35,006 nucleotides of DNA from the IMG/VR virus record IMGVR_UViG_3300046804_001102, positions 1-35,006 of that record; one strand, 5' to 3'. The position numbers were made by a program, and so were the translations under genes. The notes beneath the pieces are model-generated. The model was not told where the DNA came from and made no database searches. It saw only the letters and a list, made by a program, of their open reading frames with translations. Below, piece after piece: positions 1-35,006 of this stretch. The stretch is from a virus. Position 1 is the first letter of the stretch; each line of letters begins with the position of its first letter.

Positions 1-60
1 GTCGCTGGTGGCGGTCGGGTTGCTGGTCGATGGGGTTACTGGGGGGCGCGCGATAGGACG

Positions 61-88
61 AAAAAAAGCCCAGCGCATAGGCTGGGCT
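61..88 (-). terminator. intrinsic terminator for the 229-aa gene
   Basis: A perfect 8-bp stem (AGCCCAGC / GCTGGGCT, 67-88) with a 6-nt loop is flanked on its low-coordinate side by a run of A. On the minus strand this is a GC hairpin followed by a T tract, about 30 nt past the stop codon of the minus-strand gene at 119-808. Between the two lies a 9-bp tandem repeat CGCGCTGGG (101-109 and 110-118). Confidence 0.85.
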
Positions 89-118
89 GACATAACATAG
101 CGCGCTGGGCGCGCTGGG

Positions 119-808
119 TTACTCTGTCACGTAAGACAGTTCGGTATCATCGTCCAGTATCTCCAAGACGGTTTCTAGTTTCTCCACGTCCGTACACTTG
201 CTGGCCTTCTCGCGTACCTCAGCGCGTAGGCGCTTTAGTTCTTCCCCGTGCGCTTTGTTCTCTTCGCTGGTCTTGGCCTTGATCACGGTTTCCAGCTCTT
301 TTAATTCTTTTTTGAGGTCGACTATTTCGCCGTTCTCGCGTTTCTCTTTCGCTGGTTTCCCTTGCGCGATAGCCTTGGCGATCTTTTCATAGTTGCTGGC
401 GATCTGGTCTTGTAGTGTGTGCGCTGGCGTGTCGGCGTGTTTCTCCAATAACTTCGCGGTTTTCTCCGCGCGTTCATTGGATTTTTTCTCTGCGCTTGCG
501 CTGGTGCTCTTGGGCTTTGTCAGTCCAAATAATTCGTCAAGGGTTTTCGCGAAGCGTGTCCACGCCGTGTCGCTGGCTTCGGCGGTGTGCTGGGGGTTGT
601 CGTGAATCCATCCGTCTTTCCATTGTGTCGCGTATTCCGTCCATTGCTCATAGGTCGGATTCGATCCAAGGGTATGGGCGCAAGCGGTCGCGATCTCCAG
701 CATTTCGGCGCGGTTTCGGCTAGCGCGTCCGCCGTGTTCGTATGCTTGGGTGCGCTGGTCGAATGTAAGCGCGTGTACGACCTCTGCTACTGGTGTCATT
801 TTTGGCAT
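119..808 (-). CDS. hypothetical coiled-coil protein, paralog 1 (229 aa)
   Basis: I do not recognise the family. The N-terminal half (about residues 1-95) is a mixed helical region. From about residue 100 to 215 the protein is a charged Lys/Glu/Ala-rich stretch that should form a long coiled coil, ending in an acidic tail (CTDVEKLETVLEILDDD). The same order and several matching blocks (NPTYEQW / EPSYTDW, AWTRFAK / AFTRFAN, CTDVEKLETVLEILD / CTDVERIQTACDILD) occur in the 205-aa protein at 1076-1693, so the two are paralogs. The start is supported by GGAGG six bases upstream. Base composition is far more GC-rich than in its paralog, and the strand is opposite to the main early operon. A role in DNA binding, partition or scaffolding is possible but only a guess. 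Confidence 0.8.
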   Translation of the reverse strand: MPKMTPVAEVVHALTFDQRTQAYEHGGRASRNRAEMLEIATACAHTLGSNPTYEQWTEYATQWKDGWIHDNPQHTAEASDTAWTRFAKTLDELFGLTKPKSTSASAEKKSNERAEKTAKLLEKHADTPAHTLQDQIASNYEKIAKAIAQGKPAKEKRENGEIVDLKKELKELETVIKAKTSEENKAHGEELKRLRAEVREKASKCTDVEKLETVLEILDDDTELSYVTE

Positions 809-862
809 GGTGTTCCTCCATTGTTGCCGTTTATCCCTTGGGCCTTTCCCTTGGGTGCGGGT

Positions 863-895
863 AGTATCGTTTCGTCACCTTACGTCATCCTTACA
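863..895 (-). promoter_or_regulatory. promoter-like site of the 229-aa gene with 11-bp-spaced direct repeat
   Basis: On the minus strand TGTAAG and CGTAAG (895-890 and 884-879) lie 11 bp apart. After exactly 10 bp comes GATACT (868-863), a fair -10 hexamer. The same arrangement with the same distances stands upstream of the paralog at 1745-1777. The geometry (11-bp period, -10 about 10 bp downstream, no good -35) resembles promoters activated by OmpR/PhoB-type regulators. The activator is unknown. Confidence 0.55.
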
Positions 896-907
896 AAACG
901 GGGTTAT

Positions 908-937
908 TAGGGTTTGTCCTAGGTAGGGGAAACCCTA
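908..937. repeat. short inverted repeat in the intergenic region
   Basis: TAGGGTTT (908-915) is matched by AAACCCTA (930-937) around a 14-nt loop. It lies between the promoter-like site and the palindrome upstream of the 229-aa gene. The rest of the 809-1075 gap holds the palindrome, the 27-bp repeat and the terminator listed separately. No function is apparent for this inverted repeat. Confidence 0.5.
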
Positions 938-949
938 GCCAGTTAAGTT

Positions 950-980
950 AGGACATACTTACAATTTGTACGGATGTCCC
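950..980. repeat. 31-bp palindrome, copy 1
   Basis: Arms of 14 bp (950-963 and 967-980) around a 3-bp spacer; 11 of 14 positions pair. Half-site consensus over all seven copies is GGGACATTCGTACA. This copy is separated by 2 bp from the 27-bp direct repeat, exactly as copy 2 is, and lies upstream of the 229-aa gene. Confidence 0.8.
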
Positions 981-982
981 AG

Positions 983-1009
983 CAAGGGATCGGTCATTTC
1001 AACGCGGTA
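983..1009. repeat. 27-bp direct repeat, copy A
   Basis: This stretch is identical over 27 bp to 1840-1866 (begins CAAGGGATCGG, ends AACGCGGTA). Both copies sit 2 bp from a 31-bp palindrome and upstream of paralogous minus-strand genes, so the regulatory cassette appears to have been duplicated with the gene or kept identical by selection. Confidence 0.9.
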
Positions 1010-1026
1010 GGGAAAATTTTGGCAAC

Positions 1027-1054
1027 AAAAAACCCGAGCGGGTTAGGCTCGGGT
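1027..1054 (-). terminator. intrinsic terminator for the 205-aa gene
   Basis: ACCCGAGC / GCTCGGGT (1032-1039 and 1047-1054) form a perfect 8-bp stem with a 7-nt loop. An A run at 1027-1032 reads as a T tract on the minus strand. It is 22 nt past the stop codon of the gene at 1076-1693. Confidence 0.85.
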
Positions 1055-1075
1055 CTTACTGGATCGGCTCGGGGA

Positions 1076-1693
1076 TTACGAAATTTCTATTTCGTAGTTT
1101 ACCACATCTAATATGTCACATGCTGTTTGTATGCGTTCCACATCGGTGCAAGCCCTTGCCAGTTCTGATAATCGGGCTCGCGCCTGTTTGAGTTCACCTC
1201 GATTCTCGGCTTCTTCTGCACTAGTTCTTGCCCGTAGAATTTTCTCTAGTTCTTTTAGCGTTGCCAATTTCTTTGTGGGATTCTTGGCTTGCAATTCATA
1301 CGCCTGTTTTAGATTCTCGGTGATCTGACTGGTTGGGATATCCTTATATTTTTCTGCCAGTTCTTCGGCTTTCTTGGCTCGTTCTTTCTCTTTCTTGATT
1401 GACGCCTGAGTTTGTGCTTTAGGTGTCACGATACCAAACTTGTTGTTTAGTTGATTTGCAAAGCGAGTGAACGCCTGTTCTGCTGATCCTCCCTTGGCTT
1501 GTGGTTTCTCTGTTACATAGCCGTTGATCCAATCGGTGCGGTTGGCGATCCAATCGGTGTAACTTGGCTCAGTTCCAAGATTACGTGCATACATGGTCAA
1601 TGCTTCATCAGCGTCAATTTCAGAACGCGCAAACAAAGCACCTGCCTGATTTGCCTGAGTGGGGATCGCCTGAGCGATTATTGTCTTTTCCAT
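1076..1693 (-). CDS. hypothetical coiled-coil protein, paralog 2 (205 aa)
   Basis: Paralog of the 229-aa protein encoded downstream on the same strand, with the same layout: an N-terminal region with EPSYTDW and AFTRFAN blocks, then a Lys/Glu-rich coiled coil (about residues 95-185), then the conserved CTDVERIQTACDILD tail. The start ATG is preceded by AGGAG at 7 bases. It has its own promoter-like site and terminator, so the two paralogs are separate transcription units. Codon and base use are distinctly more AT-rich than in paralog 1, which suggests that the two copies diverged in different backgrounds or that one was acquired separately. Function is unknown. Confidence 0.8.
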   Translation of the reverse strand: MEKTIIAQAIPTQANQAGALFARSEIDADEALTMYARNLGTEPSYTDWIANRTDWINGYVTEKPQAKGGSAEQAFTRFANQLNNKFGIVTPKAQTQASIKKEKERAKKAEELAEKYKDIPTSQITENLKQAYELQAKNPTKKLATLKELEKILRARTSAEEAENRGELKQARARLSELARACTDVERIQTACDILDVVNYEIEIS

Positions 1694-1720
1694 AATAACT
1701 CCTAAGTTAGTTAGTGTTTA

Positions 1721-1737
1721 CCAACCCCTATGGTTGG
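1721..1737 (-). other. leader stem-loop of the 205-aa gene
   Basis: CCAACC / GGTTGG with a 5-nt loop forms a perfect 6-bp hairpin. It would lie near the very 5' end of the transcript from the -10-like hexamer at 1750-1745. It may be an mRNA-stabilising hairpin. Confidence 0.45.
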
Positions 1738-1744
1738 TATCAAG

Positions 1745-1777
1745 ATAGTAAAACCCTAAACTTACATGCTGCTTACA
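1745..1777 (-). promoter_or_regulatory. promoter-like site of the 205-aa gene with 11-bp-spaced direct repeat
   Basis: On the minus strand two perfect TGTAAG boxes (1777-1772 and 1766-1761) stand 11 bp apart. Exactly 10 bp further is TACTAT (1750-1745), a -10-like hexamer. The arrangement is the same as at 863-895 although the intervening bases differ, which argues for selection on the boxes and spacing. Confidence 0.6.
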
Positions 1778-1806
1778 GAACAAACAATTTAAAAATGATG
1801 AATAGG

Positions 1807-1837
1807 GAGACATTCAGACAAAGTGTCTGAATGTCTC
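1807..1837. repeat. 31-bp palindrome, copy 2 (perfect)
   Basis: The two 14-bp arms, GAGACATTCAGACA (1807-1820) and its exact complement (1824-1837), enclose AAG. This is the only perfect copy of the seven. It is 2 bp from the 27-bp direct repeat and upstream of the 205-aa gene. Confidence 0.9.
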
Positions 1838-1839
1838 AA

Positions 1840-1866
1840 CAAGGGATCGGTCATTTCAACGCGGTA
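1840..1866. repeat. 27-bp direct repeat, copy B
   Basis: Identical to 983-1009 over 27 bp and placed in the same way relative to a palindrome and a minus-strand paralog. It borders the octamer-rich region that begins just to its right. Confidence 0.9.
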
Positions 1867-1900
1867 CGCTTTGCACAATTTTTAAGCAATGTTCGCGTAT

Positions 1901-2233
1901 TTGTTCTATTGTTCCGATTTGCGTAAAAACAACGGAACATTATAAGTTGTTGATTTTAAACGGTTTTTTGCCTATTGTTCTATTGTTCTATTGTTCTATC
2001 GGAAAAAGCAGATTTTTTATTTTTGCATTCGTTCGGGCTTTCCAGCATGTGTAATACTTTTGTATATTTGATTTGACCTCCGTATATATATTTTTAGAAC
2101 AATAGAACATTAGAACAATATAACCCCCCGAACAACAAACATCTATATAAATCAACAACTTACAGAAAGTTCTGAATGTTCTACTTCAAAAAACCCCCCA
2201 CAGAACATTAGGAACATTACGAACAATACGAAC
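1901..2233. other. octamer (iteron-like) array, candidate replication origin or control region
   Basis: The gap between the divergent transcription units (1694-2425) carries 11 copies of TAWTGTTC or its complement GAACAWTA. Forward copies lie at 1907 and, in perfect 8-bp tandem, at 1973, 1981 and 1989. Complement copies lie at 1935, in perfect tandem at 2097, 2105 and 2113, and at 2203, 2212 and 2221. The two tandem triplets face each other across about 100 bp of AT-rich sequence (1997-2096) rich in T runs and TATATA. This inverted-iteron plan is typical of plasmid and phage origins, but could equally be a multi-site operator controlling both flanking promoters. No coding region is credible here. 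Confidence 0.7.
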
Positions 2234-2292
2234 TAAAGGATTAAAAAAGAAGAAGGGAAATGGGACATTTCCCTACCAAAAAAGACAAACAC

Positions 2293-2321
2293 TTGACACA
2301 GTATAGTTTTTGTGGTATAAT
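2293..2321 (+). promoter_or_regulatory. consensus sigma-70 promoter of the rightward operon
   Basis: TTGACA (2293-2298), a 17-bp spacer and TATAAT (2316-2321) match both consensus hexamers perfectly. Transcription would begin near 2328 and run into the small-gene operon that starts at 2426. The first 10 bases (TTGACACAGT) are shared with the promoter at 19698, so host RNA polymerase probably reads both. Confidence 0.92.
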
Positions 2322-2370
2322 GTGGCTCTGCCACATGGCAGGGGGACTGCTATGGGCAAATGGGTTGCCC
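2322..2370 (+). promoter_or_regulatory. structured 5' leader of the rightward operon
   Basis: Right after the -10 there are compact hairpins: GTGGC-TCT-GCCAC (2322-2334), the competing TGCCA-CA-TGGCA (2329-2340), and GGGCAA-N5-TTGCCC (2354-2370). The 31-bp palindrome copy 3 follows. The first two cannot form together. No U tract follows them, so this is not a simple terminator; antitermination, RNA processing or protein binding are possible. Confidence 0.45.
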
Positions 2371-2378
2371 TCAGTTCA

Positions 2379-2409
2379 GCGACATTCATACACTTTGTAC
2401 GAATGTCCC
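2379..2409. repeat. 31-bp palindrome, copy 3
   Basis: Arms 2379-2392 and 2396-2409 pair at 12 of 14 positions. The copy lies in the leader between the consensus promoter and the ribosome binding site of the first gene, where it could act as an operator or as an RNA hairpin next to the Shine-Dalgarno sequence. Confidence 0.85.
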
Positions 2410-2425
2410 ACTTGGAGGTATTTTT

Positions 2426-2668
2426 ATGCAGATAAGATCAGCAAACTCGGCAACACAACAAACACCCAAACGCCTAGACCCAATCATCATTGCCTTTGAC
2501 CGCAACTGGAACGAACTATATAGAGAGCGCCTGAGCATGATTGACGGCATGGCATACGGCGTGCGTGAGGACTATGAGTCTGGCTATCGTGGTATCAAGA
2601 CCAACTGGTGCACGGTGAACAACACGCGTGCCTCCGCCAGAGTCTGCCATTGGGCAACACCGAACTAA
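2426..2668 (+). CDS. hypothetical protein (80 aa), first gene of the rightward operon
   Basis: The start at 2426 is chosen because GGAGG stands 7 bases upstream; longer in-frame starts would run through the palindrome and leader. The protein begins MQIRSANSATQQ and has a central IIAFDRNWNELYRERL segment. No known motif or membrane segment is seen. As the first product after a strong host-type promoter it is placed like an early phage protein, but its role is unknown. Confidence 0.7.
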   Translation: MQIRSANSATQQTPKRLDPIIIAFDRNWNELYRERLSMIDGMAYGVREDYESGYRGIKTNWCTVNNTRASARVCHWATPN

Positions 2669-2687
2669 TAGGGAAAGGAACAACACC

Positions 2688-2909
2688 ATGCGATGTATCA
2701 AATGCAGAGACAACGGTGTGGGGCGCAAACGCGCCCTACTTGGACACCTGATATGCAAACCCTGCGGGGAGAAGCAAGCGGTCAGCGACCGCGCATCATG
2801 GTGCATCATGCAAGCCTACGGCAAAGGCAACTATCAGTTCGTCACGCCGACTACGGCGATGAGGGATTTGAAGAACACGAATCAGAAAGAAACAAGGGGT
2901 GTGCTATGA
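2688..2909 (+). CDS. small zinc-ribbon-like protein (73 aa)
   Basis: Four cysteines in two CxxC pairs (C3/C6 and C23/C26) form a plausible zinc ribbon; the remainder is basic and polar. The start at 2688 follows an AAAGGA ribosome binding site and puts the first CxxC at the very N-terminus. The stop overlaps the next start as ATGA (2906-2909), indicating translational coupling. Such short zinc ribbons in phages often bind nucleic acid or host transcription proteins; the partner here is unknown. Confidence 0.7.
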   Translation: MRCIKCRDNGVGRKRALLGHLICKPCGEKQAVSDRASWCIMQAYGKGNYQFVTPTTAMRDLKNTNQKETRGVL

Positions 2910-3082
2910 AGGTAGTTTATTTACTGTGGTCAAGTGACAGCGAGGTGCAACACCTAGAGGAAATCTTTGCGTACAAGATTGACGCTGAGAAAGCGATGCG
3001 TTTGTACAAAGAGCAAGACGATGGGCGTGGCTACCACTATTGGATTCAAGAGCGTGAAGTTCACCTCGGAGGGACAAAATGA
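2906..3082 (+). CDS. hypothetical protein (58 aa), DUF7336-like pattern
   Basis: A short single-domain protein beginning MKVVYLLW and ending with YHYWIQEREV. The pattern of an N-terminal strand, a middle 'LEEIFAYKIDAEKAMRLY' helix and a final strand resembles small phage proteins of the DUF7336 type, but I cannot verify that by search. It overlaps the preceding gene (ATGA at 2906) and the next one (ATGA at 3079), so it is one link in a coupled chain. Confidence 0.6.
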   Translation: MKVVYLLWSSDSEVQHLEEIFAYKIDAEKAMRLYKEQDDGRGYHYWIQEREVHLGGTK

Positions 3083-3101
3083 CAAATGGTCAGATTGTCG
3101 C
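3071..3101. repeat. 31-bp palindrome, copy 4 (at a gene junction)
   Basis: Arms 3071-3084 and 3088-3101 pair at 10 of 14 positions and keep the invariant GACA. It overlaps both the end of the 58-aa gene and the start codon of the 23-aa gene, so the element is part of two coding regions and could control initiation of the downstream one. Confidence 0.65.
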
Positions 3102-3150
3102 ATTCGTTGTGTTTTTAGTTGTGTTCTTTGTTATGTTTATGGAGGATTAG
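3079..3150 (+). CDS. tiny single-span membrane protein (23 aa)
   Basis: ATG at 3079 overlaps the previous stop (ATGA), with GGAGGGA 7 bases upstream. The product is MTNGQ followed by about 15 hydrophobic residues (IVAFVVFLVVFFVMF) and MED, a clean single transmembrane helix with an acidic end. It is followed at once by another SD-start unit. Small one-helix proteins in phage early operons include lysis regulators and host-membrane modulators; no specific function can be assigned. Confidence 0.6.
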   Translation: MTNGQIVAFVVFLVVFFVMFMED

Positions 3151-3152
3151 TT

Positions 3153-3191
3153 ATGAAAAGAGATATGAAACCTTTGAGGAGCGAAGCATGA
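3153..3191 (+). CDS. possible 12-aa coupling peptide
   Basis: GGAGG (3141-3145) precedes ATG 3153 at good spacing. The frame MKRDMKPLRSEA ends at TGA 3189-3191, overlapping the next start ATG 3188. It may be translated as a coupling mini-gene or may only be the leader of the 62-aa gene. There is no other evidence that the peptide matters. Confidence 0.35.
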   Translation: MKRDMKPLRSEA

Positions 3192-3376
3192 TTGAAGTAT
3201 CAGTAACCGAGATATTTTTGTTTGCATGGGGTGCGCTAGCAACCGCCCTTTACCTACGCGAGCGTCACCAAGAGCGCATGACACGCCATGTGTTGATGCT
3301 GTTCATTGAGAACCCCGATGCTAGAGATGAGATCGTTAAAGCCCATTCACATTGGAAAGCGAGGAACGGAGTATGA
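3188..3376 (+). CDS. small membrane-anchored protein (62 aa)
   Basis: An N-terminal hydrophobic helix (about residues 7-22, EIFLFAWGALATALYL) is followed by a positively charged stretch RERHQERMTRH. This suggests a single membrane span with a cytoplasmic basic C-terminal part. The start is supported by GAGGAG upstream and by the overlap with the stop of the 12-aa frame. It overlaps the next gene as ATGA at 3373. Function is unknown. Confidence 0.65.
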   Translation: MIEVSVTEIFLFAWGALATALYLRERHQERMTRHVLMLFIENPDARDEIVKAHSHWKARNGV

Positions 3377-3669
3377 GAGTTGTAGTTATTTTTGAATTCG
3401 ATGAGATCAGCAATCCCGATAGCGAAGAAGCAACGCTAGTTGTTGAAGCGATCGCACAGGACTGCGAGACCATGCAAGTGGCGTTCGACGCAAGTGGTTG
3501 TTGGATCAGCGATGTCATCGGGGATGACACCGAGAAGGCTGACTTTGCTTTGGTAGCAGAGTACGAAGAAAGACAACATGCTATGGAGTTAGAGGACTTT
3601 GACAATTTCGGGGGGTTGCGTGACAACACCGACCCTATAACAAAAGCAACGAACAACGCGGAGAAGTAA
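3373..3669 (+). CDS. hypothetical acidic protein (98 aa)
   Basis: Starts at 3373 in an ATGA overlap with GGAG just upstream. The N-terminus MRVVVIFEFDEI looks like a beta strand; the middle contains a helix and then a DVIGDDTEKADF segment; the C-terminus is polar. The protein is strongly acidic overall. I do not recognise it. It is followed without a gap by the 341-aa gene. Confidence 0.65.
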   Translation: MRVVVIFEFDEISNPDSEEATLVVEAIAQDCETMQVAFDASGCWISDVIGDDTEKADFALVAEYEERQHAMELEDFDNFGGLRDNTDPITKATNNAEK

Positions 3670-4695
3670 ATGGAAACCAATACCAAATGGGCGCGTGGGA
3701 ATAACCATTCCTATTGTTTCATGCCTGACAACATACCCTCACTACGATCGTATCGAGAGGCTAGCATTCACTTTGATGCCGTGACACCATTCAGTAAGGG
3801 TGTGCACAAGGGGGAGAAACCCTTCGGACACAACCGCAGATATTCGCGGGTGATCATGCGTAGAGAACCATCAGATACGGTGTACAACTGCGAGGGAATA
3901 GTAGTAAAGCACTACGACACCGACATCGTTAAGTTCCATGCTGATGGGCAATTTACTTTCAACGGCACATACGAGTCTGTGTCTACTGCACAAATACTGC
4001 AAGAAATCTTTGGGGTTGAGAAGTTTGCTAGACGGAAAGGAAAGATCTACTACTTCGACTCTTCAGGGAAAGCCTATCGCCTCAACGGTGAGATACGCGT
4101 GTGTGCAGACGGGTTGGTCGACACCGACTCCGTGCATGTGGAACACAAACATGTGCTAAACCGCACCGCGCTAAAGGAAAAGATGCAGAAATTTGCAGTC
4201 TTTCTTGAATACGCATGTATGGTGATCGACATGACACGAGGCGGGAAGGGTGTGGGCACAGACTATGCGAGATACTTTGCGCCAAAGCAAGGCGAGTATT
4301 ACAGCGCGCGTAATGTGAGGTACGCAATAACTTGCGACTCAACTGTGATGCGGTACGACCCGAAGCGGTGCGCCCAGTTGCGCGATATGTTCTTTGACGA
4401 TGTGCTTACTACTATGGAGATAGCAGACGAAGCCAAGCGTATGGAAGCGATGTTACCTATCGTGGAATACATGGGGTTCTGTGCATCAACAGACTACGAC
4501 CACCGCTACGCGCCCAACGGACAAAACAATGAAGTCGAATACACATGGCGCATGGACACAAAGCGTTTGAAGTTCTTCTTCACCGAGTTAGTTAAGTTTC
4601 ATTATGCAAAGGAGGTGTTTACACAAGAGCCTATACCACTAGGCACTATTGGGCATGATTTAAATAAAAAATACATTGAGTATGGAACAGAGTAG
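3670..4695 (+). CDS. hypothetical phage protein (341 aa)
   Basis: A full-length, well-behaved gene that starts directly after the preceding stop with GGAGAAG upstream. It carries no motif I can tie to a function. The N-terminal third is rich in Tyr, His and Arg (NNHSYCFMPDNIPSLRSYREA) and repeats the pattern of a beta-rich domain (YNCEGIVVKHYDTDIVKFHADG). The C-terminal half is helical. Its position next to the AAA+/VWA module may mean a shared role. A 31-bp palindrome begins on the last base of its stop codon. Confidence 0.7.
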   Translation: METNTKWARGNNHSYCFMPDNIPSLRSYREASIHFDAVTPFSKGVHKGEKPFGHNRRYSRVIMRREPSDTVYNCEGIVVKHYDTDIVKFHADGQFTFNGTYESVSTAQILQEIFGVEKFARRKGKIYYFDSSGKAYRLNGEIRVCADGLVDTDSVHVEHKHVLNRTALKEKMQKFAVFLEYACMVIDMTRGGKGVGTDYARYFAPKQGEYYSARNVRYAITCDSTVMRYDPKRCAQLRDMFFDDVLTTMEIADEAKRMEAMLPIVEYMGFCASTDYDHRYAPNGQNNEVEYTWRMDTKRLKFFFTELVKFHYAKEVFTQEPIPLGTIGHDLNKKYIEYGTE

Positions 4696-4725
4696 CGACA
4701 TTCGTACAAACTGTATGAATGTCTT
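4695..4725. repeat. 31-bp palindrome, copy 5
   Basis: Arms 4695-4708 and 4712-4725 pair at 11 of 14 positions. The copy starts at the last base of the upstream stop codon and is followed by a T-rich stretch leading to the SD of the AAA+ ATPase gene. It fills the only spacer (58 bp) in this stretch of the operon. Confidence 0.8.
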
Positions 4726-4753
4726 TGTTTTTAATTTTAATTTGGAGTGAATT

Positions 4754-5815
4754 ATGGAAGTTCGTATGACAACAGAAGTTTCTTTGGCTGAAGCAGAGGA
4801 CGCGATTCTTGCTTTCGGAAATGAGAATGCAATACATCTAGTCGGTGAGCCAGGGGTTGGTAAGACCGCTATGTTTGAGCGCATCGTAGCAAAGACTGGG
4901 TTTCGTGGTGTGTACATCGATACGCCGAATACAGAGTTGGGTGATATCGGTATCCCCATGCCAAACCACGATACCAAAACAACAACGCTGTACCCCAACG
5001 AGCACTGGGGTTTCCACTTAGGCGACCCTTGCGTTATCTTTATTGACGAGTTCACCAAACCATCTAGCATGGCGGTGCAGAACATGTTGCATCCACTACT
5101 CAACGAGAGACGCATCAGCGGTTCCAAACTACACACCGACTCTATCGTGATAACAGCGGGTAACAACAGCACCGATGGGGTGGGCGACTTACTGAAGTCT
5201 CATAGCATCAACCGCATTACGATCCTACCAGTACGCAAGCCTACTGCTAACGAGTGGATTGAGTGGGGTGCATTGAATGGTATCGCGGCTGAAGCCTTGG
5301 CATGGGTGAAGGCGTATCCCCATGCACTAGCATCGTACCGAGACGGTGGGCAAGCGGAGAATCCTTACATCTTCAACCCCAAGACCCCACAGAAATCGTT
5401 CGTCTCTCCTCGCTCGTTGCATCGTGCATCTAACATCTTGTTGAAGCGTCACATGGTTACACGCAATGCGCTGATAGCAGGACTCACAGGCTCAATCGGT
5501 GAGGCGGGTGCGCGTGACATGCTAGCGTATGTGGAGGTTGCCGACAGTCTACCGACATGGGCTGAAGTCATTGATGACCCCAAGGGTTGCAAGTTACCAA
5601 CATCACCCGCAGCGTTAAACATCATGGCTTATGGTGCTATGCAACGGATAGACAGAAGCAACATCAGTAAGTGGTTCGAGTACCTCAAGCGTACACCGAA
5701 GGAGTTGCAATCCGTGTTCTGCTTATCAACTGCCAAGCACCCTGAGAAGAAGCAAGTCTTGATGACTAGCGGTGCATTCGTTGAGTGGATGCGTGCTAAC
5801 CAGTATTTGTTCTGA
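4754..5815 (+). CDS. MoxR/CobS-like AAA+ ATPase (353 aa)
   Basis: Walker A GEPGVGKT (residues 31-38) and Walker B VIFIDE (94-99), followed by a sensor-1 region IVITAGNNS, give a complete AAA+ ATP-binding core. The layout and lack of extra N-terminal domains match the MoxR/CobS group. Those are chaperone-like ATPases that remodel partners carrying von Willebrand A (VWA) domains. Such a VWA partner is encoded at 6691-7944, and a DUF3150-like protein at 8123-8992, which together form a plausible complex. The start follows TTGGAGTG at 6-8 bases. The role in phages is not settled (metal insertion, protein remodelling or virion maturation have been discussed for relatives). Confidence 0.88.
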   Translation: MEVRMTTEVSLAEAEDAILAFGNENAIHLVGEPGVGKTAMFERIVAKTGFRGVYIDTPNTELGDIGIPMPNHDTKTTTLYPNEHWGFHLGDPCVIFIDEFTKPSSMAVQNMLHPLLNERRISGSKLHTDSIVITAGNNSTDGVGDLLKSHSINRITILPVRKPTANEWIEWGALNGIAAEALAWVKAYPHALASYRDGGQAENPYIFNPKTPQKSFVSPRSLHRASNILLKRHMVTRNALIAGLTGSIGEAGARDMLAYVEVADSLPTWAEVIDDPKGCKLPTSPAALNIMAYGAMQRIDRSNISKWFEYLKRTPKELQSVFCLSTAKHPEKKQVLMTSGAFVEWMRANQYLF

Positions 5816-5824
5816 GGAGGGAGT

Positions 5825-5980
5825 ATGGAGACAACATCGGAGAGTTTGCGGGAATCTATCTACACAAGTGCTATGCACCTAGCGCACTACTTGCGTCTAG
5901 CGGGTATGCACGAGGAAGCCAATGAGATAGAAATGTTTGGTATTGAACATGGTAAACGAAAGGAAAACACCAATGGATAA
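5825..5980 (+). CDS. hypothetical small protein (51 aa)
   Basis: GAGGAGGGAG lies immediately upstream of ATG 5825, an excellent ribosome binding site. The product is a helical, His/Glu-rich peptide (METTSESLRESIYTSAMHL...), probably two short helices. It sits in the operon between the ATPase and a two-span membrane protein and overlaps the latter by 8 nt. Function is unknown. Confidence 0.65.
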   Translation: METTSESLRESIYTSAMHLAHYLRLAGMHEEANEIEMFGIEHGKRKENTNG

Positions 5981-6143
5981 AGAGTCGCGTTTGTATTTCA
6001 TGGCGACAACCGCACTTGCTTGTGCGTTTGTCGCGCTAGGTTTGTTTGGTGATGGGTACTTGCATAAGTTCGCATTGCTTGTGGGTGGTGTGTGCATAGG
6101 TCACTTGCTGACTGAAGCACTTAACTATGACGAAAGGGAATGA
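5973..6143 (+). CDS. small two-span membrane protein (56 aa)
   Basis: Start at 5973 is chosen for the AAAGGA upstream and the short overlap with the previous gene. Two hydrophobic segments (about residues 7-25, LYFMATTALACAFVALGLF, and 30-48, KFALLVGGVCIGHLLTEAL) are joined by a short GDGYLH turn, predicting a helical hairpin in the membrane with both ends on the same side. A holin-like role is conceivable, but no lysis cassette surrounds it. Confidence 0.65.
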   Translation: MDKESRLYFMATTALACAFVALGLFGDGYLHKFALLVGGVCIGHLLTEALNYDERE

Positions 6144-6144
6144 G

Positions 6145-6384
6145 ATGAATGTCACGAAGCAAGAGATGCGTGAGATCAGAGATTTAAAAAACAAAGTGGG
6201 ACAACTCATGGAGGGGGCGAACGGCTCTATGTTCATGTGTGTTCTCACTAGCCTGATAGGTGACGCGGGTGTGCAATGGCGTGAGGGTACGCCCAAGCGT
6301 GAGTTCATTGCCGAAACCGTAGAAGCAATCAGTATGTGGTACGACTGGTATGAGAAAGAAGCGGAGGAAGATGATGCTGACTAA
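6145..6384 (+). CDS. hypothetical protein (79 aa)
   Basis: AAAGGGA precedes the ATG at 6145, which is preferred over the in-frame ATG at 6127 inside the previous gene. The product begins with a charged helix (KQEMREIRDLKNKVGQLM), has a short Gly/Ser stretch, and ends in a very acidic tail (EKEAEEDDAD). No motif is recognised. It overlaps the next gene by 11 nt. Confidence 0.6.
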   Translation: MNVTKQEMREIRDLKNKVGQLMEGANGSMFMCVLTSLIGDAGVQWREGTPKREFIAETVEAISMWYDWYEKEAEEDDAD

Positions 6385-6559
6385 AGAAGAGATAGAGAAG
6401 GCGGGATATACGGTACTACCCAAGGGAGGTTGGGTAAGGCTTGATCCTGAGATAGTCCCGCACGATTGGGACGATATATGCAAAGACTTTGGTGTGGACT
6501 CAAACTGCAAAGAGGTAATCCTATGCGTATGCGGTGTGAAGGAGGTGAGTGATGAGTGA
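6374..6559 (+). CDS. hypothetical protein (61 aa)
   Basis: GCGGAGGAAG (6361-6370) gives the better spacing to ATG 6374 than to the adjacent ATG 6371. The product begins MLTKEEIEKAGYTVLPKGGW and contains three cysteines (NCKEVILCVC) near the end, which could be a metal site or chance. Family unknown. Confidence 0.55.
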   Translation: MLTKEEIEKAGYTVLPKGGWVRLDPEIVPHDWDDICKDFGVDSNCKEVILCVCGVKEVSDE

Positions 6560-6707
6560 GAAAGACTTTGTAATGGCGTGGCTACTCGCTATGCGTGCGG
6601 GTAGTTCTGAAGCAACGTTTGGTGATACACGGATAGCAAACAACATACACCAAGCACGGGCAATCTATAAACAACTAATGGAGGAATCAAATGAAACTAA
6701 CGGCTGA
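6552..6707 (+). CDS. hypothetical small protein (51 aa)
   Basis: AAGGAGGTGAGTG lies directly upstream of ATG 6552, close to a perfect Shine-Dalgarno. The peptide is helical (MSEKDFVMAWLLAMRAG...). It overlaps the preceding gene by 8 nt and the VWA gene by 17 nt. Function is unknown. Confidence 0.6.
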   Translation: MSEKDFVMAWLLAMRAGSSEATFGDTRIANNIHQARAIYKQLMEESNETNG

Positions 6708-7944
6708 ACAACGGATAGAGCGCACCCATGTGCGCCTCATGCAGAACCCTGACTTTTGTTTATTCTCTGGAATATTCATGGTTGGTAAGGTTACTGTGAC
6801 AGACAACGCAATAACTGCCAAGACCAACGGCAGAGATGTAGAGTATGGACGCGGGTTTGTAGAACTACTAACGGACAAGCAACTTGCTTTCTTGGTAGTA
6901 CACGAAGCGATGCACAAAGCGTATCGTCACTTGACTGTATGGAAGCATCTGCCTAATAAGAAGATCGCTAATCTTGCGATGGACTTTGTTATCAACTTAC
7001 AGATACGCGACACCGACCCACATGAGAAAGAGGTTGCTATGCCACGCTATCCAACAGGGCATCCGCTTGCGGGTAACTTGATGGGTTGCTATGACGAGCA
7101 GTATCGTGGTATGGACACGAAGCAAGTCTACGACTTGTTGATCGACAAGTGCAAGGGTGGTAATGACGATGGTGATAGCGAAGGTGAGGGTGAAGGGAAC
7201 GGTCCCGCCTCCGAGGGACAAACTGACAAATCGTCAGAATGTCTCGATGACCACGATTGGGAAGGCGCGCGTGAAATGACGGATGAGGAATACCAAGACT
7301 TGGAACGCGAGATCGACTCTGCATTGCGTGAGGGCTCTATGCTAGCAGGGAAGATGAAAGGTCGTGTGCCCCGTGGCATCGAAGAAATCCTGCACCCCAA
7401 GGTTGATTGGAAGGAAGCGTTGCGTGAGTTTATTAAATCAGCAACACGCGGTGGTGATCAATCATCATGGCGTAGACCTAATCGTAGATACCTAGCAAGC
7501 GACATCATCATGCCAAGTGCCCAGACATTTAAAGCCGAGTGTATTGCTATCGGGATAGACACATCAGGTTCTATTAGCGGACCCGAACTAGGTAGGTTTC
7601 TTGGAGAGATGAAATCAATCTGCGATGAGGTAGCGCCAGAGAAAGTCGAGCTGATGTATTGGGATAGCCATGTAGCAGGACACGAGACCTATGGTCGTGC
7701 TGAACAAGAGAACCTAATCAACATCACGAAGCCAAGAGGAGGTGGTGGTACTACACCCGCGTGTGTTCCTGCTTTTATGAAAGAGAAACGCATCGAACCA
7801 CAATGCACCGTCATGCTAACTGACGGTTATTTCTACGGCGATGGATGCGGTGACTGGTCGTCATCGACTGCACCAGTCTTGTGGTGCGTGGTAGGTAACA
7901 AGAACTTTGTGCCTACTGTTGGTCAAGCCGTTTGTGTGGAGTGA
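6691..7944 (+). CDS. DUF2201-type putative metallopeptidase with VWA-like domain (417 aa)
   Basis: The N-terminal part has a zinc-binding HEAMH motif (residues 71-75) in a helix context typical of the DUF2201 N-terminal putative metallopeptidase domain. A Gly/Glu/Asp-rich linker (about 150-195) follows. The C-terminal part is a VWA-like domain with a MIDAS motif DTSGS (290-294) and a later acidic LTDG. This architecture usually pairs with MoxR/CobS-type AAA+ ATPases, and such a gene lies 876 bp upstream in the same operon. The linker DNA contains palindrome copy 6, in frame and tolerated. SD GGAGG is upstream of the start. Known roles of relatives are chelatase-like or protein remodelling; the phage role is uncertain. 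Confidence 0.85.
   Translation: MKLTAEQRIERTHVRLMQNPDFCLFSGIFMVGKVTVTDNAITAKTNGRDVEYGRGFVELLTDKQLAFLVVHEAMHKAYRHLTVWKHLPNKKIANLAMDFVINLQIRDTDPHEKEVAMPRYPTGHPLAGNLMGCYDEQYRGMDTKQVYDLLIDKCKGGNDDGDSEGEGEGNGPASEGQTDKSSECLDDHDWEGAREMTDEEYQDLEREIDSALREGSMLAGKMKGRVPRGIEEILHPKVDWKEALREFIKSATRGGDQSSWRRPNRRYLASDIIMPSAQTFKAECIAIGIDTSGSISGPELGRFLGEMKSICDEVAPEKVELMYWDSHVAGHETYGRAEQENLINITKPRGGGGTTPACVPAFMKEKRIEPQCTVMLTDGYFYGDGCGDWSSSTAPVLWCVVGNKNFVPTVGQAVCVE
7215..7245. repeat. 31-bp palindrome, copy 6 (inside a coding linker)
   Basis: Arms 7215-7228 and 7232-7245 pair at 10 of 14 positions. It lies inside the VWA gene, in the low-complexity linker, where it encodes part of EGQTDKSSECL. Placement in a tolerant linker is what a mobile palindromic element would show, but an intragenic regulatory site is also possible. 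Confidence 0.7.
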
Positions 7945-7946
7945 GT

Positions 7947-8126
7947 ATGACAGACGCAGACTATTTAAAAACACTAGCCGATAGGCGCACATTGAGTGTT
8001 AACGCGCAAGCGTACAGGGAGTTGATGGAAGTGCAACGCAAACTTGAGAGGGAGATCGGGTTCAAACCATCGATGTCTCAGGTGATTGAGTATCTAGCAA
8101 ACAAAGTTAAATCGGAGGAAGTATGA
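7947..8126 (+). CDS. candidate ribbon-helix-helix protein (59 aa)
   Basis: A strand-like segment RTLSVNAQAYRELMEV is followed by a helix and a GFKPSMSQVIEYLANKV segment. This pattern (short strand, helix A, turn with G-x-[KR]-x-S, helix B) is that of small ribbon-helix-helix DNA-binding proteins. The start at 7947 has TGGAGTGAGT upstream, and its end overlaps the next gene (8123). If it binds DNA, the palindromes in this region are natural candidate targets; that is inference. Confidence 0.5.
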   Translation: MTDADYLKTLADRRTLSVNAQAYRELMEVQRKLEREIGFKPSMSQVIEYLANKVKSEEV

Positions 8127-8992
8127 CTGAAAGCATAAGCATAGCCACAAGTGCAATGATGGTGGAGTTGAACATCTCATGTTGGACTGCAAGGAAACTT
8201 GATAAGCGAGTATCCGAAGAGGTTGATTCTGCAAAGAACACGAAAGTGAAGGCGGGCAATTACCACAAGCATTTGCTAGCAGGAAATCCACATCACGAAG
8301 CCGTGATTAGATACGCGGCGTCTTGTCGCCTTTGGAATACACAGCAGACAATCCCTTGGTCGGACTCAGGTCCTCGCATCGTTACGATGGAGAATTTGTT
8401 CAACGGGGGGTATAAGAAACAATTAGACGATAGGAAGGTGGAGTTCGAGCGTCTAACTGATGTATTCATGGGTGTTTATCCTACGCTGATATCAGCGGCG
8501 GCTTTTCAACTTGGTGACTTGTTCAACAGAGAGGAGTACCCCGAACCCGAAGCGGTTGCCAAAAAGTTCAAGTTCAACTACACCCTTACGCCGATTCCAA
8601 CGGCAGGGGACTTTCGCATAGACATTGGCGAGCAAGCCAAGGCAGAGTTGGTAGCACAGTATGAGACTGCATTCAACGAGCGACTCAACCACGCTATGCG
8701 TGATGTATGGCAACGCTTGTACGAGTGCCTGACTCACATGAGCGAGAGACTAGCGAGTGATGATGAGGGTAAGCGCAAAGTGTTTCACGGCACGATACTG
8801 ACCAATGCGCGTGAGTTGATAGGTTTACTAAGCCGACTCAATATAACGAATGACCCCAAGTTGGAAGAAGCAAGACGCGACTTAAGCGCAGCTCTTGTTA
8901 ACACCGACATTGATACGCTGAAAGAGAGCGACTACATTCGTGAGAATGTGAAAGCCAAGGTTGACGATATTCTTAAACGCTTTGAATGGTAA
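8123..8992 (+). CDS. DUF3150-like protein (289 aa)
   Basis: The protein opens with MVELNISCWTARKLDKRVSEEV and continues with long helices throughout. The opening, the length and the position next to MoxR-like ATPase and DUF2201/VWA genes all fit the DUF3150 family, which in phages is often part of the same module. I rely on the N-terminal pattern and context rather than on a search. It overlaps the preceding gene as ATGA at 8123. No catalytic motif is seen; it may be a structural partner of the ATPase/VWA pair. Confidence 0.65.
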   Translation: MTESISIATSAMMVELNISCWTARKLDKRVSEEVDSAKNTKVKAGNYHKHLLAGNPHHEAVIRYAASCRLWNTQQTIPWSDSGPRIVTMENLFNGGYKKQLDDRKVEFERLTDVFMGVYPTLISAAAFQLGDLFNREEYPEPEAVAKKFKFNYTLTPIPTAGDFRIDIGEQAKAELVAQYETAFNERLNHAMRDVWQRLYECLTHMSERLASDDEGKRKVFHGTILTNARELIGLLSRLNITNDPKLEEARRDLSAALVNTDIDTLKESDYIRENVKAKVDDILKRFEW

Positions 8993-9002
8993 GGAAAAAC
9001 AC

Positions 9003-9236
9003 ATGACTATAAAGAAAGCAAAGCCCAGTGAAAGGGTTTTTAAGATATCGGGAGAAGTTATTGACCTTATGCGTAAGGCAGACCTGTTGCCTGATGAAGT
9101 AATGAACATCATGCTCAACATACTAGCGCAGTCAGCAGTAATTACTTGCTTACCAAAAGACGAGTTAGTTGAGGCTTTGATTATGGCGTATGACCTACAC
9201 CTTACCGAGCACGGTAAGAACGAAACACTTAACTAA
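9003..9236 (+). CDS. hypothetical protein (77 aa)
   Basis: ATG 9003 follows TAAGGAAAA. The product is mostly helical with a basic start (MTIKKAKPSERVFKISGEV) and a leucine-rich C-terminal half; no known motif. It lies 10 nt after the DUF3150-like gene and 9 nt before the 291-aa gene, in the same operon. Confidence 0.65.
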   Translation: MTIKKAKPSERVFKISGEVIDLMRKADLLPDEVMNIMLNILAQSAVITCLPKDELVEALIMAYDLHLTEHGKNETLN

Positions 9237-9245
9237 GGGAAACTT

Positions 9246-10121
9246 ATGACAACAGTAGATATGACAAAACTACCCTACGCGTATGACGCCAACGGGAGAT
9301 CACAGCACGCCATTATGTTTGACCTCCATGTTCTCTTGTGTGATATAGCACTTAAGAACCCAAAGGTGGAGTTCCATGCAAACGGTGCTACGCTTCGCTC
9401 GGATAGTACGAGGGAAGTTTCTGATGTTTTGGTATTCAACAACCAACAGAGGGTTGGTAGGTTGTGGCTTTCAGAAGAATACATAAGTGGCTCGCGGGTG
9501 ACTATGTATTACATTGACTCGCCTAGGATTCACCAACAACGCGGTAGTCGTAACCGAAAGAAAACCAAGCACTACAAGATAGCACTAAAGACTGCCCTCG
9601 ATGCATTCAAGGAGTATCCCACTAACGAAGTAGCAAGTAAGATGATAGAAGACGCTGTATATCAGATCAACTCTGTCGCGGGTAACGCGGCGTATGCTAT
9701 GAAAGAATCAATATCTGGTGTTAATGGTCTGGGTGCTACGCTAAATTACCTAGCAGATGTGATGGATAACGGACCGCAACATGTGCCACCTACATTACTA
9801 ACCTTGCTAGATAGCAGGTGGCGGGACAAACTTACAACGCATAAGATTGTCGCGGATATCCACAGAGAGTTCTTAAAAGGTAATGGTCTGCTAGTTAAAC
9901 TTGCAACGAGCGGGGTTATGACGGTGGTGGACTTGACAACTAAAGATGTGCTGATGATCACAGATAACTCTTATGATTTGCCTGTAGAGTATCAAGAGAA
10001 GTTGGCGATCCTCAAGATCATGGAAACCAATCAGGCAGTTCATGGTATCGGCATCAAAGTCTTAGATGATAAGACCCCACACATCTACATGACATCAGGC
10101 AAGATAGAAACAACCTGCTAA
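9246..10121 (+). CDS. hypothetical protein (291 aa)
   Basis: Full-length gene with AAGGGA upstream of its start. It is the last gene before the double terminator, so it closes the operon begun at 2293. It has a basic patch (QQRGSRNRKKTKHYK, about residues 97-111) that could contact nucleic acid; the rest is mixed alpha/beta. I do not recognise a family. Confidence 0.7.
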   Translation: MTTVDMTKLPYAYDANGRSQHAIMFDLHVLLCDIALKNPKVEFHANGATLRSDSTREVSDVLVFNNQQRVGRLWLSEEYISGSRVTMYYIDSPRIHQQRGSRNRKKTKHYKIALKTALDAFKEYPTNEVASKMIEDAVYQINSVAGNAAYAMKESISGVNGLGATLNYLADVMDNGPQHVPPTLLTLLDSRWRDKLTTHKIVADIHREFLKGNGLLVKLATSGVMTVVDLTTKDVLMITDNSYDLPVEYQEKLAILKIMETNQAVHGIGIKVLDDKTPHIYMTSGKIETTC

Positions 10122-10142
10122 TTAAATAAAGCTCTCTCCATT

Positions 10143-10182
10143 GGGACATTCGTACAATTTGTACGATTGTCCCTTTTTTTTT
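10143..10182 (+). terminator. 31-bp palindrome copy 7 with T tract, likely terminator
   Basis: The palindrome (arms 10143-10156 and 10160-10173, 13 of 14 paired) is followed directly by nine T residues (10174-10182), 22 nt past a stop codon. This is the form of an intrinsic terminator. It is the only member of the palindrome family with a long T tract, so the family may be used as RNA hairpins as well as, or instead of, DNA sites. Confidence 0.75.
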
Positions 10183-10209
10183 GCCCAACCTATTGCGTTG
10201 GGCTTTTTT
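10183..10209 (+). terminator. second intrinsic terminator
   Basis: GCCCAAC / GTTGGGC (10183-10189 and 10197-10203) form a perfect 7-bp stem with a 7-nt loop, followed by TTTTTT. Together with the T-tailed palindrome just upstream it makes a tandem terminator between two operons. Confidence 0.85.
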
Positions 10210-10212
10210 ATG

Positions 10213-10221
10213 TGCTATACT
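10213..10221 (+). promoter_or_regulatory. extended -10 promoter for the nuclease/polymerase operon
   Basis: TGC-TATACT (10213-10221) is an extended -10 element; a weak -35-like TTGCGT lies 17 bp upstream inside the terminator loop and stem. Start of transcription would be near 10228, about 19 nt before the first ATG. TATACTGTGTCAA (10216-10228) is the exact reverse complement of the first 13 bases of the promoter at 2293, which may mean a shared operator or chance. Confidence 0.55.
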
Positions 10222-10246
10222 GTGTCAACATTAAATTGAGATCACG

Positions 10247-10534
10247 ATGACGCCCGAATCAAAAATTAAGAACAGAGTAAAAAAGATTCTCGACGAGTTA
10301 GGCGTGTACTACTTTATGCCCGCTACTGGTGGGTATGGGCGTAGTGGAATCCCTGATATCGTAGGTTGCTACAAAGGAGTATTCTTCGCGATCGAATGCA
10401 AAGCGGGTAAGGGAACTACAACGGCGTTGCAAGAACGCGAATTAAAAAGAATCACAAATGCTGGAGGTATTGCATGGGTAGTAAACGAAGACAACATCAA
10501 CGAGGTAGCGACATACCTCAAAACAAAAGCGTGA
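10247..10534 (+). CDS. VRR-NUC domain nuclease (95 aa)
   Basis: A stand-alone VRR-NUC domain of the PD-(D/E)XK superfamily: E4 near the N-terminus, GIPDIVG with D37, then IECK (E50-x-K52) and a following Q62. The length is typical of phage stand-alone VRR-NUC proteins, which act as structure-specific or general DNA nucleases during replication or recombination. It is the first gene after the double terminator. The Shine-Dalgarno sequence is weak, which fits a start close to the 5' end of the mRNA. Confidence 0.9.
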   Translation: MTPESKIKNRVKKILDELGVYYFMPATGGYGRSGIPDIVGCYKGVFFAIECKAGKGTTTALQERELKRITNAGGIAWVVNEDNINEVATYLKTKA

Positions 10535-10560
10535 CCGTTCCCTCTAAAGGTGACGATGAG

Positions 10561-10737
10561 ATGCGTGGTACGCCAACGACGCGTTGCTATCCACGCACGC
10601 TAGCTGAAGCTTTCCCCCACTCTACGGAACGCGCACAATGGTTTTTTCCCCCTGAGCGTGAAATGACATGGAGTTCGTTTTTTACATGGCTTGCAGTATT
10701 TATTCTGTGGGGCTTTTTGTTTTATATCTTTGTATGA
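10561..10737 (+). CDS. small membrane-anchored phage protein (58 aa)
   Basis: The N-terminal part contains TRCYPRTLAEAFPHS, a pattern I associate with small conserved phage proteins of unknown function (RYPRTLxEAFG type). The C-terminal part is a transmembrane helix (about residues 38-57, FFTWLAVFILWGFLFYIF). Start 10561 has AAAGGTGA upstream; an alternative in-frame ATG at 10474 has a good GGAGG but would overlap the nuclease gene by 61 nt. It is coupled to the next gene by ATGA at 10734. Confidence 0.65.
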   Translation: MRGTPTTRCYPRTLAEAFPHSTERAQWFFPPEREMTWSSFFTWLAVFILWGFLFYIFV

Positions 10738-10844
10738 CGTGGCCTTTTCCAACCAAGGAGAATCCACTCAAACCTTGGACAAAGAAACAAATCAAAGAAT
10801 ATGAAGAGCAACAACGCGCCAAACTACCAGAGGCACCACTATGA
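10734..10844 (+). CDS. small hypothetical protein (36 aa)
   Basis: An ATGA overlap at its start and another at its end (10841) place this frame exactly between two genes. The product, MTWPFPTKENPLKPWTKKQI followed by a charged helix, is a short basic/proline-rich peptide. Precise coupling at both ends supports it being real. Function unknown. Confidence 0.6.
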   Translation: MTWPFPTKENPLKPWTKKQIKEYEEQQRAKLPEAPL

Positions 10845-11050
10845 CACCAGAAGATGAAGAGTTCAACCGCATAGAGATGGAGTCTCGCATCAAACAAGAG
10901 TACATCAGGTCTATGCGTAAAAAAGTTGACGATGACTTTGACGCTGAGTATGCAAAGACTATGACGGGACTCATGGAAGAACTAGCCGTGGCTCGGATGT
11001 TGATACGCGAGTTGGGTGACAGATTGGCAAAACTGGAGGGGAAAAAATGA
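10841..11050 (+). CDS. coiled-coil protein (69 aa)
   Basis: Almost entirely charged helix with heptad-like leucine/methionine spacing toward the end (TGLMEELAVARMLIRELGDRLAKLEG), so probably a coiled-coil dimer. ATGA overlaps at both ends (10841 and 11047). Function unknown. Confidence 0.65.
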   Translation: MTPEDEEFNRIEMESRIKQEYIRSMRKKVDDDFDAEYAKTMTGLMEELAVARMLIRELGDRLAKLEGKK

Positions 11051-11508
11051 GTACGCCACAAGAATACTGGGACGTGTGTCTCATAAAGACATGGCGCAAC
11101 ATAGGCACGTTTAAAGATGCGTGTAATATGTTTAAGGACATTGTGGGTAAGTGGCCCGATGAATGTGACCCACCGCTACTACGCTACCCGACAATTTTTG
11201 TACCTTACGGTGTTCAGATGCAATACTTTGTTGCAAGCTTCTTACCCAAGATGAGCGATTGGTTATGGTCGCACCCTCCCGATAAGGATGTAGAGTTGCT
11301 ACGCAAGGTGTCTAAATCTAAATACACCACGGCTAAAAAACGTGTGCCAACACAAGACGATAAAGAACGAGCAAAGATTGGTAGAGAGCATAGAAAAGAC
11401 AGAGAGTTACGCACATTAAGAACTGAAAAGTACAGCACGAGAAACAGTGCTACAGATTGGAACGTAATCAAACCTGCTGGTAAGTATAGAGGAGGGGTAC
11501 GTAGATGA
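11047..11508 (+). CDS. hypothetical basic protein (153 aa)
   Basis: Begins MSTPQEYWDVCLIKTWRN; the first half is Trp/Tyr/Pro-rich and looks folded. From about residue 95 on it is strongly basic (KYTTAKKRVPTQDDKERAKIG, then many Arg/Lys/Glu). It could bind nucleic acid through this tail, but no domain is recognised. Coupled on both sides (ATGA at 11047 and 11505). Confidence 0.65.
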   Translation: MSTPQEYWDVCLIKTWRNIGTFKDACNMFKDIVGKWPDECDPPLLRYPTIFVPYGVQMQYFVASFLPKMSDWLWSHPPDKDVELLRKVSKSKYTTAKKRVPTQDDKERAKIGREHRKDRELRTLRTEKYSTRNSATDWNVIKPAGKYRGGVRR

Positions 11509-11690
11509 GAAAACCAATAGGGCTCACCGCGCCATACCGCGAAGATGACGATGACATACAGGACTACAAGAAGCTTTGGGTTGGGTTGACGGATGAGGAA
11601 ATAAATAAGTTTGCCGACATGCTTGACGATGATTATCGTTTTGCTGTTTTTAAAAAAATAGAACAATTACTAAAGGAGAAGAACACATGA
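11505..11690 (+). CDS. 'GLT' family small protein 1 (61 aa)
   Basis: Carries the block WVGLTDEEINKF and ends FKKIEQLLKEKNT. The next two genes share the same two blocks, so these are tandem paralogs. The type WVGLT-x-E ... F-x-x-A-I-E-x-x-L-K-E-K-N is one I associate with many environmental phages; no function is known to me. The end of the gene (TAAAGGAGAAGAACACATGAC) doubles as the ribosome binding site and start of the next gene. Confidence 0.7.
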   Translation: MRKPIGLTAPYREDDDDIQDYKKLWVGLTDEEINKFADMLDDDYRFAVFKKIEQLLKEKNT

Positions 11691-12007
11691 CACCGACTGA
11701 AATACACAACATCTGGTTGCATATGTCAGGCAAGTCAGAGGGAATCATGGAGGCTGGTGGAGAGTCAGACTTCCCTGTGTTGTTTGCCACGGCAATATTG
11801 CAGTACGACCGCATGGAGCGAGGCGCAGACAACCTTGACCGCATGAGCAAGCCAAACAAACGACCACTGCCAAAAGAATGGGTTGGGCTGACGGCGTATG
11901 AACAATCTTTTGTTTATGACCAAGTCAAACAGATTGTTGACAGCAAGCCGTTTTGGGTGAGGTTTGCAGATGCCATCGAAGCCAAACTTAAGGAGAAGAA
12001 CACATGA
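11687..12007 (+). CDS. 'GLT' family small protein 2 (106 aa)
   Basis: The C-terminal half has WVGLTAYEQSFVYDQVKQI and ends FADAIEAKLKEKNT, matching its neighbours. The N-terminal half (MTPTEIHNIWLHMSGK...) is extra. A 19-bp stretch around its stop and the next start is identical to the stretch around its own start, so tandem duplication through this junction is likely. Function unknown. Confidence 0.7.
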   Translation: MTPTEIHNIWLHMSGKSEGIMEAGGESDFPVLFATAILQYDRMERGADNLDRMSKPNKRPLPKEWVGLTAYEQSFVYDQVKQIVDSKPFWVRFADAIEAKLKEKNT

Positions 12008-12228
12008 CCTGTTCTAACTGCGAATACCACAAGAACCGAGCCGCGAGGTGGAGAGCAGAAGCGTATAAACAGTCGGGGCATGATGTGATTGAACTGCCCC
12101 CGCCAATAGGACTAACTCTTCAAGAGGTATCCGATATATGGGACAGCATGGGTACTTGGAACAGCACTAGCGCACAGCACTTCTACAACGCTATTTGGAA
12201 AGCAATCAGGGAAAAGAACAATGTTTGA
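12004..12228 (+). CDS. 'GLT' family small protein 3 with N-terminal CxxC (74 aa)
   Basis: Third tandem member: IGLTLQEVSDIWDSM in the middle and FYNAIWKAIREKNN at the end. Here an N-terminal CSNCEYHKNRAARWRAEAYKQ segment, with one CxxC, replaces the N-terminal regions of the others. The whole looks like a fixed C-terminal module with exchangeable N-termini. ATGA overlap at the start; 8-nt overlap with the next gene. Confidence 0.65.
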   Translation: MTCSNCEYHKNRAARWRAEAYKQSGHDVIELPPPIGLTLQEVSDIWDSMGTWNSTSAQHFYNAIWKAIREKNNV

Positions 12229-12547
12229 TGATGTACCACTACTAAACAAAGAACGTGACAAGTCATGGGAAGCGTTTATCAAACGCAAAGATGTGAAGAA
12301 GATGTTCTCAGAAGAAGGCTTTGGCTTTCCACTAGACCGTGGTTACTACGACCTATGGTGCATTGCTTGGGCGAAGGCTTGGGACAAGGGGTTTCACGAA
12401 GGGAGAGAATTAAATGAGAAAACTAATACACAAGTAAGAAACGAAACATTAGATGAGGTAGCTAGAGAATTAGAAAGACTAACTATCGCGTTTGGAGTAG
12501 ACACAGTGCATAGCTTCATGGTTCTTATAAAGGATATGAAGAAATGA
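12221..12547 (+). CDS. hypothetical protein (108 aa)
   Basis: Starts MFDDVPLLNKERDKSWEAF and contains a Trp-rich helix (YYDLWCIAWAKAWDKGFHEG) and a charged C-terminal helix. No recognised domain. It overlaps its neighbours by 8 nt upstream and 4 nt (ATGA) downstream. Confidence 0.65.
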   Translation: MFDDVPLLNKERDKSWEAFIKRKDVKKMFSEEGFGFPLDRGYYDLWCIAWAKAWDKGFHEGRELNEKTNTQVRNETLDEVARELERLTIAFGVDTVHSFMVLIKDMKK

Positions 12548-12894
12548 TAGACACACTATTAAGAGATCAAATTGCAATCGCCGCGATGCAAGCAATGATC
12601 ATGCGTGGAGACACCGAGAACATATCAGACAAAGCGTATGCACAAGCAGACGAGATGTTAGAAGCCAAGATAAAACCAAATGCAAACGCATGGTTACAGG
12701 AAGACCCAATTTTATATTTAGAGTTACCGAAAAGAGTAGCAAACTGCGTAAGAAGTCAACACGTCAAAACTATGGAGGAACTATTAGACACAAGAGCACA
12801 TTATTGGTTAACACGAGTACCCAACATGGGTGCAATGTCAGCAAAGCAACTATTCGCCGCGCTTGAGAAACGCGACCTCAAACTTAAATCTTAA
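12544..12894 (+). CDS. protein with RNA polymerase alpha-CTD-like domain (116 aa)
   Basis: Residues about 54-116 follow the C-terminal domain of bacterial RNA polymerase alpha: DPILYLELPKRVANCVR, then KTMEELL, then VPNMGAMSAKQL, then a closing helix. In E. coli alpha the corresponding blocks are LELTVRSANCLK and TPNLGKKSLTEI. DNA-contact residues R265, N268, C269, G296 and S299 align with R64, N67, C68, G96 and S99, while K298 becomes M98 and E302 becomes Q102. The N-terminal 45 residues (LLRDQIAIAAMQAMI ... AYAQADEML) match a helical module I associate with other phage proteins. So it is an alpha-CTD on a phage adaptor, without the alpha assembly domain. It may bind UP-element-like DNA or host transcription factors. 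Coupled to its neighbour by ATGA at 12544. Confidence 0.75.
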   Translation: MIDTLLRDQIAIAAMQAMIMRGDTENISDKAYAQADEMLEAKIKPNANAWLQEDPILYLELPKRVANCVRSQHVKTMEELLDTRAHYWLTRVPNMGAMSAKQLFAALEKRDLKLKS

Positions 12895-12905
12895 TGGAGA
12901 AAATT

Positions 12906-13523
12906 ATGGCAAAACGATCTGCGTCATTAACAGCAAAGATACGCAAGTACCTAGCAAAAAACCCAAACGCCAAAGCAAAGGAAATATCCGACGCTACTGG
13001 TGCAACAGTTAATCTTGTTCACAACACCCGTTGGGCAGAAAAGAAAAAAGCAAAGACCTTGATAAACGGACTGCCAGTAATCGGACAAGGTGACGAGTAC
13101 GAACAGAAAGGCAACAAGTGGAAGGTAGTGGGAATAACCACCGCATCGAAGTCAATTAAAGCTGACATGGAAGCAGATGCGCAGTTTGAAAAAGACCAAG
13201 ACAAACGCAGAGCACAAGGTTGGCAAGGGCAACATGTTGAGGGCAAATTTGTAGCCGTCCCAGTAGGTTTTAATGGTACAACTTTGGATGATCTCAAAAA
13301 AGCTTGGAATAAAGTAGATAACGTCAATCACCCTGCGCATTACAAAGTAGGTGGAATTGAGACTATTGACTTCATTGAAGCCAAGAAGCTGAACTACAAC
13401 CTCGGCAACGTCATAAAGTACATCACTCGCGCCGACCACAAAGGCGACAAGTATGAAGACTTGTGCAAAGCACGCTGGTATCTAAATCGCGAAATTGCTA
13501 ACTTACAAGGAAAAGAAGAATGA
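12906..13523 (+). CDS. HTH plus DUF3310 protein (205 aa)
   Basis: The N-terminal part (TAKIRKYLAKNPNAKAKEIS, then ATGATVNLVHNTRW) reads as a small helix-turn-helix. The C-terminal part, from V140, has VNHPAHYKVGGIETIDFIEA and then NVIKYITRADHKGD and DLCKARWYLNREI, the signature of DUF3310, a common phage domain of unknown reaction, sometimes annotated as nucleotide kinase-like. Start 12906 is preferred because GGAGAAAATT precedes it; an in-frame ATG at 12894 lacks an SD. It overlaps the next gene at 13520. Confidence 0.8.
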   Translation: MAKRSASLTAKIRKYLAKNPNAKAKEISDATGATVNLVHNTRWAEKKKAKTLINGLPVIGQGDEYEQKGNKWKVVGITTASKSIKADMEADAQFEKDQDKRRAQGWQGQHVEGKFVAVPVGFNGTTLDDLKKAWNKVDNVNHPAHYKVGGIETIDFIEAKKLNYNLGNVIKYITRADHKGDKYEDLCKARWYLNREIANLQGKEE

Positions 13524-13771
13524 CAACAAAATCAAAAGACACCGATAAATCGGAGTTGTTTAAGTACACTGTATTTAAGCTAAAGGGCATCACTTACGTA
13601 CCGCACTACCGAGACGTGAAGAGGTATGTTGGCCCGGGCTATCCAAAACAAAACACTAATGTTTTTACAGCAGCAGATTTGTTTAGCGCTGGCGCTACAC
13701 CTGAGACAGCGATGTTGTGGAAGCGTTCAGAGTACGGCATTATCAATCCACATACAGGAAGAATTGGATGA
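13520..13771 (+). CDS. hypothetical protein (83 aa)
   Basis: AAGGAAAAGAAG precedes the start, which overlaps the DUF3310 gene's stop. The protein has a beta-rich pattern (FKYTVFKLKGITYVPHYRDVK) and a final RSEYGIINPHTGRIG. No family recognised. Coupled to the next gene by ATGA at 13768. Confidence 0.65.
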   Translation: MTTKSKDTDKSELFKYTVFKLKGITYVPHYRDVKRYVGPGYPKQNTNVFTAADLFSAGATPETAMLWKRSEYGIINPHTGRIG

Positions 13772-14208
13772 AAATAAAACTACTACGGCGCTTTTGCGCC
13801 GACGAGGTAAAACTCTTGCTTGAACGCATGGACGAGCATTTTGTGGAAGAGTTTGTTATTGACGATAGCAAGTGGGATTCGCTTATAGAGGGGGATGGGT
13901 TTGATCGCTTCACTTCCATAGAAAAGTACTGTATCAGTACCGAGTACAGAGCGCATCTCAAAAAGTTTAGGAAAGCAGTAGCCTACCAAGAGATTCTTGA
14001 GCGTGCTATGTCTCCCGCTAAAACAAGGTGGGAGTACAGGGAAGAGAAAGAGGGGTTTGTAAAACAGGAGGCAGAGCAAAAGAAAATGCTAATCAGCAGG
14101 GCGCAGTACGAGATGGCGCAGAAGTTGTTGCAACAACAAGCACAGTTCATCCCACCGCAACCGAGTACGATGCTTGACCCGTACACGCAAAACATAATAA
14201 AACAATGA
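13768..14208 (+). CDS. hypothetical protein (146 aa)
   Basis: Start 13768 is set by the ATGA overlap with the preceding gene. The middle (about residues 10-60) is acidic and helical, followed by a long charged helix and a Gln/Pro-rich C-terminus (LLQQQAQFIPPQPSTML). It directly precedes and overlaps the DNA polymerase gene. Function unknown. Confidence 0.65.
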   Translation: MKIKLLRRFCADEVKLLLERMDEHFVEEFVIDDSKWDSLIEGDGFDRFTSIEKYCISTEYRAHLKKFRKAVAYQEILERAMSPAKTRWEYREEKEGFVKQEAEQKKMLISRAQYEMAQKLLQQQAQFIPPQPSTMLDPYTQNIIKQ

Positions 14209-16061
14209 ACCTAATCACCCTTGACTTCGAGACGTTCTACGACAAAGACTTCTCTCTATCCAAATTAACAACAGAAGAATACATTCGTGACGATCGTTTT
14301 GAAGTCATAGGTGTAGGAGTAAAAGTAAATGACGCAGGAACAGATTGGTTCACAGGAAACCACGAAGAAACAGCTAAGTATCTCAGTCAGTTCGATTGGG
14401 CTAATTCTTTTCTTCTCGCTCATAATTGCATGTTTGATGGTGCTATCCTTTCTTGGCGGTTTAATATCAGGCCACGCGTTCTTCTCGACACCCTCTCAAT
14501 GCTACGTGCTACCGATGGCACCGAAGTCGGGAACAGCCTCGCCAAAGCCGCAGAAAGGTACGGTTTAGGTATAAAAGGCACTGAGGTTGTCGCGGCAATG
14601 GGCAAACGCCGTGCCGACTTCACTAGGGCAGACTTGGCGCAGTATGGCGAGTACTGTAAGAACGACGTCAGGTTGACGCGCGATTTGTTTGACATCATCT
14701 CGCAATCGTTTAAGAAATCAGAACTACAACTGATCGACTTGACCTTGCGTATGTTCACAGAACCGACACTGCAATTAGACCTACCAGTACTTGAACAGCA
14801 TCTTGTACAGGTGCGTGAGAAAAAGGAATCTTTGATATCCGAGGCAAATGCAGACAGAGAAGTACTCATGTCGAATCAGAAGTTTGCTGAACGACTACTT
14901 GAGTATGGCGTTGCACCGCCCATGAAGGTAAGCCCCACTACTGGTAAACACACGCTAGCGTTGGCTAAGAACGACGAAGGGTTTAAAGCACTTGCAGATC
15001 ACTGGGATGAGCGAGTGCAAGCACTTGTTGCCGCACGGCTTGGGACAAAGTCCACATTAGAAGAGACACGGACTGAGCGATTCATTTCCATAGCGAAGCG
15101 TGGTAGCCTCCCAGTCCCCCTCAGATACTACGCCGCGCACACAGGCCGTTGGGGAGGAGACGACAAATTAAACCTACAAAACTTGCCACGCAAGTCACCA
15201 CTCAAGAGTTCAATCGTTGCACCCGAAGGATATGTAATCGTTGACGCCGACTCCAGTCAGATTGAGGCACGGATCGTTGCGTGGTTGGCAGGGCAGACTG
15301 ATTTGGTACAGGCATTCGCGAAGGGCGAGGACGTGTACAAGATTATGGCATCTAAGATTTACGGCAAACCGATTGAAGAGATTAGTGATAGTGAAAGGTT
15401 TGTGGGTAAGACCACGATTCTTGGTGCTGGCTACGGCATGGGGCACAAAAAGTTTCGGGTTCAGTTAGCTACGTTTGGTGTGGTTGTAGGAGAAAACTCC
15501 GCTAAGTTCATCCTTAATACATACCGCGAGTCTTTCCAACATATTCCCGCATTATGGGAAGCAGGTGATTATGTTCTTAATGCGTTGGCGGATGAGAAAC
15601 TAAAAACAACTTCGTTTGGCAAGCAGCCACAGGCCGTATATTTGTTACCTGGGATTGGGCTTGATCTACCGAGCGGTTTGGTATTGCGGTATCCCGAATT
15701 AACTTATGAGCCACCCGTTGGCGATGTACGTGGTTCGTATGCGTATAAAACACGCAAGGGTATGGTGCGTATCTACGGCGGTAAGGTAGTCGAGAACGTG
15801 TGTCAAGCACTAGCACGCTGTGTCATCGGAGAGCAGATGCTACGGATAGCGAAGCGCTACAGACCAGTTTTAACTGTGCACGACGCTGTGGCGTGCGTAG
15901 TTTCCGAATCAGAGCGCGATGAAGCTATTAAATATGTAAACGAATGTATGCGTTGGCGCCCCAAGTGGGCAGAGACTTTGCCTTTGGCATGTGAGATTGG
16001 CGTAGGTAAAAGTTACGCCGACTGTAGTAAAAAAATGTCTATTGAGAAATGGGGGCTGTAA
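14205..16061 (+). CDS. family A DNA polymerase with 3'-5' exonuclease (618 aa)
   Basis: Replicative polymerase of the phage. The exonuclease domain has D7/E9 (LDFET), D78 in the HNCMFDG motif, and Y150xxxD154. The polymerase domain has motif A VDADSSQIEAR (D347, E354), motif B around KTTILGAGYGMG, and motif C TVHDAV (H559, D560). There is no 5'-nuclease domain, and the length matches other phage family A enzymes with exonuclease plus polymerase only. DNA synthesis occurs in the host cytoplasm with the primase-helicase and ssDNA-binding candidate encoded downstream. The start overlaps the upstream stop (ATGA). Motif A begins with D347 where D349 is also present, so either could be the metal ligand; D349 fits D-x-S-x-x-E best. 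Confidence 0.95.
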   Translation: MNLITLDFETFYDKDFSLSKLTTEEYIRDDRFEVIGVGVKVNDAGTDWFTGNHEETAKYLSQFDWANSFLLAHNCMFDGAILSWRFNIRPRVLLDTLSMLRATDGTEVGNSLAKAAERYGLGIKGTEVVAAMGKRRADFTRADLAQYGEYCKNDVRLTRDLFDIISQSFKKSELQLIDLTLRMFTEPTLQLDLPVLEQHLVQVREKKESLISEANADREVLMSNQKFAERLLEYGVAPPMKVSPTTGKHTLALAKNDEGFKALADHWDERVQALVAARLGTKSTLEETRTERFISIAKRGSLPVPLRYYAAHTGRWGGDDKLNLQNLPRKSPLKSSIVAPEGYVIVDADSSQIEARIVAWLAGQTDLVQAFAKGEDVYKIMASKIYGKPIEEISDSERFVGKTTILGAGYGMGHKKFRVQLATFGVVVGENSAKFILNTYRESFQHIPALWEAGDYVLNALADEKLKTTSFGKQPQAVYLLPGIGLDLPSGLVLRYPELTYEPPVGDVRGSYAYKTRKGMVRIYGGKVVENVCQALARCVIGEQMLRIAKRYRPVLTVHDAVACVVSESERDEAIKYVNECMRWRPKWAETLPLACEIGVGKSYADCSKKMSIEKWGL

Positions 16062-16519
16062 TGCAGATAGGAGTTAACCCACATTTTGTATCTTCAAAAC
16101 CCGATGTTATAGATAGGTATGGCCCCGGCTGGACAGTAGAGAGAGTCAATACTGCGATAGCAACAGAATTAGCAAGTGATGTAGGAACTTATTTAACAAG
16201 GAAGGCAAAAATGATTTTGACAGACTACGAAAAAGCAACAGAGATTACAGAGACTGCGGACAAAATGTTCAAGCGCAACATAAGCGCTTTGATGAACACC
16301 ACAGAAGAACTACAAACCAACATCAAGAAAGTCTCAGGTAATGTGCGTAAGGCGGCAGATGATTTGGCGGCAGGACTAACCAAGGTTGAGAAGACCGCAA
16401 ACTTTGCAAACCTAGAACGCTACGTCAACTTACTTGAGCGTGCGGCAACTGCAATGTCGACTCTTGCTGAGTTGGAAAAAGAAGGTAAATTAGACAAAAT
16501 TTCGAGCGCACTCAAATGA
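16061..16519 (+). CDS. hypothetical coiled-coil protein (152 aa)
   Basis: Start 16061 overlaps the polymerase stop by one base with GGGGG 6 bases upstream. A folded N-terminal part (VIDRYGPGWTVERVNTAIA) is followed by long helices with heptad character (about residues 50-150). Position between the polymerase and a recombination-type nuclease suggests a replication or recombination accessory role, but this is inference. Confidence 0.65.
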   Translation: MQIGVNPHFVSSKPDVIDRYGPGWTVERVNTAIATELASDVGTYLTRKAKMILTDYEKATEITETADKMFKRNISALMNTTEELQTNIKKVSGNVRKAADDLAAGLTKVEKTANFANLERYVNLLERAATAMSTLAELEKEGKLDKISSALK

Positions 16520-17181
16520 ATTACACATGGTCTTACAGCAGTATTTCGCTGTTCCAACAATGCCCACGCAAGTACCACAGGATGCGTATTGTCAAGGATA
16601 TTGTCGAGCCACCACAAGAACACTTGCTCTATGGCAGTGCGGTTCACAAAGCAGCGGAAGAATACGTGCGTGACGATACTCCGATACCTAAAAAATACGC
16701 ATACATCCAACCGTTTTTAGACCCACTCAAAGCACTGTCGGGGGAGAAGTATTGTGAGTACGAGATGGGTTTGACCAAGGACATGCAACCATGCGGATTT
16801 AGAGATAAGAATGTATGGTTTCGTGGGGTTGCTGACCTGCTTGTTATTAACGGTGACAAGGCAAGGATTGTTGACTACAAGACTAGCAAGAGCAGTCGGT
16901 ACGCAGACAAGAAACAGTTGGAACTTCTCTCACTCCTCACGTTTAAACACTTCCCGCAGATCAAGACGGTCAAGGCAGGGTTGATGTTTCTAGTGGTTGA
17001 GGATTTAGTTCCTGCCGAGTTCACCGCAGACCAACAGACGGAGGCTTGGGGCAGATGGATACCCGAGACAAATCAGTTGGAAAGTGCGATGATTACAGAT
17101 GTTTGGAATCCACGTCCGAACTTCACCTGCCGTGGTTGGTGCCCAGTCACGGACTGTGAACACAATAGTAAGAAAACTTAA
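16516..17181 (+). CDS. PD-(D/E)XK exonuclease, Cas4/RecB-like with Fe-S cysteines (221 aa)
   Basis: Motifs of the RecB/Cas4 nuclease family occur in order: GSAVH (40-44), D107 in FRGVADLL, VDYKTSK with D120 and K122, and KQLELLSLL as the Q-motif. One cysteine near the N-terminus (C16 in QQCPRKY) and three near the end (C205, C209, C214) reproduce the 1+3 cysteine pattern of Fe-S Cas4/AddB nucleases. It is probably a 5'-end exonuclease in phage recombination or DNA degradation. It overlaps the coiled-coil gene by 4 nt. Confidence 0.88.
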   Translation: MNYTWSYSSISLFQQCPRKYHRMRIVKDIVEPPQEHLLYGSAVHKAAEEYVRDDTPIPKKYAYIQPFLDPLKALSGEKYCEYEMGLTKDMQPCGFRDKNVWFRGVADLLVINGDKARIVDYKTSKSSRYADKKQLELLSLLTFKHFPQIKTVKAGLMFLVVEDLVPAEFTADQQTEAWGRWIPETNQLESAMITDVWNPRPNFTCRGWCPVTDCEHNSKKT

Positions 17182-17192
17182 AGGAGAAACCC

Positions 17193-17531
17193 ATGAGTCT
17201 TACACCCACCCCCTTTTATAACGGCGAGAATGTATGCACATGCTGTGACAAGCCTATGTACATCAATGATATTGGGGTTGTTTACCGCCCCTCCAAGAAT
17301 AAAGACGACTTTATGTTTTGCATTGACTGCGCCACTCATATGACTATGGCTATGGCACAAGACATATCTAAAGTAGGCAACCCAGACATTGCTTTGTCTT
17401 ACTACTTCCAGTTTAAGACACCAGATGCTCGCGCGAGAAACTTACGCCGTCATGCCAATGCACTTAAAGAGTTGTCACTGAAGATGGAAGACCAAGCCAG
17501 TGCGTTTGAGTTATTTGGTGATAAAGCATAA
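17193..17531 (+). CDS. zinc-finger protein (112 aa)
   Basis: AAGGAGAAACCC precedes the start. Two cysteine pairs, C15/C18 (CTCC) and C43/C46 (CIDC), form a probable zinc site within the first 50 residues; the rest is helical and charged. It lies between two nuclease genes. Function unknown. Confidence 0.7.
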   Translation: MSLTPTPFYNGENVCTCCDKPMYINDIGVVYRPSKNKDDFMFCIDCATHMTMAMAQDISKVGNPDIALSYYFQFKTPDARARNLRRHANALKELSLKMEDQASAFELFGDKA

Positions 17532-17540
17532 GGAGCCACC

Positions 17541-17807
17541 ATGCCATACGTCAATAAGCCTAGACCATACAAGCACGAATACGAAACATACGACGGCACG
17601 CCCGCCGTTAAAAAGAAAAGAGCCGAGCGCAACAAAGCACGGCGAATGATGGAAAAAGAAGGACTTGTTCATAAAGGAGATGGAAAAGATGTTGACCACA
17701 AAACGCCTCTCAGTAAGGGCGGAAAAACCACAAGATCAAACTTGCGCGTCCAAAGCGCAAGAAATAATAGGTCATATCCTCGACGATCAGACCACGGGGT
17801 TAAGTGA
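17541..17807 (+). CDS. HNH endonuclease (88 aa)
   Basis: HNH core with DVDHKTPLSKGG (D52, H53), N67 in SNLRV, and N75/N76 in ARNNRS, preceded by a Lys/Arg-rich helix that should bind DNA. The length is typical of small phage HNH proteins, which often take part in packaging or act as homing enzymes; no terminase is nearby. AAGGAG precedes the start. Its C-terminal 39 codons overlap the next gene in another frame. Confidence 0.88.
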   Translation: MPYVNKPRPYKHEYETYDGTPAVKKKRAERNKARRMMEKEGLVHKGDGKDVDHKTPLSKGGKTTRSNLRVQSARNNRSYPRRSDHGVK

Positions 17808-18159
17808 TGCAGTTGACGCGGCTGTGTACAACAGCGTGTTGTACGGTTCGTCCATAATAAAAATGGCAAACAACCAAGGCACCATAACTGCAACAATACC
17901 CACATTCCAGAAAGCAATATATTCACCACGCGTGAGACTCAACAGAAAAGAATTGGAAACACACCCAGCGTTTGAGTTAACTGTTGAGCAATTACGTGCC
18001 GCATGGATGATTGCGTATGGGTCACGTTGGATATCTATGGAAGAGCCTATGAACGACGACTATCTAAATGTCGTGACACACCGACTCATTTCTTTTGGGG
18101 AGTTGGAAGTGCATGATGTGATAGATCAGTACACGCCGATGGGGAGGATAAAGTTATAA
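17689..18159 (+). CDS. hypothetical protein overlapping the HNH gene (156 aa)
   Basis: AAAGGAG lies 9-10 bases before ATG 17689, inside the HNH gene. The frame is open to 18159, one base before the helicase. Product: a polar N-terminus, then KAQEIIGHILDDQTTGLSDA and a mixed fold ending EVHDVIDQYTPMGRIKL. The 119-nt out-of-frame overlap includes the HNH active-site motif. If instead translation starts later, the protein would be shorter; no good alternative start is visible. Family unknown. Confidence 0.55.
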   Translation: MLTTKRLSVRAEKPQDQTCASKAQEIIGHILDDQTTGLSDAVDAAVYNSVLYGSSIIKMANNQGTITATIPTFQKAIYSPRVRLNRKELETHPAFELTVEQLRAAWMIAYGSRWISMEEPMNDDYLNVVTHRLISFGELEVHDVIDQYTPMGRIKL

Positions 18160-19701
18160 ATGCAAGTAGTTGAAAACAAATATTTGGTCATACAGACCGA
18201 AGAGCCACAAAAGATTCTCTCTACTATCGCCAAGAGCGCCGAGTACTCTGAGGACTCTGTGGCCGTGCATTGGGGATTGAAGGAAGCGCAGATGCTAAAG
18301 CGCCTCGGGCTACCCGATGTGCCTTCTCCGATAGAGCGTGACTACAAGTGGCCCGGCCTCTACAAGCCGATGAACCATCAGAAAGAAACAGCATCATTCT
18401 TAACTCTATATCAAAGAGCGTTTTGTTTCAATGAGCAGGGTACTGGCAAGACTGCGTCTGCGATTTGGGCATCCGACTATCTGATGGAGCAAGGCTACAT
18501 TAGACGCGTGCTGGTGATCTGCCCTGTATCTATCATGCAGGCTGCATGGCAAGCCGACCTGTTTAAATTTGCTGTTCATCGCCACGTCGATATAGCACAC
18601 GGCGATCGTAAAAAGCGCAAGGCTATTGTTGAAGGTGTTGCCGAGTACGTCATCATTAACTATGACGGCGTGAGTATCGTAGAGCAAGAAATCAAAGACG
18701 GGCAGTTTGACCTCATCATTATTGACGAGTGCAATGCGTACAAGAACTCTCGTACAGATAGATTTAAAACACTGCGTCGTTTGATCGAGCCTACTACGTG
18801 GGTATGGATGATGACGGGTACACCAGCTGCGCAGTCACCGCTAGATGCCTACGGCCTCGCTAAGTTATGTGTACCTTCACGCACACCGCAGTTGTACACG
18901 GCGTATCGCGACATGGTGATGTATCAGTTGACGCGCTTTAAGTGGGTACCCAAACCCCAAGCCGAGTCCGTCGTGCACAACTTGTTGCAACCCGCAATAC
19001 GCTTTGAGAAGAAGGATTGCATTGACTTGCCCGACGTTACGCACACATCTAGGTTTGCACCGCTTACATCACAGCAAACAAAATACTACAAAGAGTTGAA
19101 GAAGCAGATGCTTATTCATGCAGTGGGCGATGAAGTCTCTGCGGTTAATGCGGCGGCACAACTAAATAAACTGCTACAAATATCCTGTGGTGCGGTTTAC
19201 ACCGACACCGACAACGTCGTGGAGTTTGACGCCTCTAACCGACTAAACATTTTGTTGGAAGTTATTGAAGAAGCAAGTCATAAAGTACTAGTGTTTGTGC
19301 CGTTCACGCACACGCTACACATGATCCAAGACTTCCTAACAAAGAACAAGGTAACGTCAGAGATCATCAATGGCGCTGTAAGCGTGTCAAAGCGTACCGA
19401 TGCGTTTAAACGGTTTCAAGAACAAGACGACCCACGAGTACTTTTGATTCAACCACAAGCGGCAGCACACGGAGTAACCCTTACTGCTGCTAACGTGATC
19501 GTATGGTACGCTCCTGTCACATCTACAGAAACTTACTTGCAAGCGAATGCGCGTATCGACCGACCGGGGCAACGTAACCCTATGACGATTGTGCACCTTG
19601 AAGGTAGTCCTGTAGAAGCGAAGCTTTATTCGATGCTACAAAACAATTTGGACTTCCATAACAAGATTATTGATTTGTACAAAAGCGAAATTAACTCTTG
19701 A
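18160..19701 (+). CDS. SNF2-like superfamily 2 helicase (513 aa)
   Basis: Superfamily 2 motifs in order: motif I NEQGTGKT (K97), motif Ia/Ib around LVICPVS, motif II IIIDECNAYKN (D189, E190), motif III MMTGTP, motif V AAAHGVTLTAANVI and motif VI QANARIDRPGQ (R465, R468). The gap patterns and the final QxxGRxxRxGQ-like motif identify the SNF2/Rad54-type branch found in many phages. Motif II reads DECN instead of DEAH/DEGH. It probably translocates on double-stranded DNA to help replication or recombination. Its stop codon overlaps the -35 box of the next promoter. Confidence 0.92.
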   Translation: MQVVENKYLVIQTEEPQKILSTIAKSAEYSEDSVAVHWGLKEAQMLKRLGLPDVPSPIERDYKWPGLYKPMNHQKETASFLTLYQRAFCFNEQGTGKTASAIWASDYLMEQGYIRRVLVICPVSIMQAAWQADLFKFAVHRHVDIAHGDRKKRKAIVEGVAEYVIINYDGVSIVEQEIKDGQFDLIIIDECNAYKNSRTDRFKTLRRLIEPTTWVWMMTGTPAAQSPLDAYGLAKLCVPSRTPQLYTAYRDMVMYQLTRFKWVPKPQAESVVHNLLQPAIRFEKKDCIDLPDVTHTSRFAPLTSQQTKYYKELKKQMLIHAVGDEVSAVNAAAQLNKLLQISCGAVYTDTDNVVEFDASNRLNILLEVIEEASHKVLVFVPFTHTLHMIQDFLTKNKVTSEIINGAVSVSKRTDAFKRFQEQDDPRVLLIQPQAAAHGVTLTAANVIVWYAPVTSTETYLQANARIDRPGQRNPMTIVHLEGSPVEAKLYSMLQNNLDFHNKIIDLYKSEINS

Positions 19702-19725
19702 CACAGTCAAGAATTAGTGTATAAT
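19698..19725 (+). promoter_or_regulatory. consensus sigma-70 promoter of the primase operon
   Basis: TTGACA (19698-19703), a 16-bp spacer and TATAAT (19720-19725) are both perfect hexamers. The -35 starts within the helicase stop codon. The first ten bases TTGACACAGT are identical to the promoter at 2293. Transcription would begin near 19732 and serve 19778-24482. Confidence 0.9.
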
Positions 19726-19777
19726 GAAAATCGTTGGTGGCAACACCAACAAATAATAAAACAACATGGAGTGATGT

Positions 19778-20173
19778 ATGGAACCCGATATTTCCATAGA
19801 AAAAATTGTCACGGCTTACATCAAGATACGTGATACAAAAGAGGCTATGTACGCAAAGTACAAGGCTGAATCTGCCGAGTTAGAAGAGCAGATGACTATC
19901 CTAAAGCACAAGTTACTCGACATCTCAAAAGAGACTGGGGTCACTAGCTTTTCAACACCGCATGGAACTGCATACCGAACAGTCAAAGACCGCTACTGGA
20001 CTAATGACTGGGACAGTTTTTACACCTTCATGCGCGACAACAACGCTATGGGTTTGCTTGAGAAGCGCATTCATCAAACAAATATGAAAGAGTTCCTTGA
20101 GAACAACCCCGGCGAAGAACCAATGGGTCTAAACATAGACCGTGAATACGAAATCACCATTCGGAGGAAGTGA
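19778..20173 (+). CDS. conserved phage protein with N-terminal coiled coil (131 aa)
   Basis: TGGAGTGATGT precedes the start. The N-terminal helix (KIRDTKEAMYAKYKAESAEL) is a coiled coil. The C-terminal half (TPHGTAYRTVKDRYWTNDWD, then LEKRIHQTNMKEFLE, then NIDREYEITIRRK) has the look of a widespread phage family that I have seen next to primase and ssDNA-binding genes. I cannot give a function. It is the first gene of the third operon. Confidence 0.7.
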   Translation: MEPDISIEKIVTAYIKIRDTKEAMYAKYKAESAELEEQMTILKHKLLDISKETGVTSFSTPHGTAYRTVKDRYWTNDWDSFYTFMRDNNAMGLLEKRIHQTNMKEFLENNPGEEPMGLNIDREYEITIRRK

Positions 20174-20349
20174 TGGATAAAACTGAATTAGCGTACCAAA
20201 AGGAACGCGACGAGCTGTACTACCGAGAGCGTGCGGTAGATCATGCGCTTGAACTGGTAAAACAGAACAAGCAAATCGTATCAGTGGAAGCACTGGTAAA
20301 TAACGCAAATGCTATATATCGTTTTTATAAAGGAACCTCAAATGAGTAA
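20173..20349 (+). CDS. hypothetical small protein (58 aa)
   Basis: CGGAGGAAGTG lies directly before ATG 20173, and the start base is the last base of the preceding stop. The product is a charged helical peptide (MDKTELAYQKERDELYYRER...). It overlaps the ssDNA-binding candidate by 8 nt. Function unknown. Confidence 0.65.
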   Translation: MDKTELAYQKERDELYYRERAVDHALELVKQNKQIVSVEALVNNANAIYRFYKGTSNE

Positions 20350-21190
20350 CGACCTCGCACTCTTTAGCAACAATCTCCCCGACTACCTCAAAGAAGTCGG
20401 CCTCGACGACATGACAAAAGCGCTTGCTGGTAACACTGGCATGAAGCGCATATCCATCAGAGGCGGTGTATTCCGCATGATGGTCAGTGGCGAAGAAATC
20501 GCTAAGAACGAAAACCGTGCAATGAACATCGTCATTGTTAACGGTGCAACAAAAGTATCGCGTTCTTTCTACGCTGGTAAGTATGTCCCCGGTGAAACAT
20601 CTCACCCCGACTGCTGGTCTAACGATGGCGAAAAGCCTGATGCAAGTATTGAGTATCCACAGAACTCTACCTGCGATGGGTGTGAGCAAAACATTAAAGG
20701 CTCTGGTCAAGGTGATTCTCGCGCTTGCCGTTATCAACAACGCTTGGCTGTCTTGTTAGCCGACGACATTGAAGGAGACGTGTTCCAGTTAGTGTTACCC
20801 GCCAAATCAATTTTTGGTCGTGGCGATACAGACAAGATGCCGTTTCAGCAATACGCTAAGTATGTCGGCGCACAAGGCAAGAGCATCGGCACTTTGGTAA
20901 CAGAGATGCGTATGGATAGCGACAGCGACACGCCAAAGCTAACCTTCAAGCCTGTGCGTTTCTTGAGCCGTGAAGAGTGGTTGGTAGCTAAAGATAAAAG
21001 CAATAGCCCAGCCGCTAAGTCTGCGGTGATTCAAACACCTGCACAGACAGATGGCGCTAAGAAAAAGGCAATTGCGGCTCCTGCACCTGAGCCAGAGCCA
21101 GAACCAGTTAAGCGCACCGCTAAGAAAAGCGTCGAACCTACCCCTAAGAAGGAGTTCAATGACGTACTGAAGCAATGGACTGACGATTAA
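20342..21190 (+). CDS. candidate ssDNA-binding protein with zinc site and acidic tail (282 aa)
   Basis: Start 20342 has AAAGGA upstream. A central domain has four cysteines (C91, C111, C114, C129) that could hold zinc. After a Pro/Glu/Lys-rich flexible linker (about 225-265, with PEPEPEPVK) the protein ends FNDVLKQWTDD, an acidic, aromatic C-terminal tail like those by which phage and bacterial single-strand binding proteins contact replication partners. Location just upstream of the primase-helicase in the same operon fits. No OB-fold can be proven by eye, so this is a moderate call. Confidence 0.6.
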   Translation: MSNDLALFSNNLPDYLKEVGLDDMTKALAGNTGMKRISIRGGVFRMMVSGEEIAKNENRAMNIVIVNGATKVSRSFYAGKYVPGETSHPDCWSNDGEKPDASIEYPQNSTCDGCEQNIKGSGQGDSRACRYQQRLAVLLADDIEGDVFQLVLPAKSIFGRGDTDKMPFQQYAKYVGAQGKSIGTLVTEMRMDSDSDTPKLTFKPVRFLSREEWLVAKDKSNSPAAKSAVIQTPAQTDGAKKKAIAAPAPEPEPEPVKRTAKKSVEPTPKKEFNDVLKQWTDD

Positions 21191-21433
21191 ATGGATAACA
21201 GAGGTTACGCTAATCGTATTGTTCTTGCCAACAAAGAAGCTGATTCAAAAAGCCCCGGCGTAATGCTGGGGCGTTACTGCATCAGTAGAGACTACTCCGT
21301 TCGTGATGTTGCCGAGTACTTTGGAGTCAGCCGCATGACCATCTACAAGTGGTTTACTGGCGAGTGGATTCCACGCAAAGTGCACGAAACAAAAATTAAC
21401 GAAGTTCTCAAGAAGGCTAAGTTTGTTCAGTAG
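21191..21433 (+). CDS. helix-turn-helix DNA-binding protein (80 aa)
   Basis: A clear HTH: YSVRDVAEYFGVSRMTIYKW (about residues 36-55), preceded by a charged region and followed by a basic helix. The gene starts directly after the upstream stop. It could be a transcription regulator for this operon or a small replication accessory protein. Confidence 0.75.
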   Translation: MDNRGYANRIVLANKEADSKSPGVMLGRYCISRDYSVRDVAEYFGVSRMTIYKWFTGEWIPRKVHETKINEVLKKAKFVQ

Positions 21434-21484
21434 CGTATGGATGGGGCTTGCCGCGCCCCTCCAGCGCATTTCTTAGAGGCGGTT

Positions 21485-24301
21485 ATGACAAGAGCAGATT
21501 TACTGTCGGCGGTGCTGTCTTCCGATGGGTGGTACTGCGTGGTGGGGCTTAAGAAGACAGGCCACCCTAGACAAATATTTGTCGAGGACATGCAGGGAGT
21601 AGATGATGCCGTTCAGACATTACTGGACGAGCAGGTTGATGTGTATTTTGCGTGTGCAAAGTACGAAGAGTCTGGTGCACGCACCAACGACAACATAAAG
21701 AACATCAAGTCGTTTTGGCTTGATATTGATTGTGGCATAAATAAACCATACGCCGACCAGTCTGCGGGTGTTAATGCACTGCGCGCATTCTGTAGCGTTC
21801 TTAAATTACCAAAACCTTGGCTAGTCAACTCTGGTCGGGGCATCCATGCGTACTGGCCTCTAGTGGAACCCATATCTCGCAAAGAGTGGGTACATGCGGC
21901 TAAAAGACTAAAAGAACTTTGTGTAGAACACAAGTTTGAAGCCGATCCAGCTCGCACGGCTGATGCTGCATCCATTCTGCGAATGCCTGATACGTTTAAC
22001 TACAAAGGCGACCCACCGCTTCCCGTAGAGGTTTGGGCTGAAGGCAAAGAAATTACGTTTGAGGATTTCAAAGACAAGTTAGGTGTGATGGATGAGACGC
22101 CTGACTACCTACCTACATTTGCAGACGACATGACCAAAGCGTTGATGGGCAACCGCCAGCATCGCTTTCAAAACATAGTAGACAAGAACGTAAACGGAAC
22201 AGGCTGCTTGCAATTAGCTAGAGCCATAGCCGATCAGAAAGTTTTAGACGAACCACGCTGGCGCGCTACGTTGTCAATCGCCAAGTTTTGCACAGACGCC
22301 GACACCGCCATACATGACGTGTCCAGAGATCACCCCGACTACACCCCTGACGAGACTGTTGCAAAGGTGCAGTTGATTAAGGGGCCTTACACATGCCAGT
22401 CTTGGGAGTCTATTAGTCCAGCAGGTTGCGCAGGTTGCATCCACAAAGGCAAGATTAAATCCCCTATCGTGCTCGGCGCAGAGATTGCAGAAGCCAGTCC
22501 AGAGGACAACACGGTTGAGTACGTCACCGAAGAAAAGACAGTTGTCTATGACATCCCTGAGTATCCTTTTCCATACTTCAGAGGCAAGAACGGTGGTGTC
22601 TACCGCAAGGCCGACGATGAAGATGACCCCGAGGCCATATTAATTTACGAGCATGACTTGTATGTGGTCAAGCGTTTGAAAGATCCGCAAGCGGGCGAGA
22701 CGATATGGATGCGGTTGCATACCCCCCGCGATGGTGTCAGAGAGTTTGCGCTACCCGTTGTGGACTTGCTGACAACAGATAAGTTGCGTGAAAAGTTGGC
22801 GTGGTTCGGTGTCGTGGCGTTGAAGAAGCAAATGGAAAGCATCATGGCGTACATAGTGCGCTCAGTAAAAGAAATGCAATATAAACAAGGAGCAGAAATT
22901 ATGCGATCGCAGTTCGGTTGGACTGAAAAAGACAAGTCATTCATCATTGGCGAGAAGGAAATCACAGCCCAAGGCGACAAGTACAGCCCGCCATCTAGTT
23001 ACACCTTGGAATTATCAGAGTGGATGAACCCCGTCGGCTCCTACGAAGAATGGCAGAGTGTAATTAATTCGTACGACATGGTAGGGTTTGAGCCACACGC
23101 ATTTGGGTTTTTTACTGCATTCGGCGCACCGCTGATGAGGCACCTGCATTTAAAAGGCGCGATCCTAAACATGATTAACAACGAGTCTGGCACTGGTAAG
23201 ACAACCGCGATCAAAGCCATGCACAGCGTGTACGGACACCCCGAAGAGTTGATGCTAATTGAGCGAGACACTATGAATGTGCGTTTGCACCGACTTGGCG
23301 TGATGAATAACCTTGGGCTGGGATGTGACGAGATTACCAAGATGAAGCCAGACGAATGCTCTGACTTTTGCTACGCCGTATCCCAAGGCCGAGGCCGTGG
23401 GCGGATGAAGTCCAGTGAAAACGCCGAGCGTAAGAACATGGCTAAGTGGCAAACTATCCTATTATGTTCGTCAAACGCATCGATCGTAGATAAGCTCAAG
23501 TCCTTGAAGTCCACACCAGACGGTGAGCTAATGCGGGTAATTGAGTACCAAATCCCTGAGACTAAGCTTATCAGCAAGGAAGAAGCCGACGAGTTGTATC
23601 CAAAACTCTACACAAACTACGGGCACGCAGGGCCAATTTACATCCGTGACTTGGTAGAAAACTTGGAAGAACGCATCCTTGAGGTCAAGGAAATACAGCG
23701 TTTAATCGACAAAAAGATCGGATTTACAGGCCGTGAGCGGTTCTGGTCAGGTGTTGCAGCGTGCAACATAGCTGGTGCTTTGTTCGCTAGACGCCTTGGC
23801 ATACACAATATCGACGTAGGGCGTGTACTTAAGTGGGCGGTTGCCGAGTTCAACCAGATGCGTACAGAGATTAAACCACCAGCCACGACGCACAGTAGCG
23901 TAATTGGCGAATACTGGAGCGAACACCGCCGCAATACTTTGGTAATTAACGATCAGGCCGACAAGCGCACAGGTGTGGAGATGCTACCGATACTGGAGCC
24001 GCAGGGTGAGTTGATTATCCGCATGGAGCCAGATACTCAGAAGTTGTTCATTATTAGCAAGAAGTTACGGGCGTGGTGTGCCGAGCATCAGATAACAATC
24101 AAAGACGTGCTGGCTTCGCTCACAAAAGACGGCGTCTACGTCGGCACAGTTAAGAAGCGTATGGCTAAAGGTACGAAGGTTGGCGGCATTCCCCCAGTCG
24201 ATGCTTTTGTTTTTGACTGCTCTAAGGGAGACTTCCTTGACCCTGAAGCCTTCATAGGTACTCCAGATACGGATGAGGCGCAAGCCGATGAGGATAAATG
24301 A
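21485..24301 (+). CDS. primase-helicase: AEP-type primase fused to DUF927-like helicase (938 aa)
   Basis: The N-terminal third is an archaeo-eukaryotic primase/PrimPol-type domain: WLDIDCG (D80, D82), SGRGIHAYWP (H121) and a third motif ASILRMPDTFNYK. After a linker comes a helicase-like region with Walker A NNESGTGKTT (K572), a Walker B-like GLGCDEI, and the DUF927 pattern around YAVSQGRGRGRM. Together it would prime and unwind DNA for the family A polymerase. Start 21485 has AGAGGCGG upstream; an in-frame ATG at 21437 lacks one. The next gene overlaps its end by 14 nt. Confidence 0.88.
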   Translation: MTRADLLSAVLSSDGWYCVVGLKKTGHPRQIFVEDMQGVDDAVQTLLDEQVDVYFACAKYEESGARTNDNIKNIKSFWLDIDCGINKPYADQSAGVNALRAFCSVLKLPKPWLVNSGRGIHAYWPLVEPISRKEWVHAAKRLKELCVEHKFEADPARTADAASILRMPDTFNYKGDPPLPVEVWAEGKEITFEDFKDKLGVMDETPDYLPTFADDMTKALMGNRQHRFQNIVDKNVNGTGCLQLARAIADQKVLDEPRWRATLSIAKFCTDADTAIHDVSRDHPDYTPDETVAKVQLIKGPYTCQSWESISPAGCAGCIHKGKIKSPIVLGAEIAEASPEDNTVEYVTEEKTVVYDIPEYPFPYFRGKNGGVYRKADDEDDPEAILIYEHDLYVVKRLKDPQAGETIWMRLHTPRDGVREFALPVVDLLTTDKLREKLAWFGVVALKKQMESIMAYIVRSVKEMQYKQGAEIMRSQFGWTEKDKSFIIGEKEITAQGDKYSPPSSYTLELSEWMNPVGSYEEWQSVINSYDMVGFEPHAFGFFTAFGAPLMRHLHLKGAILNMINNESGTGKTTAIKAMHSVYGHPEELMLIERDTMNVRLHRLGVMNNLGLGCDEITKMKPDECSDFCYAVSQGRGRGRMKSSENAERKNMAKWQTILLCSSNASIVDKLKSLKSTPDGELMRVIEYQIPETKLISKEEADELYPKLYTNYGHAGPIYIRDLVENLEERILEVKEIQRLIDKKIGFTGRERFWSGVAACNIAGALFARRLGIHNIDVGRVLKWAVAEFNQMRTEIKPPATTHSSVIGEYWSEHRRNTLVINDQADKRTGVEMLPILEPQGELIIRMEPDTQKLFIISKKLRAWCAEHQITIKDVLASLTKDGVYVGTVKKRMAKGTKVGGIPPVDAFVFDCSKGDFLDPEAFIGTPDTDEAQADEDK

Positions 24302-24482
24302 CGTCGATTACAACATCAACTGGCGTAAATTTAAGCGTGGCACGTCGTTTTTCGTGCCGTGTCTCAGACTAGAAGAAGGAAAACAAACCGTAAAAGCCGT
24401 GACTAGACGGCTTGGATTCAAGGTAGTAGTGAAGGCCGTCATTGAAGACGGCATCAAGGGGTTGCGGGTCTGGCGTAAATAG
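24288..24482 (+). CDS. conserved phage small protein (64 aa)
   Basis: Begins MRINDVDYNINWRKFKRGTS and ends IEDGIKGLRVWRK. This NWRKFKRGTSFF / GIKGLRVWR type is one I associate with small phage proteins of unknown function. Start 24288 is supported by GAGGC upstream and the short overlap. Its stop abuts the stop of the giant minus-strand gene with zero bases between. Confidence 0.65.
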   Translation: MRINDVDYNINWRKFKRGTSFFVPCLRLEEGKQTVKAVTRRLGFKVVVKAVIEDGIKGLRVWRK

Positions 24483-27400
24483 TTATTTAAACTTCTTAGC
24501 GCCGTACAGAATTGGTGCAACCTCTGGCATCATGTTCTCTGGTATGTCAACTCCGTAGTTTACGGCAGCGTTAACTAACCCTTCCAGTTTGTTTTCAAAA
24601 CTCTTATCGATTGCGTCTTCTGGATCAGGCACCAAGTCTGGATGCCTTTCAGCAAATTTATAAAACTCGCGTCGAGCCACATTTTCTCCGGGACTAGCCT
24701 TCAAATGCTCTGCCCATATGCGGTCTAACAACTTTGTTTTCGTAGTAATTAGGCGTAACTTGGCTTCTTCTGCCTGTGACCCAGCGCGTTCTTTTACTGC
24801 TAAATTTTCTGGACGTATACCAATTGCCTGTGATGCAATATCCCATTTTGTAAGTTCATCTTTGTGCAAAATTGTTTTACCGCTGATACGTTTTGCGCCT
24901 TCTTCTGATAAGCGGTACGCCACTTCTGGTTTAGCTAGAGCACCAAACAATTTTTCAAAAGCACGGTCGTAGTGCCCTTGCTGTGAAAGTTGGTATGCCG
25001 AAGGTACGTTGTCAAACATATAACTAACAAGAGGCCCTAAAAGACTAACCGCCATCTCTTGAACAGATTGTTTTACGTCAGCATAGTAGCGAGAGTTTCT
25101 AAGCAACATTTCCTGTGGGTTGATACCAATGCGCTCAGACACACTCCAGTTTGTCAACGTAGAGAATAAACCACGAGCAGTTGCGTGTGCTGCTTTAATA
25201 CCTAGCGTTTCTGCGGCCTCTTCGCTCATACCAGCTTGCATGGCAAGTTCAGTTACTGCTCCACTAAAGTCACGCATCAGCATGTTGTAGAACCACACTT
25301 CAAAACTCTCAAGATTTTCATCATCTGGAGCAAATAAACTTGCCACCGCTGGCAATATTGACACTAAGAAATATATTGGTGTTCCTTCCGCACCAGCCAT
25401 AACAAAAGCCGTGGCGTTTATCAATACAACTTTTCTGAAGGCTTCTTTGTATATTTCTTTTTGGAAGTCGGTATATTCCTTTAGGTCTCTTTCTATCAAT
25501 GCAGTTTTATTAGGATCAGTTTTATAGCGATCTTCTAGGTATGCAATGAATTCTTTACGCTCAGAACTTGTAAGTGGTGCACCGAACGCTAACCACATAT
25601 CGCGGAAGATGGCATAAGTTATGGTTACAGCAACCTGCTTCATCTGCAATACCAACGCACCAGCAGGGTTGGCAAATACGCGCCCTTTAAGCTGACGCAA
25701 GTATTCACCAAGAGATAACGCGGCAGCATCTCGTGCTTCTTCTATGGCTTTTTCAAAAGCTTCGGGTTCAGTATATGTAAGCGGTACCCCATTAGGATCA
25801 CGCTGAATAACGCCACGCGCGTCACGCTTTTCTGCACCTAAATATTTATCATACGCAAGTTCAAACACCGACATTAGCGTAACTTCACGCGTAAGTCTGT
25901 CCATTTGATGGAACGGCGCAAAAACAGCTTGCGTAATGTAAGCCCAGTTTCTAGCGTAGAGATTAGATGGACGCTCTGCAAAGTCAAATGCGTCGTTTGT
26001 CTGTGATATGTGTATGTCGCCGTCATCGGTGAAGCGTTTTGCCGCACGACCCAACGCTCCAGTCAGAGGAGCACCTTCTACTATTGATGGCCACTTTATT
26101 TGAGCAAAGTCTCTTTTTGCAAGAGGAGCCATCGTTCGAGTCGGCGCAGTAGCTAAGTAACGTCCAAAATATTTAGCTATCACTTTGTTTGATTTAACAA
26201 CACCATATTTACCGCCAATAGTGCGTTCTGCCATGATAGGAAACGCAATTATGTTCATTAACGCACTAGCAGGTGCTGCTAGATTAACTAAGAACATAAA
26301 TTGACTTGCGCCGCCAGCAAACTTGGCAAAACCGCTCTTGTCCTCAATACCGAACATGTAGCGGTAGCGTTTTTCTAGTTCGTTGATGTAATCAAGAAGT
26401 ACAGTCTGGCGTTTTCCCGGTATGTACTTACGTATGTAGTCATGTGCATTTGCCATGTTATTTAGGAATGGCTGCACAAACTTAAACCGGGATTGTTGAT
26501 ACGCTGCACGAGTAGCAGTTTCTGCAAACACACGAAGCATGTCTGAACTAGCACCCTGCACTGCACGGCGATTGATAAACATTTTACGCATACTCTGCTG
26601 TGGCAGTAGGATATAAATTAGTTGTTCAACTGAACCCCTAACTTCGCTCTTAACTTCATCAGCTGTTTTGTCGCGTGTATAAGGTATACCACCCTTTATT
26701 TCAGTTACTGTGTCACTTATGGCGTCGATAAGTTCATTTACATCCTTTAGTGCGCCTGCAACATCTTTGTTGTCGGAGTACATGGTTGATATTTGATTAC
26801 CAGCTTTCATGCTAGCAGCAGCTTCTTGCTGTTTCACGTTTCCAGCCATTAATTGTTCATATCGTTTATCGTAAGCTGCATCTCTTTCCAAATGACTTTC
26901 AAAGGTATAAAACTCAGAGAACCCATTAGAAGTAACTTGGAACCAAAAATCACCAAAACGACGCAATGGGAAATAGGGTCTGTTAAACGACTCCATACCA
27001 AACTGCATATCAATCTTACGAATTAATGCTTTCTTTTCAGCAGAAGTTTTACCGCTGTTCAAGACGCGCAACTTCATCTCACGTATGGTGGCCTTCAATA
27101 AATCTGTGTAATAGTTGCGAACCTCTCTATATAACTGTTGGAAGTCACCATCAAGACCATTCCATGCAGCCTCAAGTTTTGGGTGTGCTATTTTTTCATT
27201 TGGTTTGGCTGTTGCAGGATTTACATAACCGGGACCTAAAGGATCCACCTCGGTGCCTTGAATCGTAGCTTCAAGCATGATCGCCGACATGAGTCGAGAT
27301 TGTTCTGGACGCCTACGTTGCATCTCCGCCCACTTATTTAATATGGTCGATGCCTCGTGCATCATGCGTCCACGGTAGGAGGTCATGTTGTTGCTAATTG

Positions 27401-30400
27401 ATATTGCCGTACCTAAGAATGGGATACTTCTTTCAACCTCCCCTTTCATCATGGTAAGACCTAAAACTGGCAAATGCGGTATACGCGCCATGTACCCTGC
27501 TGAACGGCGCAGATTTGCATAAAATTTATCCGCTTCTGGGAAACTTGTAATCGACGCTTTAAGCATGTCGCTGAACTTGACCATTACGTCTTCTGCCGCA
27601 CGCCAAGTACTAGTAAGTGGCCCCCTCTTATATCGCATTCTTTTTGGAGGAGCAAAACGTAGGGGTCCACGCTTCATATCTTCAGAACGCTCAGCAGAGA
27701 AAATTTCATTAGCTTGCTTCATTGCAGCAGAAGCAACATTTCCACTACCAAATAGCTTCATAACAAAGCGTATGAAGCCGTTAAATATAGATGACCTAAC
27801 CGCTTTATATGGCACACCACGTAATTTATTTTGGAAGTCTGGATTAGTAAGTGCTTCCGCTACAAACTCGTAGATGTCGGTAAACCCGTAGTACGTACCG
27901 CCGAGTTTGTCCTTGGCGTAATAGAACATGGTGTACAAATCAGTAACTGCTTCGCGCTGTCGATCATTAAGCAACCGTGTGTTACGGATCATGTATTCTG
28001 TAGCTGCATGAACAACTTCATGCAACAACACACGGTTCTTTAATCCAAACGGTCCTTTGCTATTTAGCGATATAGCATCAAGGCTTGGTACGAACATACC
28101 AGAGCGTTTTAGCCCGGGCATGTTTTCATCGTAACTTGCACGTACAGCAGCCAACTGCATTTGCAGCGGTGTAGTGTCGTATTTAGAACTCTCTAAAACT
28201 TTAAGTCCTTCGTAGACTTTTTCTAAACTTTCTGGTTTATCGTAGTTAGTAAAGTACTTGTTGTAGACGTCAGGGAATGCACGGCGTACATAAGTAAACA
28301 GTTGTACCTGCGCATCGGCTGTCTTTAAATCTATAGACTGACGGATTAACTCACGAGCGTTATCAAACGCAATCGATGTAGGTAAATTTAGTTCGGCAAG
28401 TCGGCTTGCTAATACCGAATACAGTCCAGAAGTATTTTGTGCTAACGCACGTAGTGCACCGCTAATGTCATTGCGGTTTATCGCGGCTGCTACATCGGGG
28501 TGTAGACCTTTTGGTGTAACTTGTTTAGCAGGAACTTCGTAGATACCTTCGCGTAGAAGCTCATTTGTTACAAACGTGCCATCCCCTCGGATTACAGCCT
28601 CAAGTCCCTGAATGATAGGGTGATCGCTCTGCATACCAAATATGGACTTGAGCGCTTGTACAAACTCACGCATCCACTGTTTAACTTTAGCAAAGCGGGT
28701 GCCAGCACCATAACGTCCAGCTAGTAACCCAGAACCACGAACAGCCCAGAATTCAGATGGGTTGAATAACGCATACAGGTTTATTGGTACTTCACCACTG
28801 GTTAGCATTTCTTCCGCAGCTTTATACGCCGCAGATGAACCTGTAGAGTTTGCAACCAAAATAAGCGTTAAGTAGTTAACCTTGTTCGTATCGTTCTCGG
28901 CCTTGGCTTTCTTTAGCTCTGCGGCAATTTGCTTTCCCCACTCTTTACGGATAGCACGACGAACATCGTCAGGCAACATGCGCTCAAGGTGGTGCAGGAT
29001 TTCGTGAACAGCAACATCAGCCTTAGTACCGTAGTACTGACCAGTTTTTGCATCTTTGCTAGTTAAGATGCGGACTAATTCTTCAAATGGAACATAGAAC
29101 CCTGCGGTACCCGCCATCTCAGCTTGGACTTTTTTATTCTCAGGAATTGCAATCTTGATACCAAGATTGGAAGCCATCGCAGGATTTTTAGATAAGAACC
29201 AAATAGCGAAGTCGGCGGTCTCGGGGCTGATGCGTCCCGCTTTCTTAGCATCTTCCAGTGCTTTAACGACTCGACCGAAACCACGCATACGCTGGTTTAT
29301 CTGATTGCGTTTGATTAGTGTTTGTTGAGCAACGCGTTCTTGGAAACGCAACATCTGACCAGCAAAGTCTTCTGCCGACAACTTACCGTCTTGGAACAAC
29401 TTAACAAGCTGTGCAACCCCAGCCATGTTTGTTTTGACAAAGTCGGCAATGTCAATAGGTATGCTGGTAGCTGCGGTTGTTGCAACCTCAACAATGCTCT
29501 TAAATATGTCACGGCGACGATCGCCTTCCATAGAAGCAAGCTGCTGTGGGTCCGGTGCGGGCTCATCTTGTAGCGGTGGTATTTCTTCAACTACATCTTT
29601 AGTCGGCGGAGTAAACGTATTACGCTCTAATCCATCGCGGTTCTCTTGCTTACCAGATAGCATAGTTGCAAGATTTGCGGGATCATCCGGCACAATGAAC
29701 AGCGGCGAGCCATCCATCTGCTGTAAGTGGTTGTTTACTAAATAGCCAAAAGTTTGCTTATTTACATTGACGCACCCAAATGAATAGCGCGAGTCGGTTT
29801 GATCTTCACTAGCTATCGCACGGGCGCGCATTGCAGCATCTGTCTCATTCAACCAAACTGAATGGAACATAGTGACGCTGTATTCGCCACTTATTACTTT
29901 ATCTAGTACAAAGACCTTTTTAAAATCATAATCCCCAGCAGTTCTTGCTTCGCCGGGACTACGCGTAGCGTCACGTAAACCGAAAGTAAAAAACCCTGCG
30001 GGAGTTATGCGATTCTGAGGCAGATCATTGTTGCCTTTATAGAAGTCGCCATACGCTTTGCCCAGCAAAGTCTTTGTGCGTAAAATAATTTTGCCGTCAG
30101 GACCAAAAATATACGTATGTGAAGTCGGCTTGTCTACTACCGTAAACAACTTGTTGTCGCGCTCTATGCGATCTTTTACTACTGGATAGAGCGTGCGGTA
30201 AGCCTGTTTACCGCCTTCCGACATTTCTTCCGTCCCCGCCGGAAGGTCAGCATATATCTGCTCTTGGTAAGTAACTGTCTGAGTTGGGTAGGCTATAAAC
30301 TCTGGGACGCTAGCATTTGTCGGATTAAAGATAATCGCTGCCGATAGCACAGCTGCGTGCAGCTTTTTGATGATGTCTCTGATGTTTGAGGCAACAGCGC

Positions 30401-33353
30401 TTGCACCTTCGTTAGCAAAACGAACAATGTCTTCTTTAACACGAGAAAGAAACTTTTCAGAGTTAGAGGACGCCCCATAGTGCGCTGTAAGTTTCTGAAG
30501 TTCTAAAGGCGATAGCGCGCTGTTTACTGCATCAGATACGACGCGTGCTTCTACATCAATAGTAAAAGGCTCGTTTGTTAGTTGTAACGGGGCTTTTTGT
30601 TTTTCTGTTTCGCGCCGAACAAGTTCTTTAATTGCTTCTTCTTTTGTATTAGCAATAAAGCTGGTCGTAGTGGTGGCGTTTGCATCATGCCATCCGGGTA
30701 GCCCCATAGATTCAGCTGAATTCATACGCTGAATTTCATACGTAGCCCCGTTAGAAAATTCTATTTGCGTAACAGAATTACCAAACTCGTCTTTGGTTTT
30801 TGTTTCATTTATTACGCGAACCTCACCCTCAATAGTAAAAGGCTCGTTTGTTAGTTGTAGCGGGGCTTCTGGCGCCACTCTACCTGACTCTATAGCTGTA
30901 ATTTGCCCCCACAAATCGTCCATTTTGCGGGTAAGCTGATCCCATTGAGCACGCTTTTTGGTACCGGGTTTTGGCTCACGTCCTGTTGGTGACAACAGTT
31001 TATTGCGTTCGCCTTTCAGCGTGGCAATCTGTTTTTCTAATTCAGGTACTGTTTGTTGTTCAGGTTTACTTAGTGCATAAATGGCTTTACCATTAGCCTC
31101 GGCATTTTTAGCTTCTTCAAGATTAGTAATTGGTACAAGATCAGTCGGGCCACCATATTTATTTGGTGTACCTGCATAGTAGCTACCACCTTCCCACAAC
31201 CCAGTAGGACTATCTGTATCAACCCAATCATCTATATCTATACCATTAGATGGGTTTTCTGATTTGATTTGTTTTGCAATTTCGCCAGACACAGGCACAA
31301 GCGCAGTTGATGGCGCTTTGCTCGGAACGGTCACTTCTTCTGTTGGCGTTTGTAGCGCTATTTCGGTTTGTTTGGTTTCTCGGTTGTAAACCCCTTCTTG
31401 AATTGGTTCTCCGGGAAAGTTTGCTTCCGCTGCTGTGCGTGCAGCCTGTTCAGTGGGGAACGTACGCTCGAGCGCTGGACGCCCGCCACGGTCTAACCAA
31501 TCCAACCCAAATGTGCCGTCGTTATAGCGGCTAACTTGAATAGCAGGTTTAGGTTTTTCTGGCTCTACCGCAGGTGCGGCTTCAATTTTTTCCGCAGCTT
31601 TCTCCGCTGCTGGTCTTGGTGCAAAGATATCAGGAGGCTCTGGGCCTTCCTCTTCTGTAGTGGTTATTGGTGTTACGTTTTGAATTGCAGCGCGCTCGGC
31701 GGCGGCTTCACGTTCTGCTTCTAACCTATCGGCGTCTGCACGCTCGGCTTCCAACTTATCTTCGTCGCCAATAGTGGACAGATCATTTATAAGTTCGTCA
31801 GCAGTTTTCTTTGTACGTAAGAATCCTTTAGACCGAGCCAACTCCTCGGTAGTCATTGGTAGCCCCTTGCGGGCAATGCTATCGGCTAACTTAGTAGCCT
31901 GTTCGTTTACTATTTCACCAGTGCGACCCAACGCGCGTGCTAGTACTGCATGACCTCCACCCATACCTACACCAGCCGCTAAACTTTGTGCTGCCGCTTC
32001 CGGTACACCCTCATTCCAAGGACGACCAGTTGCTAAATTGGTAAATATCTGTTCTTGCGTGCCTTGAGGAAGTTCTTCAAATATCCCTTCTTTAACCATT
32101 TCGTTGCGCACATTACGCAAGAACGATTGGTTTGCACCAACGCCAACGCCCTTAATTCCAGCAGAACGCGCAGCAATTTCAGTTTCAATGTCACCAATAC
32201 CTAGATTTGTCGCTATCTTTCCAGACACAGCGCCAATAGCCGCAGTTCCTAATCCAGCAGCCAACGCAGGTGCTACATATTCATCCCAGTCTCTACCAGC
32301 AGCGCGTGCTTGATCTGCAATAGAGCCAGCAGTTTGTGCGCCCTCGGCGGCGCTTGCGGCGCCAGCAATTTGAGCCGCTTTTTCTTTTACCTTATCAGTA
32401 ACGTATTTCTGAGCCGCAAGCCCTTTAAGTCCTAGAGTCTCGGCTTCTGCCGCAGCCTTACCACCAAGATAACGAACGAATTGCCCACCAGCCGCACCTG
32501 CGCCAATAGTTCCGGGAAGCGACTCTACGATGCTATTTAAGAGCGCCAATGGGTTAACGGCTAAAGCACCAAGAGTATTAAAAAATCCTTTTGTCTTTTC
32601 AACTTCTTCTAGTTGCAACTGCATCTGTGGAGATTGCAGTCCGGTTAGAAAGCGGTTAGTAGCTTCAGGGTCATACCCAAGCTTATCGAGCATCTTGCCC
32701 CACTGCCCGAGCTGTAGGGGGTTAATATTTGGGTCTTCTGGGATCCATCCAGTAGCAAGTTGTGCTAGACCAACGCCTGCCTGCCCCAGCCCGACAACGC
32801 CTTTTTCTAGCGCTCCCGCAATATCTTGTGCAGCAGATCCAAAACCATAGCCTTCTGCCTCTGCCTGACGCTTAAGTAAAAAATCTCTAGTAGTAGCCTG
32901 TTCTGCGGCCTTAGCTGCTGCGGCCTCTTGCGCCTTTTGTTGGCGGGTTTGCCCCCGCATAATCTGCTGTTCTACAGCTTCGCGCTGACGGCCGGGCGTA
33001 AACATAATCGACTCAGGACTACCGCTACGGCGCATAGTCTCCAAGTTCTTTTCGTAATCGACAGTCGGCGGCTCCATCTTGACGCCGCGTTCAAAGATTG
33101 ACTTTCCAGTCGGCGCGGGGCTTGTAGGTTCCGCTTCCGCTTCGCCCATGCTTACACCTGCGGTTCCCGTAGGTAACGCAGACAAGTCAGCTTTACGGGG
33201 GGTTTTACGCCCACCGTCTATGTGCGTAATTCCTCGGTCAGAGAAATCGGTTTTGGCTCTTTCTAACGCCTGATCAAACGAAATACTATCAGGGGCATTT
33301 TCATAGACGTGAGACGAGCCGTCGTCAAAGGTTACGGTAATGTCGCGTGCCAT
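24483..33353 (-). CDS. giant multidomain virion/polyvalent protein: L,D-transpeptidase and two gluzincin domains (2956 aa)
   Basis: A single uninterrupted 2956-residue frame. Order: an N-terminal small domain (1-48); a Gly/Ala-rich hydrophobic region (about 165-480); a charged coiled coil (about 500-560); repeated linkers; a YkuD-type L,D-transpeptidase domain (about 1045-1215) with H1164 and catalytic SFGCVNV (C1194), preceded by a signal-like hydrophobic stretch (about 996-1015). Then gluzincin 1 HEILHH (1450-1455) with a later SEFWA; gluzincin 2 HEVVH (1778-1782) with E1829 in YEFVAEA; and a long C-terminal region with hydrophobic segments. Such combinations are known from phage 'polyvalent proteins', packaged with DNA and delivered into the cell. 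The transpeptidase could remodel peptidoglycan; the peptidases could process this protein or host targets. No ribosome binding site of strong quality is seen upstream. Confidence 0.85.
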   Translation of the reverse strand: MARDITVTFDDGSSHVYENAPDSISFDQALERAKTDFSDRGITHIDGGRKTPRKADLSALPTGTAGVSMGEAEAEPTSPAPTGKSIFERGVKMEPPTVDYEKNLETMRRSGSPESIMFTPGRQREAVEQQIMRGQTRQQKAQEAAAAKAAEQATTRDFLLKRQAEAEGYGFGSAAQDIAGALEKGVVGLGQAGVGLAQLATGWIPEDPNINPLQLGQWGKMLDKLGYDPEATNRFLTGLQSPQMQLQLEEVEKTKGFFNTLGALAVNPLALLNSIVESLPGTIGAGAAGGQFVRYLGGKAAAEAETLGLKGLAAQKYVTDKVKEKAAQIAGAASAAEGAQTAGSIADQARAAGRDWDEYVAPALAAGLGTAAIGAVSGKIATNLGIGDIETEIAARSAGIKGVGVGANQSFLRNVRNEMVKEGIFEELPQGTQEQIFTNLATGRPWNEGVPEAAAQSLAAGVGMGGGHAVLARALGRTGEIVNEQATKLADSIARKGLPMTTEELARSKGFLRTKKTADELINDLSTIGDEDKLEAERADADRLEAEREAAAERAAIQNVTPITTTEEEGPEPPDIFAPRPAAEKAAEKIEAAPAVEPEKPKPAIQVSRYNDGTFGLDWLDRGGRPALERTFPTEQAARTAAEANFPGEPIQEGVYNRETKQTEIALQTPTEEVTVPSKAPSTALVPVSGEIAKQIKSENPSNGIDIDDWVDTDSPTGLWEGGSYYAGTPNKYGGPTDLVPITNLEEAKNAEANGKAIYALSKPEQQTVPELEKQIATLKGERNKLLSPTGREPKPGTKKRAQWDQLTRKMDDLWGQITAIESGRVAPEAPLQLTNEPFTIEGEVRVINETKTKDEFGNSVTQIEFSNGATYEIQRMNSAESMGLPGWHDANATTTTSFIANTKEEAIKELVRRETEKQKAPLQLTNEPFTIDVEARVVSDAVNSALSPLELQKLTAHYGASSNSEKFLSRVKEDIVRFANEGASAVASNIRDIIKKLHAAVLSAAIIFNPTNASVPEFIAYPTQTVTYQEQIYADLPAGTEEMSEGGKQAYRTLYPVVKDRIERDNKLFTVVDKPTSHTYIFGPDGKIILRTKTLLGKAYGDFYKGNNDLPQNRITPAGFFTFGLRDATRSPGEARTAGDYDFKKVFVLDKVISGEYSVTMFHSVWLNETDAAMRARAIASEDQTDSRYSFGCVNVNKQTFGYLVNNHLQQMDGSPLFIVPDDPANLATMLSGKQENRDGLERNTFTPPTKDVVEEIPPLQDEPAPDPQQLASMEGDRRRDIFKSIVEVATTAATSIPIDIADFVKTNMAGVAQLVKLFQDGKLSAEDFAGQMLRFQERVAQQTLIKRNQINQRMRGFGRVVKALEDAKKAGRISPETADFAIWFLSKNPAMASNLGIKIAIPENKKVQAEMAGTAGFYVPFEELVRILTSKDAKTGQYYGTKADVAVHEILHHLERMLPDDVRRAIRKEWGKQIAAELKKAKAENDTNKVNYLTLILVANSTGSSAAYKAAEEMLTSGEVPINLYALFNPSEFWAVRGSGLLAGRYGAGTRFAKVKQWMREFVQALKSIFGMQSDHPIIQGLEAVIRGDGTFVTNELLREGIYEVPAKQVTPKGLHPDVAAAINRNDISGALRALAQNTSGLYSVLASRLAELNLPTSIAFDNARELIRQSIDLKTADAQVQLFTYVRRAFPDVYNKYFTNYDKPESLEKVYEGLKVLESSKYDTTPLQMQLAAVRASYDENMPGLKRSGMFVPSLDAISLNSKGPFGLKNRVLLHEVVHAATEYMIRNTRLLNDRQREAVTDLYTMFYYAKDKLGGTYYGFTDIYEFVAEALTNPDFQNKLRGVPYKAVRSSIFNGFIRFVMKLFGSGNVASAAMKQANEIFSAERSEDMKRGPLRFAPPKRMRYKRGPLTSTWRAAEDVMVKFSDMLKASITSFPEADKFYANLRRSAGYMARIPHLPVLGLTMMKGEVERSIPFLGTAISISNNMTSYRGRMMHEASTILNKWAEMQRRRPEQSRLMSAIMLEATIQGTEVDPLGPGYVNPATAKPNEKIAHPKLEAAWNGLDGDFQQLYREVRNYYTDLLKATIREMKLRVLNSGKTSAEKKALIRKIDMQFGMESFNRPYFPLRRFGDFWFQVTSNGFSEFYTFESHLERDAAYDKRYEQLMAGNVKQQEAAASMKAGNQISTMYSDNKDVAGALKDVNELIDAISDTVTEIKGGIPYTRDKTADEVKSEVRGSVEQLIYILLPQQSMRKMFINRRAVQGASSDMLRVFAETATRAAYQQSRFKFVQPFLNNMANAHDYIRKYIPGKRQTVLLDYINELEKRYRYMFGIEDKSGFAKFAGGASQFMFLVNLAAPASALMNIIAFPIMAERTIGGKYGVVKSNKVIAKYFGRYLATAPTRTMAPLAKRDFAQIKWPSIVEGAPLTGALGRAAKRFTDDGDIHISQTNDAFDFAERPSNLYARNWAYITQAVFAPFHQMDRLTREVTLMSVFELAYDKYLGAEKRDARGVIQRDPNGVPLTYTEPEAFEKAIEEARDAAALSLGEYLRQLKGRVFANPAGALVLQMKQVAVTITYAIFRDMWLAFGAPLTSSERKEFIAYLEDRYKTDPNKTALIERDLKEYTDFQKEIYKEAFRKVVLINATAFVMAGAEGTPIYFLVSILPAVASLFAPDDENLESFEVWFYNMLMRDFSGAVTELAMQAGMSEEAAETLGIKAAHATARGLFSTLTNWSVSERIGINPQEMLLRNSRYYADVKQSVQEMAVSLLGPLVSYMFDNVPSAYQLSQQGHYDRAFEKLFGALAKPEVAYRLSEEGAKRISGKTILHKDELTKWDIASQAIGIRPENLAVKERAGSQAEEAKLRLITTKTKLLDRIWAEHLKASPGENVARREFYKFAERHPDLVPDPEDAIDKSFENKLEGLVNAAVNYGVDIPENMMPEVAPILYGAKKFK
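29709..30221 (-). other. YkuD L,D-transpeptidase domain within the giant protein
   Basis: Residues about 1045-1215. It contains the typical features of the family in order: an IFGPDGKIILRTKT strand pair, ITPAGFFTFG (TPAG motif), MFHSVW with H1164, and the nucleophile motif RYSFGCVNV with C1194 followed by a short helix and SPLFIVPDD. Family enzymes exchange or cleave peptidoglycan stem peptides. All expected active-site residues appear present. Confidence 0.85.
30556..30594 (-). repeat. internal duplication in the giant gene, copy 1
   Basis: About 38 bp nearly identical to 30829-30867, with one mismatch. Both encode KAPLQLTNEPFTI-type linkers followed by similar residues (EARVVSD versus EVRVINE). 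DNA identity this high in linkers of a diverged protein suggests a recent duplication or recombination. Confidence 0.8.
30829..30867 (-). repeat. internal duplication in the giant gene, copy 2
   Basis: The second copy, 273 bp from the first, encoding APLQLTNEPFTIEGEVRVI. Between the copies lies a short beta-type domain with NGATYEIQR. Confidence 0.8.
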
Positions 33354-33358
33354 AGTCT

Positions 33359-34969
33359 TTAGAAGTTACTACGGGTTACTGTACCACTCCCACCTTTAGT
33401 TTTGTTTGCTGGTGCGGCGCTATCCTCAAAACTAGGTATACCACCAGTTTCGGTAATTATTTCGTCAATAGATTTGCCTAATACTCCTGTGCGTTTACCA
33501 AGTTCTTCTCTATATTTCTCAGCACGTATTTCTTTTACACGCGCAGCAGCTTTTGGAGATTTATCGCCAAGTAAACCTTCTGAAGAAATTTGCATGTTTG
33601 CCGATTTACGCGCTGCGTCAGCAGCGTCTTTAGCCGCTCCCGCCAAAAGTTTGCTGGTTTCAATACTAGTTTTGCCGGGTCCAACATCAGAAATTTTAGC
33701 TGCGGCCATTACATCTTTTAGCCCGGCAAGTTTAGATTCCAAGACTTTAATTTGCGGATCGTTTGGATCTTTCTGTTTTAAGTCAACAATTTGATTAGCA
33801 ATCTGCCCTGCCAAACGATCTACCTGCGGCAATTTTTCGCCGCCACTACCACCAATCCTAATTGGACGATTAGCCGTAGCAATCTTGGCTTGAATATCAC
33901 CTATAGCCTTCATCTTGTTAAGGTTAGCCGTATACGCATCTTTTTTATCTTTCTGTGCAGCTACGGCAGACTCTATAGCGCTCTTAGTCATACCCATACG
34001 TTCTTTACGTTGCGCATCGGTAATATTAAATTGCATATTAGCAAGAGCACGTTTCTCTTGACGGTCGGCTTGCAACACTTGCCCGTATGTTCTAGCAAAT
34101 GCAGAACCCGCAGCGCCGAGGCCACGCATTGTTCCCCCGGGCTGTAAAACAGCGCCCGCTGCTTCTAACGCAGCAAGACCTTTGCCTTGTTGCAACGCAG
34201 TTAAACGATCAGTTTCTGCGGTTTTAAGATTAGCTAACGCGGCACTGTATGGAGAAGGTCCTGCTAATTGTTCTTCTAAAGCGTATCTGTCTTTAATAAT
34301 TTTATTAATTTGTTCTGGGGTATATCCTTGAAACTGCAAACTTTGTATTTCTCTTGCAGTGCGCAAAGCAGCATTTGACGCATCGGCGTAAATACCCTTG
34401 TTACCCATTTCAACAGTGTTATCGCCGCCCATAGCGGCTAGTTGCGCTATTTGTACATCCGTAAAGTCGTTACCAGAACCAGAACTACCTTCGGTTGTAT
34501 AGCCAGCGTTTTCTTCTGAGGTGTTGACAAGGCCGTCATCTTTGAACGCCAAAATGCCACCACCTGCGGCGCGCACTACATGATCAGCCATTTGAGGTGT
34601 GAATGCAGCAGCAAGACCAGCGCCACGACGGATTGCATTATTTATTAGCATCTCGTCTGTAGCAAAGTCAGCAGTCTCTCTATCACCTCGTGCAAATGCG
34701 TTTTGTTGCGCTGTAGGTAACTGGCGTGGGTCAATGTGGTCTACGGCATAGCGCTTGAAACCGGGGCTCATTACGCTATCACTAATACCGCCTCTAGCGT
34801 AACTCTTTACCTCGCCGCCTTCCGCTTTACCAATTCCAAGTTGATTTAATCCATAAGCACCAAGCCCAAGACTCATCATGTTTTGCATCAAAGTTGGAGG
34901 AGCCTGATATATAGAAGAGCCAGTCTGAGTCAGCGGAGTGCCACGAATAATGTCAGACATGAAGCCCAT
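33359..34969 (-). CDS. Gly/Ala-rich, probably structural protein (536 aa or longer, possibly partial)
   Basis: The N-terminal part has hydrophobic glycine-rich stretches (MMSLGLGAYGLNQLGIG) and GGEVKSYARGGI; the middle and end are long Ala/Lys/Gln-rich helices, probably coiled coils. Composition and location directly upstream of the giant gene (5-bp gap) suggest an internal or tail virion component. The ATG at 34969 has no Shine-Dalgarno sequence and the frame stays open to the window edge (35005), so the true start may lie outside and the gene may be longer. Family not recognised with certainty. Confidence 0.65.
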   Translation of the reverse strand: MGFMSDIIRGTPLTQTGSSIYQAPPTLMQNMMSLGLGAYGLNQLGIGKAEGGEVKSYARGGISDSVMSPGFKRYAVDHIDPRQLPTAQQNAFARGDRETADFATDEMLINNAIRRGAGLAAAFTPQMADHVVRAAGGGILAFKDDGLVNTSEENAGYTTEGSSGSGNDFTDVQIAQLAAMGGDNTVEMGNKGIYADASNAALRTAREIQSLQFQGYTPEQINKIIKDRYALEEQLAGPSPYSAALANLKTAETDRLTALQQGKGLAALEAAGAVLQPGGTMRGLGAAGSAFARTYGQVLQADRQEKRALANMQFNITDAQRKERMGMTKSAIESAVAAQKDKKDAYTANLNKMKAIGDIQAKIATANRPIRIGGSGGEKLPQVDRLAGQIANQIVDLKQKDPNDPQIKVLESKLAGLKDVMAAAKISDVGPGKTSIETSKLLAGAAKDAADAARKSANMQISSEGLLGDKSPKAAARVKEIRAEKYREELGKRTGVLGKSIDEIITETGGIPSFEDSAAPANKTKGGSGTVTRSNF

Positions 34970-35006
34970 TTGTTTATATGGGTAGTTCTGATAATTTAGG
35001 AAATTC

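What the first reader, a model, noticed from the sequence alone, without database searches (positions are those of the whole stretch)
24483..33353. One 2956-residue protein with an L,D-transpeptidase and two separate gluzincin domains
YkuD active-site residues (H1164, C1194), HEILHH (1450) with downstream SEFWA, and HEVVH (1778) with E1829 are all intact in a single uninterrupted frame with hydrophobic segments at both ends. Polyvalent phage proteins with gluzincins are established; adding an apparently active L,D-transpeptidase gives a candidate for a packaged machine that modifies the cell wall on entry and then acts on proteins, possibly cutting itself.
Basis: partly seen in the sequence, partly recalled or inferred. 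Interest (0 to 1): 0.75.

Follow-up and report, generated by a model that had tools for sequence, protein, structure and literature searches.

The report
Cell-wall enzyme inside giant phage proteins
A very large protein of an uncultured short-tailed phage, probably carried in the virus particle and injected, contains a real L,D-transpeptidase-type cell-wall enzyme plus two metallopeptidase-like domains; the same wall enzyme occurs in 52 other viral sequences, all but a few clearly in giant proteins, and is missing from the published list of such injected enzymes.

Summary
Window 24483-33353 (minus strand) is one open 2956-aa frame with H1164, C1194, HEILHH1450, SEFWA1533 and HEVVH1778 where stated. 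The middle domain is a genuine YkuD fold: 39 of 43 relatives match PF03734 (best 8e-8), the AlphaFold model has pLDDT 94, and the top PDB matches are L,D-transpeptidases or L,D-carboxypeptidases. His, Cys and the SxGCxN context are invariant, and close pairs show dN/dS well below 0.2. A conserved ~330-aa block (925-1255), YkuD plus an upstream hydrophobic helix, occurs in 52 IMG/VR loci inside otherwise different proteins (2.3-4.5 kb aa when complete) and moves as a module. Metallopeptidase 1 is a very common phage family with invariant HExxH and Glu; metallopeptidase 2 resembles a virion protein of phage phi14:2. LPD39 and PLxRFG domains, and a neighbouring gene related to a DNA-ejection protein, place the protein among phage polyvalent/ejection proteins. 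A cell-wall role at entry is therefore likely but indirect. Transpeptidation versus hydrolysis is open, and self-cleavage is untested: 14 of 42 giants with a complete 3' end lack HExxH downstream. Iyer et al. 2017 never mention YkuD or transpeptidase. Verdict: a new variant of a known kind, with a widespread module that has no isolate in the phage collection searched.

The parts
24483..33353 (-). 2956-aa giant polyvalent protein gene
   Evidence: full-length relatives L002/L012, L003/L010, L011
33207..33353 (-). residues 1-49: N-terminal tag shared by otherwise different phage proteins; candidate packaging signal
   Evidence: hit H31
31794..33176 (-). residues 60-520: conserved Gly/Ala-rich N-terminal region with three moderately hydrophobic segments
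   Evidence: phrog_30335 E 5e-22
30210..30581 (-). residues 925-1048: element conserved with the YkuD domain, with a hydrophobic helix at 991-1016
29580..30209 (-). residues 1049-1258: YkuD (L,D-transpeptidase-fold) domain; H1164 codon 29862-29864, C1194 codon 29772-29774
28524..29246 (-). residues 1370-1610: metallopeptidase-like domain 1, HEILHH (1450) and NPSEFWA (Glu 1534)
27714..28136 (-). residues 1740-1880: metallopeptidase-like domain 2, HEVVH (1778) and YEFVAE (1828-1833)
27090..27476 (-). residues 1960-2088: LPD39 (large polyvalent protein associated domain 39)
   Evidence: Pfam PF18858 E 3e-12, 47 bits against cut-off 27
25845..26978 (-). residues 2126-2503: PLxRFG / tail-700 domain, with PLRRFG at 2129 and a hydrophobic segment at 2342-2376
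   Evidence: NCBIfam NF032893 E 1e-51
25320..25430 (-). residues 2642-2678: hydrophobic segment near the C-terminal part
33359..35005 (-). upstream neighbour, 5 bases before the giant gene; relative of a gene matching a DNA-ejection protein family
   Evidence: 41% over 560 aa to L003:7350-9878, which hits phrog_4287 'DNA ejection protein' E 3e-16

Best explanation
The gene encodes a giant polyvalent (ejection-type) protein of a podovirus-like phage. It is most likely packaged in the virion and pushed into the envelope with the DNA. During passage, the YkuD domain acts in the periplasm on peptidoglycan or on peptidoglycan-linked protein, helping the injection complex cross the wall. The metallopeptidase-like domains are maturation or effector proteases that act on this protein, its partners or host targets. 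Shown here: the single frame, the YkuD fold with invariant catalytic residues, purifying selection, mobility of the YkuD block as a module, conservation of the zincin motifs, and the gene context. Inferred: packaging, periplasmic site of action, the reaction catalysed, and the protease targets.
For: YkuD family and fold; invariant His/Cys in 43 relatives; dN/dS of about 0.06 for L010 vs L012 and about 0.02-0.07 for other informative pairs; the same 330-aa block in 52 viral loci. Polyvalent markers LPD39, PLxRFG, LPD38, ART-PolyVal, ParB_N, GNAT. The gene is last in the late operon after virion structural genes and a DNA-ejection-type gene in L003, while lysis has its own M15 endolysin and Rz spanin. 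Relatives found in particles: phi14:2 g065 by MS/MS. By analogy, the DarB-like giant of podovirus JC1 is virion-associated with 51 unique peptides (PMC9144972).
Against: No virion data for this phage or any YkuD-bearing relative; no isolate in the searched phage collection has the module. This copy scores below Pfam's cut-off for YkuD. The site of action (periplasm or cytoplasm) is inferred. Metallopeptidase domain 1 has no PDB fold match at E<=0.001 and the model of domain 2 is poor.
Confidence: 0.62

Rival explanations
1. The YkuD domain is a true transpeptidase that tethers the injected complex to the wall or re-crosslinks the wall around the channel, sealing it instead of digesting it.
For: Transpeptidases LdtMt2, LdtMt1 and relatives make up most of the fold matches. 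The SxGC-hydrophobic-Asn motif keeps the catalytic context. A separate lytic enzyme (M15 endolysin) exists for lysis in L003.
Against: The best PDB hit by E-value is the L,D-carboxypeptidase Pgp2 and the best by TM-score among those listed is the hydrolase DpaA. The His-Cys loop is longer than in the published motif (26 residues instead of 10 before the SxGC Ser) and contains a helix. I could not map this onto the loops that separate hydrolases from transpeptidases.
Confidence: 0.25
2. The YkuD domain is a toxin or effector acting on a non-peptidoglycan target after entry, as other enzymatic domains of polyvalent proteins do.
For: It sits mid-protein among domains thought to act in the cytoplasm; related giants carry ADP-ribosyltransferase, methylase, ParB and acetyltransferase domains.
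Against: All characterised close folds act on peptidoglycan or its attached proteins. The adjacent hydrophobic helix is conserved together with it, as expected for an envelope position.
Confidence: 0.1
3. The giant protein is a non-virion protein made late, for example to alter the wall for lysis or against superinfection.
For: Virion presence is not demonstrated for this phage.
Against: PLxRFG, LPD38/39, the ejection-type neighbour, late-operon position, a shared N-terminal tag, and virion detection of relatives or analogues.
Confidence: 0.1
4. The domains are degenerate passengers without activity.
For: Weak profile scores for this copy.
Against: Catalytic residues invariant over strongly diverged sequences and low dN/dS.
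Confidence: 0.04

Closest known systems
Polyvalent proteins of phages (Iyer et al. 2017, PMC5512222)
   Same: Giant multidomain protein with LPD39, HExxH metallopeptidase-like domains, late structural context; related giants carry ART-PolyVal, LPD38 and ParB domains
   Different: Their wall-directed domains are lysozyme, SpoIID-like, DD-peptidase and zeta-toxin-like kinase; YkuD and transpeptidase are not mentioned anywhere in the text
YkuD-family L,D-transpeptidases / L,D-carboxypeptidases / DpaA
   Same: Fold, catalytic His and Cys, SxGC motif
   Different: Embedded in a viral protein, His-Cys loop longer with a helix, Asn in place of the usual Arg after GC-hydrophobic, no own secretion signal
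DarB-like giant proteins of PEp14, Bcep22-like and P1-type phages
   Same: Detectable homology of residues 1314-2600 to the PEp14 giant; gene at the end of the virion module; JC1 and P1 members found in virions (PMC9144972, PMC9024508)
   Different: No helicase or methylase domain found here; antirestriction role not implied. Pavtok and Stean giants are annotated as (lytic) transglycosylase where this one has YkuD
Crassvirales virion protein g065 of phage phi14:2
   Same: Metallopeptidase domain 2 region: 31% identity over 108 aa, E 5e-12 in pairwise comparison, HExxH and YGFT-x2-EF-x2-E conserved; protein seen by MS/MS
   Different: Rest of the protein unrelated in these searches; the neighbouring gene there is a virion RNA polymerase subunit
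N4 virion RNA polymerase (PMC12633501)
   Different: No RNA polymerase domain detected here

Membership tests
YkuD (PF03734) | profile match | tested here: met
   39 of 43 family members match, best E 8e-8; the window copy alone E 0.011, 16.8 bits, below the 23.4 cut-off
YkuD (PF03734) | YkuD fold | tested here: met
   AF2 pLDDT 94, pTM 0.90; 49 PDB matches at E<=0.001, nearly all described as L,D-transpeptidases or YkuD-fold hydrolases
YkuD (PF03734) | motif hydrophobic-G-hydrophobic-HG(S/T)-X10-(S/T)XGC-hydrophobic-R(M/L) | tested here: inconclusive
   His, (S/T)xGC and the hydrophobic residue present and invariant; HG(S/T) reads HSV, R reads N, spacing longer (motif from PMC12729407)
YkuD (PF03734) | L,D-transpeptidase (or L,D-hydrolase) activity | not testable with these tools
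   needs enzyme assay
Phage polyvalent proteins | several unrelated enzymatic domains in one chain | tested here: met
   YkuD plus two HExxH domains in one frame
Phage polyvalent proteins | LPD or other polyvalent-associated domain | tested here: met
   LPD39 47 bits, cut-off 27; PLxRFG 176 bits, cut-off 100
Phage polyvalent proteins | delivered with the genome | not testable with these tools
   context agrees; needs proteomics
Zincin/gluzincin metallopeptidases (domain 1) | HExxH and downstream Glu | tested here: met
   invariant in the 49-row alignment
Zincin/gluzincin metallopeptidases (domain 1) | zincin fold | tested here: inconclusive
   confident model with three strands, HExxH helix and Glu helix, but no PDB match at E<=0.001 with the two-domain model
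Zincin/gluzincin metallopeptidases (domain 2) | HExxH and downstream Glu | tested here: met
   conserved in 4 close relatives, L064, L065, L069 and phi14:2 g065
Zincin/gluzincin metallopeptidases | zinc-dependent peptidase activity | not testable with these tools
   needs assay
DarB-type antirestriction protein | helicase and methylase domains | tested here: not met
   no such Pfam match in P0001 at E<=1
N4-type virion RNA polymerase | RNA polymerase domain | tested here: not met
   no such Pfam match at E<=1

The most novel reading that the evidence does not exclude
The YkuD block (hydrophobic helix plus enzyme) is an exchangeable injection module that performs real transpeptidation during entry, attaching the injected channel to the host wall or sealing the wall around it with 3-3 cross-links, the opposite of the digestion known for virion lysozymes.
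Probability: 0.2. Interest if true: 0.85.

Novelty: new variant of a known kind. Interest (0 to 1): 0.58.

Why it matters
Virion-borne wall enzymes described so far cut glycan strands or peptides. A widespread L,D-transpeptidase-fold enzyme in injected giant proteins would add a new chemistry to phage entry, possibly one that preserves or remodels the wall. It comes with invariant catalytic residues, so a single-residue mutant makes the idea testable. It also extends the published polyvalent-protein repertoire and shows that these giants exchange whole functional blocks.

Tried and rejected
PDB sequence search with P0001, the YkuD block and its alignments gave no transpeptidase; the alignment hits were NHL-repeat proteins (TRIM71 and others) matching a short beta-hairpin stretch, judged chance repeats. 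NCBIfam gave no YkuD. A GTDB genome scan with the YkuD alignment found no relative; it is pattern-based, so this does not prove absence from bacteria. The two-domain metallopeptidase model gave no fold match at E<=0.001. DarB and N4-type RNA polymerase memberships were considered and rejected because helicase, methylase and RNA polymerase domains are absent. Chimera or assembly error was rejected because three other contigs carry the same architecture.

Full report
The observation. The window is a 35,006-base virus record. Window 24483-33353 on the minus strand is one open frame of 2956 aa. Three IMG/VR loci (L002/L012, L003/L010, L011) encode proteins of the same architecture over nearly the whole length at about 59% identity, so the frame is not an assembly artefact. 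The 'hydrophobic segments at both ends' are really several segments in the first ~400 and last ~600 residues, plus one just before the YkuD domain.

The YkuD domain. Against Pfam the isolated domain scores E 0.011, below the curated cut-off. A search with the first six relatives gave 52 viral loci. Of 43 aligned members, 39 match PF03734, best E 8e-8. H1164 and C1194 are invariant, as are S1165, S1191, G1193 and N1196. The AlphaFold model has mean pLDDT 94 and pTM 0.90. Foldseek gives 49 PDB matches at E<=0.001, nearly all described as L,D-transpeptidases or relatives: Campylobacter Pgp2 (an L,D-carboxypeptidase) first, many LdtMt2 entries, and DpaA with the highest TM-scores. In the viral structure library the best hits are giant proteins of uncultured phages, one named only by a polyvalent-associated domain. 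Nei-Gojobori dN/dS for close pairs is low, for example about 0.06 between L010 and L012, and the domain is among the most conserved parts of the protein and more conserved than either metallopeptidase domain.

A module. The shared block spans residues ~925-1255: the YkuD domain plus an upstream element with a conserved hydrophobic helix. In L013, L014, L015 and L007 it is 52-61% identical, while other parts are unrelated or about 24% identical. Conversely L004, L008 and L009 share the N-terminal region (51-60%) but have no SxGC YkuD motif. The block therefore moves between giant proteins. It was not found in the phage isolate collection or, by a pattern-based scan, in GTDB genomes. Five of the loci give only short or truncated frames, so 'always in giant proteins' is shown for the complete ones.

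The metallopeptidase-like domains. Domain 1 (HEILHH 1450, NPSEFWA 1533) belongs to a family with 179 matching loci found in IMG/VR. HExxH was present in 67 of 67 frames listed (two of these, L064 and L065, were fetched for domain 2, and the search patterns favour the motif). HExxH and Glu 1534 are invariant in the 49-row alignment. The model of domain 1 is confident, with three strands, an HExxH helix and a Glu helix, but no PDB fold match reached E 0.001 for the two-domain model. Domain 2 (HEVVH 1778, YEFVAE) resembles g065 of the crAss-like phage phi14:2 (pairwise E 5e-12, 31% over 108 aa), a protein annotated from virion MS/MS next to an RNA polymerase subunit. Of 42 YkuD giants with a complete 3' end, 28 have an HExxH downstream and 14 do not, so the pairing is common but not obligatory.

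Class of protein and context. LPD39 and the PLxRFG/tail-700 domain mark it as a phage polyvalent or ejection-type protein; related giants carry LPD38, ART-PolyVal, ParB, acetyltransferase and methylase domains. In L003 the giant gene ends a run that includes an Rz spanin, an M15 endolysin, a virion structural protein and a gene matching a DNA-ejection protein family. The window's upstream gene is 41% identical to that ejection-type gene over 560 aa. The window's DNA polymerase is closest to KPP25-type and Rhizobium phages at about 36% identity. Published proteomics find the DarB-like giant of podovirus JC1 (PMC9144972) and DarB of P1 (PMC9024508) in virions; these are analogues, not close relatives of this protein.

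Mechanism. The most likely account is delivery with the DNA and action of the YkuD domain on the wall at entry, with the metallopeptidase domains as processing or effector proteases. Fold, catalytic residues, selection, modularity and context are shown; packaging, location and reaction are inferred. YkuD enzymes include transpeptidases, carboxypeptidases and endopeptidases (PMC12729407). Published criteria separate hydrolases from transpeptidases by loop shape (PMC10653827). Here the His-Cys segment is long and contains a helix, but I could not map it to those loops, so the reaction stays open.

Novelty. The catalogue of polyvalent protein domains lists lysozyme, SpoIID-like, DD-peptidase and zeta-toxin-like kinase for the wall, and contains neither 'YkuD' nor 'transpeptidase' (PMC5512222). 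YkuD occurs 10 times in a database of phage lytic proteins (PMC8310338) and in one gut endolysin (PMC13284279), so phage YkuD as such is not new. An injected, modular YkuD in giant proteins was not found in the papers searched; open-access coverage is partial.

Noticed in passing
window 33207-33353 (residues 1-49); L095, L116, L128, L074, L111, L090, L139, L033; L148:3995-5818: A short N-terminal tag is shared by giants that otherwise differ and by a 607-aa protein of phage MW202710.1 in a similar gene position. Other giants have other recurring N-terminal tags. Candidate packaging signal, compare the 30-residue capsid-targeting sequence of P1 DarB (PMC9024508).
   Followed up: partly
window residues ~829-850 and ~919-940 of the giant protein: The sequence APLQLTNEPFTI is repeated about 90 residues apart; residues 841-912 match a small stand-alone protein of Acidovorax phage ACP17 (gp084) at 40%.
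   Followed up: partly
window 4754-5815 and 6691-7944, + strand: An AAA (MoxR-like) ATPase gene is followed by a gene whose product contains HEAMH and a VWA-like stretch by eye; looks like a MoxR/VWA pair in a phage.
   Followed up: no
window 119-808 and 1076-1693, - strand: Two neighbouring small proteins look like diverged copies of each other by eye.
   Followed up: no
L034, L036, L037, L039, L045-L048, L052: In this group the HExxH lies almost exactly 311 residues after the start of the YkuD match, as if the two domains form one unit there.
   Followed up: no
L071:5724-11585: A giant with metallopeptidase domain 1 but no YkuD carries ART-PolyVal and LPD38.
   Followed up: no
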